This document shows, in pieces, positions 1-64,000 of a stretch of 64,000 nucleotides of DNA. Numbering within the stretch: position 1 is the first letter of the stretch; each line of letters starts with the position of its first letter. The translations under genes and the position numbers were made by a program. Source of the DNA: Bacillota bacterium. Lineage in GTDB: Bacteria; Sysuimicrobiota; Sysuimicrobiia; Sysuimicrobiales; Segetimicrobiaceae. The stretch is taken from contig JAJPJJ010000082.1 of NCBI GenBank assembly GCA_021324295.1, positions 77,092 to 141,091 on the forward strand, written 5' to 3'. Under the pieces are notes generated by a model. It worked only from the letters and a program-made list of their open reading frames with translations, ran no database searches and had not been told where the DNA came from.

Positions 1-614
1 CCCGGCGGCAGCGGGCCGGGCGGCATCGGCGGGAGGGACCCATCCAGCAGCGGCCGCACACGGCCGGGCAGCGCCGCGACGGCTTCCATCAAGCCGTCGC
101 CGATCGCGGTGCGGTGGCGCACGCTCAGCGCGTCGATCGCCGCGAGCACCTGCGCGTGGTCGTCGGTCGGCGGCACGTGCAGCACCGCGGAGCCGGCGAA
201 GCTGACCAGCCCGATCCGCACGCGCGCGGGGAGCCCGCGCACGAAGTCCTTCGCGGCGGCCTGGGCCGCCGCGAGGCGCGTGGGCGCCACGTCCCGCGAC
301 AGCATGCTGCCGCTCACATCGATCGAGAGCATCATCGCCGAGCGGTCCGAGGGTGCGAGCAGCGGCACGACCGGCCTCGCGAGCGCGAGGACGGTCGCGA
401 GGAGCGCCAGCACGAACAGCGCCGCGGGAAGGTGGCGCCGGATCCGGCGCTGCTGCCCGGCGGCCGTGGCGGCCGCCTCGACCGGTGGAAACGAGACGGT
501 GTGGCGGAGGCGACGCCGCAGCAGCGCCGCGTACGCCAGGCCCAGCACGGGGATCGCCGCCAGCCCCCAGAGGACGGCGGGCCAGAGAAACGCCACGGGG
601 GCGGGGCGGTCCAC
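1..614 (-). CDS. VWA-domain membrane protein, BatA-like (partial, runs off window start)
   Basis: The reading frame enters the window from the left edge, so only the N-terminal ~204 residues are present. It starts at GTG 614, or at an in-frame GTG at 596, just after the stop of the upstream flavoenzyme. The first ~30 residues have the aerotolerance-regulator pattern (FLWPAVLWGLAAIPVLGL), a membrane segment followed by a run of arginines. A second hydrophobic segment (ALFVLALLATVLALA) follows at about residues 60-75. A von Willebrand A domain then begins, with the MIDAS motif DVSGS and a later TDDHAQ element. Proteins of this build are membrane-anchored metal-binding adhesion or chaperone-like proteins, often beside MoxR ATPases; any such partner would lie outside the window. 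The family is clear, the cellular role is not. Confidence 0.8.
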   Translation of the reverse strand, partial: MDRPAPVAFLWPAVLWGLAAIPVLGLAYAALLRRRLRHTVSFPPVEAAATAAGQQRRIRRHLPAALFVLALLATVLALARPVVPLLAPSDRSAMMLSIDVSGSMLSRDVAPTRLAAAQAAAKDFVRGLPARVRIGLVSFAGSAVLHVPPTDDHAQVLAAIDALSVRHRTAIGDGLMEAVAALPGRVRPLLDGSLPPMPPGPLPP

Positions 615-617
615 CGC

Positions 618-1754
618 TCACCCCGCGGCCGCGAACCGCGCGATGCGGAAGAGGCCGAGGTCCATCCGGGACTCCCCCGCGGTGGCGAGGTCCGCCATGA
701 TCTCCCCGACGACGCTTGCGAACTTGTAGCCGTGGCCGGAGAACCCGGCCGCCACGCAGACCTGGGGCAGCCCGGGGTGCACGTCGAGGATGAAGTGCTC
801 GTCCGGGGTGTTCGTGAACAGACACGTGGTCATCGCCATCGTGGGGCCGTCGGCGTCCGGGAAGTAGCGGCGGATGCCCTCGCGCAGCACGTCCTCGTCC
901 TCGGGGTGGATCTCGCGGTCCACCCGATCCGGATCGACCTGCTCCTGCCGATGATGATATTTCCCGAACTTGAACCCCGGAATCCCGTAGATCGGGAACC
1001 CGTAGAACCGTCCCTCCGGCGCCTCCATGTTGAAGACGGGGAACGCGCCGAGCCGGAAGTGGTCCGGCCGCAGCGGCTGCGCCCAGATCAGCACCTGACG
1101 CTCCGGGACCGCGGTGCGCGCGAGCGCCGGCAGGAGCCGGGCCGTCCACGGCCCCGCGGTGAGCACGAGCCGGTCCGCGGCGTAGGTGCCACGGGACGTG
1201 CGCACCCTGACGCCGTCGGCGGCGGGCTCCCAGCCCAGCACCCCCTCGCGGGCCCGCACCTGTGCGCCGAGGGCCTGGGCGGCCGTGACATGGGCGACGA
1301 TCGCGCGCTCCGACAGGACGAACCCGCCGTCCGGCTGGTAGACGGCGACCATCTCGCGCGGCAGGCGGTAGCCCGGGTAGCGCCGGTGCAGCTCGTCCGC
1401 GGCCAGCGTCTCGTGAGGCAGGTGGTGTAGCTCGCAGGAGCGCAGCGAGCCCTGTACCGTGCGGCAGCCCTCCGGGCCGGCGTCGATGCTGCCCGTGACG
1501 ACCAGGAGCCGCTCGCCTGCGACGTGCTCCAGCTCCCGCCACAGCTCGTAGGCCCGCCGCAGCAGCGGCACGTACGACGGGTGCTCCCAGTAGGCCAGGC
1601 GGATGATGCGGTTTACGCCATGCGAGGAGCCCCGGTCGTGCGGGATGTCGAACTGCTCCAGGCCGAGCGTCCGCGCGCCGCGGCGCGCCAGATGGTACAC
1701 CGCCGCGCTCCCCATCGCGCCGACGCCGATCACGATCGCGTCGTACCGCTCCAT
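618..1754 (-). CDS. FAD-dependent amino-acid oxidase, monomeric sarcosine oxidase type
   Basis: 378 residues, a normal length for monomeric sarcosine / N-methyl-tryptophan oxidases (DAO superfamily). These oxidatively demethylate N-methyl amino acids with covalent FAD, giving formaldehyde and H2O2. The N-terminus has the dinucleotide-binding motif GVGAMGSAAVYHLARRG. It is followed by the family signature EQFDIPHDRGSSHG and by RIIRLAYWEHPSYVPLL. The C-terminal part has CLFTNTPDEHFILD and AGFSGHGYKFA; in the family the Cys that binds FAD sits in the first of these (MTTCLFTNTPD). The start is ATG 1754 (MERYDAIVIG); an upstream in-frame extension lacks homology. The first 25 bases overlap the end of the upstream gene, so the two are probably co-translated. 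The exact substrate cannot be read from sequence. Confidence 0.88.
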   Translation of the reverse strand: MERYDAIVIGVGAMGSAAVYHLARRGARTLGLEQFDIPHDRGSSHGVNRIIRLAYWEHPSYVPLLRRAYELWRELEHVAGERLLVVTGSIDAGPEGCRTVQGSLRSCELHHLPHETLAADELHRRYPGYRLPREMVAVYQPDGGFVLSERAIVAHVTAAQALGAQVRAREGVLGWEPAADGVRVRTSRGTYAADRLVLTAGPWTARLLPALARTAVPERQVLIWAQPLRPDHFRLGAFPVFNMEAPEGRFYGFPIYGIPGFKFGKYHHRQEQVDPDRVDREIHPEDEDVLREGIRRYFPDADGPTMAMTTCLFTNTPDEHFILDVHPGLPQVCVAAGFSGHGYKFASVVGEIMADLATAGESRMDLGLFRIARFAAAG

Positions 1755-2806
1755 GCCGCCACCCGCCTTGTGCGCGGCGCCGCGCGGCTTCGCGACGGCG
1801 CGGCACCGCGCATCCGCGCCCCCTGCCGGAGCACCCAGGCGAGCCCGATCACGCCACCGAGCACGGCGACCGGATGGGCCTCGGCCCACAGCACCGCCCG
1901 CAGCACGCGGCGACACCGATCGACCTGCTTGGCCGTCCGCAGCGGCGGTGTGATCGGATCGTCCCACTCGAACGTCCGCAGCCGCGTGAGCCACCCGCGC
2001 CGCACGCACCCCTCCAGGCTGAACACGGCGATGTCGTCCGTCCGCCGGCTGGCGAGCCGCAAGTCCCGCGCGAGCTCCTCCCAGTCCAACGCGGGGATCT
2101 CCGTGCCGCCCCCGGTGCTCCCTACCCCGATCGCCTGCGCGTCGGGCGCGTAGCTCCACAGGATACCGGGCCCGAGCGGCTGCCGGAAGGCCTTGGAGAA
2201 GCTCGAATAGAGCATCAGCACTTCGCGGTCCACGGGCAGGTCCACGATTCGCGAGATGCGCTGCACCAGCGTGGAGCCGGCCTTGCGGTCGTCGACGATC
2301 AGGGGAAACTGGTAGCTCTCCACCCGGTACCCGTCCGCGTGCATCCGCGCGATGAGATCGCCGTAGGCGCGCCGGCCGCGGCGCGCTCCCGCGTAGTCGA
2401 GCGCGCGGGGCAGCAGGGGAAGCAGATCCCGCCAGCGCCGCGTGGCCGCAAACCCCTGGAGCTCCTCGAGGGCCGGCTCGACGTCCAAGCCCACGCCGGC
2501 CCACCGCAGCCCGTGCTCGGCGGTCCACCCGCGGAACTCCTCGTAGCGGGCGGCGGCCCGCGGCGCGTTGTCGAGGTTGCAATAGTATCCGTCCTGCCTC
2601 GGCAGCAGCAGCCACGCCGTCACCGGCACGCCGCAGGCGGTCAGGCGACGCACCGCGGCGGCGCGGCTCGCGCTCAAGTCCGAGAGCGCGAGGCTCACGC
2701 CGGCCTGCAGGGCCAGGAGGTCGTCGACCACGCGTCCATCGGCCAGCAGCTCGCGCAGCGCATCCGCGTCCAACTCGCACCAGAACGTCAACCTCGGACG
2801 CGCCAT
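1730..2806 (-). CDS. Uncharacterised TIM-barrel-like protein with C-terminal membrane segment
   Basis: I do not recognise a named family with confidence. From ATG 2806 (MARPRLTFWCELDADALREL) the product is 358 residues. The pattern of repeating strands and helices, with LTFWCELDADAL near the start, VTAWLLLPRQDGYYCNLDNA at about 85-105 and GVGLDVEPALEEL at about 125-137, resembles TIM-barrel glycosidase-like or GH25-like folds with an acidic cluster at a strand end. Near the C-terminus HPVAVLGGVIGLAWVL could be a single membrane anchor, followed by an Arg-rich tail. The frame overlaps the flavoenzyme by 25 bases and lies head-to-head with the disulfide oxidoreductase at 3121. ATG 2806 was preferred over longer starts because the extra ~35 residues look non-coding. 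No function is claimed. Confidence 0.6.
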   Translation of the reverse strand: MARPRLTFWCELDADALRELLADGRVVDDLLALQAGVSLALSDLSASRAAAVRRLTACGVPVTAWLLLPRQDGYYCNLDNAPRAAARYEEFRGWTAEHGLRWAGVGLDVEPALEELQGFAATRRWRDLLPLLPRALDYAGARRGRRAYGDLIARMHADGYRVESYQFPLIVDDRKAGSTLVQRISRIVDLPVDREVLMLYSSFSKAFRQPLGPGILWSYAPDAQAIGVGSTGGGTEIPALDWEELARDLRLASRRTDDIAVFSLEGCVRRGWLTRLRTFEWDDPITPPLRTAKQVDRCRRVLRAVLWAEAHPVAVLGGVIGLAWVLRQGARMRGAAPSRSRAAPRTRRVAAWSGTTRS

Positions 2807-3120
2807 CGGCCACCCCGCATCCGCCGGCCCGGTCGTCACGCCGCGCGGCGACGAGTGCAGCTCGGGCGGCGCGATCGTCCACCGCCTGACGCGGCACCTC
2901 AGCATTCGCGCCCCCACGGCGGCAGTTCCTCCCGCGCCGACCGGGCCGGGCCACCGCAGCGCGGAAGGCGCTGCGCGGGAATAACCCGAAAGAGGCGCTA
3001 GGCCGTCCCACGCGTCGCCGGCACCGATTCGTGGGACCCCGGGCTTTCCTCGTGAAGGGTTTCCGGGACGTGCTGCGCAGATGGCGGCGGGCGCCCGCCA
3101 GCGCCGCAGGAGGGACGGGG
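2807..3120. other. Intergenic region between divergent genes
   Basis: These 314 bases separate two divergent genes and should hold both promoters. I see no convincing -35/-10 pair, no clear operator and no RNA gene. The only firm signal is a Shine-Dalgarno sequence, AGGAGGGACG, at about 3108-3117, which fixes the start of the plus-strand gene at 3121. A longer open frame reaching upstream to 3031 adds ~30 residues of basic, non-homologous sequence and is probably not translated. Confidence 0.5.
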
Positions 3121-4512
3121 ATGGAGACGGGGCGGCACTACGATGCGATCGTGATCGGCTCCGGGCAGGGGGGGACGCCGCTCGCCAAGGCGCTGGCGCA
3201 GGCCGGCCGCAGGACGGCGCTCGTCGAGCGCGCGCACGTCGGCGGCACCTGCGTGAACGTGGGATGCACGCCCACGAAGACGATGGTGGCGAGCGCCCGC
3301 GTCGCCTACCTCGCGAGACGGGGGCCCGACTACGGCGTGCGCACCGGCCCGGTGAGCGTGGAGATGGCCCGGGTGCGGCAGCGCAAGCGCGACATCGTGG
3401 CGGCCTTCAACCGGGGCGGCGTCCGCGGCGTGGAGAAGACGGAGGGGCTGGACCTGCTGATGGGCGAGGCGCGGTTCATCGCCCCGAAGTCGCTCGAGGT
3501 GCGGCTGCACGACGGCGGGAGCACCGTGCTCGGGGCGGAGGCGATCTTCATCAACACCGGCCTCCGGCCCCACATTCCGTCGATCCCGGGGTTGGAGGCG
3601 GTGCCGTTCCTCGACTCCACATCCGTGATGGAGCTGGACACCGTGCCAGAGCACCTCCTGGTGATCGGCGGGGGCTACGTCGCGCTCGAGTTCGGCCAGA
3701 TGTTCCGGCGCTTCGGCAGCCGGGTGACGATCCTCCAGCGGGGCCCGCAGCTCCTCGCGCGCGAGGACCCCGACGTGGCCGAGGAGATCACGAGGATCCT
3801 GCGCGAGGACGGCGTGGAGGTCGTGCTGGAGGCCGAGACGCAGCACGCCGAGCGGGGCCAGGATGGGTCGATCCGCCTCGCGCTCCGCACGCGGGACGAC
3901 CGGGAGATGCGTGTCCTCACCGGCTCGCACCTGCTCGTGGCGGCCGGCCGCGTGCCCAACACCGACCAGCTCAACCTGGCGGCCGCGGGCGTGGAGACGG
4001 ATGCCCGCGGATTCATCAAGGTCAACGAGCGGCTGGAGACGGCCGTGCCCGGCCTCTACGCGCTCGGCGACGTCAAGGGCGGGCCGGCCTTTACCCATAT
4101 CTCGTACGACGACTTCCGGATCATCGAGACGAACCTGCTGCAGGGCGGGACGGCCACGACGACGGGCCGCCTCGTGCCGTACGTCGTCTTCACCGATCCC
4201 GAGCTGGGCCGCGTGGGGCTGGGCGAGATGGACGCGCGGCGTGAGCACCGCGAGATTCGCGTGTACAAGATGCCGATGCGGCACGTGGCGCGGGCGCTGG
4301 AGATGGACGAGACCCGGGGGTTCATGAAGGTGGTGGTCGACGCCGGAAGCGGGCAGATCCTCGGCTGCGCCATGCTGGGGGTGGCGGGCGGCGAGCTTGC
4401 GAGCATGGTCGAGATCGCGATGATGGGGCGGATCCCGTACACAAGCCTGCGAGACGCGACGTTTGCCCACCCGACGCTGGCCGAGGCCCTCAACAACCTC
4501 TTCTATCAGTAG
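3121..4512 (+). CDS. FAD-dependent pyridine nucleotide-disulfide oxidoreductase (class I, MerA/Lpd-like)
   Basis: 463 residues, the usual length for class I flavoprotein disulfide reductases. The order is FAD-binding motif ([19 protein letters not shown], residues ~11-29), redox-active pair [15 protein letters not shown] with Cys44 and Cys49, NAD(P)-binding motif [14 protein letters not shown] (~181-194), second FAD motif [16 protein letters not shown], and dimerisation domain ending in [14 protein letters not shown], which supplies the catalytic His-Glu pair. The start at ATG 3121 is set by AGGAGGGACG. Annotation pipelines often call this type mercuric reductase, but there is no N-terminal heavy-metal-associated domain and no C-terminal vicinal Cys pair, so mercury reduction is not supported. 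It may act on a lipoyl or low-molecular-weight disulfide substrate. There is no obvious operon partner. Confidence 0.85.
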
Positions 4513-4682
4513 CGCGGCCGCCCTCCGGGCTGGGGTCGAGGTGCGCAGACGCACGCGCCGTCGGCGCTGCGCCGCCCCCGGGCCGCCCGCGGCAGAAGGG
4601 GCAGGCGCTGCCCGCCGCATAAGCTCTCCTGTACGCCGTGACCGCGCCGCGTCGGCGGCCGGCCCGTACTGGGGAGGGTCCC

Positions 4683-5534
4683 GTGGCGAGGCACCTCGTG
4701 TGCCTGACGTTCGACTTCGATGCGCTCTCGATCTGGCTTGCCCGCGGCATGACGACGCCGACGCCGATCTCGCGGGGCGAGTTCGGCGCGGTCGGCGCGG
4801 AGCGGATCCTCTCCCTGCTGCGCGCGCACCGCATCCCGGCAACGTGGTTCGTCCCCGGCCACACCATCGAAATCTATCCCGAGGTGTGCGCGCGGGTCCA
4901 CGCCGAGGGGCACGAGATCGGACACCACGGGTATCTCCACGAGCCGCCGGCGACCCTGTCGCGCGAGGAGGAGGAGCGCGTCCTGCTGCGGGGCAACGAG
5001 GCGATCCGCCGCATCACCGGCGCGCCCGCGCGCGGCTACCGGTCGCCGTCGTGGGACCTCAGCCCGCACACGGTCTCGCTGCTGCTCGCGCACGGGTTCC
5101 TGTACGACAGCAGCATGATGGCCCACGACGGCCTGCCGTACCGGGCGCGGGAGGGCGATGAGGTCTCACCGGATGGGCGGGTGCGGTGGGGCGAGCCGAG
5201 CCGACTGATCGAGATGCCGGTGAGCTGGTCGCTCGACGACTACCCGCACTTCGAGTACGTTCGCGGCCCGGCGTACGTGCTGCCGGGGCTGCGGCGCGCC
5301 GCGGACGTCCTGGAGAACTGGGTGGACGACTTCCGCTACCTGGCCCGCACCGCGGAGTGGGGCGTGCTCACCTACACGTTCCATCCCCAGGTGAGCGGCC
5401 GGGGCCATCGGATGCTCGCCCTCGAGCGGCTCATCGAGGCGCTCGCCTCGCTCGGGGCAACGTTCGTGCGCATGGACGCTGCGGCGGAAGAGTTCGCCCG
5501 GCGGGAGAGACGGGATGCGGGTCACGGCGGCTGA
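4683..5534 (+). CDS. Polysaccharide deacetylase / NodB-type (PuuE-like) carbohydrate esterase 4 protein
   Basis: 283 residues from GTG 4683, chosen because GGGGAGGG at 4672-4679 lies just upstream and the protein then opens directly into the NodB fold (ARHLVCLTFDFDALS). Motif 1 is TFDFDA, motif 2 is GHEIGHHGYLH with metal-ligand histidines, and motif 3 is RGYRSPSWDLSPHT. No signal peptide is visible, so it is probably cytoplasmic. That fits the PuuE/allantoinase-like branch better than peptidoglycan deacetylases. It hydrolyses C-N bonds of N-acyl groups or a cyclic ureide; the substrate is unknown. The SDR gene 141 bases downstream could be co-transcribed. Confidence 0.82.
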   Translation: MARHLVCLTFDFDALSIWLARGMTTPTPISRGEFGAVGAERILSLLRAHRIPATWFVPGHTIEIYPEVCARVHAEGHEIGHHGYLHEPPATLSREEEERVLLRGNEAIRRITGAPARGYRSPSWDLSPHTVSLLLAHGFLYDSSMMAHDGLPYRAREGDEVSPDGRVRWGEPSRLIEMPVSWSLDDYPHFEYVRGPAYVLPGLRRAADVLENWVDDFRYLARTAEWGVLTYTFHPQVSGRGHRMLALERLIEALASLGATFVRMDAAAEEFARRERRDAGHGG

Positions 5535-5675
5535 GGCGTTGCCGGCGGTCCGGCGTGCGACCTCGTGTCGCGTTGTTGCCAATCTTGCGCGAGGACCGCG
5601 GGGGGCCCGCGGCCAGGCGGCGCCGCGCGTGGCGGGCGGAGCGCCTCGTGCGAGACCGCGCAAGGGGGGAGATGC

Positions 5676-6416
5676 GTGAGCGATGTGGCGGCTTCAGCCG
5701 TGATTGTCACCGGTGCGGCGCAGGGCATCGGCCGGGCGGTCGCGGAGCGGTTTGCCATGGGCGGGGCACACGTGATCGCCGTAGATCTCCGGAGGCCGGA
5801 CGCGACCGCGGAGGCCATCACATCGCGCGGCGGCCATTGCGTTGCCGTCCAGGCAGACGTCGCGGACCGCGATCAGGTGAGGGCGATGGTCGCCACGGCG
5901 CGCGAACGCTGCGGCGCGATCGACGTGCTGGTGGCCAATGCCGGCATCGGGTTTCCCGATCCCATCCTCGCGATCTCGGAGGAAAACTGGGACCGCGTCC
6001 TCGCAGTGAACCTGAAGGGCGCGTTCCTCTGCGTCCAGGCCACGCTGCCGCAGATGCTGGACCGTCGGCGCGGGGCGATCGTGCTCGTCTCCTCCATCGC
6101 CGGCCGCCGGGCGAGCCTGACCAACGGCGCGCACTACACCTGCTCCAAGTACGGGGTGATCGGGTTGGCGCGCCATCTCGCGAATGAGCTGGCCGGCACC
6201 GGGGTCCGCATCAACTGCGTGTGCCCGGGCCCGACCGAGACACCGCTGCTCGCCCACGTCGCGACGCCGGAGCAGCGGGCACAGATGATCCAGCAGACGC
6301 CGCTCAGGCGTCTGGCGGATCCTGGCGACGTGGCCGACGTCATCGTGTTCCTCGCGGGCCCGGGCGCGCGGCACATGCATGGTGCGATCGTCGACGTGAA
6401 CGGAGGATTGTATTAG
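5676..6416 (+). CDS. Short-chain dehydrogenase/reductase (SDR, classical type)
   Basis: 246 residues from GTG 5676, behind a strong AAGGGGGGA Shine-Dalgarno at 5662-5670. Classical SDR landmarks are all present: cofactor motif TGAAQGIG, acidic residue after strand 2 (AVDLRRPD, suggesting NAD preference), VANAG, the catalytic Ser in VLVSSIAG, YTCSK giving the Tyr-x3-Lys pair, and CPGPTETPLL. The C-terminus MHGAIVDVNGGLY is typical of tetrameric FabG-like enzymes. The substrate (alcohol or ketone) cannot be assigned. It converges on another SDR gene at 6597-7346. Confidence 0.88.
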   Translation: MSDVAASAVIVTGAAQGIGRAVAERFAMGGAHVIAVDLRRPDATAEAITSRGGHCVAVQADVADRDQVRAMVATARERCGAIDVLVANAGIGFPDPILAISEENWDRVLAVNLKGAFLCVQATLPQMLDRRRGAIVLVSSIAGRRASLTNGAHYTCSKYGVIGLARHLANELAGTGVRINCVCPGPTETPLLAHVATPEQRAQMIQQTPLRRLADPGDVADVIVFLAGPGARHMHGAIVDVNGGLY

Positions 6417-6420
6417 CTCC

Positions 6421-6444
6421 GCTTCAAGCCGACGATGTTGAAGC
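6421..6444 (+). terminator. Stem-loop just after the SDR stop codon
   Basis: A perfect 7 bp stem, GCTTCAA (6421-6427) with TTGAAGC (6438-6444), closes a 10-base loop five bases after the TAG of the plus-strand SDR. There is no run of T after it, so it is a candidate terminator or 3' mRNA-stabilising hairpin between two converging genes rather than a textbook intrinsic terminator. Confidence 0.4.
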
Positions 6445-6596
6445 CGGCACGGGCTTGTGGAAGCCGCGTAGGGAGAGAGCCCCCGCCTCCTCGGTCCCAG
6501 CGCGCTCCTCCGCCGCGCTGGCGATGCGTGACGAGACGAGGATCTGGCCGCCGCGCGGCAGCGAGCACGCGCGCGGCTCTTCCGGCCCCGACCGCG

Positions 6597-7346
6597 CTAC
6601 ATGTGGCGGCCGCCGGTCACCTCGATCACGGCGCCGGTGACGAAGCTCGCGAGGTCGCTCGCCAGGAACAGCGCCACGGACGCCACCTCCTCGGGCCGGC
6701 CCACGCGTCCCAGCGGCGTGGCGGCCGCGGCCTCCGCCAGGCGCTGCTCCCCGAGGGCCCGCGCCATCGGCGTGTCGATGAGGCCCGGCTGGATCGCGTT
6801 GGCGCGGACGCCGTAGCGCGCGTACTCGCGCGCGGTCACCTTGGTGAGCGCCACGATGCCGGCCTTGGCGGCCGCGTAGTTGGCCTGCCCGATGTTTCCC
6901 ACCTTCGCCGAGATCGAGGAGATGTTCACGATCGCGCCCCCGCGGCCGGCGTCGCGCATCCGCGGCGCCACGGCGCGGGTGCAGAGGAACGTGCCCTTGA
7001 GGTGGACGTCCACGACGAGGTCCCAGTCCTCCTCGCTCATCCGCCGGATCGTGGCATCGCGCGTGATCCCCGCGTTGTTGACGAGGATGTCGATGTGCCC
7101 GAGCGCCGCGGAGGCCTCCGCGACGGCGCGCGCTACCTCGTCCGCGCGGCTCACATCCGCGGCGAGCGCCACCGCGCGGCGGCCGAGCGAGCGGACGGCC
7201 ACGGCCGTTTCCTCCGCCGCGGCCTCGCGCACGTCCAGGGCGCCGACGTCGGCGCCCTCCCGGGCGAAGAGGAGCGCGGTGGCGCGGCCGATCCCCGATC
7301 CCGCGCCGGTGACGAGCGCCACCCGGCGGGCCAGCAGCGGGTCCAT
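6597..7346 (-). CDS. SDR family oxidoreductase, FabG-like
   Basis: 249 residues. Landmarks are TGAGSGIG, the Asp of ALDVREA, NNAGITRDATI, the Ser in NISSISAKVGN, YAAAK and the C-terminal SFVTGAVIEVTGG. These closely match 3-oxoacyl-ACP reductases (FabG) and their many catabolic look-alikes. Two ATGs lie six bases apart; ATG 7346 is preferred because the GGGGGG tract would touch the ATG at 7352 but is correctly spaced from 7346. It has no fatty-acid synthesis neighbours and sits alone between the converging SDR and the SIS/phosphoesterase pair, so a catabolic or sugar-alcohol role is more likely than FabG itself. Confidence 0.87.
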   Translation of the reverse strand: MDPLLARRVALVTGAGSGIGRATALLFAREGADVGALDVREAAAEETAVAVRSLGRRAVALAADVSRADEVARAVAEASAALGHIDILVNNAGITRDATIRRMSEEDWDLVVDVHLKGTFLCTRAVAPRMRDAGRGGAIVNISSISAKVGNIGQANYAAAKAGIVALTKVTAREYARYGVRANAIQPGLIDTPMARALGEQRLAEAAAATPLGRVGRPEEVASVALFLASDLASFVTGAVIEVTGGRHM

Positions 7347-7426
7347 CGTCATCCCCCCTGTTCCAAAGACGCATCGCCGCGTCGACGCCGACCGCTCCGC
7401 GGCGGTGCATCCCGCGCGGTGCCGCC

Positions 7427-8518
7427 CTAGAGCGCCCGCGTGATCTTGCGCAGCCCCCGCGGCCGGTCCGGGTCGAGGCCGCGCAGGCGCGACAGGTGAT
7501 ACGCGAGGAGCTGCAGCGGCAGCGCGTAGATGTGTGGCGTGAGGGCCTCGTCGGGGACGGCGGGCACCTCGACCGGCAGCGCGGCGCCGCGCAGCAGCGC
7601 CGCGCTCGAGGAGACGACCACGGTGGCGGCGCTGCGGCGATGCAGGCGTGCGGCGGTCTTCGCGAGATGGGGGAACGCCCGGCCGGGCGGCGCGATGAGG
7701 AACACCGGGAACCCGCGCTCGACGATGGCGATCGGTCCGTGGAGCAGGTCCGCCGACGAGAGCGGTTCGGCGGCCACGTAGCAGGTCTCCTTCAGCTTGA
7801 GCGCCGCCTCGCGCGCCGTCGCGAGGTTGTACCCGCGTGAGGTGACCAGGCACTCCTGCAGCAGCCGGCAGCGGCGCGCGACCTCGCGGATGCGGTCCTC
7901 ACAGGCGAGCGTGCGCTCCGCCAGTCCGGGCAGGTCCCGATGCCGGGCCGCCAGGCCGTGCGCCCCGGCCGCCTGCGCCACGAGCAGGCTGAGGACGGTG
8001 AGCTGAGCCGTGTATGTCTTCGTGGCGGCGACGCTGCGCTCGGGTCCGCTCTCGAGCAGCACCGTCTCGTGCGCGGCCTGGGCGAGCGGCGAGCGAGCGC
8101 GGTTCGTGATCGCCACCGTCAGCGCCCCGCGGGCGCGCGCCCCCGCGAGGAACTCGACGATGTCCGTGGAGGCGCCGGATTGCGACAGCGCGATCACGAG
8201 CGTGCCGCGCAGCCTGAGGCGCGCCTCGTAAATCGTCACGACCGACGGGGCGGCGAGCGAGGTCGGGATCCCCCACAGCGTCTCGATCAGGTAGCGTCCG
8301 TAGAGCGCGGCGTTGTCCGACGACCCGCGGGCGGCGAGCACCACCGCGGCCGGCGGCCTGGCGCGGAGCCGCGCGCCGAGCGCGCGGAGCTGCGGGCCGG
8401 CCCGCTCGCACAGGCGCGCCATCACCCCGGGCTGCTCGTGGATCTCGCGCCGCATCCACCGGCCCGGCTCGGGCGCGGCTCCGGGCGGACCCGCGCGGGG
8501 CGCCGGAGCCCGGTTCAC
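7427..8518 (-). CDS. Double-SIS sugar isomerase/deaminase (GlmS-isomerase-like, NagB-II/AgaS type)
   Basis: 363 residues with two sugar-isomerase (SIS) domains and no N-terminal glutaminase. SIS-1 holds AARGSSDNAALYGRYLIE and the phosphate-binding loop SQSGASTDI. SIS-2 holds TSRGYNLATAREAALKLKE, and LLHGPIAIVE follows. The C-terminus ends DPDRPRGLRKITRAL, where true GlmS proteins end in a conserved KSVTVE tail. Glucosamine-6-phosphate deaminases of the NagB-II type and AgaS-like tagatose-6-P ketose isomerases share this layout, so amino-sugar phosphate deamination is the best guess. The start at GTG 8518 makes a GTGA overlap with the stop of the upstream phosphoesterase, indicating translational coupling. 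Confidence 0.82.
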   Translation of the reverse strand: MNRAPAPRAGPPGAAPEPGRWMRREIHEQPGVMARLCERAGPQLRALGARLRARPPAAVVLAARGSSDNAALYGRYLIETLWGIPTSLAAPSVVTIYEARLRLRGTLVIALSQSGASTDIVEFLAGARARGALTVAITNRARSPLAQAAHETVLLESGPERSVAATKTYTAQLTVLSLLVAQAAGAHGLAARHRDLPGLAERTLACEDRIREVARRCRLLQECLVTSRGYNLATAREAALKLKETCYVAAEPLSSADLLHGPIAIVERGFPVFLIAPPGRAFPHLAKTAARLHRRSAATVVVSSSAALLRGAALPVEVPAVPDEALTPHIYALPLQLLAYHLSRLRGLDPDRPRGLRKITRAL

Positions 8519-9075
8519 AGCAGGCGGGCGTCCACGTCCGCGGGCCCGAGCTCGATGAGGGCGCCGTGCGTCCGGCCGTCGCCCATGGTGCAGTTGATCA
8601 CGAGCGTCTCGCCGACCCGCGCGATCCCCGGCGACTCGTGGACGTGCCCGCAGGTGAGCACGCGCGGCCGCAGCCGCGCGACGAGATCGCGGACGCGCCG
8701 CGCGCCGATGTGCTGGCCGGACCACGCCCGATCGAGCGTGCCGGCGGGCGGCTCGTGCGTCACCAGCACGTCGCAGCGCTCGCGGACGTGCGGCCCGCCG
8801 AACGAGACGCCGGCGATCACCACGGGCTCGTCTCCCAGGAGCCGGCCGCGCGCGGCGATCTCCGCCACGGCGCGCGGCCCATCCATGTTCCCGGAGACGG
8901 CCAGCGTGGGGACCGGCAGGTCGCCGAGCAGCGCGAGCGCGTCTTCTCCCCGGCCGGCATGGGTCAGGTCCCCGGGGAGGAGCACGACCTCCGGCGCGTG
9001 CTCCGCGACAAGGCTCCGCACCCGGGCGATCCGCTCCGGGTGGCCGTGTAGATCCGCGCACGCGAGGATGCGCAT
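8515..9075 (-). CDS. Small calcineurin-like metallophosphoesterase
   Basis: 186 residues. The dimetal site is complete: CADLHGH, LPGDLTHAG, VSGNMDG, VTHEP and TCGHVHE. This is the compact YfcE/MJ0936-like type that hydrolyses phosphodiesters. The start at ATG 9075 has GGAGGTG nine bases upstream. It is the first gene of a two-gene unit with the SIS protein, linked by a 4-base overlap. That suggests joint handling of a phosphorylated sugar or nucleotide-sugar, but the substrate is not evident. Confidence 0.85.
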   Translation of the reverse strand: MRILACADLHGHPERIARVRSLVAEHAPEVVLLPGDLTHAGRGEDALALLGDLPVPTLAVSGNMDGPRAVAEIAARGRLLGDEPVVIAGVSFGGPHVRERCDVLVTHEPPAGTLDRAWSGQHIGARRVRDLVARLRPRVLTCGHVHESPGIARVGETLVINCTMGDGRTHGALIELGPADVDARLL

Positions 9076-9371
9076 CGGCCCCGCACCTCCACTTCGTTGC
9101 GGCGGTCCCGACGACCGAGGATGGCCCGACGGATCGCTGCTAATCGCTTCACGCCCGCGACCCGCGATCTCCTGCCGGTGTCCGCGGCCCTCCGCGCCGG
9201 TTCCGGCGATCGGGAGGCGATCCGAGACGGCAGGCGACCGACCGGGCGCGGCAGCGCGCGAGGCAGGGGGGCGGGGCGCGGACCGTGAATGCCCATCTAT
9301 CGGCGTTCCGGACGGGCGGCCGCGCAGGCCCCGTGGGCGCGGCGGCGCGCACAGGGACGCCCTAGGGAGTG

Positions 9372-10013
9372 ATGTCATCGATGCCCCACGACACCGGGAC
9401 GGCGGGCGGCGTACGGGCTCGGCCGGCACCGAAGGCACAGGCCGCGCGGCGGCCGGCGCCCGGCCGCCGGGCGGGCACGCGGGGCCGTGCCCGCCGGCCG
9501 CTCGCGTGGTGGGCTGCGGCGGCCGCGGTCGCGGTCGCCGCCGGCGGTGCGATCTGGTGGGTCGCGGCTCGTCCGCAGGCGCCGGCGGCGCCTCTCCTCG
9601 GCGAGCGCGTCCCCGACGAGGGGTACGAGCACGTCCCGGTCGGCACCCAGATCCAGTACCGGGCCCATCCTCCGGCGTCGGGCCCGCACTATCCGTCGCC
9701 CGCGCCGACCGGGGTCTATCCGGGGCTCGCTCCCGGCTTCTGGGTCCACAGCTTGGAGCACGGCTACATCGTGCTCGTGTACAGGCCGCCGGTCTCGCCG
9801 TCTGTGTCCGCGCAGTTCCACGAGATGGTCCGGGACTTCCCGAAGAGCAAGTTCGGTAACGTGAAGTTCGTCGTCGCTCCCTACGACCAGATGGTGCACC
9901 CGTTCGCGGTGCTCGCCTGGGACTGGCGGATGTGGATGGACACGTTCGACCGCGGCAAGGTGCTGGAGTTCTACAGGCAGCATGTCGATCACGGGCGGGA
10001 GGACATCCCGTAG
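9372..10013 (+). CDS. DUF3105 domain protein, membrane-anchored
   Basis: About 213 residues. The N-terminus is Arg/Ala/Pro-rich (~1-43), followed by one membrane helix (WWAAAAAVAVAAGGAIWWV, ~45-64). The extracytoplasmic DUF3105 domain carries the signatures ASGPHYPSPAPTGVY, FWVHSLEHGYIVLVY and FVVAPYD. The His and Glu of SLEHGY are conserved in the family, whose function is unknown. The start is uncertain: ATG 9372 and ATG 9381 both follow TAGGGAG. The Arg-rich head puts the N-terminus inside by the positive-inside rule. The aldehyde dehydrogenase gene begins 38 bases later. Confidence 0.8.
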   Translation: MSSMPHDTGTAGGVRARPAPKAQAARRPAPGRRAGTRGRARRPLAWWAAAAAVAVAAGGAIWWVAARPQAPAAPLLGERVPDEGYEHVPVGTQIQYRAHPPASGPHYPSPAPTGVYPGLAPGFWVHSLEHGYIVLVYRPPVSPSVSAQFHEMVRDFPKSKFGNVKFVVAPYDQMVHPFAVLAWDWRMWMDTFDRGKVLEFYRQHVDHGREDIP

Positions 10014-10051
10014 GGCCATCCGCCCGCGACTCCCGCAGAGAGGAGACGGCC

Positions 10052-11467
10052 ATGAAGATGTTCGTCGGCGGTGAGTGGGTCGAGAAGCGCGAGACGATTC
10101 CGGTGATCAACCCCTACGACGGCTCGGTCGTCGATACGATCCCCCGCGCGGACCACGACGACGTGGAGCGCGCGCTCGCCACCGCCGTCCGCGGCGCCCA
10201 GACGATGCGGCGGCTCAGCGGGTACCAGCGCGCGCAGATCCTGCGCCGGGCGGCCGATCTGCTGGCGCAGCGGACGGAGGAGTTCGCGCGGACGATCACC
10301 CTCGAGGAGGGCAAGGTCCTCCCGGAGGCCCGCTTCGAGGTGTCGCGCGCCGCGGAGATCCTCCACCTCTCAGCAGACGAAGCCAAGCGCCTCGGCGGCG
10401 AGGTCGTGCCGCTCGACGGAGCGCCCGGCGTCGGCAAGCAGTTCGGCTTTACCATCCGCGTGCCCTGCGGGATCGTCGTGGGCATCAGCCCGTTCAACTT
10501 CCCGCTGCACCTCGTCGCCCACAAGGTCGGCCCGGCGCTCGCCGCGGGGAACAGCGTGATCCTGAAGCCGGCGACGGATACGCCCCTCTCCGCGCTGAAG
10601 CTCGTCGCGGTGCTGCTGGAGGCCGGCGTCCCGGCGGACGGGATCCAGTGCGTCACCGGCAGCGGCGGGGAGGTCGGCGAGTGGCTTTGCGCGGACCCGC
10701 GCGTGCGGAAGATCACGTTCACGGGTAGCCGCGATGTGGGCGAGCGGATCTGCAAGATCGCCGGCCTGAAGAAGGTCACGATGGAGCTCGGCAGCAACTC
10801 GCCCGTCATCATCATGCCGGACGCGGACCTGGACAAGGTGGCGAGCGCGGTGGCCGCCACCGGGTACAGCAACGCGGGGCAGGTCTGCATCAGCGCGCAG
10901 CGCGTCATCCCCCTGGCCCCGATCTACAGCGACTTCCTGGAGGCGCTCCGGCCGAAGGTGGCGGCGATCACGACGGGCAACCCGCTCGAGGAAGGGACCA
11001 AGATGGGGCCGATGGTGCGCGAGTCCGACGCGAAGCGGGTCGAGGCGTGGGTCAGGGAGGCGATCGAGGGCGGCGCCCGGCTGGTCGTGGGCGGAGAGCG
11101 CCAGGGGGCGATCTTTGCACCGACGGTACTGGCCGACGTCAAGCCCGAGATGCGGGTGTCCCGCAGCGAGCTGTTTGGCCCCGCGGTCGCGGTCACGCCC
11201 GCGCCGACGATCGACGACGCCATCGCGATGGCCAACGACACCAACTACGGCCTCTCGGCGGGCGTGTTCACGCAGAACCTCGACTGGGCGATGCGGTTTG
11301 CCCGCGAGGTGGAATCGGGCAACATCCACATCAACTGGGGACCCCAGTGGCGGGTGGACCTGATGCCGTACGGCGGCCTCAAGGAGAGCGGGTTCGGGAA
11401 GGAGGGGCCGAAGTACGCGGTGGAGGAGATGACCGAGCTCAAGATGGTAGTGATGCACCTCCAGTAA
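10052..11467 (+). CDS. NAD(P)-dependent aldehyde dehydrogenase
   Basis: 471 residues, standard ALDH length. It has the NAD-binding element ISPFNFPLHLVAHKVGPALA with the oxyanion-hole Asn, FTGSRDVGERI, the general-base Glu in MELGSNSPVII and the catalytic nucleophile Cys279 in NAGQVCISAQR. The C-terminal part has FGPAVAV and GLKESGFGKEGPKYAVEEMT. The pattern is closest to the lactaldehyde / succinate-semialdehyde / sulfolactaldehyde group, but the substrate cannot be fixed. The start at ATG 10052 follows AGAGGAGA. The next two genes follow with a gap of only three bases and then a 4-base overlap, forming a three-gene operon. Confidence 0.88.
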   Translation: MKMFVGGEWVEKRETIPVINPYDGSVVDTIPRADHDDVERALATAVRGAQTMRRLSGYQRAQILRRAADLLAQRTEEFARTITLEEGKVLPEARFEVSRAAEILHLSADEAKRLGGEVVPLDGAPGVGKQFGFTIRVPCGIVVGISPFNFPLHLVAHKVGPALAAGNSVILKPATDTPLSALKLVAVLLEAGVPADGIQCVTGSGGEVGEWLCADPRVRKITFTGSRDVGERICKIAGLKKVTMELGSNSPVIIMPDADLDKVASAVAATGYSNAGQVCISAQRVIPLAPIYSDFLEALRPKVAAITTGNPLEEGTKMGPMVRESDAKRVEAWVREAIEGGARLVVGGERQGAIFAPTVLADVKPEMRVSRSELFGPAVAVTPAPTIDDAIAMANDTNYGLSAGVFTQNLDWAMRFAREVESGNIHINWGPQWRVDLMPYGGLKESGFGKEGPKYAVEEMTELKMVVMHLQ

Positions 11468-11470
11468 CCG

Positions 11471-11920
11471 GTGCACAGGTACATCGTCCCTCCCCGGGCG
11501 GTGCCGCGGAGCGACCGGCGATACTTCGAGCTGCTGACGCAGGCGGTGTTCCAGGCCGGGTTTAGCTGGCAGGTCGTGCGCGCGAAGTGGCCGTCCATCC
11601 GGCGGGCCTTCCGCGGCTTCGATATCGACGCGGTCGCGCGCTTCACGGTCCGCGACACCGCCCGCATCCTGAGCGACCCCGGGATCGTGCGGAACCGGCA
11701 CAAAGTCGCCGCCACGGTCGAGAACGCCCGGATCCTGCGCGCGCTGGCCCGCCGGCACGGATCGGTCCGGGCGTACGTCGCCTCCCTCAGATCGCTCTCG
11801 TACGGGGAGAAGGTGGGGATACTCTCCCGTACGTTTCGCTTCCTCGGTCCCACGGGGGTGTACGTCTTCCTGTGGTGCGCCGGCGAGGACGTCCCGAGAT
11901 GGGAGGAGCGCGTGCCATGA
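11471..11920 (+). CDS. Divergent DNA-3-methyladenine glycosylase I (Tag)-like protein, probably not catalytically standard
   Basis: 149 residues against ~190 for typical Tag. The helix-hairpin-helix core is recognisable: [53 protein letters not shown] and [12 protein letters not shown]. However the N-terminal Cys/His zinc ligands are absent, and the Glu that precedes the QQAGLSW motif in E. coli Tag is replaced here (LTQAVFQAG). The C-terminal zinc-binding His/Cys are also missing. It may bind DNA bases differently, or act in another pathway altogether. It starts at GTG 11471, three bases after the aldehyde dehydrogenase, and overlaps the next gene by ATGA. Confidence 0.65.
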
Positions 11921-12888
11921 ACGCCATCCGCGTGCACCAGCCCGGCGGCCCTGAGGCCCTCCGCTACGAGGAGATCCCGACGCCCGCGCCGGGCCCGGCC
12001 GAGGCGCTCGTGCGCCTGGAGGCGATCGGCGTGAACTTCGTGGACATCTACCAGCGCTCCGGGCTCTACAAGATGGCGCTGCCGTTCACCGTGGGGTCGG
12101 AGGCGGCCGGCGTCGTGGAGGCCGTCGGCGGGCAGGTCACCGCGGTCCGGCCCGGCGACCGGGTCGCGTACACCGGGGTGCTCGGTGCCTACGCGACGCA
12201 CGCGACTGTCCCGGCCGATCGCCTGGTCCCGGTTCCCGACGGCGTAGCGACCCGCACCGCGGCAGCCGTGATGCTGCAGGGCATCACGGCGCACTACCTC
12301 TCGCACTCGACCTATCCGCTCACGGCCGGCGACACGGCACTCGTCCACGCGGCCGCCGGGGGCGTCGGGCTGCTTCTCGTGCAGATGGCCAAGATGCGCG
12401 GCGCCCGCGTGATCGGGACCACCTCCACCGCGGCCAAGGCGGCGCTCGCGCGAGAGGCGGGCGCGGACGAGGTGATCCTGTACACGCAGCAGGACTTCGA
12501 GGCGGAGGTGAAGCGCCTCACCAGCGGCCGGGGCGTCCAGGTCGTCTACGATAGCGTGGGGAAGACGACCTTCGATCAGAGCCTGAACTGCCTCGCCCCG
12601 CGCGGGTACCTCGTGCTGTTTGGCCAGTCGAGCGGGCCGGTGCCGCCCGTCGACCCGCAGGTCCTGAATACCAAAGGCTCGCTGTTCCTCACGCGGCCGA
12701 CGATGGCCCACTACATCCGGACCCGCGAGGAGCTGCTGGCGCGGGCCGGCGACGTGCTGGGGTGGGTCAAGTCCGGACGCCTCCGCGTGCGCATCGACCG
12801 GACGTTTCCGCTCGCGGACGCAGCGGAGGCGCACCGGTATCTGGCCTCGCGGCAGAGCGCCGGGAAGATCCTGCTGATTCCATCGTAG
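11917..12888 (+). CDS. Zinc-independent quinone oxidoreductase (MDR superfamily, QorA-like)
   Basis: 323 residues. It begins [19 protein letters not shown] and has the QOR-type substrate domain [12 protein letters not shown], then [12 protein letters not shown]. The nucleotide-binding motif is [24 protein letters not shown], preceded by [10 protein letters not shown]. Catalytic-zinc Cys residues of alcohol dehydrogenases are absent, matching NADPH:quinone reductases that make one- or two-electron reductions of quinones or enones. GGGAGGAG at 11901-11908 is the ribosome site; ATG 11917 overlaps the previous stop. A GC-rich palindrome at the stop codon may end the transcript. Confidence 0.88.
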
Positions 12889-12900
12889 GCGGGGCCCGCC
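12888..12900 (+). terminator. GC-rich palindrome at the end of the aldehyde dehydrogenase operon
   Basis: GGCGGGGCCCGCC begins on the last base of the qor stop codon and can fold as a short 5 bp hairpin. No T-run follows. It is the only hairpin I see before the next gene and is offered as a weak terminator candidate. Confidence 0.3.
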
Positions 12901-13097
12901 CCGTTGGGTGGCACACCGATCCGCTACGGCGATGCGAACGCGTGGAGCCGGCTCTCCGGCGCGATGTCCCGGGCGGGCCCGTCGTGGGCCGGTAGGGAAA
13001 CCCCTCTCGGATGCCGAACGCGACTGTCCACCGGGCGACCGGGGCCCGGACAAGCCGGCGGGCGCAGCGCTGGCTGCGGCGCTGGGAGGGGGAGGCG

Positions 13098-14798
13098 ATG
13101 AGACGACGAGGGGTTCCCGCGATAGGCTGGTTGGTCGTCGCCATCCTGATCGGCCTGCTGACACTGCCGGCGGCCTCGCAGCAGCCGCCGCGGCGCGGGG
13201 GCACCGTCACGATGGCGCTCTACCAGGAGCCCGAGCTTCTCAACCCCTACATGGCCACGCAGACGGCCTCGTTCGAGGTCATCACGATGGTCGTCGAGGG
13301 GCTCCTCGCGAACGACGAGAAGGGCGGGTACGTCCCCCAGCTCGCCACCGAAGTGCCGAGCCGCGCGAACGGCGGCGTGTCCCAGGACGGCAAGACGATC
13401 ACCTACCACCTGCGCTCCGGCCTGCGGTGGTCGGACGGCCGTCCGCTCACCTGCGATGATGTGAAATTCACCTGGCAGGCGATCGTCACCCCGAAGAGCG
13501 GCGCGATCAGCACCACGGGGTACGATCAGATCCAGGCCGTGGACTGCCCGACCCCGCAGACCGTCGTCGTGCGGTACAAGACGTTCTACGCGCCGTTCCT
13601 CAGCCGGTTCCGCTGGATCCTCCCGCGCCATGCGACCGGCGACCCCGCGAACATGACGAGGTGGGACTACAACCGTCGGCCGCTCGGGAGCGGCCCGTTC
13701 CGGCTCACCGAGTGGGCCTCGGGCGACCACATCACGCTCGTGCGCAACGACAACTATCGGATCAAAGGACAGCCCTACCTCGACCGTGTGATTATCCGGA
13801 TCGTCCCCAGCCGCGAGGTCGGCAAGCAGCTCATCAAGACCGGCGACGTCGATATCGTCTGGGATCTGATCGAGTCCGACGTGCCGGAGCTCCGCGGCGT
13901 GCCCGGGATCAAGATCAGCGCGCCGCCGGGCCCGGGCGCCGAGCGGCTCGTCCTCAACCTCGCGGACCCCTCCCTCGATGGCCCGTCTCCTGAGATGGTG
14001 AAGCAGCATCCCCATCCGATCCTCGGCGACCCTCGCGTCCGGGAGGCGATCGAGCTCGGGATCAACAAGCGTGAGATCACGAGCAAGCTGCTCTTCGGCC
14101 TGGCGACGGTCGGCACGAACGAGCTGCACATCGGCTGGGCACGGTGCGTGACGCCGCCGAGCTCGTACAACCCGCCCAAAGCCCGGCGCCTCCTCGAGGA
14201 GGCCGGCTGGGTGCCCGGGCCGGACGGCATCCGGGTCGCGAAGGGCGCCCGGTACGCGAAGGACGGCACGCGGCTCCGCCTGAAGCTCCAGACCACGACC
14301 GGGAACAAGCTGCGGGAGCAGGCCGAGCAGCTCATCATCGAGTACATGCGGGCGATCGGGCTGGAGTTCTACATCGAGAACGTGCCGTCCGCGGTGCTCT
14401 TCGGCTCCTGGGCGAGCGGCGCGTTCCGCAAGCACGGGCACTTCGATGTCCTGATGTACACGACGAACCCCGACGCCGATCCCCACGCCCAGGTGGAGGG
14501 CTACTTCGCTTCCTGGAACATGCCGACGGCGGACAACGCGGGGCGCGGGTTCAACTACGCGCGGTACGCGAGCGACCGCGTGGACGCGGACATCAAGAAG
14601 GCCGGGAGCGTCCCCGACCTGGATCTGCGCCGGGCCGCGTACTGCGACGCGATGAAGCAGATCGTGAGCGATCGGCCGCACATCTACCTGTACGACCGGG
14701 CGACGATGAACGGCTACCGCGAGCGGCTGCAGGGGTGGGTCGCGAACGTCTGGGAGAACGTGGGGTGGAACGCCCAGAGCTGGTGGGTGTCCCGGTAG
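13098..14798 (+). CDS. ABC transporter substrate-binding protein, family 5 (peptide/nickel/oligosaccharide type)
   Basis: 566 residues. The signal peptide is visible (MRRRGVPAIGWLVVAILIGL then LTLPAASQQ). The mature domain begins RRGGTVTMALYQEPELLNPY, followed by ATEVPSRANGG and TITYHLRSGLRWSDGRPLTC, the SBP_bac_5 signature, and FRLTEWASGDHITLVRNDN. There is no lipobox Cys, so it is secreted or anchored by an uncleaved signal. The start is ATG 13098, behind GGGAGGGGGAGG. It feeds the two permeases that follow. No ATPase gene is nearby, so energising subunits must come from elsewhere. Confidence 0.9.
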   Translation: MRRRGVPAIGWLVVAILIGLLTLPAASQQPPRRGGTVTMALYQEPELLNPYMATQTASFEVITMVVEGLLANDEKGGYVPQLATEVPSRANGGVSQDGKTITYHLRSGLRWSDGRPLTCDDVKFTWQAIVTPKSGAISTTGYDQIQAVDCPTPQTVVVRYKTFYAPFLSRFRWILPRHATGDPANMTRWDYNRRPLGSGPFRLTEWASGDHITLVRNDNYRIKGQPYLDRVIIRIVPSREVGKQLIKTGDVDIVWDLIESDVPELRGVPGIKISAPPGPGAERLVLNLADPSLDGPSPEMVKQHPHPILGDPRVREAIELGINKREITSKLLFGLATVGTNELHIGWARCVTPPSSYNPPKARRLLEEAGWVPGPDGIRVAKGARYAKDGTRLRLKLQTTTGNKLREQAEQLIIEYMRAIGLEFYIENVPSAVLFGSWASGAFRKHGHFDVLMYTTNPDADPHAQVEGYFASWNMPTADNAGRGFNYARYASDRVDADIKKAGSVPDLDLRRAAYCDAMKQIVSDRPHIYLYDRATMNGYRERLQGWVANVWENVGWNAQSWWVSR

Positions 14799-14807
14799 GC
14801 TGAGTCG

Positions 14808-14824
14808 CCGGGGGGGACCCCCGG
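14808..14824 (+). terminator. Perfect 7 bp GC hairpin between binding-protein and permease genes
   Basis: CCGGGGG (14808-14814) pairs perfectly with CCCCCGG (14818-14824) around a GGA loop, ten bases after the stop of the binding protein and 53 bases before the first permease. There is no T-run. Such hairpins inside importer operons usually protect the 3' end of the binding-protein message or partly terminate transcription, so that binding protein exceeds permease; that role is inferred here. Confidence 0.5.
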
Positions 14825-14877
14825 ACAGCGCCCTGCCGGCGTGCGACCGGCCGGGCCGCCGCGCCGGGTGACGCCGG

Positions 14878-15852
14878 ATGACCCGATACCTCGCGCGCCG
14901 TCTGCTCGAGGCCGTGCCGCTGCTGATCCTCATCAGCGTCGCGGTCTTCTTCCTCATCAACATCATCCCGGGCGGCCCCACCGCCGCGTACGAGAACAAC
15001 CCCCACCTGACGCCCCAGGACCTCGCGCGCATCGAGCGCGAGCTGGGCCTCAACCAGCCGATCTACGTGCGCTACGTGCGCTGGCTGGGAGCGGTCGCGC
15101 ACGGGGACTGGGGCTACTCGCTGGCCTCGCGCCGCCCGGTGCTCGTGGAGATCGGCGAGCGGCTGCCGAACACGATCTACCTGCTCGGCGTGGCGTTCGC
15201 GGTCACGCTCGCGCTCGGGATCCCCATCGGGATGCTCTCGGCCCTCCGGCAGTACTCGCTGTTCGACCATACATCGACGACGCTGGCGTTCATGGGGCAG
15301 TCCGTGCCGATCTTCTGGTTTGGGCTGATCCTGATCATCGTGTTCCACGTCAGCCTTCGCAACCCGCTCACGGGGCTGCCGCTCCTGCCCGGGGGCGGGA
15401 TGTATACGCTGGGGGAGCCGTTCTCGGTGTGGGACCGGGTGTCTCACCTCATCCTGCCGGTCTCGATGCTCACGCTCGCGACCGCGGCGCAGTACGTGCG
15501 GTACATGCGAGCGAGCATGCTCGAGGTCGTGCACCAGGACTACATCCGCACGGCGCGCGCCAAAGGCGCCGGCGGCCGGCGCGTCGTCTGGCGGCACGCG
15601 TTCAAGAACGCCGCGCTCCCGCTCGTGACGGTGATCGCGCTCGACCTCCCGACGCTGTTCAGCGGCGCGCTGTTCACCGAAACGATCTTCAGCTGGCCCG
15701 GGATGGGGCGGCTGTTCTACGATTCGGCGCTGCGGTTCGACTACGCGCTGCTGATGGGCATCATCATGGTCAACGCGGCGCTGATCATCCTCTCGAACCT
15801 CGCCGCCGACGTGGTCTACGGGTGCCTCGACCCCCGGATCCGGTATGTCTAG
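14878..15852 (+). CDS. ABC transporter permease, DppB/OppB type
   Basis: 324 residues with six predicted membrane segments. It begins MTRYLARRLLEAVPLLILIS with INIIPGGPTAAYENNP, the usual N-terminal domain of the DppB group. The cytoplasmic coupling (EAA) loop is VVHQDYIRTARAKGAGGRRVV, followed by ALFTETIFSWPGMG. It forms the membrane channel with the next gene, whose start lies eight bases inside this gene's 3' end. Confidence 0.9.
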   Translation: MTRYLARRLLEAVPLLILISVAVFFLINIIPGGPTAAYENNPHLTPQDLARIERELGLNQPIYVRYVRWLGAVAHGDWGYSLASRRPVLVEIGERLPNTIYLLGVAFAVTLALGIPIGMLSALRQYSLFDHTSTTLAFMGQSVPIFWFGLILIIVFHVSLRNPLTGLPLLPGGGMYTLGEPFSVWDRVSHLILPVSMLTLATAAQYVRYMRASMLEVVHQDYIRTARAKGAGGRRVVWRHAFKNAALPLVTVIALDLPTLFSGALFTETIFSWPGMGRLFYDSALRFDYALLMGIIMVNAALIILSNLAADVVYGCLDPRIRYV

Positions 15853-16837
15853 GGACCTCCGCCACCTCTCCCCCGGCGTCCCGGCCGATCCCGCCCTGGT
15901 CCCGTCCCGCGCCGGCGCGGGCGAGGTCGTGCTCGCGGGCGCCCCGCCGCGCGTGCCCCGGCGAGGCCGTCACCGCACGATGGCGCAGCTGGCCTGGGCG
16001 CGGTTTCGCCGGCACCGGATGGCGCTCGCGGGCCTGTGCCTCGTCGCGGCGTTCGCCCTCGGCGCGGCCGGCGCGCGCGTGATCTCGCCGTACGATCCCG
16101 AGAGGTCGGATCTCGACCACCGGCTGGCCGCGCCGAGCTGGCGGCACCCGATGGGGACGGACGACCTGGGGCGCGACCTCGCGACGCGGGTCCTCTACGG
16201 CGGGCGGGTGTCGCTGACGATCGGGGTGATGGCGATGGCGCTCGCGGTCACGATCGGCACGGCCGTCGGCGCCCTGGCCGGGTACTACGGGAGGTGGGTC
16301 GATGGCGTCCTGATGCGGCTGACCGACATGGTCCTCTCGTTCCCGTCGCTCTTTGTCCTCATCCTCTTGACCCTCGTGCTCCGTACCACCCCCGTGCCGT
16401 TCCTCCGCGGCGGGGTGCTCGCGATCGTCCTCGTCATCGCCCTGCTCTCCTGGATGACCGTCGCGCGCCTCGTGCGCGCCTCGTTCCTCTCGTTGCGGGA
16501 GACGACGTTCGTGGAGGCAGCCCGCGGCCTCGGCGCGGGCAACGCCCGCATCATCGTGCGGCACATCCTGCCCAACAGCCTGAGCCCGATCATCGTCGCC
16601 GCGACGCTGCGGGTCGCGAGCTCGATCGTGACCGAGTCCGGCCTGAGCTTCCTCGGGTTCGGCGTCCAGCCGCCCGTGCCGACGTGGGGCAACATGCTGC
16701 AGGCGGCCCAGGACCAGATGACGACCGCCCCGTGGACCGCGGTCTATCCGGGCCTGATGATCTTCCTCACCGTGATCGCGATCAACTACATCGGCGACGG
16801 CCTGCGGGACGCGCTCGACCCTCATCATCTCCGGTAG
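15845..16837 (+). CDS. ABC transporter permease, DppC/OppC type
   Basis: 330 residues. The N-terminal ~45 residues are polar, then FRRHRMALAGLCLVAAFALG starts the OppC-type N-terminal membrane segment. It is followed by HPMGTDDLGRDLATRVLYGGRVSLTIG (quoted in part: GTDDLGRD is the hallmark). The coupling loop reads TTFVEAARGLGAGNARIIVR. ATG 15845 overlaps the DppB-type gene, so the two subunits are translationally coupled. No DppD/DppF ATPase follows; the operon ends here and converges on an aminotransferase gene. Confidence 0.9.
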   Translation: MSRDLRHLSPGVPADPALVPSRAGAGEVVLAGAPPRVPRRGRHRTMAQLAWARFRRHRMALAGLCLVAAFALGAAGARVISPYDPERSDLDHRLAAPSWRHPMGTDDLGRDLATRVLYGGRVSLTIGVMAMALAVTIGTAVGALAGYYGRWVDGVLMRLTDMVLSFPSLFVLILLTLVLRTTPVPFLRGGVLAIVLVIALLSWMTVARLVRASFLSLRETTFVEAARGLGAGNARIIVRHILPNSLSPIIVAATLRVASSIVTESGLSFLGFGVQPPVPTWGNMLQAAQDQMTTAPWTAVYPGLMIFLTVIAINYIGDGLRDALDPHHLR

Positions 16838-16954
16838 GCGCACCCGGGCGAGCGCCAGTCTGGCAACGGATTTGGTGGGGCCGCGGGGGGCCGGCCCGTC
16901 GCTTCCTGTCGGGTCACGGATTCGGAAGTGCGCTCAGGGCCGACCCTGTCTCCG

Positions 16955-18073
16955 TCAGCGTGTCGTCGGGACGCCCTCCCGGAGGCAGGCCTCCAGCGCG
17001 CCCACCACACGCTGCATCCGCTCCAGCTGCGCCTGCGAGCCGAGGTGGCCGATGCGGATGACCTGCCCGGCGAGGTGCATGAGGCCGCCGGAGATCGCGA
17101 TCCGGTGCCGCGCCCGCAGCGTCCGGATCAGCGCGGTCGCGTCCACCCCCGCGGGGGGGTACGCGACGGTGACGGTCGGCGACGCCCACCGACGGTCGGC
17201 CAGCACCCGGAACCCCAGCCGTTCGAGGCCGTCGCGCAGGGCGGCCGCCGCGCGGCGGTGGCGTTCGAAGCGGGCCGTGAGGCCCTCGTCGAGGATGCGC
17301 CGCAGCGCGCGGTCGAGCGCGACGACGATGCTGCTCGGGATCGTCACCGGATACGGGTGGTGCGGCCACTCGCGCTCGTACTGCCGCCATCTCCGCAGGT
17401 TCAGGTACCAGCCGCACCCCGGCGACGTCTGGCGGTCGATGATGTCCCACCCCTCCTGCGCGACCGCCACGGGCGCGAGCCCGGCCGGAGTCTCCAGGCA
17501 CTTCTGCGAGGCGGAGGCGACGGCCGCGAGCCCCCACGCGTCGGTCTCCACCGGCGTCCCGGCGAGGGACGACACGGCGTCCACCACGGTCGCCGCGCCC
17601 GCCTCGCGCGCGGCCGATGCGAGCTCCGCGACGGGGTTGAGGACGCCGGTGGACGTATCGCTGTGCACCACCGCGAGCAGGTGGAGGTCCCGCGCGCGCA
17701 GCCACCGTCTCGTCTCCTCCGGATCGGCGGGCCGCTCCCACGGGACCTCCAGGGCCTCGACGTGGCGGGAGTACGAGCGGGCGATGTCGAGCAACCGGTG
17801 GCCGAAGAACCCGTTCACGACGACCCCGACGTGGCCGTCCGCGCCGGCCAGGCTGCCCAGCACCGCCTCGATCCCGCCGCTGCCCGAGGCCGGGATGGGA
17901 TACACCGACGCGGTGGTGGCGAAGACCCGGCGCAGACGGGCCGTGAACTCCCCATAGAAGGGAAGCCAGTCCGGGCCGTAGTGCTGCCGCACGGGCTCGG
18001 CCATCGCGGCGAGCACCTCGGCGCTGACGGGAACGGGGCCGGGAATGAGCAGCTCGATATCGTCGTGGGACAT
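16955..18073 (-). CDS. Class V PLP-dependent aminotransferase (alanine/serine-glyoxylate aminotransferase-like)
   Basis: 372 residues. It opens DIELLIPGPVPVSAEVLAAM, typical of the AGXT/SGA branch. PASGSGGIEAVLGSL binds the cofactor phosphate, DAVSSLAGTPVE carries the Asp that contacts the pyridine N, and ASASQKCLETPAGLA places the Schiff-base lysine at residue 191. ATG 18073 follows GGAGGGTATCG. It is 123 bases downstream of egtD on the same strand. Classical ergothioneine clusters include a PLP-dependent C-S lyase (EgtE) of this fold, so a lyase role is conceivable, but the sequence looks more like a glyoxylate transaminase. Confidence 0.82.
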   Translation of the reverse strand: MSHDDIELLIPGPVPVSAEVLAAMAEPVRQHYGPDWLPFYGEFTARLRRVFATTASVYPIPASGSGGIEAVLGSLAGADGHVGVVVNGFFGHRLLDIARSYSRHVEALEVPWERPADPEETRRWLRARDLHLLAVVHSDTSTGVLNPVAELASAAREAGAATVVDAVSSLAGTPVETDAWGLAAVASASQKCLETPAGLAPVAVAQEGWDIIDRQTSPGCGWYLNLRRWRQYEREWPHHPYPVTIPSSIVVALDRALRRILDEGLTARFERHRRAAAALRDGLERLGFRVLADRRWASPTVTVAYPPAGVDATALIRTLRARHRIAISGGLMHLAGQVIRIGHLGSQAQLERMQRVVGALEACLREGVPTTR

Positions 18074-18196
18074 CGATACCCTCCTTGTACCCCGCTTGCG
18101 GTTCGGTGGAGACGCAGCCCGCTCCTCCGCAGTGCCTCGCGGCGCACCGGGCGGGGAGCGCCGATTCCCCGCGCCGGCCTGTCTGCGCCGCCGCGG

Positions 18197-19210
18197 TCAC
18201 CGAGACGCGGGCGCGCAGAGGTTCACGCTGAAGCGGCCGGCGGCGTCCACCCACCGCTGCTCGAGGCGCAGGCCGGCCTCGGACGCCAGCGCGTCGATCT
18301 CGGCGGGGGAGTACTTGTAGGAGTTCTCCGTGTGGATCGCCTCGCCCGGGGCGAACGCGATGGCGAGATCGAGGGCCTCGATGCGCACGCGCTGGCTACC
18401 CTCGCTCACCAGGTACATCTCGATCCGACCGACCTCCGCGTTGTACACCGCGCGGTGCAAGAAGCGCCCGGGGTCGAACCGGCCGCCGAGCTCGCGGTTG
18501 ATGCGCACCAGCAGGTTGCGGTTGAACCGTGCCGTGATCCCCTGGGCGTCGTCGTAGGCTGCTTCCAGGACCGCGCGGTCCTTGCGCAGATCGATACCGA
18601 GCAGCAGGCGGTCGTGCGCCGATACCGCCTCCCGGACGCGGCGCAGGAACTCCGCCGCCTCGGGCCGGTCCAGATTGCCGATGCTCGAGCCGAGCCACAG
18701 GATCAGCCTGGGGCGGTCCGCCTCCTCGGCCACGTGGCGGAGCCCGTCGGAGTACTCGCCTGCGACGGCGCGGATCTCCAGCGCGGGGTAGTCGGTGAGC
18801 AGCGCGCGCGCGCTGTCGAGGAGCGCGGGCCGGCAGATGTCCACCGGCATGTACCGCGCCGTCCCGTGGCGGCGCAGGAGCGCCTCGATGAGGACGCGGG
18901 TCTTCCGGGCGCTCCCGCTGCCGAGCTCGACGAGCGTGATCGGGCCACGGAACAGGGAGGCCAACTCGCCGGATCGCTCCTCGAGGATCGCCTGTTCGGC
19001 CCGCGTGAGGTAGTACTCGGGCAGCTCGCAGATCGCCTCGAACAGGCGCGAGCCTTCGCTGTCGTAGAAGTACCAGCACGGCAGGCGCTTGGGGTGCGCC
19101 AGCAGCCCCGCCCTGACGTCACGCGCGAACGCGGCGTGCTCGCCCGGGCCCCCGGCGTCGACGAGGGCGAAGCGCCCGGAGCGCGTCAGGATATCGTCCC
19201 GCTCGCGCAT
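18197..19210 (-). CDS. egtD: L-histidine N-alpha-methyltransferase EgtD (hercynine synthase)
   Basis: 337 residues, normal for EgtD, which trimethylates the alpha-amino group of histidine with three SAM to give hercynine. Visible signatures are PKRLPCWYFYDSEGSRLFE, ICELPEYYLTRAE, the SAM-binding LVELGSGSARKTRVLIEALL, MPVDICRPALLDSA, LWLGSSIGNLDRPEA and GRIEMYLVSEGSQ. Hercynine is the shared precursor of ergothioneine and selenoneine. The start at ATG 19210 lies 25 bases inside the end of the SenB-like gene, so the two are coupled. Position at the end of the SenA/SenB pair makes hercynine supply for selenoneine the likely job. Confidence 0.92.
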   Translation of the reverse strand: MRERDDILTRSGRFALVDAGGPGEHAAFARDVRAGLLAHPKRLPCWYFYDSEGSRLFEAICELPEYYLTRAEQAILEERSGELASLFRGPITLVELGSGSARKTRVLIEALLRRHGTARYMPVDICRPALLDSARALLTDYPALEIRAVAGEYSDGLRHVAEEADRPRLILWLGSSIGNLDRPEAAEFLRRVREAVSAHDRLLLGIDLRKDRAVLEAAYDDAQGITARFNRNLLVRINRELGGRFDPGRFLHRAVYNAEVGRIEMYLVSEGSQRVRIEALDLAIAFAPGEAIHTENSYKYSPAEIDALASEAGLRLEQRWVDAAGRFSVNLCAPASR

Positions 19211-20166
19211 GACACGGCGCAGAGCTCCCGCAGCAGCTCGTCCCACGCGAGCCGCTCGCGGGCGGGATCGACCAGCGGCCTCACGCGCTCGCACCCCTCC
19301 GCCAGCGCCCGGTAGAAGGCCGCATCCGTCTCCGCGCGCCGCAGCAGCTCGGCGAGCGCGCCGGTGTCCTCGACCGGGAAGTACCCGGGATACTCGGCGC
19401 CCAGGATCCCCATCGAGCCGGGGATCCGCGAGGCGAGCACGGGCACGCCGGAGGCGATCGCCTCGGAGAGCGCGTTTGCGCCGCCCTCCGTGCGCGAGCT
19501 GAGGACGAGGAGCCGGCTGCCCGCGAGGATGCGCAGCGCCCGCCAGCGCGGGCGCTCGCCGAGCCAGCGATAGCGGGGGTTGTCGGCCTGCTCGGCGAGG
19601 GCCTCCCGCTCCATCTCGGGGCTCAGCGCGGCTCCCAGGTGCACGATGCGGATCCGGGAGGAGGCGGGGAGCATCCGGGCCGCCCGCGCCGCGCGCAGCG
19701 GGTCCTTGACCGGCCGCAGGTGCGCGAGGACGCACACGTCGAAGGTGCCCGCCCGCGGCGCCCGCGCGCCCGGCGGCGGCGTGGCGGACTGGTAGATCAC
19801 CCTGGCCTTGTCGTGCAGGTGCGCCGGGAGCTGCGCGATGCCCAGCGGCTGCAGCAGCACGAGCCGGGAGGCCATCTCCAGGGCCTGCTGCGCGAGCGGG
19901 TCGGTGTCCAGGTCCCCGTAGAGATCGGTGCCGGTCAGGACCACGACGAGCGGCCCGCCGGGGTGCCGGTCGCGGTAGCGCGCCGCGGATGAGAAGCTGC
20001 GCCGCGCGTGGAGCGCCACCAGCAGGTCGCAGCGGTCGTCGCGGTACTCCTCGCGGACGGCGACCCGGTGCCCGAGCGCCCGGAGGATGCGCGTCCACCG
20101 GATCGCGGTGACCCGGTTGCCGCTGCGCGAGCCGGGCGGGGCCGGCGTGATCAGGCAGACGCGCAT
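19186..20166 (-). CDS. senB: SenB-type selenosugar synthase (TIGR04348 glycosyltransferase family)
   Basis: 326 residues with the GT4-like fold. The N-terminus MRVCLITPAPPGSRSGNRVT then AIRWTRILRALGHRVAV, together with LLVALHARRSFSSAARY and VVVLTGTDLYGDL, closely fits the TIGR04348 family as I recall it. In Variovorax this family was shown to be SenB, which makes 1-seleno-glucose-type sugars from UDP-sugar and selenophosphate. The C-terminal donor site appears as SSRTEGGANALSEAIASGVP. The gene sits between the SenA/EgtB-like gene (63 bases upstream) and egtD (overlapping by 25 bases), the arrangement expected for selenoneine synthesis. The selenophosphate synthetase partner (SenC/SelD) is not in the window. 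Confidence 0.82.
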   Translation of the reverse strand: MRVCLITPAPPGSRSGNRVTAIRWTRILRALGHRVAVREEYRDDRCDLLVALHARRSFSSAARYRDRHPGGPLVVVLTGTDLYGDLDTDPLAQQALEMASRLVLLQPLGIAQLPAHLHDKARVIYQSATPPPGARAPRAGTFDVCVLAHLRPVKDPLRAARAARMLPASSRIRIVHLGAALSPEMEREALAEQADNPRYRWLGERPRWRALRILAGSRLLVLSSRTEGGANALSEAIASGVPVLASRIPGSMGILGAEYPGYFPVEDTGALAELLRRAETDAAFYRALAEGCERVRPLVDPARERLAWDELLRELCAVSCASGTIS

Positions 20167-20229
20167 CTCAGCGGCGCTACGCTGCCCGGCACCCCGCGGC
20201 CGCGCCCGAGACAGAGACCCACCGGTCCT

Positions 20230-21594
20230 TCAGCCGCCCGCCCTGCAGGTGCGGAATCCCGCCAGCACGTCGCGCCGGTCCGGCGTGAAGTAGTTGCGCC
20301 AGGTGTTGCGCAGCATCCGCGAGCGCGTCGCCCAGCAGCCCCCGCGCAGGACCTTCCGCGTCCCGAACCAGGGCTCGGAATACTCCTTGTACGGATCCGG
20401 GGTGAAGCCCGGATAGGGCAGGAACGTGCTGCTCGTCCACTCCCAGACGTTGCCGATCATCTGCCGGCATCCGAACGCGCTGTCGCCCGCGGGAAGGGCG
20501 CCGACATCCAGACAGCCCATGGCCTGCCAGTCCAGGTTCGCGCGCCGCGGCGTCGGGGGCTCGTTCCCCCACGGGAAGCGCCGCTTCGCACCGGACAGCC
20601 GTGCGCCGCCCGGCCCCGGATCCGACGCCGCGGCGGCTTCCCACTCCGCCTCCGTCGGCAGCCGGCGGCCCGCCCACCGGCAGTAGGCGTCCGCCTCGTA
20701 CCAGTTGACGTGAATGACCGGGCGGTGCGGCTCGAGCGCGCGCCACTCGTCGAAATCCCGGCGCAGCCAGGCGCCGGCGTCGCGCCGCCAGTACACCGGA
20801 TGCTCCGCGCGGGCCTGCTCGCGCCACGCCCACCCGTCCTCGCTCCACAGCTCACGCCGCCGATAGCCGCCGTCGTCCACGAACGCCGCGAACTCGGCCT
20901 GGGTGACGGGCGCGCGCGCGATCGCAAACGGCCCCACCTCCACCGGGTGCGCCCACTTCTCGTTGTCGAAGACGAACGGCTCGTCCGGCGTGGCGCCCAG
21001 CGCGAGCGTGCCGCCCGGCACCTCCACGTCGCCCGGGAGCGGCCCACCACCGGCCGCGCCCCGGGGATCGCGCTGTCCGAGCTCCCGCGCCGGGGCGTCC
21101 GATCCGGCGCCGGTGCGAAACAGGCGCGGCGCGGGATACGCCAGCGTCTGCCGCGTGTAGGTGAACGCCTCCGTGTGCATATCCTCGTGGAACACCGTGT
21201 AGAGGACGTGGTACGCCAGCTCCGGACCCGGCGCGCCACGGGCGAGCACCTCGCACACGCGGTCCCGCACCGCGCGCATGTAGGCCAGGGTCTCCTCGCG
21301 GGACGGCAGCGGCAGGTCCCATCGCGCGTCGTGCGGCACCGCCATCGAGTCGTACAGCGCGTCCGCATCGGCGCGGATCGGTTGCTCGCCGCACACGTGC
21401 CGCAGGACCCACTTCTCCTGGAACCACGCCATGTGCCCGATCTCCCAGAGCATCGGGTTGACGATCGAGAGGCGCGGCCCCATCAGTTGCTCGTCGGTGA
21501 GATCGGCGACCAGCTCAAACGTGCGCTCGCGAGCATCCCGCACGTACTCGGCCAGGTCCTGCGCGGTCACGGTGGCATCGAGGGGGAGGACCAT
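20230..21594 (-). CDS. senA: SenA/EgtB-like non-haem iron oxidase (selenoneine or ergothioneine synthase)
   Basis: 454 residues in two domains. The N-terminal DinB-like half (~1-150) gives the iron ligands: His54 in IGHMAWFQEKW and His136/His140 in FHEDMHTEAFTY. The C-terminal half (~190-454) is an FGE-sulfatase domain with VHPVEVGPF-like start, HVNWYEADAYCRWAGRRLP, MIGNVWEWTSSTFLPYPGF, KVLRGGCW and the ending AGFRTCRAGG. EgtB couples hercynine to a thiol, SenA to a selenosugar. The tight link to senB favours SenA; sequence alone cannot exclude EgtB. ATG 21594 follows AGGAGGTCGCTG, an excellent ribosome site. It is the first gene of the senA-senB-egtD unit. Confidence 0.8.
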   Translation of the reverse strand: MVLPLDATVTAQDLAEYVRDARERTFELVADLTDEQLMGPRLSIVNPMLWEIGHMAWFQEKWVLRHVCGEQPIRADADALYDSMAVPHDARWDLPLPSREETLAYMRAVRDRVCEVLARGAPGPELAYHVLYTVFHEDMHTEAFTYTRQTLAYPAPRLFRTGAGSDAPARELGQRDPRGAAGGGPLPGDVEVPGGTLALGATPDEPFVFDNEKWAHPVEVGPFAIARAPVTQAEFAAFVDDGGYRRRELWSEDGWAWREQARAEHPVYWRRDAGAWLRRDFDEWRALEPHRPVIHVNWYEADAYCRWAGRRLPTEAEWEAAAASDPGPGGARLSGAKRRFPWGNEPPTPRRANLDWQAMGCLDVGALPAGDSAFGCRQMIGNVWEWTSSTFLPYPGFTPDPYKEYSEPWFGTRKVLRGGCWATRSRMLRNTWRNYFTPDRRDVLAGFRTCRAGG

Positions 21595-21965
21595 CAGCGA
21601 CCTCCTAGGGGAGCGCTCGGCCGGGGCCGCGGGCAGTCCGCGGGCCTCCTGGACGAAAACGCTGGAGGCTTAGGCGGCGTCCGGCGGCACTCCTTCCCGG
21701 CCCACCCGGTGGGCGCCGCGGGGAGGAGCGCTGCTCCACCGCGATGCCCGGGCCGCGCGCGCGGTCCCCGGGGACGCGCCCGTTCCCATCCGTCCCGCGC
21801 CCGGGATCGCTCGCAGGGGACGAAGGACGCCGGCTGCAATGCCCGGCGGAGGCCGGACATCGCGCTGCACGCACGCCAGCACGCCATCGCGCCGGGTCTG
21901 GCAGCGGGTGCGGAGGGGCAGGGCCGGCCCGGGCGCCCGTCCGGGGTCCGGCGCACGGTGGACCC
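21595..21965. other. 371-base intergenic region upstream of the senA-like gene
   Basis: No gene is supported here. The stretch lies between the end of the TGA-containing permease and the start of the senA-like gene on the same strand, so it should hold the permease terminator and possibly a promoter for senA. The only structures I see are a perfect palindrome GTCCCCGGGGAC (21764-21775) and a small GGAGC/GCTCC hairpin near 21725-21737. No convincing promoter, riboswitch or small ORF is visible. Confidence 0.45.
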
Positions 21966-23048
21966 CTACAGGCCGAACGCGTGCGCGAGCAGCCCCGCGA
22001 GCAGCCCGGTGGCCGCGGTCAGGCCGCCCAGGAGCGCGAGCACGCGCACGGGGAGCACGCGCGCGAGCATGAGCAGAGACGGCAGGCTCACCGGCGCGAG
22101 CGTCAGCAGCAGGACGCCGGCCGGACCGGCCCCCACCCCGGCCGCCAGCATCGTCTGGATGATCGGGATCTCGCCCGCCGTGGGAATGACGAAGAGCGTC
22201 CCCAGGACCGCGAGCGCCGCGAGGACGAGGGGATCGCCGCCCAGGTGCAGGCCGCCGGATGGGAAGAAGAACGCGCGCGCCGCCCCCAGCAGCGCAACCA
22301 TCACGATGTACTCGGGCGTGAGGCGCACCGCGAGTCGCAGCAGGCTGCGCAGCCAGCTGGACGCCCCAGGCTGTTCTCCCGCCTCCGCGGCGGTCCGCGG
22401 CGGAACCTCAGGCGCGGCGGCGTCCGGGGCGTTCCGGCCCGTCTGCGCGACGAGGCGGGATGCCAGGAGGGCGCCGCCGAGGACGAGCGCGACGCCCAGC
22501 GCCACCCGCAGGGCCGCCCAGGGCCAGCCGAGCGTCAGCACGATGAAGGCCAGGACGGCGGGATTCAGCGTGGGGTTCCCCAGCCACAGCGCTGCCGTGC
22601 TGCCGATCGAGGCTCCCTTCTTCCGGAGGCTCACGGCCACCGGTGCGGCGCAGCACGTTCACATCATGCCCGGCAGCGCGAGCACGCCGCCGAGCACGGA
22701 CGAGCGCAGGGTCCCGCTGCAGAGCACACGGGTCAGCCAGTCGCGGGGGAGCAGCGTCTCGATCGTGGCGGCCAGCAGCAACCCGAGCACCCACGCCTGC
22801 CACACCGACTTGAAGTAGCTCTGCGCGTACTGGATGGCGGCAGCCACCGATGGCGAGGGCGCCGCGACGCCGGTGCTGAAGACGATGTTGCTGCCGATCG
22901 AGTGCCGGACGGCCGCGGCGAGGGCCCGGTGGAAATACGGGTTCCACTTGACGATGAACAGCCCTAGGACCGCGATCGCGAGCAGGACGCCGAGGCCGCG
23001 CAGGTGTTCCGGAAGCCGGCCCGGTGCCGTCGCCGCTCGATCTTCCAT
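21966..23048 (-). CDS. YraQ/ArsP-type (DUF318) permease with in-frame TGA, candidate selenoprotein (Sec130)
   Basis: Read from ATG 23048 (MEDRAATAPGRLPEHLRGLG), the frame holds a single stop, TGA at 22659-22661, and then continues in the same frame to 21966. That gives 360 residues with the TGA as residue 130. Both halves are needed for one permease. The first has helices such as VLLAIAVLGLFIVKW and WQAWVLGLLLAATIETLL. The second carries APVAVSLRKKGAS, LWLGNPTLNPAVLAFIVLTL and a second hydrophobic half. Around the TGA the sequence is LPGMM-U-TCCAAPVAV; in relatives I recall a Cys at this place (MMCTCC). The family exports or moves organic metalloid species through conserved Cys residues. The neighbouring selenium genes make selenocysteine insertion more likely than decay. 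A nonsense mutation or read error remains possible. Confidence 0.72.
22629..22661 (-). promoter_or_regulatory. In-frame TGA with candidate bacterial SECIS hairpin
   Basis: The TGA occupies 22661-22659. Directly downstream on the mRNA, bases 8 to 33 (22654 to 22629) can form an imperfect hairpin: GCU pairs with AGC, then G-U, C-G and G-C, then two C-G pairs, with single-base bulges, closing an 8-base loop that begins with G (GCACCGGU). Bacterial SECIS elements are stem-loops at this place with a G early in the loop. Here the loop starts 12 bases after the TGA, slightly closer than usual. The fold was drawn by hand in a GC-rich sequence where hairpins are easy to find, so the support is modest. 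Confidence 0.35.
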
Positions 23049-23117
23049 ACTCAGCCTGTCCCCCTGCCCTCCGCACGGGCGCGCCGGAAGCACCGCCCGC
23101 GCTCCCTTGAGCAAACC

Positions 23118-23132
23118 ATACCGAGTTGGTAT
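23118..23132. promoter_or_regulatory. LysR-type operator box 1 (T-N11-A palindrome)
   Basis: ATACC-GAGTT-GGTAT is a perfect 5+5 inverted repeat containing the T-N11-A core typical of LysR-family binding sites. It lies in the 145-base divergent region between the permease (start 23048, minus) and the LysR gene (start 23194, plus), in an AT-richer island unlike the surroundings. Confidence 0.65.
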
Positions 23133-23149
23133 GCTACGCTCAAGCGTCC

Positions 23150-23162
23150 TACCGATTCGGTA
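23150..23162. promoter_or_regulatory. LysR-type operator box 2 (T-N11-A palindrome)
   Basis: TACCGATTCGGTA is a second T-N11-A palindrome that repeats the consensus of box 1 (TACCGA-N-T-Y/T-GGTA). The centres of the two boxes are 31 bases apart, three helical turns, so a LysR tetramer could bind both on one face. It lies 31 bases before the LysR start codon, fitting autoregulation. Confidence 0.65.
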
Positions 23163-23193
23163 TGTCCCTCGGACGCACCGAGGGGATCGCCAG

Positions 23194-24108
23194 ATGGAGG
23201 AGCCGAGCGAGCTCCAGGCGTTTCTGCGCGTGGCCGCCTGCGGCAGCCTGACCGCCGCGGCCCGGGAGCTCGGCCTCACCCAGCCCGGCCTGAGCCGCCA
23301 GATGCAGAAGCTGGAGCGGCGGCTCCAGGTGTCCCTCTTCGCGCGGACCCCCGCCGGCGTCACCCTCACGCCGGCGGGCGAGCGGTTCCGGGCCTACGCC
23401 GAGGAACTGCTGGCACGTCACCGGCAGCTGCTCGACGAGCTGCGCGGGACGGAGGCCGGCCTCGCGGGCACGCTGCGCGTGGCGGCCAGCACGACGCCGG
23501 GAGAGTTCCTCGTGCCGCGGCTCGTCGCGGAGTTCACCGGACGCCACCCGGACGTGCGGCCGGTCGTCTTCACCGCCGACTCCGAAGAGGTCACGAGCGA
23601 GCTGCTCGAGCGACGCTGGGACGTGGGCTTCGTCGGCGCGCGGATCAAGCGGGACGGGCTGCGCTTCGATCCGGTGGCGGACGACGAGATCGTCCTCGCC
23701 GTGCCGGCGCACCACCCGCTGGCCCCGGCGGCGGAGGTCCCGCTCGGGGCGCTCGCCGGTCAGCGCTTCGTGGACCGAGAAGGCGGCTCCGGCACCCTGC
23801 TGAGCGTCCGCCGCGCGCTGGCCGAGCGCGGGCTCCAGCTTCCACCGTACCGGGTGAGCATGACGCTTACCACGACGCAGGCGATCGTGTCGGCGGTGCG
23901 GGCCGGCTACGGGATCGGGTTCGTGTCCTCGATGGCGCTCGCGGATCGCCCAGATGGGCGCGTCGTGGGGGTGCGCCTCGCGGGCGTCCCGCTGCGCCGC
24001 ACGCTCTACATGGTGCGCGAGAAGCGGCGGGTCCTCTCCCCCGTCGCGCGCCGCTTTGCCGAGTTCGTCCTCGCTCGGTCCGCGCCGCCGGGCCGGCCGT
24101 CGCGCTGA
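23194..24108 (+). CDS. LysR-family transcriptional regulator, divergent to the TGA-containing permease
   Basis: 304 residues. The N-terminal winged helix is MEEPSELQAFLRVAACGSLT with AARELGLTQPGLSRQMQKLE as recognition helix region. The effector domain follows from ~90 (LRVAASTTPGEFLVPRLVAEF), the CysB/CbbR-like type. ATG 23194 has AGGGGA upstream. Two matching T-N11-A operators lie between this gene and the permease, so it very likely controls that gene and itself, and perhaps the selenoneine genes beyond. LysR proteins tied to selenium metabolism are known in other bacteria; the effector here is unknown. Confidence 0.88.
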   Translation: MEEPSELQAFLRVAACGSLTAAARELGLTQPGLSRQMQKLERRLQVSLFARTPAGVTLTPAGERFRAYAEELLARHRQLLDELRGTEAGLAGTLRVAASTTPGEFLVPRLVAEFTGRHPDVRPVVFTADSEEVTSELLERRWDVGFVGARIKRDGLRFDPVADDEIVLAVPAHHPLAPAAEVPLGALAGQRFVDREGGSGTLLSVRRALAERGLQLPPYRVSMTLTTTQAIVSAVRAGYGIGFVSSMALADRPDGRVVGVRLAGVPLRRTLYMVREKRRVLSPVARRFAEFVLARSAPPGRPSR

Positions 24109-24166
24109 TCGCCCGCGCTTTTGCGCGCACGAGCGCGGCGTCACCGGGGCGCCCGCGCCGCCAGTG

Positions 24167-24172
24167 TATAAT
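24167..24172 (+). promoter_or_regulatory. Perfect -10 box TATAAT overlapping the first ATG of the ABC exporter
   Basis: TATAAT at 24167-24172 is exact but overlaps the ATG at 24171. Transcription from it would begin near 24179-24180, at an in-frame GTG (24180). If used, the mRNA would be leaderless and translation would start at that GTG. No good -35 box is visible 17 bases upstream. Confidence 0.4.
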
Positions 24173-24935
24173 GGCTGGCGTGGACCAGCATGCGGTGCCG
24201 GCGATCGCCGTCGAACAGCTCACCAAAGCATTCGGCCGGCTCGTGGTCGTGGACGACATCTCGTTCTCGGTTGCCCCGGGGGAGATCGTCGGGTTCCTCG
24301 GCCCGAACGGGGCCGGCAAGACCACCACGCTCGCGATGCTGCTCGGGCTGCTGCGGCCGACGCGCGGCCGTGTGCGGGTCCTCGGCCTTCCGATGCCGCA
24401 GGCGCGCCAGCGGGTCCTCGCGCGCGTGAACTTCACGTCGCCCTACGTGTCGCTGCCCGGCAACCTCAGCGTGCGCGAGAACCTCACGGTGTTCGCCCGC
24501 CTCTACGGCGTGCGCAACGCGCGGTCGCGGATGGAGGGGCTGCTCGCCCGGTTCGGCCTCGCCGGGATGGAGGGCCGCACCACCGGCCGCCTCTCCTCGG
24601 GAGAGAGCACGCGGCTCGGGCTCGTCAAGGCGCTGCTCAACGATCCGCAGGTCCTGTTCCTCGACGAGCCGACGGCCAGCCTGGATCCGGACGGCGCGGA
24701 GCGCGTGCGCGAGATCCTGCGGCAGATCCGCGCGGAGCGCGGCATGACGATCTTCTACACCTCGCACAACATGCAGGAGGTCGAGCGGTTGAGCGACCGG
24801 ATTCTCTTCCTCCATCGCGGCCGTGTGATCGCCGAGGGACCGCCCCGCGACGTGCTCCGGCGGTTCGAGCGCGACACGCTCGAGCGCATGTTCCTCGACC
24901 TCGCCCGCGAGGGCCAGGAGGTGAGCGCCCCGTGA
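24171..24935 (+). CDS. ABC-2 exporter ATP-binding protein
   Basis: 254 residues from ATG 24171, or 251 if leaderless initiation at GTG 24180 is used. Walker A is GPNGAGKTT, the signature is LSSGESTRLGL (LSSGE in place of LSGGQ), Walker B is VLFLDEPTASLDPDG and the H-loop is YTSHNMQEVERLSDR. The fold is that of DrrA/CcmA/NatA-type exporters of drugs, polysaccharides or sodium. GTG of the permease overlaps the stop (GTGA), so the pair is translationally coupled. Confidence 0.9.
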   Translation: MAGVDQHAVPAIAVEQLTKAFGRLVVVDDISFSVAPGEIVGFLGPNGAGKTTTLAMLLGLLRPTRGRVRVLGLPMPQARQRVLARVNFTSPYVSLPGNLSVRENLTVFARLYGVRNARSRMEGLLARFGLAGMEGRTTGRLSSGESTRLGLVKALLNDPQVLFLDEPTASLDPDGAERVREILRQIRAERGMTIFYTSHNMQEVERLSDRILFLHRGRVIAEGPPRDVLRRFERDTLERMFLDLAREGQEVSAP

Positions 24936-25798
24936 GCGCCGTGCGCGCGGCCGCTCCGGGGCCGACCTCCCCGGTCCCGCCGGCGGAGATCGCGCTGCGG
25001 CCCGGGATCAGCGCCGGCCGGATCGTGGCGCTCCTCCTCCGGCAGCTCTTCCTGTACCGGCGGAGTATGATCCGGTCGCTGGAGATCATCTACTGGCCGG
25101 TCCTGGACCTCCTCGTCTGGGGCTTCCTCAGCGTCTACGTGGCCCGGCTCCGCGGGGGCGCCGGCGTCGCGGTGGCGTTTCTCATCGGCGGGATGATCCT
25201 GTGGGACATCTTCTTCCGGGTCCAGCAGGCGATCTCGGTGTCGTTCCTGGAGGACGTGTGGACGCGAAATCTGGTCAACGTGTTCGTGAGCCCGATCAGC
25301 ACGGTCGAGTTTCTGCTGGCGACGATGCTGCTGGGCGTGATGAAGATCGTGGTCATCGGGTTCCTGCTGGCCGCGCTCGCGCTGGCGCTGTACGCGTTCA
25401 ACATCTTCCAGTATGGGCTGGGCCTCCTGCCGTTCGTCCTCAACCTGATCCTCGCGGCGTGGGGGATGGGGATCATCACGACGGCGCTGATCCTCCGCTT
25501 CGGGCAGGGCGCCGAGGCGCTGGCGTGGGCGCTGGCGTTCCTGTTCCAGCCGTTCTCCGCGGTGTTCTACCCCGTGGCGGTCCTCCCGCCCGCGCTGCAG
25601 GCTGCCGCCTGGATCCTGCCGACGACGCACGCGTTCGAGGGGATGCGGGCGGTCCTGGCCGGGCGCGCGGTCCCGTGGGCGCACGTCGGGTGGGCGGCTG
25701 TGGAGAACGCGGTGCTGCTGGGCCTGGCCGCCGCGGTCTTCGCCTGGGTGATGCGGATCGCCCGCGAGACCGGGCTGCTGCTGCGGACCGAGGGGTAG
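24932..25798 (+). CDS. ABC-2 type exporter permease
   Basis: 288 residues with six predicted membrane helices, for example EIIYWPVLDLLVWGFLSVYV, MILWDIFFRVQQAISVSFL and IVVIGFLLAALALALYAFNI. The ABC2_membrane hallmark region FQPFSAVFYPVAVLPPALQA precedes the last helices. Start GTG 24932 with AGGAGG at 24917-24922. Together with the ATPase it makes a simple two-gene exporter; the cargo is unknown. It lies directly after the LysR gene on the same strand but has its own candidate promoter. Confidence 0.88.
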   Translation: MSAVRAAAPGPTSPVPPAEIALRPGISAGRIVALLLRQLFLYRRSMIRSLEIIYWPVLDLLVWGFLSVYVARLRGGAGVAVAFLIGGMILWDIFFRVQQAISVSFLEDVWTRNLVNVFVSPISTVEFLLATMLLGVMKIVVIGFLLAALALALYAFNIFQYGLGLLPFVLNLILAAWGMGIITTALILRFGQGAEALAWALAFLFQPFSAVFYPVAVLPPALQAAAWILPTTHAFEGMRAVLAGRAVPWAHVGWAAVENAVLLGLAAAVFAWVMRIARETGLLLRTEG

Positions 25799-25908
25799 CC
25801 AGCCACGTCCGCGATCGCCGCACCCAGCGCCGGCGCAAGCGGCTCCTCCGGCGACGGACGCGTCCGGACGCGGGCTTCCGATTTGACTGTGCGCAGGGAA
25901 GCCCGGGG

Positions 25909-27636
25909 ATGCGCCGAATGTCCTTGCGCGGGCTTGCGGCGACGGCGTCCGCCGGGGGTGCCCGAGGCGAAGCTGTGCTGACGGTCAGGCAGGCGTTGGA
26001 GCTCGACGTGCTCCGGGACGTGAAGGTCGTCGCGGGCGGCGCCGGCCTCGACCTGCAGATTCGCTGGTGTCACATCATCGATAACCCGGAGATTGTCCAG
26101 TGGATCCAGGGCGGCGAGTTGCTCCTGACCACGGGGTATGGCTGGCCGGAGGTCGAGCAGACGAGCCGCCGCACCATCCGGGCGCTCAACGCGAAGAGGC
26201 TGGCGGCGATTCTCTTCGACCCTGGTCCGTTCCTCGGCGAGATTCCGGCCAATGTTGTAGACGAAGCGGCCCGTCTCTCGCTGCCAGTCCTCGTCGCTCC
26301 ACGCAAACTGCGGTTTGCCGACGTCACGGAGGCCGTCGGGCGGGAGCTGATCCGGCGGCAATACGAAATGATCGAACGCGCCGACCGCTATCATCGTCAG
26401 ATCACCGCGGCAGCGGTGGAGGCGCGGGATCTCAACGATATCGCCCGGACGGTCTCGCGGTTGACGCGCCGCTCCGTCACGATCGAGGATGCGGACTGCC
26501 GGCCGCTCGCGCACGCCGATGGCGGGCAGGGGCCCGCCGCCGCGCAGGCGGCGGGCGGGCCTGCCTCCGGCTCCGTACCGGCGCTCCGCAGCTGCCGCGC
26601 CGCGGAGACCGTCCGCGAGCGTCTGCGCAGCACCGACGGCGCCATGCGGCTGGCCGGCCGCGCGGCCTGCGCGATCCGGGCCGGCAGCGAGTTGCTCGGG
26701 TATCTGTGGATCCTGGAGGGCGCAGCACCTCTCGGCGATCTGGAACTGCGTGTTGCGGAGCACGGTTCTATGGTCGCCGCCTTGCACATTCTGCGACAGC
26801 GGTCGCAAGCGGCGGTTGAGGCGAGAATCGGTCACACCGTCGTCGACGCGCTGATCCGCGGAGACGTGCCGGAGGAAGACCTGATCGAGCGGGCGCGGCT
26901 GCTTGGGTACGACCCGGGGGACCGCTATGCCGTGATGATCGTCTCGCTCGCGGACCGCGCGGGACGCAGCCGGAAGTGGCCGCTCAGCACCCGGGAGGAA
27001 TACTACCGGCGCGAGCGCGCCTCGCAGATCGTGCGCCGGCTGCTCGGACAAGAGCGGCTTCCCGTTCTGTCCACCTACTCGCTCAACCGTATCGTCTGTC
27101 TGCTCCCCGTCGGACGGATGACGGGGAGCGACGGGCTGCGCCGGTTTGCGCGTCTCGTGCACGAGCATCTTCACGGAGCGGGCGGCGTGGCGCCGCTGCT
27201 GATCGCGGTAGGGAGCGCCCACGCCGGGTTGTCGGGCGTTGCCAAGGCGTATTGGGAAGCCGACCGTGCGATCGGCATGGCGAAGGGGACCGATCGTGTC
27301 TTGTTCTTCGAGGATCTGACGCTCGCGCATCTCTTGGCGCAGATCTCCGACTCCGCATCCCTGCAGGCCGCGTATGTCCGGACCCTCGGCGAGGTGCTGG
27401 CCGGTCCGGATGGCCGCGCCGTGCGCGAAACGCTGTGGGCCCTTGTTGACTCGGGATTCAATCGGGAGGCCGCGGCGGCGGCGTTGGGCATTCACCGGAA
27501 CACCATTCGGGCCCGTATCCAGCGAGCGCAGGCCTTGCTTGGCCGGTCCCTGGACGAACCGGCGATCCGTCGTGATCTCGCGGTCATGAAGGAGATCGAA
27601 CATCTGTTGGATACCGCGGCCCGTCCTGCGACTTAG
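25909..27636 (+). CDS. PucR-family transcriptional regulator
   Basis: 575 residues. The N-terminal PucR domain (~25-150) reads LTVRQALELDVLRDVKVVAG with CHIIDNPEIVQWIQGGELLL. A GAF-like middle (~165-300) and a GGDEF-related region (~330-480) follow. The C-terminal PucR helix-turn-helix is SGFNREAAAAALGIHRNTIR. PucR proteins sense purine breakdown products or other nitrogen/carbon compounds and usually act on neighbouring catabolic operons. The start is ATG 25909; a GTG just upstream of the PucR domain is an alternative. It stands immediately before the long catabolic locus on the same strand and is the natural candidate for its regulator. Confidence 0.85.
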   Translation: MRRMSLRGLAATASAGGARGEAVLTVRQALELDVLRDVKVVAGGAGLDLQIRWCHIIDNPEIVQWIQGGELLLTTGYGWPEVEQTSRRTIRALNAKRLAAILFDPGPFLGEIPANVVDEAARLSLPVLVAPRKLRFADVTEAVGRELIRRQYEMIERADRYHRQITAAAVEARDLNDIARTVSRLTRRSVTIEDADCRPLAHADGGQGPAAAQAAGGPASGSVPALRSCRAAETVRERLRSTDGAMRLAGRAACAIRAGSELLGYLWILEGAAPLGDLELRVAEHGSMVAALHILRQRSQAAVEARIGHTVVDALIRGDVPEEDLIERARLLGYDPGDRYAVMIVSLADRAGRSRKWPLSTREEYYRRERASQIVRRLLGQERLPVLSTYSLNRIVCLLPVGRMTGSDGLRRFARLVHEHLHGAGGVAPLLIAVGSAHAGLSGVAKAYWEADRAIGMAKGTDRVLFFEDLTLAHLLAQISDSASLQAAYVRTLGEVLAGPDGRAVRETLWALVDSGFNREAAAAALGIHRNTIRARIQRAQALLGRSLDEPAIRRDLAVMKEIEHLLDTAARPAT

Positions 27637-27657
27637 CGTTCGATCTGGCTACCGGTC

Positions 27658-27674
27658 CTGTGCAGACCGCACAG
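27658..27674 (+). terminator. Stem-loop after the PucR gene
   Basis: CTGTGC and GCACAG form a perfect 6 bp stem around a 5-base loop, 22 bases after the pucR-like stop codon. There is no T-run. It could separate regulator and catabolic-operon transcripts. Confidence 0.35.
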
Positions 27675-27766
27675 ATCGAGGCGACTGGGTGGTGCGACGG
27701 GCACCTTGAATCTTCAGTCCCGGACGCGCACTGTGGTTAAGGAACGTCCGGTCCACGGTCAGTGAC

Positions 27767-28900
27767 ATGCTGCGAAGCGCCCGGAGGTCGGTCGCGACGT
27801 TCGAGCCGGTAGGGCGGCTGGCGCTGCCCGGCGGCGGCCAGATCGTCGTGGAGGGGCCGTACGCGTATGTGGGACACATGGCGCCACCCCACGGCACATC
27901 GATTCTCGACGTTGCGGATCCCGCCCAGCCCCGCGTGCTCGCGCAGCTGCGCGTGCCGGACGACATCCATTCGCACAAGGTGAGGGTCGCCGATGACCTG
28001 ATGCTCGTGAACTACGAGCGGTACCCCGAAGGCGACCGCACCCGCGCCCCCGATGTGGGGCTCAAAGTTTTCGATGTCATCGACCGGCGCCGGCCGCGCG
28101 AGATCGCGTTCTTCCGCACCACCGGCCGGGGCGTGCATCGCTTCGACCTCCGCGGCACACATGCGTTCCTCTCCACCGAGTGGCCTGGATTCCGGTCGAA
28201 CATCCTCCTGATCGTCGACTTCGCAAACCCGGTGCATCCCGCAGTGGCGGGGCACTGGTCCTTTCCCGGTCAAGAGGCGTCCGCATCCTGTGAACCGCTG
28301 CCGGCTGACCACTGGGTGCATCTCGCCCTCGCTCGCGGCGACCGCGTGTACGCAGCGTGCGGCCACGCCGGCGTGATGATCGTGGACATCTCGGATCTCC
28401 AACGCCCGCGCACCGTGGGCGGGATCGCGTGGGATCCGCCCTACACGGCGCCGACCCACACGTTTCTCCCCGTGCCGCATCCGATTCGGAACCGGCGGTT
28501 TGCCGTCGTCACGGACGAAGACGTGACGGACGATGTGCTCGAGGATCCGCCGGCATTCATGTGGGTGCTGGACATCACGAACGAGCGGCGGCCAGTTCCT
28601 GTGGCAACCTATCATGTCGATCCGGCTGGCCTCGCCGTGCCGGGACAGCGGTTCGGGGCGCATCAGCCGTGGGAGCACATTCGCGAGGACAACATCGTCT
28701 TCGTCGCTTGGTTCAGCGGGGGGGTGCGAGCGGTCGATATCTCCGATCCCTACCGGCCCCGCGAGGTGGCCGCCTACGTCCCGCCCCCGGGACGGGGACG
28801 GCCGGTCGCGCAGACCAACGATGTGTTCGTGGATCGCCGGGGGCTCGTCTATGCCATCGACCGGCACGAGGGGCTGACCGTGCTCGAATTTCATCGCTAG
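27767..28900 (+). CDS. LVIVD-repeat beta-propeller protein
   Basis: 377 residues without a signal peptide. At least five propeller blades show the LVIVD pattern followed by D-x-x-x-P: TSILDVADPAQPRVLAQL, LLIVDFANPVHPAVAG, VMIVDISDLQRPRTVGG, MWVLDITNERRPVPVATY and VRAVDISDPYRPREVAAYV. It has several His residues in clusters (PTHTFLPVPHP, GAHQPWEH), possibly for metal binding. The family has no assigned activity. The gene is first in the catabolic locus, 76 bases before the binding-protein gene, so it may be part of the same pathway. Confidence 0.8.
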   Translation: MLRSARRSVATFEPVGRLALPGGGQIVVEGPYAYVGHMAPPHGTSILDVADPAQPRVLAQLRVPDDIHSHKVRVADDLMLVNYERYPEGDRTRAPDVGLKVFDVIDRRRPREIAFFRTTGRGVHRFDLRGTHAFLSTEWPGFRSNILLIVDFANPVHPAVAGHWSFPGQEASASCEPLPADHWVHLALARGDRVYAACGHAGVMIVDISDLQRPRTVGGIAWDPPYTAPTHTFLPVPHPIRNRRFAVVTDEDVTDDVLEDPPAFMWVLDITNERRPVPVATYHVDPAGLAVPGQRFGAHQPWEHIREDNIVFVAWFSGGVRAVDISDPYRPREVAAYVPPPGRGRPVAQTNDVFVDRRGLVYAIDRHEGLTVLEFHR

Positions 28901-28976
28901 GGGAACCGGCTTCCGACCGTGCGTTCCACCGGGGGCGCGTGGCGGGCGCTCAACGTGTGACGAGGAGGGGGAGCCT

Positions 28977-30293
28977 ATGCTGCGTTGCGGCCGTCTTGCA
29001 GCCGGAGCCGTCGCGGTCCTGGCAATCTCTTTCGTTGTGGGGCTTCCGCGGGGAGCCGACGTTTCGCCGGCCGCTGCGGCGGTCGCCGGCTGGGTGCTAC
29101 CCACCGGACCGGTCACGCTCACCGAATGGGACGGCGGCGACGGCACGAAGTCGGCGTTGTTGCGCGAGTTGATCGCAGACTACGAGAAACTCCATCCGAA
29201 CGTCAAGGTCAACTTCGAGACCGACGTGAAATCGCTGAAGGTCGCCGCGGCGATCGCCGCGGGCACGGCGCCCGAGATCTTCGAGGCCTCGGACGCGAAC
29301 CTTCAGAAGTACATCGCCGCCAAGGCGGTGGAGCCACTCCCGCCGGCGGCCTGGGGGCAGTCGAGCGTTGACGGCGTCCTTGCACTCTACCTGCCCCACG
29401 TCCTGGACGCCGTGACCGCGGGCCACAGCCTGTACGCGGTGCCGGACCAGCTGAACGCGCACAGCCTGTACATCAACAACCGGATGTTCCGCGCCGCCGG
29501 TCTCGATCCGGCAAAGGGTGCGCCGAAGACCTGGGACGACGTGGCGCGTCTCAACAAAATCCTCACGAAGAAGCAGGGCGACCGGGTCACGCAGAAGGGT
29601 TTCGAATTTCGCTACATCTGCGACGACGGGCACTGGCAGGCGCACGTCTTCCATATCCTCGTCTACCAGGCCGGCGGCGACGTCATCAAAGACGGCAAGC
29701 CGGTGTTCAACAGCGAGGCGGGCCTGAAGGCCCTTACGACCTGGAAGTCGCTCGTCGTGGCGCCCGCCGTGACCTCGAACACCTGCTCATCCCCGTACCA
29801 GGACTTCGCCGTCGAGCAGGACGCGATGACCTTCGCCGGCCCGCACGTCGGCAAGATCGTCGAGCAGATCAACCCGGCAATGAAGGGAAATTACACCGTC
29901 GTGCCCCTGCCCCAGATGCGGCCCGATCACCCCGCCACGCTCATCTACTCGTTCAATTGGACCGTCAACGCGCGAGCCTCGGCGGCCCAGAAACGCGTGG
30001 CGTGGGACCTCATCCACTTCATGAGTTCGAAACCCGAGATGTGGTGGCAGCGCATTCAATTCCTGCAGGGCACCCGGGGCTGGCTCACGATGCCGGTGGC
30101 GCGCAACACACCGTTCATGTCCGCCTTCACGCACGATCTGTCCGTCGGCCGGCCGCTGGGACGCACGACCTACTACGCCGACCTTCAGACGATCATCGCG
30201 CGGATGGTGGATCGCGTGATCCTGAAGGACGTGGACCCGAAGACCGCGCTCGCCGAAGCATCGGACGAGTTCACCAGGGCGATCTCTAAGTAG
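28977..30293 (+). CDS. Sugar-type ABC transporter substrate-binding protein (family 1), importer A
   Basis: 438 residues. A signal peptide is clear (LAAGAVAVLAISFVVGLPRG, cleavage near SPAAAA). The mature domain opens PVTLTEWDGGDGTKSALLRE then LHPNVKVNFE, the SBP_bac_1 pattern. Start ATG 28977 behind GAGGGGGAG. It is the binding component for the permeases at 31314 and 32305, with an amidohydrolase gene inserted between. Trp/Tyr-rich stretches in the C-terminal half (EMWWQRIQFLQGTRGW) suggest a stacking site for a cyclic ligand, but the ligand is unknown. Confidence 0.88.
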   Translation: MLRCGRLAAGAVAVLAISFVVGLPRGADVSPAAAAVAGWVLPTGPVTLTEWDGGDGTKSALLRELIADYEKLHPNVKVNFETDVKSLKVAAAIAAGTAPEIFEASDANLQKYIAAKAVEPLPPAAWGQSSVDGVLALYLPHVLDAVTAGHSLYAVPDQLNAHSLYINNRMFRAAGLDPAKGAPKTWDDVARLNKILTKKQGDRVTQKGFEFRYICDDGHWQAHVFHILVYQAGGDVIKDGKPVFNSEAGLKALTTWKSLVVAPAVTSNTCSSPYQDFAVEQDAMTFAGPHVGKIVEQINPAMKGNYTVVPLPQMRPDHPATLIYSFNWTVNARASAAQKRVAWDLIHFMSSKPEMWWQRIQFLQGTRGWLTMPVARNTPFMSAFTHDLSVGRPLGRTTYYADLQTIIARMVDRVILKDVDPKTALAEASDEFTRAISK

Positions 30294-30302
30294 AGTCGCC
30301 GG

Positions 30303-31310
30303 ATGGACGCGGTCGACGTCCACTTCCACGTCGTGCCGCCGGAGTTCTACGAGGCGGTGCGGCGCGGAATGTTCCGCGACTCGGTGGAGATCGAGCGCCG
30401 TGGCGGCGTGGAGCGCATGGTGTACCACGCGCCGGCCGGGGTGGTGCTGGAGCCGGACGCGGAGATCGATGCGCGGTGCTCGGATGCTCGCCTGATGCTC
30501 CAGGGCCTCGACCGGCGGGGGTTGGACGCGGCGGCGGTCGGGCCGTCGCCGGGCCAGTTCTACTACTGGGCCGATCCCGATCTGGCGGACCAGATCGCGC
30601 GCGTGATCAACGACGGTATTGCGGTCCTGGCGAAGGCGCATCCGGACCGGATGTTCGGCATCGGCACGCTGCCGATGCAGGACGGCGCGCGCGCCGTCCG
30701 AGAGCTCGAGCGCGCCGTGACCCGCCTGAACCTAAGGGGCTTCGAGATCTGCACGCACATCAACGGGCGCGACCTGGACGATCCGGCGTTCGCCCCGGTG
30801 TTCGCCGCGGCCGCCCGGCACGACGTCCCGATCTTTCTGCACCCGCAAAACTGGGGCGACATGCGGCGTCTTCGGGACTACCACCTGTGGAATCTCGTCG
30901 GCTTCCCGGCGGAGACGGCCCTCGCCGCCACGCGTCTGATCGCGGGGGGCGTGTTCGAACGCCACCCGGACCTGAAGATCATCCTCGCGCATGGCGGCGG
31001 GTACTTCCCGTATCAGATCGGCCGCCTCGACCACGGATACAAGGTGCGCGCGGAGCTCCACGATCGCCTGCCGAAGCCCCCGAGCGCCTACCTGGCGGGG
31101 ATCTACTGCGACACGCTGACCCACAACACTGCGGCGCTGCGGTTCCTCGTCGAGCGCCTCGGGGACGACCACGTGGTGATCGGCACCGACTACCCCTTCG
31201 ACATGGGGGACGAGTCGCCGATCGAGACGGTGCGCGCCTGCCGGCTGGGCGCGGAGCGGGAGGCCAGGGTGCTTGGCGGCAACCTGTTGCGCCTCCTGCG
31301 CGTGGCGTAG
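30303..31310 (+). CDS. ACMSD-type metal-dependent amidohydrolase/decarboxylase, copy 1
   Basis: 335 residues, amidohydrolase-2 family. Metal-site residues are visible in order: DVHFHVVPP, IFLHPQNWGDMRRL, ILAHGGGYFPYQIGRLDHGY and GTDYPFDMGDE. This family includes aminocarboxymuconate-semialdehyde decarboxylase and gamma-resorcylate decarboxylase, which cleave C-C bonds without redox cofactors, as well as hydrolases of lactones and amides. The gene follows the binding protein by nine bases and precedes the permease by three, so it is within the importer operon. A close paralogue lies at 35438. Confidence 0.87.
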   Translation: MDAVDVHFHVVPPEFYEAVRRGMFRDSVEIERRGGVERMVYHAPAGVVLEPDAEIDARCSDARLMLQGLDRRGLDAAAVGPSPGQFYYWADPDLADQIARVINDGIAVLAKAHPDRMFGIGTLPMQDGARAVRELERAVTRLNLRGFEICTHINGRDLDDPAFAPVFAAAARHDVPIFLHPQNWGDMRRLRDYHLWNLVGFPAETALAATRLIAGGVFERHPDLKIILAHGGGYFPYQIGRLDHGYKVRAELHDRLPKPPSAYLAGIYCDTLTHNTAALRFLVERLGDDHVVIGTDYPFDMGDESPIETVRACRLGAEREARVLGGNLLRLLRVA

Positions 31311-31313
31311 GCG

Positions 31314-32318
31314 GTGTGGCTGACGCGTGCTGGGCCCCCCGCCGTCGCCGGCGGGTCCTCCGCGCGGGCGGAGCGGATCGGCGGGGGCGCCCCGCATCGC
31401 CTTCCCGTTCCCACGGTGCCCCGCGCCGCGCGGGCGGCGCGATGGCTGCGGTCGGCGGAGGTCCGGCACCAGGCGTGGGGCTACCTCTTCCTCGCGCCGA
31501 TGTTCCTGCTGCTGGTCGTCTTCAAGTTCATCCCGATGATTCAGGCGCTCTACCTCAGCCTGACGACTTATGATCTGTTGAGTCCACCGCGGTTTGTCGG
31601 GCTGCGCAACTACATGACGCTGCTCGGTGATCCGCTTTTCCACCAGTCGGTCGGTGTCACCGTCTACTATGTCTTCGGTACCTGCGGGTTCATCTGGTTT
31701 CTCTCGCTGGCGATGGCGCTGATCTTCAACGCGCCCCTACCCGGGAAGAACCTGCTGCGGACCATCTATTTCCTTCCGGCAATCGTCCCCGTCGTTGTGT
31801 ACGCCGTGATCTGGCAGTTCCTGTTCCACCCGTACGGCCTGCTGAACGTTGCGCTTCACGCTGTCGGTCTCCCGGCGATCCACTGGCTCACGGACACCCG
31901 GGCGGTGATGCCGGGGTTCATCCTCGCCGCCCTGTGGCGGTTTGTCCCGTACTTCATGATCGTCTACCTTGCCGGGCTACAGAACATCCCGCACGAGTAC
32001 TACGAAGCCGCCGCGATCGACGGCGCGGCCGGGGTACAGGCGTTCCGGTACGTCACCCTGCCGCTCCTGCGTCCCACGATCCTCCTGGTGGTGGTCGTCT
32101 CGATCATCCTGATGTCCAAGGTGTTCACGAACGTGCTGATCATCACCGGCGGCGGCCCGGACGGAGCCACACGGGTGCTGTCGCTGTTCATCTACCAGAC
32201 CGGGTTTCAGTTCTTCAAGATGGGCCTCGCCAGCGCGGCCTCGATCTTCCTGCTCCTGGGGACGATGACGTTCACACTCCTGCAGCTACGGCTCTTCCGC
32301 GACGATGCCCGCGGGTAG
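31314..32318 (+). CDS. Sugar-type ABC permease 1 (MalF/UgpA-like), importer A
   Basis: 334 residues from GTG 31314; the first ~40 residues are polar and the true start could lie later. Six membrane helices follow, starting GYLFLAPMFLLLVVFKFIPM. The EAA coupling loop reads YYEAAAIDGAAGVQAFRYVT then LPLLRP. GGGPDGATRVLSLFIYQTGF is typical of MalF/UgpA permeases. It overlaps the second permease by 14 bases. No ATPase gene is nearby, so a shared MsmX-like ATPase encoded elsewhere is expected. Confidence 0.88.
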   Translation: MWLTRAGPPAVAGGSSARAERIGGGAPHRLPVPTVPRAARAARWLRSAEVRHQAWGYLFLAPMFLLLVVFKFIPMIQALYLSLTTYDLLSPPRFVGLRNYMTLLGDPLFHQSVGVTVYYVFGTCGFIWFLSLAMALIFNAPLPGKNLLRTIYFLPAIVPVVVYAVIWQFLFHPYGLLNVALHAVGLPAIHWLTDTRAVMPGFILAALWRFVPYFMIVYLAGLQNIPHEYYEAAAIDGAAGVQAFRYVTLPLLRPTILLVVVVSIILMSKVFTNVLIITGGGPDGATRVLSLFIYQTGFQFFKMGLASAASIFLLLGTMTFTLLQLRLFRDDARG

Positions 32319-33138
32319 GCGCCAGGATGCGCTCTACTGGTGCGGCGTCCTGCTGGTCGCCGGCTGGGGGCTCGTGCAGCTGGCCCCCATTCTCTGGATG
32401 ATCTCGACATCGCTCAAGCCACTGCGCGAGGTCTTCGCGCTGCCGATCCAGTGGGTTCCGCGACCGCCGCAGTGGGCGAACTACCCGGAGGCCTGGAACC
32501 ACTTTCCGTTCGCCCGCTATTTCGCCAACAGCTTCATCGTCTCGGCGTCGGTCACCGTGCTGAACGTCCTTCTGGCCGGCATGGCCGGGTACAGCCTCGC
32601 CAAGTACCGGTATTTCGGGCAGCGGGCGTTGTTCATCGCCGTCCTGAGCACGCTCATGCTGCCGATCGAAGTGTTGATGGTGCCGACGTTCCTCATCGTG
32701 AAGAGCCTCGGCTGGCTCAACACGTATCAGGGGCTCGTCATCCCGGTCGTCGCCGACGCGTTCGGCATCTTTCTGATGCGGCAGTACCTGTTGAGCCTGC
32801 CGGATTCGCTGGTCGAGGCGGCCCGCATCGACGGGGCCGGCGAACTCGGTACCTACTTTCGCATCGTCGTGCCTCTGTCGTGGCCCGCCGTCCTCACCCT
32901 TGCGATTTTCACGTGGCGGGAGACGTGGGACGCGTTCGTGTGGCCGTTCATCATCATCACCGACGACAGCCTGCGCACGGTGCCGATCGGCCTGCAACGG
33001 TTTCAGGAGCAGTACGTGACCACCTACAACTCCGTGATGGCGATTTCGACCGTGGCGATGATCCCGATGGTGCTGCTGTTCTTCTTCTTCCAGCGCGCGT
33101 TCATTCGCGGGATTGCGCTGTCCGGTCTCAAGGAATGA
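32305..33138 (+). CDS. Sugar-type ABC permease 2 (MalG/UgpE-like), importer A
   Basis: 277 residues, six helices. LAPILWMISTSLKPLREVFA at the N-terminus is the MalG-type signature, SLAKYRYFGQRALFI follows, and the coupling loop is SLVEAARIDGAGELGTYFRI. It pairs with the upstream permease (14-base overlap). Its stop overlaps the ATG of the ureohydrolase (ATGA), so transport and catabolism genes are translationally coupled. Confidence 0.9.
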   Translation: MPAGRRQDALYWCGVLLVAGWGLVQLAPILWMISTSLKPLREVFALPIQWVPRPPQWANYPEAWNHFPFARYFANSFIVSASVTVLNVLLAGMAGYSLAKYRYFGQRALFIAVLSTLMLPIEVLMVPTFLIVKSLGWLNTYQGLVIPVVADAFGIFLMRQYLLSLPDSLVEAARIDGAGELGTYFRIVVPLSWPAVLTLAIFTWRETWDAFVWPFIIITDDSLRTVPIGLQRFQEQYVTTYNSVMAISTVAMIPMVLLFFFFQRAFIRGIALSGLKE

Positions 33139-34205
33139 CGTCCGGCGAAGCCAAGGTGCCCCCGATGCGACCGACCGAGCTTCCGAGCGCGACGCAGAGC
33201 CCGAGGTTCTCGGGCATCCGGACGTTCATGCGGCTGCCCTGGGCGGCGCCTCCTGCCGCGGATGGTTCGCCGATATCACGCGACGGTTTAGAGGAAGGCG
33301 CCTCACCGCCGGCTGAGCCTTCGGCCAGCCCGGCCCGGCGAGAGGCCGGCGCCGAGGTGGCGATTCTTGGCATCCCCTTTGATACGGCTGCGAGCTTCCG
33401 GACCGGCGCCCGCTTCGGGCCCTCGGCTATCCGCGACATCTCGGTGTTGCTGCGGCCGTCCAACCAGTTCCACCGGATCAACGCCCTCGAGACCCTCCGC
33501 GTCGTCGACCGGGGCGACGTCGCCGTCGTGCCCGGCGATATCGCCCGCACCTACGTAAACGTGGAGGCGGAGTGGGCAGCGTGCGCAGCGGCCGGAATCG
33601 TGCCGATCGGGCTCGGCGGCGATCACTCCGTGACGCTCGGCGAACTGCGCGGGCTGGCCGCGACACGCGGCACGCTGGCGCTCGTCCAGTTCGACTCGCA
33701 CTCCGATACGTGGGACAACTACTGGGGCGTGCGGTACACGCACGGCACGGTCTTCCGGCGGGCGTGCGAGGAGGGGCTGCTGGATACGGCGCGGTCGATC
33801 CAGATCGGACTGCGCGGAAGCGAGTACGCGCCCGGAGACCTCGACGATACCCGGCGGTTGGGCTTCGAAGTCCTCCTGGCGCAAGATCTCGCGCCGATGT
33901 CCCCGGCCGAAGTCGGCGCGGTGATTCGGCGCCGGGTGGGTGCCGGACCCGCGTTTCTGTCCTTCGACATCGATTTCTTCGACCCGGCGTTCGCCCCCGG
34001 CACCGGCACGCCCGAAGCCGGCGGGCCAACGAGTGCTTTCGGACTGCAGGTGCTCCGTCAACTGGCCGGCATTCCGTTTGCGGGGTTCGACGTGGTGGAA
34101 GTCCTACCGGCGCACGATCCGACCGCGATCACATCACTGCTGGCTGCGACCGTGGTCTTCGAATTCCTGGCCCTCGTCGCGCTGTCGAAGCCGGCGGTGC
34201 GCTGA
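33135..34205 (+). CDS. Agmatinase/ureohydrolase-family enzyme
   Basis: 356 residues. The dinuclear Mn site is complete: LGGDHSVTLGE, LVQFDSHSDTWDNYW and LSFDIDFFDPAFAPGTGTPE. Ureohydrolases split a guanidino compound into urea and an amine or acid. Between FSGIRTFMRLPWAAP and AEVAILGIPFDTAASFRTG there is a low-complexity stretch of ~28 residues rich in Ser, Pro, Glu and Ala that typical agmatinases do not have, so the residues there may form an exposed loop. ATG 33135 overlaps the permease stop. The setting suggests that the imported compound, or an intermediate, has a guanidine or similar group, but the substrate is unproven. Confidence 0.87.
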   Translation: MTSGEAKVPPMRPTELPSATQSPRFSGIRTFMRLPWAAPPAADGSPISRDGLEEGASPPAEPSASPARREAGAEVAILGIPFDTAASFRTGARFGPSAIRDISVLLRPSNQFHRINALETLRVVDRGDVAVVPGDIARTYVNVEAEWAACAAAGIVPIGLGGDHSVTLGELRGLAATRGTLALVQFDSHSDTWDNYWGVRYTHGTVFRRACEEGLLDTARSIQIGLRGSEYAPGDLDDTRRLGFEVLLAQDLAPMSPAEVGAVIRRRVGAGPAFLSFDIDFFDPAFAPGTGTPEAGGPTSAFGLQVLRQLAGIPFAGFDVVEVLPAHDPTAITSLLAATVVFEFLALVALSKPAVR

Positions 34206-34422
34206 CCCAGTGCCGTGCTGGAAGGACGACGGTTACTCCGGGCAGGGCCACGACACCTGCGGCGGGACGCGCAGCCAGATCGTGAGGGCCCGAGCCCAGC
34301 GTTGGGAGGCCCTACGCATCGTGCCGTATCCTCCTCACGGGACCGAGGTCATTTCCTATGCGCCCGCCATTGCGTTCAGCCAGCACTGCTGCGGTGATTA
34401 ATTTCTGCGGCGGAGGTGTGGT

Positions 34423-35433
34423 TTGAGACCGAGAGTGTTTGTCAGCCAACCGATCCCGGAACCCGCCCTGGACATGCTGCGTGAGGTCGCGGAGGTAAGC
34501 ATGTTCCCGCGTCTCGATCGCAACATGAGCGAAGACGAGTGGATCATGGCCGCCCAGCGCGCGGACTACCTCTTCGTGATGGGCGGGAACATCATCACCG
34601 CCAACGTTATCAAGGCCAACCCGAAACTCAAGGGCATCGCGATGGTGCACCGGCGGCTGCCAACCAACAACGCGATCGACCTAGATGCCGCGCGGGCAGT
34701 TGGCGTGCCCGTGGTCTTCCAGTATCCCTGGGAGCCGGTGTACGATCGGATCGCGGAGGCGACCTGTGATTTGACCATCGCGATGATCCTTGACCTGGCC
34801 TACCGGTTGTCGGACGCCGACCGCTACACGCGATCAGGCCGGCCGCTGCAGGAGCACACCATGGCGCTCATGGGCATCGGCGTCACAGGGAAGATCGCCG
34901 GGCTCCTCGGCCTCGGCATCGTTGCGCGCAAGATGGTGCCGCGCCTGCGCGCGTTCCGGATGCACGTGCTGTACACGAAACGCACGCGGCTTGCGCCCGA
35001 GGAGGAGCGCGCGCTCGGCATCGAGTGGGCGGACCAGGGCGAGATCCTCAGGCGCAGCGACTTCGTCTGCCTGGAGTACGACTACAATCCGAGCAACCAC
35101 AAGATCATCGGCGAGCGGGAGTTTGCTATGATGAAGCGCACCGCGTATTTCATCAACACGGCACGGGGTCGGCTCGTTGACGAACCGGCGCTCGTGCGCG
35201 CCCTCCAGAACCGGACCATCGCGGGCGCCGGCCTAGATGTCTTCTGGCACGAGCCGCCGGGATCGCCGGAGATGGCGCCGAGCCCGGAGTTCTTCAAGAT
35301 GGACAACGTCGTACTGGCGCCGCACAACGGGGGCGCGACCTGGGACGCGCGCACAGAGCTGACGAGGGCGACGGCACGCCAGATCATCGCGCTGATCGCG
35401 GGGGAGCGTCCGGAGGGACTGGTGACGGACTGA
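34423..35433 (+). CDS. D-isomer-specific 2-hydroxyacid dehydrogenase
   Basis: 336 residues from TTG 34423. GGAGG at 34412-34416 is spaced six bases from the TTG, and the protein begins MRPRVFVSQPIPEPALDMLR, so the rare start is well supported. The NAD-binding region is GKIAGLLGLGIVARKM, with GLGxxA rather than GLGxxG. Catalytic residues appear as FINTARGRLVDE (Arg), GLDVFWHEPP (Glu) and VVLAPHNGGAT (His). These enzymes interconvert 2-keto and D-2-hydroxy acids. It lies between importer A with the ureohydrolase and importer B with the second amidohydrolase; the latter starts four bases downstream. Confidence 0.88.
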   Translation: MRPRVFVSQPIPEPALDMLREVAEVSMFPRLDRNMSEDEWIMAAQRADYLFVMGGNIITANVIKANPKLKGIAMVHRRLPTNNAIDLDAARAVGVPVVFQYPWEPVYDRIAEATCDLTIAMILDLAYRLSDADRYTRSGRPLQEHTMALMGIGVTGKIAGLLGLGIVARKMVPRLRAFRMHVLYTKRTRLAPEEERALGIEWADQGEILRRSDFVCLEYDYNPSNHKIIGEREFAMMKRTAYFINTARGRLVDEPALVRALQNRTIAGAGLDVFWHEPPGSPEMAPSPEFFKMDNVVLAPHNGGATWDARTELTRATARQIIALIAGERPEGLVTD

Positions 35434-35437
35434 GCCG

Positions 35438-36442
35438 GTGAGGTCGCTCGACGTCCACTTCCACGTTGTTCCCCCGGCGTTCGCGGACGCCGTGCGCCGG
35501 GGCGTCTTCGTCGCGGCGGTGCACACCGAGCGCTCGGGGGGTGTGGAGCGCATGGTCTACCACGCCCCGCCGGACGTCGTCCTCGAGCCCGGCACGGCAC
35601 TCCGGCCGGATCTGTACGACGAACGGCTCATCCTTGAGGGGGTGACCCGGCGGGGCCTGGACGTAGCCGTGATCGGGCCGTCGCCGGAGGAGTTCTACTA
35701 CTGGGTTGAGCCGGCGCTTGGAGCGCGCATCGCTGCGGCCCAAAACGACGGCATGGCGGAACTGGTCCGGGCGCACCCGGACCGCTTCGTCGGGCTGGCC
35801 ACGCTGCCGATGCAGGACCCTGAGCGGGCCGCTGCAGAGCTCGACCGGGCGGTGACGGAGTTGGGGCTGCGCGGCGCGGAGATCTGCACCCACGTCAACG
35901 GCCGCGACCTCGACCATCCCGGCCTGCGGCCGGTGTACGCGGCGGCGGAGCGGCTCGCCGTCCCGCTGTTTCTGCATCCGCAGAACTGGGGCGACATGCG
36001 GCGGCTTCAGGACTACGCGCTGTGGAACCTCGCCGGGTTTCCGTTGGAGACGGCGCTCGCGGCCTCGCGTCTCATCATGGGTGCCGTCTTCGAGCAGTTC
36101 CCGAGGCTCCGCGTCATCCTCGCGCATGGCGGAGGGTACCTGCCGTACCAGGTCGGCCGGCTCGACCAGGGTTACGCCGCGCGGCGCGCGGCGAAGGGGC
36201 GGCTGCGGCGCCGTCCCAGCGAGTATCTCGCGAACCTGTACTGGGACAGCCTGACGCACAACGCCCTGTCCCTGCGGTTCCTGCTGGACCGCGTAGGCGA
36301 CGGCCACGTCGTGATCGGCAGCGATTATCCGTTCGACATGGGGGACGCGCGGCCGGTGGACACCGTGCGTGCGCTGGGGCTTCCCCAGGACGTCGAAGAG
36401 AAGGTACTGGTCAAGAACCTCGCGGGGTTGCTGGGCCTGTGA
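35438..36442 (+). CDS. ACMSD-type metal-dependent amidohydrolase/decarboxylase, copy 2
   Basis: 334 residues from GTG 35438. It is a clear paralogue of the protein at 30303 with the same metal-site signatures: LDVHFHVVPPAFADAVRRG, LFLHPQNWGDMRRL, ILAHGGGYLPYQVGRLDQGY and GSDYPFDMGD. Long shared stretches (GGVERMVYHAP, LRGAEICTHVNGRDLD compared with LRGFEICTHINGRDLD) show recent duplication. Each copy is paired with its own importer, suggesting related substrates. It follows the hydroxyacid dehydrogenase by four bases. Confidence 0.87.
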   Translation: MRSLDVHFHVVPPAFADAVRRGVFVAAVHTERSGGVERMVYHAPPDVVLEPGTALRPDLYDERLILEGVTRRGLDVAVIGPSPEEFYYWVEPALGARIAAAQNDGMAELVRAHPDRFVGLATLPMQDPERAAAELDRAVTELGLRGAEICTHVNGRDLDHPGLRPVYAAAERLAVPLFLHPQNWGDMRRLQDYALWNLAGFPLETALAASRLIMGAVFEQFPRLRVILAHGGGYLPYQVGRLDQGYAARRAAKGRLRRRPSEYLANLYWDSLTHNALSLRFLLDRVGDGHVVIGSDYPFDMGDARPVDTVRALGLPQDVEEKVLVKNLAGLLGL

Positions 36443-36516
36443 GCGGCCAGACGCGGCGCGCCGCGGCATCGGCGTCATCCGGCAGCCGGACTGCGGGAGA
36501 GTAAGGAGGGATTGGC

Positions 36517-37824
36517 ATGCGGAGATCGCGCCTCGTACTGGTCGCCACGCTGCTGGCGGTCGTCCTGTCCGCCTTGCTGCTCGGCAGCGGGGGACGGGCC
36601 GCGCGTTCGGCTCCGCCGGGCTTCCCGACGGGGAGCATCACGCTCACGATGTTCGGCAGCGACGAAGCGCCGGGGTTCCACGTCGAAGAACGTCTGATTG
36701 CCGAGTGGCAGCAACTGCATCCGAACGTCACCGTGCAGGCGCAGCAGACGCCCCTGGGGCCGGGGTTCCAGAAGCTGTCCACGCAGCTGCCGAGCGGCGG
36801 CGGACCGACCCTGTTCGCCGTCTTCGAGCCGTGGATCGAAGGCTTCGTGCCGTACATGGTGCCCGCGATCCCGGCGGCATTCGGCTTGGCCAGCATGCGG
36901 CAGATCTACGATCTTTACCTGCCGCATTCGCTGGATGCGCAGAGCCGTGGCGGGGCGATCTACTGCCTCCCGAACTCCGCTCCGGCCTGGAGCCTTCTTG
37001 TCAACAAGCCGCTGTTTACCGCGGCGAGTCTCCGGATCCCGGAGGACATCCCGCGTACATGGGCACAGGTCGCCGCCCTGCAGAAGAAACTGACCAAGTA
37101 CGACGCGAACGGCCAGCTGGTCCGCCGCGGTTTCGGTATCCGGTACACCGCCGGCCCCCAGTGGTACGCGATGCTGTTCGTAGCGACGGTCGAGTCGCAG
37201 GGCGCCCGGGTGCTGGACCGGGACGGCACGCCGCTGCTGACCTCTCCCGCGGCTGCCAACGCGATGCGGGTCTTCCAGGAGAACGCCGTTGCCCCGACGA
37301 TCACGAAAGACGTGCAGACGTCGCCCTACCAGGACTTCGCCGATGGGCTCGACGTGATGTCCTACGGAGGGGCGAACGCCGTGAGCTTCGCGATCCGCCT
37401 CAATCCGGATCTGAAGGGCAACGTCTACGTCTCGCAGCTGCCGAGCCTCTCGGGGAAGCCCGGCGGGTCGCCGAAGTACTCGTTCGACTACTGCGTCAAC
37501 AAGAACGCGTCCGCCGCGGAGCAGTTCGCGGCGTGGAGCCTCATCGATTACATCACGAGCCACGGCGTGGTGCGCTTCATGAACACCGGAAGCATCACGC
37601 CGCGCAAGAACGTCTTCGAGGCGCCCGAGGTCAAGAGCACCCCCTTCATCGAGGTATTCAAGAACGAGCTGATCTACGCCCAGCGGTTGCCGCAGACCCG
37701 GCATTGGGGCCAGCTGCAGGCGGCGATTCAGAACGGCGTGCAGAAGGTGGTGTTCAAGAACGTCCCCGTCCCGCAGGCGCTGCAGGAAATGCAGCAAGAG
37801 TACCTGCAGGCGATCGGCAAGTAG
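36517..37824 (+). CDS. Sugar-type ABC transporter substrate-binding protein (family 1), importer B
   Basis: 435 residues with signal peptide LVLVATLLAVVLSALLLGSG. The mature domain begins GSITLTMFGSDEAPGFHVEE then LHPNVTVQAQQ. ATG 36517 follows AAGGAGGGATT. It is a diverged paralogue of the importer A protein: GRxxPxx-type positions and the YQDFA motif (SSPYQDFAVEQ in A, TSPYQDFADGLD in B) are shared. An imperfect GTCCCG/CGGGAC pairing lies in the 76-base gap before the permease. Confidence 0.88.
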   Translation: MRRSRLVLVATLLAVVLSALLLGSGGRAARSAPPGFPTGSITLTMFGSDEAPGFHVEERLIAEWQQLHPNVTVQAQQTPLGPGFQKLSTQLPSGGGPTLFAVFEPWIEGFVPYMVPAIPAAFGLASMRQIYDLYLPHSLDAQSRGGAIYCLPNSAPAWSLLVNKPLFTAASLRIPEDIPRTWAQVAALQKKLTKYDANGQLVRRGFGIRYTAGPQWYAMLFVATVESQGARVLDRDGTPLLTSPAAANAMRVFQENAVAPTITKDVQTSPYQDFADGLDVMSYGGANAVSFAIRLNPDLKGNVYVSQLPSLSGKPGGSPKYSFDYCVNKNASAAEQFAAWSLIDYITSHGVVRFMNTGSITPRKNVFEAPEVKSTPFIEVFKNELIYAQRLPQTRHWGQLQAAIQNGVQKVVFKNVPVPQALQEMQQEYLQAIGK

Positions 37825-37900
37825 GCGTTCGAAGAGAGGAGCGTAATCGTCCCGACTCCGGAAGCCCCGCCAGTCTCGAGCCGGGACCCCGCGACGCCTC

Positions 37901-38842
37901 GTGAGCGGCGAACGCATCGTACGCGTTGCCGTCGCCGGCTGGCCGGCGGAGCCATTCTGGACCCGCGTGCGCCGGCGGTGGCTTGGCCCCACCCAGCCTT
38001 GGTGGGGGGCCGCGTTCACCGCGCCGGTCCTGGTGCTGCTGGTGTGCTTCAAGTTCTGGCCGATGAGCTACGCTGCGTGGCTCAGCCTGACGAACGCCTC
38101 CCTGACGGACCGGGCCCGGCGCTTCATCGGCGTGTCCAACTACGTGCGCCTCTCGCACGACACGACGTTCATCGGCGCGCTGGAGACCACGGCGCGCTAC
38201 GTCGGCGCCACCATCGCGGTGTCGATGGTCCTCGGGCTCGCCCTCGCCGTGCTGATCAACCAGAAGGTCCCCGCACGGGGAGTGTTCCGTACGCTGCTCT
38301 TCCTGCCAGCCGTCGTGCCGCTCATCGTCGTGCCCATCCTATGGCAGTTTCTCTTCCACCCCTACGGCCTGGTCAACAACGCGCTGAAAGCGCTCGGGCT
38401 GCACCCCGTGAACTGGCTGCTCTCGCCCCAGGGCGCGGTGGGAGCTCTCGTGGTGGCGACGGCCTGGCGGCTAACCCCGCTGTGCATGGTCATCTACCTG
38501 GCCGGACTGCAGTCGATCCCGGGCGAATTGTACGAAGCCGCGAAGGTCGATGGCGCGGGCGCCGTGCGGCGGTTCCAGTCAATCACGCTGCCCATGCTCA
38601 AGCCAACGCTCCTCGTCGTGGTCGTGTTCGCCATCACGTTGACCGTCCAAAACTTCGTGCTGGCCCTCGTCATGACGGGCGGAGGTCCCGATAACGCCAG
38701 CACCACGCTGTCGCTGTTCGTCTACCAGACCGGCTTCCTGGGGTTCCAAATGGGCTACGCATCCGCGGCCGCCCTCGTGATGCTGTTGATTATCGTCGCC
38801 TTTACGGTGGTGAGCCTCCGTGCCTTCAGGATCGAGGAGTGA
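37901..38842 (+). CDS. Sugar-type ABC permease 1 (MalF/UgpA-like), importer B
   Basis: 313 residues from GTG 37901. Six membrane helices, beginning WGAAFTAPVLVLLVCFKFWP, and the coupling loop ELYEAAKVDGAGAVRRFQSI. MTGGGPDNASTTLSLFVYQT corresponds to the GGGPDGATRVLSLFIYQTG of importer A, confirming that the two permeases are paralogues. The second permease follows after six bases. No ATPase gene is linked. Confidence 0.88.
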   Translation: MSGERIVRVAVAGWPAEPFWTRVRRRWLGPTQPWWGAAFTAPVLVLLVCFKFWPMSYAAWLSLTNASLTDRARRFIGVSNYVRLSHDTTFIGALETTARYVGATIAVSMVLGLALAVLINQKVPARGVFRTLLFLPAVVPLIVVPILWQFLFHPYGLVNNALKALGLHPVNWLLSPQGAVGALVVATAWRLTPLCMVIYLAGLQSIPGELYEAAKVDGAGAVRRFQSITLPMLKPTLLVVVVFAITLTVQNFVLALVMTGGGPDNASTTLSLFVYQTGFLGFQMGYASAAALVMLLIIVAFTVVSLRAFRIEE

Positions 38843-38848
38843 GGACCG

Positions 38849-39697
38849 ATGAGCTCGGCGACCACCGCCGTCCGCTTGCGAGCGCACGCTGCGACGATCG
38901 CGCTGCTGCTCCTGCTCACCGGGGTGACCGTCGTCTTTCTGGTACCAATCTTCTGGATGGTCTCGACGTCGCTGAAGTCGAACCAGCACGTCTTCGACCT
39001 GCCGATCCAATGGTTCCCGCGTCGGCCGCTCTGGAGCAACTATCCGACCGCGTATGCCACTGTCCACTTCACGCGCTACCTTGTGAACAGCGCGATCGTG
39101 ACGGGAAGCGTCACCATCCTGAACGTGGTGCTCTCGGCCCTCGCCGGTTACGGCCTTGCGAAGTACCGCTTTCTCGGCCGTCACGTTCTGCTGCTGCTCA
39201 TTCTCGCGACCTTGATGCTGCCGCTAGAGGTAGTCATGGTGCCCCTCTACCTCACGGTGCAGCACCTGGGCTGGCTCAACAGCTACCAAGGCATGGTCGT
39301 TCCCGTGTCCGCGAACGCGCTCGGAGTGCTGATGATGCGGCAGTATTTCCTGTCGCTGCCCGATGATCTGATCGCCGCCGCGCACATTGACGGCGCGGGC
39401 CACCTCGGCACCTTCCTTCGCATCGGCGTCCCGCTGGCCTGGCCGGCACTCCTGACGGTCGCGATTCTGATCTTCCAGTCGACTTGGGACGACTTCGTGT
39501 GGCCGTTTCTCGTCATCAGCAGCCCGTCGAAGGCAACCGTTCCGCTCGCCGTGCAGTCGTTTCAGTCTGCCGAGACGTCGAACTTCCCGATGCTGATGGC
39601 CGTGTCGTCGATCGCCTCCGTGCCGCTGACGGTGCTCTTCTTCGTGTTTCAGCGCCAGATCATCAGCGGCGTTGCGACGACAGGGATGCGGCACTGA
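38849..39697 (+). CDS. Sugar-type ABC permease 2 (MalG/UgpE-like), importer B
   Basis: 282 residues. FLVPIFWMVSTSLKSNQHVF and GLAKYRFLGRHVLLL are the MalG-type signatures; the coupling loop reads DLIAAAHIDGAGHLGTFLRI. It matches the importer A protein along its length. The stop overlaps the ATG of the first Dabb protein by one base (TGATG), so these are in one transcription unit. Confidence 0.9.
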   Translation: MSSATTAVRLRAHAATIALLLLLTGVTVVFLVPIFWMVSTSLKSNQHVFDLPIQWFPRRPLWSNYPTAYATVHFTRYLVNSAIVTGSVTILNVVLSALAGYGLAKYRFLGRHVLLLLILATLMLPLEVVMVPLYLTVQHLGWLNSYQGMVVPVSANALGVLMMRQYFLSLPDDLIAAAHIDGAGHLGTFLRIGVPLAWPALLTVAILIFQSTWDDFVWPFLVISSPSKATVPLAVQSFQSAETSNFPMLMAVSSIASVPLTVLFFVFQRQIISGVATTGMRH

Positions 39698-40389
39698 TGC
39701 TGCGGCACACGGCGCTCTTCCTCCATCGGGACACGATTACCGAGGACCAGAAGCTGGCGATGCTACGGGGGCTCGCCTTCCTGCGCATGGAGTGCGCCGG
39801 GGTGCGCGCAGGCGACTACGGCCAGGACCTCCTAGGCGGTTCGAGCCCGCTGCTCGCGGTGCCGCCGTGGCAACGCACCCCGCGCTGGCGCGCGCGCCGG
39901 GAAGGACCCCCGAGCAACTACGACGTCGCGCTCCACCTCGACTTCGACGACGACACCGCCTTGGCGCGGTACCTTGCCGACGAACGGCGCGTCGCCATCG
40001 AGCGCTGCAACGCCGCCGTCAATATCCCGGAGCTGACCGCGCGCATCGAGTGGCGATACGAAGGGGCGCCGTTAATCCGCCGCGGGTTTGTCCGCCATAC
40101 GGCGATGTTCGTCTGGGCCGACGAGGCGGACCCCGCCGCGCGTTCGCGCGCTCTCTCGGCCGCCCGGGGCCTCGCCAGGGCCCCGGGCGTCGTGTCCGTC
40201 GTGGCGGCCGAGGACGTGGGTGGCCCCGCGGCTAACTTCGATTGGGTCCTGGACGTGCAGATGCAAGATGCGGCGGCTGCCCGCGCCCTGGTCGAGGGTC
40301 CCTGGTACGCCGGCGCGATGGGCATCATCGCACCCGCGACCAAGTACGAGTGGACCGCGCGGGTCACGCACGTGATGCGGGGCTACTAG
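39697..40389 (+). CDS. Double Dabb (stress-responsive A/B barrel) protein, copy 1
   Basis: 230 residues made of two ferredoxin-like A/B barrel (Dabb) repeats. Repeat 1 opens MLRHTALFLHRDTITEDQKL and contains SNYDVALHLDFDDDTALARY. Repeat 2 begins near residue 128 (VRHTAMFVWADEADPA) and contains NFDWVLDVQMQDAAAARALV. Dabb domains bind small organic molecules, and some act as cyclases or mono-oxygenases; here no catalytic residue can be named. ATG 39697 overlaps the permease stop. Very similar to the product encoded at 41097-41789. Confidence 0.72.
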   Translation: MLRHTALFLHRDTITEDQKLAMLRGLAFLRMECAGVRAGDYGQDLLGGSSPLLAVPPWQRTPRWRARREGPPSNYDVALHLDFDDDTALARYLADERRVAIERCNAAVNIPELTARIEWRYEGAPLIRRGFVRHTAMFVWADEADPAARSRALSAARGLARAPGVVSVVAAEDVGGPAANFDWVLDVQMQDAAAARALVEGPWYAGAMGIIAPATKYEWTARVTHVMRGY

Positions 40390-40393
40390 TTCG

Positions 40394-41035
40394 ATGACGA
40401 TCTCGCCGGTCCTGCGCCGCGTGGTCCTGTGGCGCTGGAGTGCGCGAGCCACCCCGGAGCAACGGCTCAGGGCTAAGGAGGGGCTCGCCTACATCAGCTA
40501 TGCGAGCCCTGTCGACGCCGTGGATTTCGGGGAAGACCTCGGCCTGTCCGGCGGCACGCACTACGATCTCGTGCTGCTTCGGGATCATCGCGACAAGGCG
40601 TCCTGGGACGAGTACAACCGTGACGCTCACCACTACCGGGTCGGCGGGTTCATCGATACGATCACCCAAGAAGGCAAGACGGTGCGGGCCGACTACGTTT
40701 ACAAGGGCCCGACGTCGGTGCGGGGTCGGGTGCGCCATCTGGCGCTCTACGCGTGGCGCGAGGGGCTTGACGAACGGGAGAAACGGGAGGCGCGCCGGGC
40801 GCTCGCGGGCCTGCGCGTCGCATGCGATGTCATCTTCGCGCTCGAGGTGGCCGACGATCTGGGGTGGGCCACGGTTGGAAGGGCCGATCTCGTGCTGGAG
40901 GTGCACTTCCCTGACGAGAACGGCGCCCGGGCATTCCTCGGGCACCCGGCATACCGCGAGGCCGCCGAGCTGCTCGCCGGGCTCACGCGCCCAGAGCGAA
41001 CGGCCACGATCCAGCATCGAATGAAGATGGGGTGA
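40394..41035 (+). CDS. Double Dabb-like barrel protein, copy 2 (diverged)
   Basis: 213 residues, again two A/B-barrel repeats. Repeat 1 (ISPVLRRVVLWRWSARATPE, HYDLVLLRDHRDKASWDEYN, DAHHYRVGGFIDT) and repeat 2 (RVRHLALYAWREGLDEREKR, ADLVLEVHFPDENGARAFLG, HPAYREAAELLAG). The HPAY/DAHHY positions correspond to the conserved HPxH region of Dabb. It is more diverged than the other two copies. It starts four bases after copy 1 and is the last gene of the importer B operon. Confidence 0.68.
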   Translation: MTISPVLRRVVLWRWSARATPEQRLRAKEGLAYISYASPVDAVDFGEDLGLSGGTHYDLVLLRDHRDKASWDEYNRDAHHYRVGGFIDTITQEGKTVRADYVYKGPTSVRGRVRHLALYAWREGLDEREKREARRALAGLRVACDVIFALEVADDLGWATVGRADLVLEVHFPDENGARAFLGHPAYREAAELLAGLTRPERTATIQHRMKMG

Positions 41036-41096
41036 CCTCAGCATGAGGAGGACCGCCAGCCGGGGTGACAAGGTGGATGCCCGGCAAGGCCTGATG

Positions 41097-41789
41097 CTAC
41101 GGCCCCCGCATGATGTGCGAGACGCGTGCCGTCCACTCGTACTTCGTCGCGGCGGCCACCGCTTCCATGGCCCGCGCATAGTACGGACCCCCGAGCAGCT
41201 GTTCCACTGCGGCGCGATCCGGCAACTGCACGTCCAGGATCCAGTCGTAGTTGCTGACCAGCCGCCCGACGTTGTGGCCCACCGCGACCGCCTCCACACC
41301 CGGCGCCTTGCTGAGGGCCCGAACGGCGTTGAGCGCCCGCTGCTTGGCCTGTTCCGACATGCCGTCGGCCCAGACGAACATCGCCACATGCCTGAGGTGT
41401 CCCCGCCGCGTCGGCATCTCGCCGTCCAAGTACCAGTCCACTCGGGCCGTCAGCTCGTCCCAGGACACCGCTCCGTTGAACGCCGAGGCAGCCCTATGGG
41501 CGGGGTGCGGGCCGTACTGGCGGTACGCGTCCCAGTCATCGAAATCGAGGTGGAGCGCCACGTCGTAGTTGGCCGGAGGACCATCCTTTCCGCACCTCCA
41601 AACGGGCATCGCCTCGAAGGGAGGCGGGTCATCGAATCGCCGGGAGCCGCCGAAGACATCGTCGCCGTAATCGCCCGACCGCACCATCGGGCACTCCATG
41701 CGGACGTAGGCCAAGCCCTTCAGCATCTCCGCCTGCAAGGTCGGTGTGGTCGTATCGCGCAGCCGCCAGATCACAGAGTGACGCAACAT
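41097..41789 (-). CDS. Double Dabb (stress-responsive A/B barrel) protein, copy 3
   Basis: 230 residues, the same length as copy 1. It opens MLRHSVIWRLRDTTTPTLQA, then GLAYVRMECPMVRSGDYGDD (copy 1: GLAFLRMECAGVRAGDYGQD), NYDVALHLDFDDWDAYRQYG with HPAH, and in repeat 2 RHVAMFVWADGMSEQAKQRA and NYDWILDVQLPDRAAVEQLL. It ends ATKYEWTARVSHIMRGP, almost as in copy 1. It is on the opposite strand, facing copies 1 and 2, so the duplication was accompanied by inversion. Start ATG 41789. It has its own promoter region shared with the divergent Gfo/Idh/MocA gene. Confidence 0.75.
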   Translation of the reverse strand: MLRHSVIWRLRDTTTPTLQAEMLKGLAYVRMECPMVRSGDYGDDVFGGSRRFDDPPPFEAMPVWRCGKDGPPANYDVALHLDFDDWDAYRQYGPHPAHRAASAFNGAVSWDELTARVDWYLDGEMPTRRGHLRHVAMFVWADGMSEQAKQRALNAVRALSKAPGVEAVAVGHNVGRLVSNYDWILDVQLPDRAAVEQLLGGPYYARAMEAVAAATKYEWTARVSHIMRGP

Positions 41790-42046
41790 GACACGAATAT
41801 TTCTCGTCGGTGCGCGGCGCGGTCCTGCGTGCGCGCGGCGGCCGGGCCTGAAGGGACACGGCCGCGGCAGCGCAGGCGACCGTCGATCATGTGGCTGCCC
41901 GCTGCGCATGTGATGATTTACGCCGTAGGGGTCGGCTCTGATTTCACGATTGTCCGCGACGGCGTCCGCGGACACAGGCGGGGAGGCGACCGATAGCCGT
42001 CGAAGGGAAGACTGCGGGATACCGCGGGAGGGCCGGGGGGAGTCAG

Positions 42047-43042
42047 ATGCCATTGGGATGGGGAATTATCGGGACCGGCGGCTTTGCCGGCAGCGCCACG
42101 GCGCCCGCGATCAACGCCCTCGGCACGGAAGGGTCGCTGATCGCCGTCGTCAGCCGCGACCGCGGCCGCGCCGAGGCGTTCGCGAAGCAGCACGGGGCGT
42201 GCCGAGCGTACACCCACTACGCGGACCTGCTGCGCGACCGCGAGGTCGACATCGTCTATATCTCCACCCCCAACGCGCTGCACGCCGAGCACGCCATCGC
42301 GGCCGCGCGGGCCGGGAAGCACGTGCTCTGCGAGAAGCCGCTGGCCACGAGCGTGGCGGATGCGCGCCGAGTTGTCGAGGCGTTCGAGGCGGCCGGGCTC
42401 AAACTCGGCACCCACTTTCAAACGCGCCATCACACTGCGTTCGCCGAGACGAAGCACCTGCTCGACCGGGGGACGATCGGCGACGTGATCCTCATCCAAA
42501 TCGAAGTGAGCTCAGGGACGAACCAGCTGCGGAGCTGGCGCGCCGACCCGCAGCTCGCCGGTCTCGGCTCGATCAACAACATCGCCGTCCATCCGTTCGA
42601 TCTGCTGCGGTACCTGCTCGGGTCCGAGGTGCGCGAGGTGGTTGCGATGACCGACGTGGGCCGCAGCACCGAATTGGAGCGCATGGTGCTCGCGCTGCTG
42701 CGATTTCAGAACGGGACGCTGGCGTACGTCAACGCGAACCAGCGGGTCCCGCACTTTCAGCCCGACATCGACATCTACGGCACCGATGGTCGCGTCGTCG
42801 GCATCGACTGCACCCGGCCCTTCCGCGAGGGCGAGCTGCGTGTCCTGACTGCGGCGGGAGAGCAGGTCACAAAGCACTCGAGCAAGGACGCCGTCGTGCG
42901 ATCGGTGGCGGCCTTCAATGACGCCGTCAAGCACGACCGCGAGCCGAATGCCTCGGGGCTCGATGGCCTCCGTAGCGTGCAGCTGACCGACGCCGTGATC
43001 CAGTCGGCCCGGGAGGGGCGGCTCGTCGAGGTGACCTACTGA
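42047..43042 (+). CDS. Gfo/Idh/MocA-family NAD(P)-dependent oxidoreductase
   Basis: 331 residues. The Rossmann motif is GWGIIGTGGFAGSATAPAIN, followed by STPNALHAEHAIAAARAGKH and the family signature VLCEKPLATSVADA, where EKP provides the catalytic Lys. LGSINNIAVHPFDLLRYLLG carries the conserved active-site His. These enzymes oxidise or reduce sugars, inositols or related polyols. ATG 42047 follows GGGGGGAG. It is close to the Dabb genes and the broken M24 gene, so it likely takes part in catabolism of the imported compound. Confidence 0.87.
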   Translation: MPLGWGIIGTGGFAGSATAPAINALGTEGSLIAVVSRDRGRAEAFAKQHGACRAYTHYADLLRDREVDIVYISTPNALHAEHAIAAARAGKHVLCEKPLATSVADARRVVEAFEAAGLKLGTHFQTRHHTAFAETKHLLDRGTIGDVILIQIEVSSGTNQLRSWRADPQLAGLGSINNIAVHPFDLLRYLLGSEVREVVAMTDVGRSTELERMVLALLRFQNGTLAYVNANQRVPHFQPDIDIYGTDGRVVGIDCTRPFREGELRVLTAAGEQVTKHSSKDAVVRSVAAFNDAVKHDREPNASGLDGLRSVQLTDAVIQSAREGRLVEVTY

Positions 43043-43178
43043 TTGACACGGGGGGGCGCGGTGACCGGCACCCATCGTTCGCAGATCGCTTGGTCACGCG
43101 GCCCGGGGGCCACCGGCTACGAGGCGCGCGTCGATATGGGGCGCCTGCGCGCCGGGCGGGTCGCGCGCGCGGCAGGCT

Positions 43179-44311
43179 ATGACCGTCTCGGATCTCGATG
43201 CGGTGCTGGTCCGGAAGGAAGAGAACGTCCGGTACCTCACGAGTTTGCGGCCGCAGATCATCGCCGGCAAGAACGGTGTTCTCAACGGTGCGCTCTGCAC
43301 GCAGGACGGGACTGTGGCGCTGCTCATCTCCGGCGGCGATCGCGACCGTGCCGAGGCCTCGATGCCCTAGATCGCCGACTGGGAGACGATTCCGATCCTG
43401 GAGGAGCCGGGTCTCATCCGGCGCGCCGCGGTCGAGATTATCCCGGGGGCTGTTGCGCCGACGGGGCCTCCGCGGCGCGCGGATGGGGATCGATCTGGCG
43501 AGCAAGCTGCTCATGGACGCGCTGGGCGACACCTGCGCTGATATCCGGTGGGTGGACGGTGACGTGGCGATGCAAGGCGGCCCGGCGCATCAAGACGGCC
43601 GACGAGCTCGCGCTGATCGAGGAGGCGACTGCGATCGCCGAGGCGGTCACGGCCAGCGCCGTCGCCGCCGTGCACGAAGGGGTGTGCGAGTGTGACGTGG
43701 CCGGCGAGGCGCTGCGGGCGCTCTACCGGCTCGGCGGCGAATATGCGCACGTAACGGCGCCGTTTGTGGCCAGTGGCGAGCGGATGTCGCCGCCGACCCG
43801 GCTCGCCACGGACAAACTGATCCGCGCAGGCGACCTCGTGTTCATCGACATCGGCGCAATGTGGAACGGCTACTTCGGGGACGTCGGCCGGACGGTAGTC
43901 TGCAGTGAGCCGTCGCCCGAGCAGCGGCGCATCTACCGGGCGGTATGGGACGGCCTGCAGGCCGGCATTGCGGCGATGCGGCCGGGCGCTACCAACGCCG
44001 AGGTCACCGCCGCGATCCGCGCCCGGGCCGCGTCCCACGGCCTCGGCGGCCGCTTCCTGAGCCTCTTCATCGGCCACGGCATCGGGTGCAGCTCTAACGA
44101 GCCGCCGTACATCGACGAGCTCTTCCCCGGCGCGGCGACCGTGACGCTGGAAGCCGGGATGGTGTTCGCGCTCGAGCCGCTGATCTGGCTGCCCGGGGTG
44201 CCGGGAGGCGGCGGGGTCCGGCTGGAAGATATGGTGGCCGTGACGGAGGCGGGGGGGGCGGCGTATCTCGCGGAGTCCCTACTGCGCGACGCTGCTGGCG
44301 TGATGGTGTAA
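43179..44311 (+). pseudogene. Broken M24-family (Xaa-Pro peptidase/creatinase-like) gene
   Basis: Homology to one M24 protein is spread over three reading frames. Frame 1 begins at ATG 43179 (TVSDLDAVLVRKEENVRYLT, the creatinase N-domain) and meets TAG at 43368-43370; past the stop it still reads IADWETIPILEEPGLIRRAA. Near 43455-43475 homology moves to a second frame (MGIDLASKLLMDALGDTCAD). At about 43570 it moves to a third (KTADELALIEEATAIAEAV), which runs to TAA 44311 through the catalytic domain: VFIDIGAMWNGYFGDVGRT, FIGHGIGCSSNEPPYI, LEAGMVFALEPLIW and VRLEDMVAVTEAG. The metal ligands Asp, Asp, His, Glu, Glu are all still readable. One nonsense and two frameshifts in ~400 bases indicate decay, or errors in the assembly. 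Confidence 0.82.
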
Positions 44312-44527
44312 ACAGCAGGAGCGATCTTTGCGGTCGAGCCGTCGACGCCACCCACACCACCGGTCGGGAGGCACCGCGAACGAAGGGAGGCACGTCGACG
44401 ACCACCATTTGCTGCGGAAGCGCACTTTGTTGCAACCCCGACGCCTGCCAAGCTATGGTCCGGGGAAGTTTGCGGCGCATCATGTTGGAGCGGTACTAAG
44501 CGGCGCCGTGCGGGAGCGTCCTCGCTC

Positions 44528-45286
44528 GTGACGCCAGCATCCTCCCCCGTCCGGCGGCCGGGTTCCGTGCCCGGGCCGCAGGTGCTCGCCGGGACGTCCG
44601 GGTTCGCGTTCGCCGAGTGGAAGGGCGGCTTCTACCCGCCGGAGCTGCCGGGCGACCGGATGCTCTCGCACTACGCGGCCCACCTGCCCACCGTCGAGAT
44701 CAACGTCTCGTTCTACCGCATGCCGACCGAGGCGATGCTCACGGCGTGGGCGGCGCAGACGCCGGGCGACTTTCGCTTCGCGATCAAGGCGCACCGCCGG
44801 ATCACGCACACGAAGCGGCTGCGCGACGTGGACCAGGACGTCCGCTGGCTCTATGAGCGGGTCGGCACGCTCGGCGACCGCCTGGGCCCGGTGCTGTTCC
44901 AGCTCCCGCCGTCGCTACGGAAGGATCTGCCCCTCCTCCAGCAGTTCCTGGCGTCGCTCCCGCCCCTGCCGTATGTGGCCGTGGAGTTCCGCCACGCGAC
45001 CTGGCACGACGACGCGGTCTACGATGCGCTGCGCACGTATCGCGCCGCGCTGTGCATCGCCGAAGACGACGACTCGTGCGCGCCGCTCGTGCACACCGCG
45101 CCGTTCGGATACTACCGGCTGCACCGCCTGCGGTACACTCAGGCGCAGCTGGCGGGCTGGGCCGAGCACCTGAGCGCGGCCGCGGACCTCCGCCCGGTGT
45201 TCTGCTACTTCACGCACGAGACCGGGCCCGAGGCGGTGGCGTACGCGCGGCGGCTGATGGAGCTCGCCGGCCGCCCGGCGCGCTGA
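44528..45286 (+). CDS. DUF72 domain protein (YecE-like TIM barrel)
   Basis: 252 residues. The DUF72 signatures are VLAGTSGFAFAEWKGGFYPP, VEINVSFYRMPTEAMLTAWA, FRFAIKAHRRITH, LGPVLFQLPPS and VAVEFRHATWHDD. The fold is a TIM barrel of unknown function, sometimes beside DNA-repair genes, and ligD follows after 49 bases here. Start GTG 44528 has no strong Shine-Dalgarno; an in-frame start a few codons later is possible. Confidence 0.85.
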   Translation: MTPASSPVRRPGSVPGPQVLAGTSGFAFAEWKGGFYPPELPGDRMLSHYAAHLPTVEINVSFYRMPTEAMLTAWAAQTPGDFRFAIKAHRRITHTKRLRDVDQDVRWLYERVGTLGDRLGPVLFQLPPSLRKDLPLLQQFLASLPPLPYVAVEFRHATWHDDAVYDALRTYRAALCIAEDDDSCAPLVHTAPFGYYRLHRLRYTQAQLAGWAEHLSAAADLRPVFCYFTHETGPEAVAYARRLMELAGRPAR

Positions 45287-45335
45287 AGCCCTCCCGCTCC
45301 TCGCGGCGCGCGCCGGTTTCTGCTAGGATCGTCTC

Positions 45336-47993
45336 GTGGGCCTGAGGGAATACCGGCAGAAGCGGCGGTTCGAGCGGACCCCGGAGCCGCGCGGCGCCGC
45401 GCGCGCCGCCGCAGGCGCGTCGCGTTTCGTCGTGCAGGAGCACCACGCGCGCCGCGTGCACTGGGACTTCCGCCTGGAGATGGAGGGCGTGCTCCGCTCG
45501 TGGGCGGTGCCCAAGGGGCCGTCGCTCGATCCCGCCGACAAGCGCCTGGCGGTCGCGGTGGAGGACCACCCCCTCGAGTACGCGGAGTTCGAGGGCGTGA
45601 TCCCGGAGGGCAACTACGGCGCCGGCACCGTGATGCTGTGGGACCGCGGGACGTACGCGTGCCGCGAAGGGGATCCGGCCGAGGCGTTCCGGCGCGGCAA
45701 GATGACGCTCGTCCTCTCCGGCCACAAGTTGCGCGGCGAGTTCCACTTCGTGCGCACGAAGCGCAACGAAGGGCGCGACTGGTTGCTCTTCAAGGGGAAG
45801 GACGAGTTCGCGAGGACCGGTTTCTCCCCGCTCGGGACACGCTCGGTGGCCAGCCGGCGATCCGTGGAGGAGATCCGCGCCGACCGCGGCGCCCGCTGGA
45901 CGCCGGCGCGGCGCGGTCGGCGATCAGCCCGCGACGAGGACCCGGCCGACCCGTTTCCAGCGCCGTTCCGGCCGATGCTCGCGCAGCCGGTCGAGCGGCC
46001 CTTCGACCGTCCCGGCTGGCTGTTCGAGGTCAAGTGGGATGGCGTCCGCGCCCTGGCGTTCCTCCGACGCAGCGGCGCGGCGCAGGAGGTCTCCCTCTAC
46101 AACCGCGCCGGGCGGCGCCTCAACGCCCGGTTTCCCGAGATCGTGGACGCCGTCGCGGCGCTGGACGAGCAGAGCATCGTGCTGGACGGCGAGATCGTCG
46201 CCCCGGACGAGCGCGGCCAGCCGAGCTTCGCGCGGCTGCAGCACCGGCTGCATCGGGACGCGGACGCCGGCCCGCCGCACATCCCGGTCGTCTACGCGGT
46301 GTTCGATTGCCTGTATCGCGGTGGGCGCGATCTGCGCGCGCGCCCGCTGGCCGAGCGCCGACGCGCGCTCGAGGAGGTGCGGCTCACCCAGGGGATCGTC
46401 CGGGGCGACGTGGTCGAAGGGAAGGGGCTCGCTCTGTTCGACGCGGTGCGGGCGCACGGGCTCGAGGGGATCGTCGCCAAGCGGGGGGGCAGCCCCTACC
46501 GGCCCGGCGTGCGGAGCCCCGACTGGCAGAAGGTCAAAGTGCGGCACACGACCGAGGCGGTCGTCGGCGGCTTCACTAGGGGGAAGGGGCGCCGGGCCGC
46601 CACCCTCGGCGCGTTGATCCTGGGCCAGTACGACGGGGAGGGCCGGCTCGTGCACATCGGCCAGACAGGCGGCGGGTTCGCTGAGGCCGACCTCCGCCTG
46701 GTCTCCGCGCTGCTCGAGCCGCTCGTGCAAGACACGTGCCCGTTTGCGCGCCGGCCGCGGCCGGCCGCCCCGACGACGTGGGTGCGGCCGCGGGTCGTCG
46801 TCGAGGTCGAGTACGCGGACCGCACGCCGGACGGGATGCTGCGGTTCCCGGAATTCGTGAGGGTGCGAGACGACGTCCCTCCGCAGGAGGCGCGGCTGCC
46901 CGCCTCCACGGCGGCGCAGCCCGGGGCGGCCGGCCCCCGGGAGCGAGGCGCGGGAGCGGGGAGCGCGGGGCCCGAGGGACTTGCCTTCACCAACCTGTAC
47001 AAGGTCTTCTTTCCGGCCGCCGGGTACACCAAGGCGGACGTCATCGACTATTACCGGCGGATCGCCCGGTACATCGTGCCGCACCTGCGGGATCGCCCGC
47101 TCACGCTGCGGCGCTTCCCGAACGGCATCGACGGCGAGGACTTCTTCCAGAAGGACGTCACCGACGCGCCCGCGTTCGTCCGGACGGAGCGGCTGTGGTC
47201 CGACCAGGGGGAGCGGGACATCCGCGCGATCATCGGCGCCGACGAGCCGACGCTCCTGTGGCTCGTCCAGCTCGGCTGCATCGAGATGCACGCGTGGTTC
47301 TCCCGGACCACCCCGGTCGAGGCGCCCGGGCGGGGGGGGCCGGGCCTGGCGTTCGCCGGCTCGGCGGCCGCGCTCGAGCACAGCGTGCTCAACTACCCCG
47401 ACTTCATCGTCTTCGACATCGATCCGTTCCTGTACCCGGAGGGCCAGGCGCCGGTGAGACGCCACGGCGAGCTGGATCCCGACTACACGCGCCGCGGCTT
47501 CGAGGCGGCGCGCCGCGCGGCGCTGTGGCTCGGCGAAGCGTTGGAGTCGGTGGGCCTCCGGGCGTTCGCCAAGACGTCCGGGAAGACCGGGCTGCACGTC
47601 TTCGTCCCCATCGAGCGCCGGCACACGTACGACGTGACGCACGCCTTCGCCAAGACGATGGCCGGGTGGCTCGCCGACCGGCACCCCGAGGAGTTGACCG
47701 TCGCGTGGGCGGTGCGCGAGCGCGCGGGCAAGGTCTTCCTCGACTACAACCAGAACGCGCGCGGCAAGACGCTGGCGAGCGTCTACAGCCTGCGGCCGGT
47801 CCCGCAGGCGACCGTGAGCGTGCCCGTGACGTGGGACGAGTTGCGCCGGGGATTCGATCCGCTGCAGTGGACGATCGCGACGGTGTTCGAGCGGCTCGAG
47901 CGCGTCGGCGATCTGTGGGCGGACATCCTGCGCAGCGCGCAGAGCCTCGACGATCCTCTCGCGCGCGTCGCCCGCGCCCGCGAGGCCGGCTGA
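45336..47993 (+). CDS. ligD: ATP-dependent DNA ligase LigD (PE-LIG-POL order)
   Basis: 885 residues, the bacterial NHEJ ligase with all three domains. The 3'-phosphoesterase (~1-160) shows HHARRVHWDFRLEMEGVLRS with PEGNYGAGTVMLWDRGTY. The ligase (~200-510) shows FEVKWDGVRALAF with the AMP-accepting Lys233, then EIVAPDERG, GLEGIVAKR and VEVEYADRTPDGMLR. The primase-polymerase (~545-880) shows TLRRFPNGIDGEDFFQKD, FDIDPFLYPEG with the metal-binding Asp694/Asp696, and FAKTSGKTGLHVFVPI. The domain order is that of Pseudomonas, not Mycobacterium. Its usual partner Ku is not encoded in the window. Start GTG 45336. Confidence 0.95.
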   Translation: MGLREYRQKRRFERTPEPRGAARAAAGASRFVVQEHHARRVHWDFRLEMEGVLRSWAVPKGPSLDPADKRLAVAVEDHPLEYAEFEGVIPEGNYGAGTVMLWDRGTYACREGDPAEAFRRGKMTLVLSGHKLRGEFHFVRTKRNEGRDWLLFKGKDEFARTGFSPLGTRSVASRRSVEEIRADRGARWTPARRGRRSARDEDPADPFPAPFRPMLAQPVERPFDRPGWLFEVKWDGVRALAFLRRSGAAQEVSLYNRAGRRLNARFPEIVDAVAALDEQSIVLDGEIVAPDERGQPSFARLQHRLHRDADAGPPHIPVVYAVFDCLYRGGRDLRARPLAERRRALEEVRLTQGIVRGDVVEGKGLALFDAVRAHGLEGIVAKRGGSPYRPGVRSPDWQKVKVRHTTEAVVGGFTRGKGRRAATLGALILGQYDGEGRLVHIGQTGGGFAEADLRLVSALLEPLVQDTCPFARRPRPAAPTTWVRPRVVVEVEYADRTPDGMLRFPEFVRVRDDVPPQEARLPASTAAQPGAAGPRERGAGAGSAGPEGLAFTNLYKVFFPAAGYTKADVIDYYRRIARYIVPHLRDRPLTLRRFPNGIDGEDFFQKDVTDAPAFVRTERLWSDQGERDIRAIIGADEPTLLWLVQLGCIEMHAWFSRTTPVEAPGRGGPGLAFAGSAAALEHSVLNYPDFIVFDIDPFLYPEGQAPVRRHGELDPDYTRRGFEAARRAALWLGEALESVGLRAFAKTSGKTGLHVFVPIERRHTYDVTHAFAKTMAGWLADRHPEELTVAWAVRERAGKVFLDYNQNARGKTLASVYSLRPVPQATVSVPVTWDELRRGFDPLQWTIATVFERLERVGDLWADILRSAQSLDDPLARVARAREAG

Positions 47994-48128
47994 AGCCCGC
48001 GCCGGGCCCGCGACGCGGACCTCGGGCCATCGTCCGCTGCGGGAGATCCGGCCGGTCCCGGCGAACCTGCTCAGGGGCCCCCCCGCGGGCGCAGCCCGCG
48101 CGATGGAGCACGCCGAGGAGGAGGACCG

Positions 48129-49076
48129 ATGCCGGAGCACGCCAGGTACGTCTGGTTCGACGGAGCGATCGTGCCGTGGGAGGAGGCGCGCGTGCACGTC
48201 TCCACCGCGGCCGTGCTCCGCGGCGCCAACGTGTTCGAGGGCGTCCGCGCCTACTGGAACGCCGACGAGCGCGAGCTGTACATCTTCCGGGATGCGGCGC
48301 ACATGGCCCGCCTCTGGAACTCCGCCAAGATCATGCGGATGTCCCCGCCGTGGACGCAGGAGGAGCTCAGCGAGGCGGAGGTCGCCGTGCTGCGCGCGAA
48401 CGCGTTCGAGGGCACCGTGTGGTTCCGGCTCACGCTGTACGTCGGCGAAGGCGAGGAGCGCGGAGGATCGGACGGACAGGTGCGCATCGGCGGGTTCATC
48501 CTGCCGCGGCTGTCCCCGCGCTCGAAGGGTGTCAGCGCGGGCGTCGACTCGTGCGTCAGCACGTGGACGCGCATCGGCGATGCCTCGGTGCCGCCGCGCG
48601 TGAAGGCGGGCGCCAACTACCACAACGCCAGCCTGGCCTGGATGGAGGCGCGCCTTGCCGGGTACTCGGGCCAGCCGATCATGCTCAACGAGAGGGGCAA
48701 GGTCGCGGAAGGCCCCGGCGCCTGCCTCATGATGGTGCGGGACGGCCGGCTCGTCACGCCGCCGGTCACGTCTAACATCCTCGAGTCCATCACGAGAGCG
48801 ACGCTGCTGGAGCTCGCGCGCGACGCCGGCATTCCCACGCAGGAGCGGGAGATCGACCGGACGGAGCTGTACGTCGCCGACGAGGCGTTCTTCTGCGGGA
48901 GCGGCGCGGAGATCACCCCGATCAACTCGGTGGATCGCTACCCGGTGGGGACGGGCCGCCCCGGCCCGCTCACGCGGCGGCTGCAGGACCTCTACTTCTC
49001 CGTCGTCGAGGGGCGCGTGCCACGGTACCGCGACTGGCTGACGCCGGTGTACCAGCGGGCCACGACGCCGGCCTGA
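48129..49076 (+). CDS. Branched-chain amino-acid aminotransferase-like protein (PLP class IV)
   Basis: 315 residues. It begins with the class IV pattern YVWFDGAIVPWEEARVHVST, followed by LRGANVFEGVRAYWN. The Schiff-base lysine is residue 159 in RVKAGANYHNASLAWMEA, and the C-terminal phosphate-binding part is TPPVTSNILESITRATLLEL then EAFFCGSGAEITPINSVD. This is the IlvE/D-amino-acid-transaminase/ADC-lyase family; IlvE-like transamination of Leu/Ile/Val is most likely but the fine specificity is not readable. ATG 48129 follows GAGGAGGACCG. Isolated from other amino-acid genes. Confidence 0.87.
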   Translation: MPEHARYVWFDGAIVPWEEARVHVSTAAVLRGANVFEGVRAYWNADERELYIFRDAAHMARLWNSAKIMRMSPPWTQEELSEAEVAVLRANAFEGTVWFRLTLYVGEGEERGGSDGQVRIGGFILPRLSPRSKGVSAGVDSCVSTWTRIGDASVPPRVKAGANYHNASLAWMEARLAGYSGQPIMLNERGKVAEGPGACLMMVRDGRLVTPPVTSNILESITRATLLELARDAGIPTQEREIDRTELYVADEAFFCGSGAEITPINSVDRYPVGTGRPGPLTRRLQDLYFSVVEGRVPRYRDWLTPVYQRATTPA

Positions 49077-49124
49077 TCGGCGGCGGGCACCGGCGGGCGA
49101 CCGCCGGGCGCCGGGAGGACAGCG

Positions 49125-50042
49125 ATGCGTACCGGGATCGTCCTGCCGCAGATCGGCCCCGCATCCAGCCCCGAGGCGATCGTGCGCGCGGCGCAGCGCG
49201 CCGAGGCGCTGGGCTACGACGGCGTGTGGGTCACCGACCGCCTGCTCTATCCGCTCCAGCCGCAGACGCCGTATCCGGGGACCCCGGACGGGTCGCTGCC
49301 CGCCGTGTACCGGCGCGTCTTCGACCCGCTCGAAACGCTGGCGCTCGCCGCGGCTCACACCCGCCGGGCGTCGCTCGGGACCAGCGTGCTGGACATGCCC
49401 TTCTACAATCCGGTCGTGCTCGCCCGCCGGTTGACGACGCTGGACGTGCTCTCGGGCGGCCGCCTGCGCGTCGGGCTGGGCCAGGGGTGGTCCAAGGACG
49501 AGTACGACGCGGTCGGGATCGCCCCGCAGAGGCTGGGGCGGCGGGCCGACGAGTTCATCCAGGTCCTCACGGCGATCTGGACGACCGACCCCGTCGAGTT
49601 TCACGGCCGCTTCTTCCACGTCCCGCGGTCCATCATCCAGCCCAAGCCGGTGCAGAAGCCTCACCCTCCGCTCTACCTCGCCGGGTACGTCCCCAGCGCG
49701 CTGAGGCGGGCGGCGACGCTCGCCAGCGCGTGGCATGTCGTGGGCGTGCCGCTCGACGGCATGCGGCAGATGAGCGAGGCGCTCAGGACGATGGCCAGGG
49801 ACGCGGGCCGGGACCCCGCGACCGTGGAGGTCGTCGTGCGCGCCAACCTGCACATCACCGAGGCGCCGCTCGGCCCGGACCGGTGGATCTTCACCGGCAC
49901 GCTCGACCAGATCCGGGAGGACGTCGCGGCCACCCGGCAGCTGGGGGCGGCCGAGCTGATCTTCGACCCGACGTTTTCCCCGGGCGTCGACTCGGAGCGG
50001 GAGTTCGTCGCGGCGATGGAAACGATCCGCCGGCTGGTGTAG
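49125..50042 (+). CDS. LLM-class (luciferase-like, F420-dependent type) oxidoreductase
   Basis: 305 residues. It opens MRTGIVLPQIGPASSPEAIV and shows AEALGYDGVWVTDRLLYPL, DVLSGGRLRVGLGQGWSKDE, FHVPRSIIQPKPVQKPHPPL and PDRWIFTGTLDQIREDV, matching the TIGR03619-like LLM group. These reductases or monooxygenases use F420 or FMN. It lies 48 bases after the aminotransferase on the same strand and converges on the YihY gene. The substrate is unknown. Confidence 0.87.
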   Translation: MRTGIVLPQIGPASSPEAIVRAAQRAEALGYDGVWVTDRLLYPLQPQTPYPGTPDGSLPAVYRRVFDPLETLALAAAHTRRASLGTSVLDMPFYNPVVLARRLTTLDVLSGGRLRVGLGQGWSKDEYDAVGIAPQRLGRRADEFIQVLTAIWTTDPVEFHGRFFHVPRSIIQPKPVQKPHPPLYLAGYVPSALRRAATLASAWHVVGVPLDGMRQMSEALRTMARDAGRDPATVEVVVRANLHITEAPLGPDRWIFTGTLDQIREDVAATRQLGAAELIFDPTFSPGVDSEREFVAAMETIRRLV

Positions 50043-50046
50043 GCCT

Positions 50047-50949
50047 TCACCCTCCGCCGCCGGCCGGCCCGGCGCGAGCGGCGGCGGGGCCCGCCGTCCA
50101 CTGGACGACGAACTCGGCCCCAAGGAGAAAGCTGCACGCGAGGGCGTAGACCCAGACGAGCAGCGCCATGATCGCCTGGAGCTGATGATACAGCGTCGCG
50201 AAGTCCGCGACGCGCGCCAGGTACAGGCTCAGCGCGTACGCGATGCCGTGCCAGACCGCGGTGGCGACGATGGCCCCCGGCCAGGCGTCGCTCCAGCGGA
50301 CGTACGCGTTGGGCAGGAACCGGTACCCGGTCCAGAAGATCGCGAACTGCGCCAGCGCGGTGGAGACGGTCAGCACCCGGCCGGTCCCCGCCGGCGGCCG
50401 CCGCGGCCACCCGAGCAGATACCCGATCTCGCTGTAGCGGATCAGGCGGAACACGAGGACGGTGGCGATCAGCATCCCGAGGAAGATCAACAGCGACAGC
50501 GCCATCGTGAGGATGCCGACGAGGAACCGCAGGTGAAAGATGCGGCCCCGGACCTCCCACACGCGGTCCAGGGCCACCTGCAGGGCGGCGAAGACGCCGG
50601 TGGCCGCCACGGTCAGGCTCAGGAGCCCGACCACACCGAGCGTGCGCTGCTGGCTATACGCGTCCCGGATCGCGCGCAAGAGGAGGTCCGCATCGCCCAA
50701 CCCACCGAACAGCCGCCCGATGTTGCGGGCGACCGCCGCGGCGGGGAACACAACCTGCAGGCCGATGAGCAGCAGGACGGCCAGCGGCAGCAGGGAAAAC
50801 AGCGCGTAGAAGCCGATCGCCGCCGCGGAAAAGAGATCGCCGTGCCGCCAGAAGCCGAGGACCGCGCGCCCGAACGCCAGCGTGACGCGCCGCGGCAGGG
50901 CGAGCGCCACACGGGTCTGGCGGCGCGTAGCCGGCGTCTCCCGAACCAT
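50047..50949 (-). CDS. YihY/BrkB-family inner-membrane protein
   Basis: 300 residues with six predicted membrane helices. The family signature is FSAAAIGFYALFSLLPLAVL with LLIGLQVVFP; later parts read VVGLLSLTVAATGVFAALQV, ALDRVWEVRG, WPGAIVATAVWHGIAYALSL and ILLVWVYALACSFLLGAEFV (here ALLVWVYALAC). The family was once called ribonuclease BN, but that activity belongs elsewhere; its real role, perhaps transport or envelope integrity, is open. Start ATG 50949 with AAGGAGAAGGC upstream. It diverges from the PQQ-propeller gene. Confidence 0.88.
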   Translation of the reverse strand: MVRETPATRRQTRVALALPRRVTLAFGRAVLGFWRHGDLFSAAAIGFYALFSLLPLAVLLLIGLQVVFPAAAVARNIGRLFGGLGDADLLLRAIRDAYSQQRTLGVVGLLSLTVAATGVFAALQVALDRVWEVRGRIFHLRFLVGILTMALSLLIFLGMLIATVLVFRLIRYSEIGYLLGWPRRPPAGTGRVLTVSTALAQFAIFWTGYRFLPNAYVRWSDAWPGAIVATAVWHGIAYALSLYLARVADFATLYHQLQAIMALLVWVYALACSFLLGAEFVVQWTAGPAAARAGPAGGGG

Positions 50950-51028
50950 GCCTTCTCCTTTTTTTCCCTGGGCCGCCCCCGGCCGGGCGCTCACCGCCCC
51001 AGGCGCCGGGGCTCTCCGGAGGTGCTGT

Positions 51029-52624
51029 GTGCGTAAGCGCACGAGCCTGGCTGCGATGCTCCCAGCGAGCGTCCTTGTGGCGTGGCTCCTCCTGGTGCTG
51101 CCGCGGCCGGCCCTCCCCGCGCCCTCGGGTGAGGAGGGCGGGATCCTGACGTTCCACGGCGACGCCGCGCGCACCGGGTGGAACGCCGGCGAGCGCACCC
51201 TCACGCCGTCCACCGCGCGCGGCCTCCACAAGCTGTGGACCGCGGCGCTCGAGGGCGAGATCTACGCGGAGCCGCTGGTCGTGCCGGGCGTCGCGATGCT
51301 GGGACGCGTCCGCACCGTCGTCTACGCGGTCACCGAGCGCGACCTCGTCTACGCGCTCGACGCGGCCGACGGGAAGCGCCTCTGGGGGCCGGTCTCGCTC
51401 GGCGACCCGGTCCCCCTCGCGAGCCTCCCGTGCGGGAACATCGATCCCGTTGGGATCACGAGCACGCCGGTCGTCGATCGGAGCGCCGGCACGCTGTACG
51501 TTGCCGGGCTGACGAGCCCCGACGGGGGGCGCCGCAAGATCTACAAGATCGGCGCGCTCGACATCAAGAGCGGCGCGCTGCGGCCCGGGTGGCCCGTGGA
51601 GATCGCGCCCGCGGCCGCCTCCCGCCGGTTCGACCCCGGCGTTCAGCAGCAGCGCGGCGCGCTCACGCTGCTGCGGGGGGTGGTATACGTCCCATTCGGC
51701 GGCTACTTCGGCGACTGCGGCGACTACCACGGGTGGGTTGTCGGCGTCCCCGTCGCCGACCCTCACAAGCAGGAGGCCTACGTGACCCCCACGCAGCGCA
51801 TGGGGGGCATCTGGGCGGCCGGCGGGATCGCCGCCGACCCGGACGGCAACCTGTACGCGGCCACAGGAAACAGCGAGTCCACCGGGCGCGTGGACTTCGG
51901 CAACAGCGTGCTCCGCCTCGCCACCTCTCCGCTCCGGTTCTCGGTGGCGCCGCGCGCCTACTTCACCCCGAGCAACTTCGTCTCCCTCAACCAGAGCGAC
52001 ACCGACCTGGGGTCCACGGCGCCGCTCGTGCTGCCCGATCAACCGGGCACGTCGACGCCGCGCCTCGTCTTCATCGCCGGGAAGCAGGGGGTCGGGTACT
52101 TGATCAACCGGGACGACATGGGCGGGCGCGGCCGCGGCGACGGGATCACGGGCGAGAGCACGTACAGCCGCTGCGTCTTCGGGACCTGCCAGGGTGGAGG
52201 GCCCCAGGTGTTCTCGGCCACCGCGTACTGGGACGGCGGCCCTGCCGGCCGCCTGATCCTGGTCCCCGGCCATGGGAGCCAGCCCGCCCCGTGCCGGGGG
52301 ACCGGCGGCGTGGTGGCGCTGCGCATCGGCGCGGCGCCGGGCTCGCGCGCCGCGACGTTCACCGTCGCCTGGTGCAGCCCATCGATGCGCGACCCGGGGG
52401 CCCCATCCGTCACGGGCGCGGGGCCGGACGGCGGTCTCGTGTGGGTCGTGGATCGCGGCGCGGGCGCGCTCTACGCGCTCGATGCGCGCACAGGCGCGGA
52501 GGTCTACGTCTCCCGCGGCGCGGACGCGCTCGGCGCGGCCCACCAGTTCATCACGCCGGCCGTGTGGGGCGGGCGCGTGTACGTCGGCGCGGGCCACGAG
52601 GTCGTCGCCTACGGGCTGCGGTAG
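51029..52624 (+). CDS. Secreted PQQ-type beta-propeller protein
   Basis: 531 residues. GTG 51029 is chosen because GGAGG (51018-51022) stands six bases before it and the frame then opens with a signal peptide (MRKRTSLAAMLPASVLVAWL, LLVLPRPALPAPSG). The mature part has repeated PQQ-like blades, for example VYAVTERDLVYALDAADGKR, KIYKIGALDIKSGAL, GGIAADPDGNLYAATGNSES and LVWVVDRGAGALYALDARTG. Several Cys (LPCGNIDP, FGDCGDYHG, RCVFGTCQGGG, APCRGTGG, WCSPSMRD) hint at disulfides. No PQQ-binding active site is evident, so an enzyme role is not supported. Confidence 0.8.
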   Translation: MRKRTSLAAMLPASVLVAWLLLVLPRPALPAPSGEEGGILTFHGDAARTGWNAGERTLTPSTARGLHKLWTAALEGEIYAEPLVVPGVAMLGRVRTVVYAVTERDLVYALDAADGKRLWGPVSLGDPVPLASLPCGNIDPVGITSTPVVDRSAGTLYVAGLTSPDGGRRKIYKIGALDIKSGALRPGWPVEIAPAAASRRFDPGVQQQRGALTLLRGVVYVPFGGYFGDCGDYHGWVVGVPVADPHKQEAYVTPTQRMGGIWAAGGIAADPDGNLYAATGNSESTGRVDFGNSVLRLATSPLRFSVAPRAYFTPSNFVSLNQSDTDLGSTAPLVLPDQPGTSTPRLVFIAGKQGVGYLINRDDMGGRGRGDGITGESTYSRCVFGTCQGGGPQVFSATAYWDGGPAGRLILVPGHGSQPAPCRGTGGVVALRIGAAPGSRAATFTVAWCSPSMRDPGAPSVTGAGPDGGLVWVVDRGAGALYALDARTGAEVYVSRGADALGAAHQFITPAVWGGRVYVGAGHEVVAYGLR

Positions 52625-52654
52625 GCCGCCTGCCCGCTGTGCGTGGGAGGCGGC
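52625..52654 (+). terminator. Long hairpin right after the PQQ-propeller stop codon
   Basis: GCCGCC (52625-52630) pairs with GGCGGC (52649-52654), and inside it CCCGC (52633-52637) pairs with GTGGG (52643-52647, one G-U), around loop TGTGC. It begins directly after the TAG. No T-run follows. As the strongest hairpin between this gene and the nucleoside importer it probably ends or trims the message. Confidence 0.5.
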
Positions 52655-52754
52655 GGGACGAGCAAGCAGGGGAAACTGCCCCGGCCGTGAACAAATGGGC
52701 CGGAGCGCGCGGGGCACGCTGATGCCCCACATCGCGTCGACGGGGAGGGGGCGT

Positions 52755-53948
52755 ATGTGGAGGATCTCCGCCTGGGCCATCGCCGCGGCCCTCGGCGCCG
52801 TGCTCGCCGCGCCGGCGCCCCCGGCGCCGGGAGCCGGCGCGGGGCTCGTGTTCGGCGTCGTCCTCGTCGGCCCGCGCAACGATCACGGGTGGAGCGAGGC
52901 GCACTTCATCGCGGGCCAGTACGCGGAGAAGAAGGTCCCCGGCGCGCGGATGGTCTACGTGGACAACGTCAACCCGGCCGCCAAGCCCGGGGTGACCGTC
53001 CCCCAGATCGTCGACGACATGGTCTCCAAAGGGGCGCGGCTCGTCCTCACGACATCGGACGACTTCAAGGACGGGACCCTTGAAGCGGCCCGGATGCACC
53101 CGCAACTACCCATCATCAACGTCTCGGGCGACCACGCCTGGAAGGCCGGCCGCGACTACAAGGCGCCGCCCAACGAGAGCAACTTCATGGGCCGGATGGA
53201 GTACATGAAGATGGTCGCCGGCTGCGCCGCGGCGCTCACGACGCGGACCGGGAAGCTCGGGTATCTCGGCCCGCTCGTCAACGACGAGACCCGGCGGCTG
53301 GCCGACTCGGCCTACCTGGGCGCGCGGTACTGCTGGGCCACGTATCTCAGGAAGAGCCCGGCGAGCCTGCGGTTCAAGGTGACGTGGATCGGGTTCTGGT
53401 TCAACATCCCCGGCCAGACGCTCGATCCGACCAAGGTCGCCGACGACTTCTACAACACGGGCTTCGATGTGGTGATCTCCGGCATCGACACGACGGAGGC
53501 GCTGGTCGAGGCGAACAAGCTGGCCAGGGCGGGGAAGCGCGTGTGGGCGGTCCCGTACGACTTCAAGGGCGCCTGCCGGGAAGCGCCGGCCGTCTGCCTG
53601 GGCGTCCCCTACTTCAACTGGGGGCCGGCCTACGTCAAGGCAATCACGCTGGTCCGCGACGGCGCCTACAAGCAGTACTGGGATTGGAACGGCCCCGACT
53701 GGAAGAACATCAACGATCCCGACACCTCCGCCGTCGGCTTCGAGCGGGGGCCCGCGCTGAGCGCCGCAGCCAGCGCCAGGCTGGACGGGCTGATCAGGGG
53801 GATGGGCGCCGGCTCGATCGTGCTGTGGAAGGGGCCGCTGCGGCTCCAGGACGGCTCGCTCTACCTCCGGGCGGGCCAGGTGGCGAGCGATCAGCAGGTC
53901 TGGTACATGCCGCAACTCCTGCAGGGCATGGAAGGGCCGAGCAAGTAG
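52755..53948 (+). CDS. BMP-family ABC transporter substrate-binding protein
   Basis: 397 residues. Start ATG 52755 behind GGGGAGGGGG; signal peptide WRISAWAIAAALGAVLAAPA. The Bmp/PnrA domain is clear: FGVVLVGPRNDHGWSEAHF, VPQIVDDMVSKGARLVLTTS, GKLGYLGPLVNDETRRLADS, GFDVVISGIDTTEALVEANK and WAVPYDFKGACREAP. There is no lipobox Cys. The family binds purine nucleosides or, in some cases, nucleobases. It heads the four-gene importer 52755-57526, which is followed by an adenine-deaminase-type gene on the opposite strand. Confidence 0.9.
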   Translation: MWRISAWAIAAALGAVLAAPAPPAPGAGAGLVFGVVLVGPRNDHGWSEAHFIAGQYAEKKVPGARMVYVDNVNPAAKPGVTVPQIVDDMVSKGARLVLTTSDDFKDGTLEAARMHPQLPIINVSGDHAWKAGRDYKAPPNESNFMGRMEYMKMVAGCAAALTTRTGKLGYLGPLVNDETRRLADSAYLGARYCWATYLRKSPASLRFKVTWIGFWFNIPGQTLDPTKVADDFYNTGFDVVISGIDTTEALVEANKLARAGKRVWAVPYDFKGACREAPAVCLGVPYFNWGPAYVKAITLVRDGAYKQYWDWNGPDWKNINDPDTSAVGFERGPALSAAASARLDGLIRGMGAGSIVLWKGPLRLQDGSLYLRAGQVASDQQVWYMPQLLQGMEGPSK

Positions 53949-53971
53949 TGCTCCCCCTCGCGGCGCTCCCT

Positions 53972-53987
53972 GCGCCGGCAGCGGCGC
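53972..53987 (+). terminator. GC hairpin between BMP binding-protein and ATPase genes
   Basis: GCGCCG (53972-53977) and CGGCGC (53982-53987) form a perfect 6 bp stem around a GCAG tetraloop in the 60-base gap after the binding-protein gene. There is no T-run. It is in the same position relative to the binding protein as the hairpin at 14808, and could likewise raise binding-protein mRNA over the rest of the operon. Confidence 0.45.
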
Positions 53988-54008
53988 GGTCGTCCGTGGG
54001 GCAGCCGC

Positions 54009-55472
54009 ATGCGGGTCGAGCTGAGGGACATCCATAAGTCGTTTGGCCCGGTGCGGGCGAACGACGGCGTGAGCCTCACGGCGGACGCCGGGACCATTCA
54101 CGGCATCCTGGGCGAGAACGGCGCGGGCAAGAGCACGCTGATGAAGGTCCTGGCCGGGATCCTCCAGCCGGACCGCGGAGAGATCCTCCTCGATGGAGCC
54201 CCGGTGCGGATCTCCTCGCCCGCGGCGGCGATCCGGCTCGGCATCGGGATGCTGCAGCAGGATCCGCTCGACTTCCCCTCGCTCAGCGTGCTCGACAACT
54301 TCCTCCTGGGCAGCCCCGGCGGTCTCGTCCTGGATCGCCGGCGCGCGCGCGACGCGTTGCGGCGACTGGGGGCCCGCTTCGCCTTCGCCCTCGATCCGGA
54401 TGCGCGCGGCGAGGACCTCACCGTCGGCGAGCGCCAGCAGCTCGAGATCCTCCGTCTGCTCCGGCTCGGCGTCCGGGTCCTCATCCTCGATGAGCCGACG
54501 ACGGCGATCTCGGCGTCCCAGCGAGGTCAGCTGTTCGCCGCGCTCCGCGCGATGGCCGCAGACGGCAAGGTCGTGTTCTTCGTGTCGCACAAGCTCGAAG
54601 AGGTCCAGGAGCTCTGCGACGCGGTCACCGTCCTGCGGCGCGGCCGGGTGGCCGGCGAGGCGGCGATGCCCGCCGAGACCGGGCGGCTGGTGCAGCTCAT
54701 GTTCGGCCAGGAGCCGCCGCGCGTAACCCGAGCCCGGCTGCCCCTCGGCCCCCCGGTGCTCGAGCTCGCCGACGTCACGGCGAGCGACGCCCGCCTGACG
54801 CTCGAGCACGTGTCGCTCCAGGTCCGCGCCGGGGAGGTCGTCGGGCTGGCGGGCCTGGAAGGCAGCGGCCAGCGGCTGTTCCTCCACGCGTGCGCGGGGC
54901 TCGCGCCGGTGACGCGCGGCCGCGTGCGCATCGCGGGCCGCGACCTGACCGGCCGCTCCTACGCGCAGTTCCTCGCCGCGGGCGGTGCCTACCTGCCGGC
55001 CGGCCGCCTCGGCGAGGGGCTCATCCCCGGCCTCACGCTGACCGAGCACGCTGCTCTCGCGGGCCGCCACGGCACCCTGTTTGTGGACTGGCGCGCCGCG
55101 GCGCGCGCCGCCGCCCGCCACATCGGGGAGCTCCATATCCGCGGCACGCCTCGCACCGACGTGCAGGCCCTCTCCGGTGGGAACCAGCAGCGGGCGCTGC
55201 TGGCGTTGCTGCCGGACCACGTCTCCGTCCTCCTCATGGAGCACCCCACCCGTGGCCTGGACCTCGAGTCCGCGGAGGAGATCTGGCGCCGGCTGCTCGA
55301 CCGGCGGGCGCGGGGAACCGCGATCGTGTTCTCTTCCTCGGATCTCGACGAGCTGCTGGCGCGCAGCGACCGCATCCTGGTGTTCTCCGGCGGGCGCGTC
55401 GCCGGCCCCCTGGATGCCCGCGAAGCCACGGTGGAGCGTCTGGGCGAGCTGATCGGGGGGAAGGGCGTCTGA
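54009..55472 (+). CDS. Double ABC ATPase of a nucleoside/nucleobase importer (YufO/RbsA-like)
   Basis: 487 residues with two ABC domains. Domain 1 (~1-230) is intact: ILGENGAGKSTLMKVLAGIL, QQDPLDFPSLSVLDNFLL, LTVGERQQLEIL, VLILDEPTTAISASQ and VFFVSHKLEEVQE. Domain 2 (~245-487) has the degenerate Walker A expected for this family (GLAGLEGSGQRLFLHACAG), signature LSGGNQQRALLALLP and LLMEHPTRGLDLESAEE. ATG 54009. It energises the two permeases that follow. Confidence 0.92.
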   Translation: MRVELRDIHKSFGPVRANDGVSLTADAGTIHGILGENGAGKSTLMKVLAGILQPDRGEILLDGAPVRISSPAAAIRLGIGMLQQDPLDFPSLSVLDNFLLGSPGGLVLDRRRARDALRRLGARFAFALDPDARGEDLTVGERQQLEILRLLRLGVRVLILDEPTTAISASQRGQLFAALRAMAADGKVVFFVSHKLEEVQELCDAVTVLRRGRVAGEAAMPAETGRLVQLMFGQEPPRVTRARLPLGPPVLELADVTASDARLTLEHVSLQVRAGEVVGLAGLEGSGQRLFLHACAGLAPVTRGRVRIAGRDLTGRSYAQFLAAGGAYLPAGRLGEGLIPGLTLTEHAALAGRHGTLFVDWRAAARAAARHIGELHIRGTPRTDVQALSGGNQQRALLALLPDHVSVLLMEHPTRGLDLESAEEIWRRLLDRRARGTAIVFSSSDLDELLARSDRILVFSGGRVAGPLDAREATVERLGELIGGKGV

Positions 55473-56536
55473 GGGACGGGGGCTCCATCCGATGGGCCGG
55501 CGCGGTCCGCAGTATCGGGGCCGGCCTCGCCGGCATCGCCGCAACGGCCGGCGTCGGTGCTGCGATCCTCGCGGTGCTGGGGGCGTCTCCCGTAGAGGCC
55601 TACCGGCTGATCGTCGCCGGCGCGCTGGGACAGCCCGAGCGCGTCGCGTTCGTGCTCTCCGCCTGGGCCCCTCTGCTCCTCGCGGCGGCGGGGTTGCTCG
55701 TCACCTTCGCCGCCGGCCTCTGGAACATCGGGGTCGAGGGGCAGGTGCTCCTGGGCGCGGTGTTTGCGACCGGGGCGCTCCGAGCCCTGGGACACCTGCT
55801 CCCGCCCCCGGGCGCGGTGCTCCTCGCGGGCCTCGCCGCGGTCCTGGGGGGCAGCCTGTGGGCGTTGCTCGCGGGGGCGCTGCGCGCCTACGGCAACGTG
55901 AACGAGATCTTCGGCGGGCTGGGGCTCAACTTCATCGCCGGCAGCCTGACGGTCTACCTGGTGCTCGGTCCGTGGGCCCGGCCCGGCATCGCCTCCACCA
56001 GCGGGACGCTGCCGTTTGCGCCGTCGTTGTGGCTGCCGACGATCCCGGTCCCGCCGCTTGAGGTCCCCGGCGAGGTGTTCCTCGGCATCGCGGCGATGGG
56101 CGCGGTCTCCGTCGCCCTCCGCGGAACCTACTTCGGCCTGCATCTCGCTGCGATCGGGAGAAGCCTGCGGGCGGCGCACCTTCGGGGGATCCCCACCACC
56201 CGGGAGATGCTGCGGGCGTTTGCGGCCTGCGGCGGGCTCGCCGGGCTCGCGGGGTTCGTGCTGGTCACCGGCGCGCACTCGCGCCACCAGCTCTTCCCCC
56301 TGATCTCGGGAGGGGACGGGTTCCTGGCGATCCTCGTGGTGCTGCTCGCCGGCCGCAGCGCCCTGGCGTGCATCCTCATCTCCGGGGCGTTTGCGGCGAT
56401 CTCGATGGGGAGCCTGCAGCTGCCGCTCGCGATGCAGCTCGACTCCTCGATGGGCGGGGTCATTCAGAGCCTGCTCGTGCTGTGCGCGATCCTCCTCCGG
56501 GGCCTCCGGGCGCGGCTCGTCTCTCGGGAGGGATGA
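55469..56536 (+). CDS. BMP-type ABC importer permease 1 (YufP-like)
   Basis: About 355 residues. Helices and signatures include LLLAAAGLLVTFAAGLWNIG, VEGQVLLGAVFATGAL, NVNEIFGGLGLNFIAGSLTV and GRSLRAAHLRGIPTTREMLR. The start is odd: no ATG, GTG or TTG lies in frame near the expected N-terminus. The best candidate is CTG 55469, which overlaps the ATPase stop as CTGA and follows a G-rich stretch; GTG 55574 would remove the first helix. The 3' end is in the same frame as the next permease. Confidence 0.82.
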   Translation: MRDGGSIRWAGAVRSIGAGLAGIAATAGVGAAILAVLGASPVEAYRLIVAGALGQPERVAFVLSAWAPLLLAAAGLLVTFAAGLWNIGVEGQVLLGAVFATGALRALGHLLPPPGAVLLAGLAAVLGGSLWALLAGALRAYGNVNEIFGGLGLNFIAGSLTVYLVLGPWARPGIASTSGTLPFAPSLWLPTIPVPPLEVPGEVFLGIAAMGAVSVALRGTYFGLHLAAIGRSLRAAHLRGIPTTREMLRAFAACGGLAGLAGFVLVTGAHSRHQLFPLISGGDGFLAILVVLLAGRSALACILISGAFAAISMGSLQLPLAMQLDSSMGGVIQSLLVLCAILLRGLRARLVSREG

Positions 56537-56569
56537 GCGATCGACATCCTCGTCCTCGCCGCCGCCGTC

Positions 56570-57526
56570 GTGGCCGCCTCGCCGCCCGTCGTCTTCGCGG
56601 TGCTCGGCGAGACGCTCGCGGAGCGGTCGGGCGTCATCAACCTCTCCCTCGACGGGCTGCTCCTGCTCACGGCGATGGTCGCCTTTGCCGCGGCGCGGGC
56701 CACGACCACCCTGCTCGCGGGCTTTGCCGCCGCGATGGCCGTCGGCGCCCTGGTCGGCCTCGTGGTCGCGGTGGCCAGCCTGACCCTCCGTCAACACCAG
56801 GTCGCCGCCGGCTTCGTGTTGACGCTGCTCTGCCAAAACCTCGCCTACGTCCTCGGCGCCCCGGTCGCCCACCTCCCCGGCCCCCAGGTGGCGCACCTTC
56901 CGCTGCCGCTGTTCCGGAACTGGCCGGTCCTCGGGCCGGTGCTCTTCAGCCAGGACCCGCTGGTCTACCTGAGCATCGCCGCGACCGCGGCCGCCTGGTG
57001 GTACCTCGCCAAGACGCGGCCCGGGCTGGTCCTGCGGGGCGCTGGCGAGCGGCCGGCCGCCGCGCTGGCCCGCGGCATCCACGTCACGCGGGTCCGGTAC
57101 CTGTACACGCTCGCGGGCGGCGCGCTCGTGGGGCTCGGCGGGGCGGCGTTCTCGCTCGCGGTCAAGCCGGGGTGGAGCCGCCCGTACGGCATCGAGGGCA
57201 CCGGCTGGATCGTGCTGGCGATCGTGATCTTCGGGAACTGGGACCCGCTGCGCGGGGCGGCGGGCGCGTACCTGTTTGTCCTGCTCCAGACGCTGGCGAC
57301 CGTCCTGCAGAGCCTGATGCCGCGCGTGCCCACCCAGGTGTTCCCCACGCTGCCGTTCCCGCTGATGATCCTCGCGCTCCTGCTCGTGACCGTGGGGAAC
57401 TCCGAGTGGGTCCAGCGGGGGCTCCGCCGCCTGCCCGCCGGGACCCGCCGCGGCGTCGTGCGCGTCCTCCGCGCGCTGCAGGCATCGCCCCCGGCCGCGC
57501 TGGGGGTCCCGCTCGAGCAAGAGTGA
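56570..57526 (+). CDS. BMP-type ABC importer permease 2 (YufQ-like)
   Basis: 318 residues from GTG 56570. Signatures: VVFAVLGETLAERSGVINLS then LDGLLLLTAMVAFAAA, VASLTLRQHQVAAGFVLTLL and ARGIHVTRVRYLYTLAGGAL. Homology begins about ten residues before the GTG (IDILVLAAAV), but in that frame only ATC codons are available before the TGA of permease 1. An ATG at 56533 overlaps that stop in the usual ATGA way but is one base out of frame. Removing one base would give MSIDILVLAAAVV, so a sequence error or an unusual start is likely. Confidence 0.82.
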   Translation: MAASPPVVFAVLGETLAERSGVINLSLDGLLLLTAMVAFAAARATTTLLAGFAAAMAVGALVGLVVAVASLTLRQHQVAAGFVLTLLCQNLAYVLGAPVAHLPGPQVAHLPLPLFRNWPVLGPVLFSQDPLVYLSIAATAAAWWYLAKTRPGLVLRGAGERPAAALARGIHVTRVRYLYTLAGGALVGLGGAAFSLAVKPGWSRPYGIEGTGWIVLAIVIFGNWDPLRGAAGAYLFVLLQTLATVLQSLMPRVPTQVFPTLPFPLMILALLLVTVGNSEWVQRGLRRLPAGTRRGVVRVLRALQASPPAALGVPLEQE

Positions 57527-57722
57527 GACCGCGCGCTACCGCATGATCTCCCGAGTCTGCGGGGGGTGCGGACAGACGGATCGGCCGCGGGGGTGCCCCG
57601 CGCGTGCGGTCGCGGAACGGCCTCCCGCCCCAACGCATCGCGGGAGCACGGCGATCCGTTGGGGGCCCCGGGAGGGCGCGCAGCGCGGGCCCGCCGCCCC
57701 CTCGAAATCGCGCGACGCCGCG

Positions 57723-59824
<2,102 letters not shown>

Positions 59825-59855
59825 GGTCCCCGCGATCGCCTTTCCGCTCAGTGGC

Positions 59856-60350
59856 CTACGGCGTCAGATTCGCCGGGATCAGCCGCTCCACGATGAGGAC
59901 ATCGCGCCAGGCCCCATCGAGGCGCCCGTGCTTCTCGTAGCGGCCGACCTCGCGGAACCCGACGGACCGCAGAAGCCGCAGGCTGGCCGTGTTCTCCGGG
60001 AAGACGCGGGACACGAGCTTCCAGAAGCCGGCGCGCTCGGCCTCCCGGATCAGCGCCTCCATCGCCAGACGGCCCGCGCCGCGCCGCCGCGCGGCGCGGG
60101 CCGCGTACACGGAGAACTCCGCGATCCCCGCGTAGCACGTGCGCGGCCGGTACGTGGACGTGGAGGCGAAGGCGATGATCCTGCCCTCTTCCTCGACGAC
60201 GACGATCGGGTGCACGCCGTCGAACCAGCCGCGCACGTCCTCGGGCGTCCGCGGCTGCGTCTCGAACGTGGCGGCGCGGTCCTCGATGCCCTCGTTGTAG
60301 ATGCGGGCGATCGCGGGCGCATCGTCGGGTCCGGCGGGCCGGGCGCGCAT
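59856..60350 (-). CDS. GNAT acetyltransferase, ArsN1/phosphinothricin acetyltransferase-like
   Basis: 164 residues. It begins MRARPAGPDDAPAIARIYNE then GIEDRAATFETQPRTPEDV, and has CYAGIAEFSVYAARAARRRG (the acetyl-CoA loop region), AERAGFWKLVSRVFPENTAS and GRYEKHGRLDGAWRDVLIVE. This closely fits the ArsN1 group, which acetylates arsinothricin or phosphinothricin, giving resistance to these amino-acid toxins. Other GNAT substrates cannot be excluded. It lies 16 bases from the SDR on one side and 31 bases from the CapA-like gene on the other, all on the minus strand. Confidence 0.82.
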   Translation of the reverse strand: MRARPAGPDDAPAIARIYNEGIEDRAATFETQPRTPEDVRGWFDGVHPIVVVEEEGRIIAFASTSTYRPRTCYAGIAEFSVYAARAARRRGAGRLAMEALIREAERAGFWKLVSRVFPENTASLRLLRSVGFREVGRYEKHGRLDGAWRDVLIVERLIPANLTP

Positions 60351-60366
60351 CGGGCTTCGGGCTCGC

Positions 60367-61134
60367 TCAGAAGTAGTTGGACGTGATCCCCCCGTCCACG
60401 ACCATCACGCTGCCGTTCACCCAGGTGGACTCGTCGGAGGCCAGATAGAGGGCCATGCTGACGATGTCGTCCGGGCGGCCGAACCGGCCCATCGGGATCC
60501 GGTCGAGGCGGCGCTTCCGGGCCTCGGGGTTGTTGAGCAGCCACGACGTCAGGAGCGGCGTCTCGATCGGGCCGGGCGCGATCGCGTTGGTCCGGATCCC
60601 GCGCGGACCGAACTGAACGGCCAGGGACTTCGTGAGCGCGAGCACCCCGCCCTTGCTCGCCGTGTACGCGTCCTGGGGCACCGTGCAGCCGACGAGCGCG
60701 ACGAAGGAGGCGACGTTGATGATCGAGCCGCCGCCGCCACGCAGGAGCTCCGGGATCCCGTGCTTGCAGCAGAGGTAGATGCCTTTGAGGTTGACCGCCA
60801 TCACCTGGTCCCAGACCGCCTCCTCGACATCGACGACGGAGCCGTCCTGCTCGGGGAAGATCCCGGCGTTGTTGTAGAGCACGTCGAGCCGGCCGAAGCG
60901 CTCCACGGTGCGCCGGACCATGGCGCGCACGTCGCCTTCCTTCGAAACGTCGGCGCGGACGAACAGGGCGTCCCCGCCGTCCCGGGCGATGCGGGCGGCG
61001 GTCTCCTCGCCCCCCTCGGCGGCGACGTCAACCGCGGCGACGCGCGCCCCCTCGCGGGCGAAGGTGAGCGCGGCGAGGCGCCCCATGCCGCTCCCGGCGC
61101 CAGTGATCAGGACCACCTTGTCACGGAGCCGCAT
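60367..61134 (-). CDS. SDR family oxidoreductase
   Basis: 255 residues. TGAGSGMG, the Asp of AVDVAAEGG, NNAGIFPEQDGSVVDV, the Ser of NVASFVALVG, YTASK, APGPIETPLL and the C-terminus VNGSVMVVDGGITSNYF define a classical NAD-type SDR. It is first of the minus-strand group SDR, ArsN1-like, CapA-like. The substrate is unknown. Confidence 0.88.
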   Translation of the reverse strand: MRLRDKVVLITGAGSGMGRLAALTFAREGARVAAVDVAAEGGEETAARIARDGGDALFVRADVSKEGDVRAMVRRTVERFGRLDVLYNNAGIFPEQDGSVVDVEEAVWDQVMAVNLKGIYLCCKHGIPELLRGGGGSIINVASFVALVGCTVPQDAYTASKGGVLALTKSLAVQFGPRGIRTNAIAPGPIETPLLTSWLLNNPEARKRRLDRIPMGRFGRPDDIVSMALYLASDESTWVNGSVMVVDGGITSNYF

Positions 61135-61331
61135 GCATCACCCCTCCGGCGTGGCCTGGTGCTTTGGTACACCCCCGGCGGCAGATGGCGGTGCGGCGGG
61201 GGGCCGCCCCCGGCTCCGCGCCGACGCGGTCTGCAATTTGGCGCGGCGGTCCGCTAGAAGCGACCGCGTCGAACGTCCGCTCCGGGCGGGTCCCCGTGCC
61301 CTCTCCGGACCGCCACCGGATGCGCCCAGGG

Positions 61332-62714
61332 CTAGATCCGTTCGAAGTTGCGCGCGAGCTCCCAGCACGTGACCGCCCGGTCATACGCCTGCTGCTCGAG
61401 GCGACCGGTGTGCACGTAGTGCTCGACGACCCGATCGCCGAACGCCTCTCGGGCGATCTCGCTGCGCTCCAGCTCCGCGAGCGCCTCGCGCAGCGTCCCG
61501 GGCACGCGCGGGAGCCCCTCGGCCCGGTAGGCGTCCCCTTCCACGATCGCCGGCGGCTCGATCTCGTGCTCGATGCCCCAGAGCCCGGCCGCGATCGTCG
61601 CGGCGAAGGCGAGGTAGGGGTTGGCGTCGGCTCCCGGAATCCGGTTCTCGATCCGCAGGCTCCGGCCCGACCCCGTCACGCGGAACCCGCATGTCCGGTT
61701 GTCGTGGCTCCACACCGCGAACACCGGCGCGAACGTCCCCGCCATGTAGCGCTTGTACGAGTTGACGTACGGTGCGAAGAAGTACGCGAGTTGCCGGGCG
61801 CCCGCGAGCTGGCCGCCGAGGTAGTGCCGGAACAGCGGCGACATCCCGAGCGGCGTTGCCCCCTCGTGCCAGAAGAGGTTGCGCCGGCCGTCCCGATCCC
61901 AGAGGCTGCTGTGCACATGGCAGGAGGATCCGGCGGCATCGGGCCGCCACTTCGCCATGAAGGTGATCGCGACCTGGTTGAGCGCGGCGATCTCCTTGGC
62001 CGCCTGCTTGAGGATCGTATGCCGGTCCGCCATCTCCACCGGCGCGGCGTAGCGCAGGTTGATCTCGTGCTGACCGGAGCCCCACTCGCCCTTGCTGAAC
62101 TCGACGGGCACGCCGGCGGCGTCCAGGCCGGAGCGGATCTGCCGGATCAGCCACTCCTCCTTGGTGCCCTGGAGGATGTGGTAGTCCTCGCTGTACTGGC
62201 CATACAGCTCGAGATCGTGGTAGTGCTTCCTCCGGGCGCTCTCGTAGGTCTCCCGGAAGATATAGAACTCGAGCTCGGAGGCGATCATCGGGAGAAAGCC
62301 GCGCGCGTGCGCGCGCTCCACCTGCCGCCGGAGGATCTGGCGCGGCGACTCCGGCACGGGCTCGCCCGAGTCGTCCACGACATCGCAGAGCACGAGCGCC
62401 GTCCGCTCGAGCCACGGCACCGGGCGCAGGGTGCCGAGATCGGGCTGGAGCCGCACATCGTGGTACCCGGTGTCCCAGCTCGTGAGCCGGTAGCCCGGCA
62501 GCGGCTCCATCTCGACGTCGCACCCCAGCAGGTAGCTGCACGCGTGGGCGCCGTCCCGGGCCACCTCGTCGACGAAGAAGTGCCCGGTGACGCGCTTGCC
62601 CATCAGGCGCCCCTGCATGTCCACCATCGCCGCGACGACGGTGTCGATCTCGCCGGACGCGACCTGCGCCCGCAGGTCGTCCAGGGTCAGCCGGCCACGC
62701 ATCGCCTCGCTCAT
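61332..62714 (-). CDS. Glutamine-synthetase-family enzyme (type III / gamma-glutamylamide synthetase-like)
   Basis: 460 residues from ATG 62714. The catalytic-domain signatures are IASELEFYIFRETYESARRK, GQHEINLRYAAPVEMADR, FMAKWRPDAAGSSCHVHSSL (the ATP-binding region, KPxxGxSG-like but altered to RPDAAGSSCHVH), RIENRIPGADANPYLAFAAT and NSYKRYMAGTFAPVFAVWSH. The altered loops are typical of PuuA/GlnA3-type enzymes that glutamylate amines, rather than housekeeping GlnA. ATG 62714 overlaps the stop of the LysR gene (ATGA), so both are made from one message. Confidence 0.87.
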   Translation of the reverse strand: MSEAMRGRLTLDDLRAQVASGEIDTVVAAMVDMQGRLMGKRVTGHFFVDEVARDGAHACSYLLGCDVEMEPLPGYRLTSWDTGYHDVRLQPDLGTLRPVPWLERTALVLCDVVDDSGEPVPESPRQILRRQVERAHARGFLPMIASELEFYIFRETYESARRKHYHDLELYGQYSEDYHILQGTKEEWLIRQIRSGLDAAGVPVEFSKGEWGSGQHEINLRYAAPVEMADRHTILKQAAKEIAALNQVAITFMAKWRPDAAGSSCHVHSSLWDRDGRRNLFWHEGATPLGMSPLFRHYLGGQLAGARQLAYFFAPYVNSYKRYMAGTFAPVFAVWSHDNRTCGFRVTGSGRSLRIENRIPGADANPYLAFAATIAAGLWGIEHEIEPPAIVEGDAYRAEGLPRVPGTLREALAELERSEIAREAFGDRVVEHYVHTGRLEQQAYDRAVTCWELARNFERI

Positions 62715-63796
62715 CCGGCGTCCGCCTCCCCTCCCGTCCCCGGACCCCGTCCCGGCCGCGGTCCCTCCCCGGGCGGCGCGGGCCGGACACCCCTGCTTCC
62801 ATGAGATCGGCGCGGAACCCTCTGGTGCGGCCGATCCGGCGCGCGCGGCGCCCGCCCGCCGCCGGCGGGCAGGAGCGCCAGGAACGCCGCCACCACCGGC
62901 GAGAGCGTCCGGTCTCGGTGGTAGATGAGCGAGAAGTCCAGGTGGAGCGGCTCGCGCAGGGGCCGACCGGCCAGGCGCCCCGTTGCGAGCTCCTGCGCGA
63001 CGGCGGCCTGCGCCATGATGCCGACCCCGATCCCGTCGGCGACGGCGCTCTTGATCGCCTCGTTGCTCTCCAGCTCCATCGCGGGGAGGGCCTCCAGGCC
63101 GTGCCGCTGGAACGCCCGCTCGATCATGCGGCGGGTCGCCGACCCCGGCTCCCGCAGGATGAGCGGGTACGCGTGCAGCTCCTGCATCGTCACCGCGGGG
63201 CGGTGGGCGAGGGGGTGCCCTGGGGGGAGGATGGCCAGCATCCGGTCGCGGATCAGCGGCAGCGACCTCAGGTGGGGGTTCTCGCACGGTCCCGCGATCA
63301 CCCCCGCGTGGAGGGTGAAGTCGAGGACCTGCGCGAGGATCGTGTTCGAGTTGCCGACCGACAACCTCACCCGCACGCCCGGGTAGCGCTGCTTGAACCG
63401 GTCGAGGAGGTCCGCGATGTAGTAGGCGCCCGCCGTCCGGCTGGCGCCGACGTGCAGGCGGCCGGTCCGCAGGCCCGCGACGCTGTCCATCGCGTCGCGC
63501 GCGGCGTCGAGGAGGTGGAAGATCCTCTGCGCAAAGACGTCCAGGGTGCGGCCGGCGTCCGTGACCACGACGCGCCCGCCGACGCGGTCGAAGAGCGCGA
63601 GGCCGAGATCGCGTTCGAGCCGGGCGATCTGCTGGGTGACCGCGGGCTGGGTGACGCCGATCTGCCGGGCGGCCGCGCTGAAGCTCCGGAGGCGCGCGAC
63701 GAGGTGGAACGTCCGCAGGGGAACGAGGGGGAGGGGGCGGACGGCCGCGCGGCGCCGCGCGCGCGGCGCCGCGCGGCTACCGGGGTGCACTTCCAT
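62711..63796 (-). CDS. LysR-family transcriptional regulator with N- and C-terminal extensions
   Basis: 361 residues from ATG 63796; ATG 63838 is an in-frame alternative. The helix-turn-helix is LRTFHLVARLRSFSAAARQI with GVTQPAVTQQIARLERDLGL. The effector domain follows (GRLHVGASRTAGAYYIADLL, ESNEAIKSAVADGIGVGIMA), the CysL/YeiE-like type. Before the HTH there are ~24 residues of basic, Arg/Ala-rich sequence, encoded in part by a tandem palindromic repeat. After the effector domain ~45 residues of Pro/Arg/Gly-rich tail follow. It precedes and overlaps the glutamine-synthetase-like gene, and diverges from the CoA-transferase gene, either of which it may control. Confidence 0.82.
   Translation of the reverse strand: MEVHPGSRAAPRARRRAAVRPLPLVPLRTFHLVARLRSFSAAARQIGVTQPAVTQQIARLERDLGLALFDRVGGRVVVTDAGRTLDVFAQRIFHLLDAARDAMDSVAGLRTGRLHVGASRTAGAYYIADLLDRFKQRYPGVRVRLSVGNSNTILAQVLDFTLHAGVIAGPCENPHLRSLPLIRDRMLAILPPGHPLAHRPAVTMQELHAYPLILREPGSATRRMIERAFQRHGLEALPAMELESNEAIKSAVADGIGVGIMAQAAVAQELATGRLAGRPLREPLHLDFSLIYHRDRTLSPVVAAFLALLPAGGGRAPRAPDRPHQRVPRRSHGSRGVRPAPPGEGPRPGRGPGTGGEADAG
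63747..63774. repeat. Tandem 14-base palindrome, two perfect copies
   Basis: GCGCGGCGCCGCGC occurs twice in direct succession (63747-63760 and 63761-63774), and each unit is a perfect palindrome. It lies inside the 5' part of the LysR gene, encoding the Arg/Ala-rich head before the DNA-binding domain. It could extrude a cruciform or stall transcription. Confidence 0.75.
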
Positions 63797-63831
63797 AAGG
63801 AATGCTAATCGAGATCGCCATACCTGCTTAT

Positions 63832-63861
63832 TTGACATTATCGGGGCGCGCCCTCTAGGAT
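63832..63861 (+). promoter_or_regulatory. Sigma-70-like promoter for the CoA-transferase gene
   Basis: A perfect TTGACA (-35, 63832-63837) and TAGGAT (-10, 63856-63861) are separated by 18 bases in the AT-richer gap between the LysR gene and the plus-strand CoA-transferase gene. The predicted transcript starts near 63868, about 35 bases before ATG 63903. Such a good match is rare in this GC-rich window. Confidence 0.6.
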
Positions 63862-63902
63862 GGGGGCGCAGGCCGTCCGCCGTGGAGGCGCGCGCCACCC
63901 GC

Positions 63903-64000
63903 ATGCAGCCGCGGACCACACCCAGGCAGGCCGAGAAGGTCATGACCGCCGCCGAGGCGGTCTCCCGCTTCGTGCGTCCCGGCTCGACCGTGGGGATGGG
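63903..64000 (+). CDS. CoA-transferase family I subunit A (partial, runs off window end)
   Basis: Only the first ~32 codons are present. From ATG 63903 the product reads MQPRTTPRQAEKVMTAAEAV then SRFVRPGSTVGMG. The pattern K-V-M-x-x-x-EAV-x-RFV-x-PG-x-TVGMGG is the usual start of glutaconate/acyl-CoA transferase alpha subunits. An in-frame ATG at 63942 is an alternative start. It is transcribed away from the LysR gene, from the promoter at 63832. Confidence 0.6.
   Translation, partial: MQPRTTPRQAEKVMTAAEAVSRFVRPGSTVGM

Follow-up and report, generated by a model that had tools for sequence, protein, structure and literature searches.

According to a 2026 review (PMC13188914) and a 2024 study (PMC11097638), a dedicated, high-affinity transporter for selenium has yet to be identified. 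The best candidate put forward earlier, YedE/YeeE (Lin et al. 2015, PMC5322559), is a membrane protein with a key Cys and a genome-context link to SelD; a YeeE/YedE selenoprotein has been listed (PMC13188914), and deletion of yedE in Methanococcus did not lead to loss of selenium use (PMC11097638). Within the PF03773 superfamily, the SO_0444 family Cu/Zn efflux transporter (NF033936) is a GenBank-annotated selenoprotein with a UxC motif (PMC13188914, Table 1, 2026), and E. coli YraQ is a permease of unknown function that is not known to have any role in selenium metabolism. A further efflux transporter is SaoE (NF040736); other Sao components are listed as selenoproteins (PMC13188914). Selenoneine biosynthesis is encoded by senA-senB-senC clusters, for which we found no mention of a Sec permease in the literature searched. 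Here, we describe a PF03773 permease with a predicted selenocysteine (Sec), encoded beside selenoneine genes, and compare it with these systems.

The gene lies in a contiguous stretch of 64,000 nucleotides of bacterial DNA, referred to here as the window, and its two central features are as follows.

21966..23048, minus strand: PF03773 (ArsP_1/YraQ-type) permease, a predicted selenoprotein of 360 aa (translation, PF03773 match and AlphaFold2 model)
22659..22661, minus strand: TGA codon 130, predicted selenocysteine in LPGMM-U-TCC-AAPVAV (column shared with TGA and Cys homologues)

Translation of the minus-strand frame from 23048 to 21966 gives 360 codons, with TGA at codon 130 as the sole internal stop and TAG as the terminal one, and the product obtained by reading through the TGA passes the Pfam model PF03773 (ArsP_1) with 87.3 bits against a gathering cut-off of 32.3. 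The original prediction, made from sequence alone, was correct in both of its claims here, namely that one frame is broken only by this TGA and that its two halves together form a single DUF318/YraQ-ArsP-type permease. The AlphaFold2 model is of a confident membrane permease fold (mean pLDDT 87, pTM 0.87), in which U130 is placed at a helix break immediately preceding helix 131-143, while a comparable break in the second half bears a conserved PTAGE motif. In comparisons with family models, the SO_0444 profile is matched in its C-terminal half by the N-terminal half of several relatives, which is consistent with an internal repeat. As part of our best explanation, we take the protein to be a membrane permease built of two repeats and belonging to the PF03773/YraQ superfamily. 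A structure search of the PDB and viral models returned no significant fold match, and a profile search found no match among PDB sequences.

The permease shares the PF03773 superfamily with SO_0444 and shows detectable homology to SaoE across most of its length, but is a member of neither family, scoring 47 bits against NF033936 (cut-off 300) and 53 bits against NF040736 (cut-off 325); none of the genes beside it was identified as another Sao component. In an alignment with the SO_0444-like protein L021, U130 falls on the first of the two Cys in the C-x-C, a position that would fit the UxC motif of SO_0444, although we have not verified that this is the SO_0444 Cys replaced by Sec. With SO_0444 on record as a UxC selenoprotein, and given this alignment, Sec in the PF03773 superfamily is not new, and the original claim that no selenoprotein was known in this permease family needs limiting. 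The differences lie in the motif, U-T-C-C as against C-C-C-S in the SO_0444-like protein, and in the context, the subfamily described here occurring in selenium operons whereas SO_0444 is assigned to Cu/Zn. Closer to hand is E. coli YraQ, 45% identical over 331 residues, which carries SLPGMMCTCCAAPVA at the motif with Cys in place of Sec and belongs to the same subfamily as the Cys forms discussed below. YedE/YeeE resembles the permease in being a membrane protein with a key Cys and a link to SelD, but belongs to a separate family, PF04143. In the literature searched, which excluded subscription papers, we found no description of this subfamily, of its selenium operons or of its Sec form.

Evidence that the TGA is not an accident of one gene comes from its homologues. 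Six of these, 47-53% identical to the window permease and drawn from two phyla, Rokubacteria and Chloroflexota, have TGA at the identical column (L023, L024, L147, L162/L165, L163 and L164/L166). In a genome scan for the permease covering 84,980 species, from which the 80 best loci were retained, 79 have Cys at the column and one has TGA (L147, a Candidatus Rokuibacteriota bin); about 20 further relatives outside the scan also have Cys. Among 400 genomes searched in the Chloroflexota group, nine permeases were recovered, three of them with TGA at this column, and 399 further genomes yielded 16 permeases, none with TGA. Within the taxonomic family of the window genome, two genomes have a TGA permease about 50% identical to that of the window, and four genes have Cys. 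Every full-length relative thus has either Cys (TGC or TGT) or TGA at this column, as anticipated in the original prediction, which had expected Cys in relatives, and Sec and Cys must have interchanged at least four times on the tree (on starred branches). The presence of TGA at this exact column in six homologues from other assemblies, with TGC or TGT in the rest, takes it beyond chance.

These data bear directly on two simpler explanations. The first is that the gene is a pseudogene, with the TGA a true stop and the permease decaying, for which one can cite the single in-frame stop and the weak hairpin in the window (see below). Against it, no other decay lesion was found in the window gene, and six other genes have TGA at the same column. 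Substitution rates in L023 and L024 show purifying selection on either side of the codon, with dN/dS of 0.19/0.88 on the 5' side and 0.16/0.80 on the 3' side, or about 0.2 on both. We regard decay as very unlikely and reject it on the basis of the shared column and the selection data. The second explanation is a sequencing or assembly error in which TGC has been read as TGA, a concern given that the source of each of the seven TGA copies appears to be either a draft assembly or a metagenome bin. However, the seven assemblies are independent, the apparent error affects only this codon and only SelD-bearing genomes, and seven independent TGAs occupying one column make such an error so improbable that we consider it all but excluded.

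A bacterial selenoprotein gene is expected to carry a hairpin after the TGA, and the original prediction stated that the element following the TGA in the permease gene can fold into one.

22623..22643, minus strand: candidate bacterial SECIS hairpin CCGGUGGC-CGUGA-GCCUCCGG, with one U-U mismatch and its apical loop 23 nt past the TGA

The hairpin is present, but is no better than chance when compared with synonymous-codon shuffles (p about 0.1-0.5), and an Rfam search of the window found no known RNA. It is the weakest SECIS among the seven TGA genes, and is the weakest point of the selenoprotein case for the window itself. Five of the other six (L023, L024, L147, L165 and L166) have hairpins of 7-10 bp with a GG(C/U) apical loop beginning 17-20 nt past the TGA, and L163 has one of 6 bp. 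L023, L024 and L147 share a common hairpin of 8-10 bp that exceeds synonymous-codon shuffles in the best windows (p 0.005-0.05). Between L023 (CCCCACC-GGC-GGUGGGG) and L147 (CCCCAGU-GGC-GCUGGGG) there is a compensatory change from C-G to G-C, together with a change from C-G to U-G, and L165 (CAGCCCC-GGU-GGGGCUG) and L166 (CAGCGCC-GGU-GGCGCUG) likewise differ by a compensatory C-G to G-C change; in both groups, these pair changes arise from amino-acid changes. In most SelD genes of the genomes with a TGA permease there is a comparable hairpin, its loop being three bases long.

The original prediction would have been refuted by the absence of selA, selB, selC and selD from the genome or by further decay mutations in the gene, and no refuting condition that was tested held: the second is answered above by the lack of other lesions and the persistence of purifying selection beyond the TGA, and the first by the Sec machinery of the window's own genome, where all four genes are found. 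There is a tRNA-Sec (selC; 72.6 bits, anticodon TCA), a SelB (357 bits), and a SelD that has its own in-frame TGA. SelA, about 50% identical, adjoins SelB and is split by an apparent frameshift. The selA gene (genome G000, contig C106, L040:5087-6375) occupies two frames around L040:5470-5500, with an intact selB downstream. We attribute the frameshift to a probable assembly error; this is unproven, and a real frameshift is not excluded. Across relatives, tRNA-Sec is present in 13 of 14 related genomes and SelD in 21 of 22 permease genomes. In Chloroflexota, SelD is found in all nine permease genomes, but since it is nearly universal there (314 of 400 genomes), its co-occurrence with the permease is uninformative in that group. 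Taken with the shared column, these data strongly support the reading of codon 130 as selenocysteine, which we consider very likely even in the absence of any detection of the protein.

The immediate neighbours of the permease, on the same strand and in the order permease, senA, senB, egtD, are accompanied by a divergent regulator.

20230..21594, minus strand: senA, selenoneine synthase (NF041186, 533 bits, cut-off 420)
19186..20166, minus strand: senB, selenosugar synthase (TIGR04348, 398 bits, cut-off 300)
18197..19210, minus strand (start estimated from the reading frame): egtD, L-histidine N-alpha-methyltransferase (TIGR03438, 380 bits, cut-off 291)
23194..24108, plus strand: divergent LysR-type regulator near the selenium-associated LysR family (NF040786, 231 bits, below the cut-off of 250)
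23118..23163, no strand assigned: a pair of palindromes, ATACCGAGTTGGTAT and TACCGATTCGGTAT, as candidates for LysR boxes (consensus match only)

The original prediction placed the permease upstream of senA/senB/egtD-like genes, and all three now exceed curated cut-offs; the adjacency of SenA and SenB above their cut-offs meets the criterion for a selenoneine biosynthesis cluster. In comparison with senA-senB-senC, the window has senA, senB and egtD, with a Sec permease and a LysR regulator as additional components. The regulator is 59-67% identical to the LysR proteins of L165 and L166, and its orthologues in Chloroflexota are likewise divergent from the permease. The near-identical palindromes ATACCGAGTTGGTAT and TACCGATTCGGTAT lie about 31 bp apart in the intergenic region that forms the shared promoter of lysR and the permease, and are absent in L165 and L166. 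Directly 3' of egtD is a class V aminotransferase gene (16955-18073, minus strand), with pyridoxamine-pyruvate transaminase as its top match (224 of 600 bits) and weak matches to EgtE and Sec-lyase.

In the tree, the window permease clusters with Chloroflexota sequences (support 100/99) and apart from the permeases of its taxonomic family, although the window SenA shares 74% identity with the SenA of G005, a genome from that family. This discordance suggests that the permease may have been replaced horizontally, a possibility and no more.

The link to selenium extends well beyond the window, and is shown by genome context for the whole permease subfamily, Cys forms included. A SelD, SelU, SelA or SelB gene lies within 6 kb of the permease in 57 of the 80 best loci, and about a quarter have no sel gene within that distance; these loci are not independent of one another, but the linkage recurs in several lineages from at least four phyla. 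Among the Cys forms, Paraburkholderia has a selD-selU-permease operon, many Burkholderia and Caballeronia have selU-permease, the permease adjoins selA/selB/selD in Dyella, Luteibacter and Azospirillum, and in Paenibacillus selD-selU is divergent from it. Matches in plasmid records were all partial with respect to the query; a single one was inspected with its annotation, and its neighbouring genes are unrelated to selenium.

The Sec form is tied more specifically to selenoneine. It lies immediately 5' of senA-senB-egtD in the window genome and in G005, and immediately 5' of a senA truncated by the contig end in G004, while in the Chloroflexota locus L166 it sits amid senB-senA-lysR / permease / egtB-selD-egtD. 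Of seven Sec-form genomes, five have a SenA above its cut-off (in one case split over two contigs), versus none of 18 Cys-form genomes checked (Fisher p about 0.0004, calculated by hand and uncorrected for kinship). In L147, the Sec permease is directly 3' of SelD, with a selenium LysR nearby (NF040786, 317 bits, above the cut-off of 250). A SenA/SenB-like pair in L147 had been considered as a second selenoneine cluster and was dropped, since the family models identify an FGE-domain protein and a GPMC glycosyltransferase. The stretch L166:7868-11528, in which SenA, EgtB, a TGA-containing SelD and EgtD surround the Sec permease, has the appearance of a combined selenoneine/ergothioneine cluster, and is where the full selenoneine cluster occurs together with SelD.

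Both G004 and G005 have a separate Cys copy near DoxD and radical SAM genes in addition to the Sec copy adjoining senA, an arrangement that suggests two roles. More generally, the Cys paralogues of Rokubacteria adjoin DoxD, radical SAM or unrelated genes, which counts against the selenium reading. At L033:5516-6151 and L034:5438-6073, a DoxD-like gene follows the Cys paralogue and a radical SAM gene lies further on. These neighbours raise the possibility of a sulfur role for the paralogue.

That the permease is a selenoprotein does not of itself fix its substrate, and a rival view is that it pumps soft metals or metalloids (Cu, Zn, As, Hg or organometals) out of the cell, with Sec improving metal binding. 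A metal substrate is possible because named members of the superfamily have been assigned to efflux, whether of Cu/Zn, of arsenicals or of other substrates, the nearest families being SO_0444 and SaoE and the Pfam family being ArsP_1. However, both of the former score far under their cut-offs, as given above, and no metal-resistance gene was identified in the annotated neighbourhoods, whereas selenium genes recur there in at least four phyla; we therefore consider metal efflux unlikely. The original suggestion of a transporter for a selenium species is strengthened by this operon context, but transport is still inferred from it alone, without a transport assay.

Our preferred explanation is that UGA at codon 130 is decoded as Sec by the host SelA/SelB/SelC/SelD, giving a full-length selenoprotein, and that this is a permease for a selenium species. 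The U-T-C-C motif at the helix break would have the PTAGE motif at the second-half break as its counterpart, and a selenium species would cross the inner membrane through transient Se-Se or Se-S bonding to a U-x-C-C relay. The permease may in this way supply SelD, SelU and the selenoneine pathway, or may balance them through export. We lean towards this combined explanation by a modest margin only, since transport, relay chemistry, substrate and direction are all inferred.

With regard to direction, the permease might work outwards, removing selenium that is in excess or toxic, or releasing an end product such as selenoneine, instead of importing selenium. Export is a possibility that finds support in the annotation of superfamily relatives as efflux proteins, for which reason it is not excluded, and in the tie between the Sec form and selenoneine genes. 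Against export of selenoneine, Cys forms occur in selD-selU or selA/selB settings that yield no small selenium compound, so that handling of inorganic or reduced selenium fits better. Import feeding SelD is slightly favoured over export because the Cys forms accompany selD, selU and selA/selB.

Whichever direction applies, these results single out a permease subfamily with genomic links to Sec, to selenouridine and, in its Sec form, to selenoneine, and the recurrence of its relatives in selenium-using operons makes it a good candidate for the unidentified dedicated selenium transporter. The exchange of Sec and Cys at one column marks a likely substrate-contact residue in a superfamily for which we found no solved structure, and the close E. 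coli relative yraQ makes the subfamily testable now. A bolder reading, to which we give slightly less credence than to its falling short, is that the subfamily is a dedicated bacterial selenium transporter, which accompanies SelD, SelU, SelA/SelB or selenoneine genes across several phyla, and that in certain Rokubacteria and Chloroflexota the transporter itself depends on Sec in the active site. If so, there may be a feedback loop in these organisms, in which the supply of selenium and the synthesis of its own transporter would each depend on the other.
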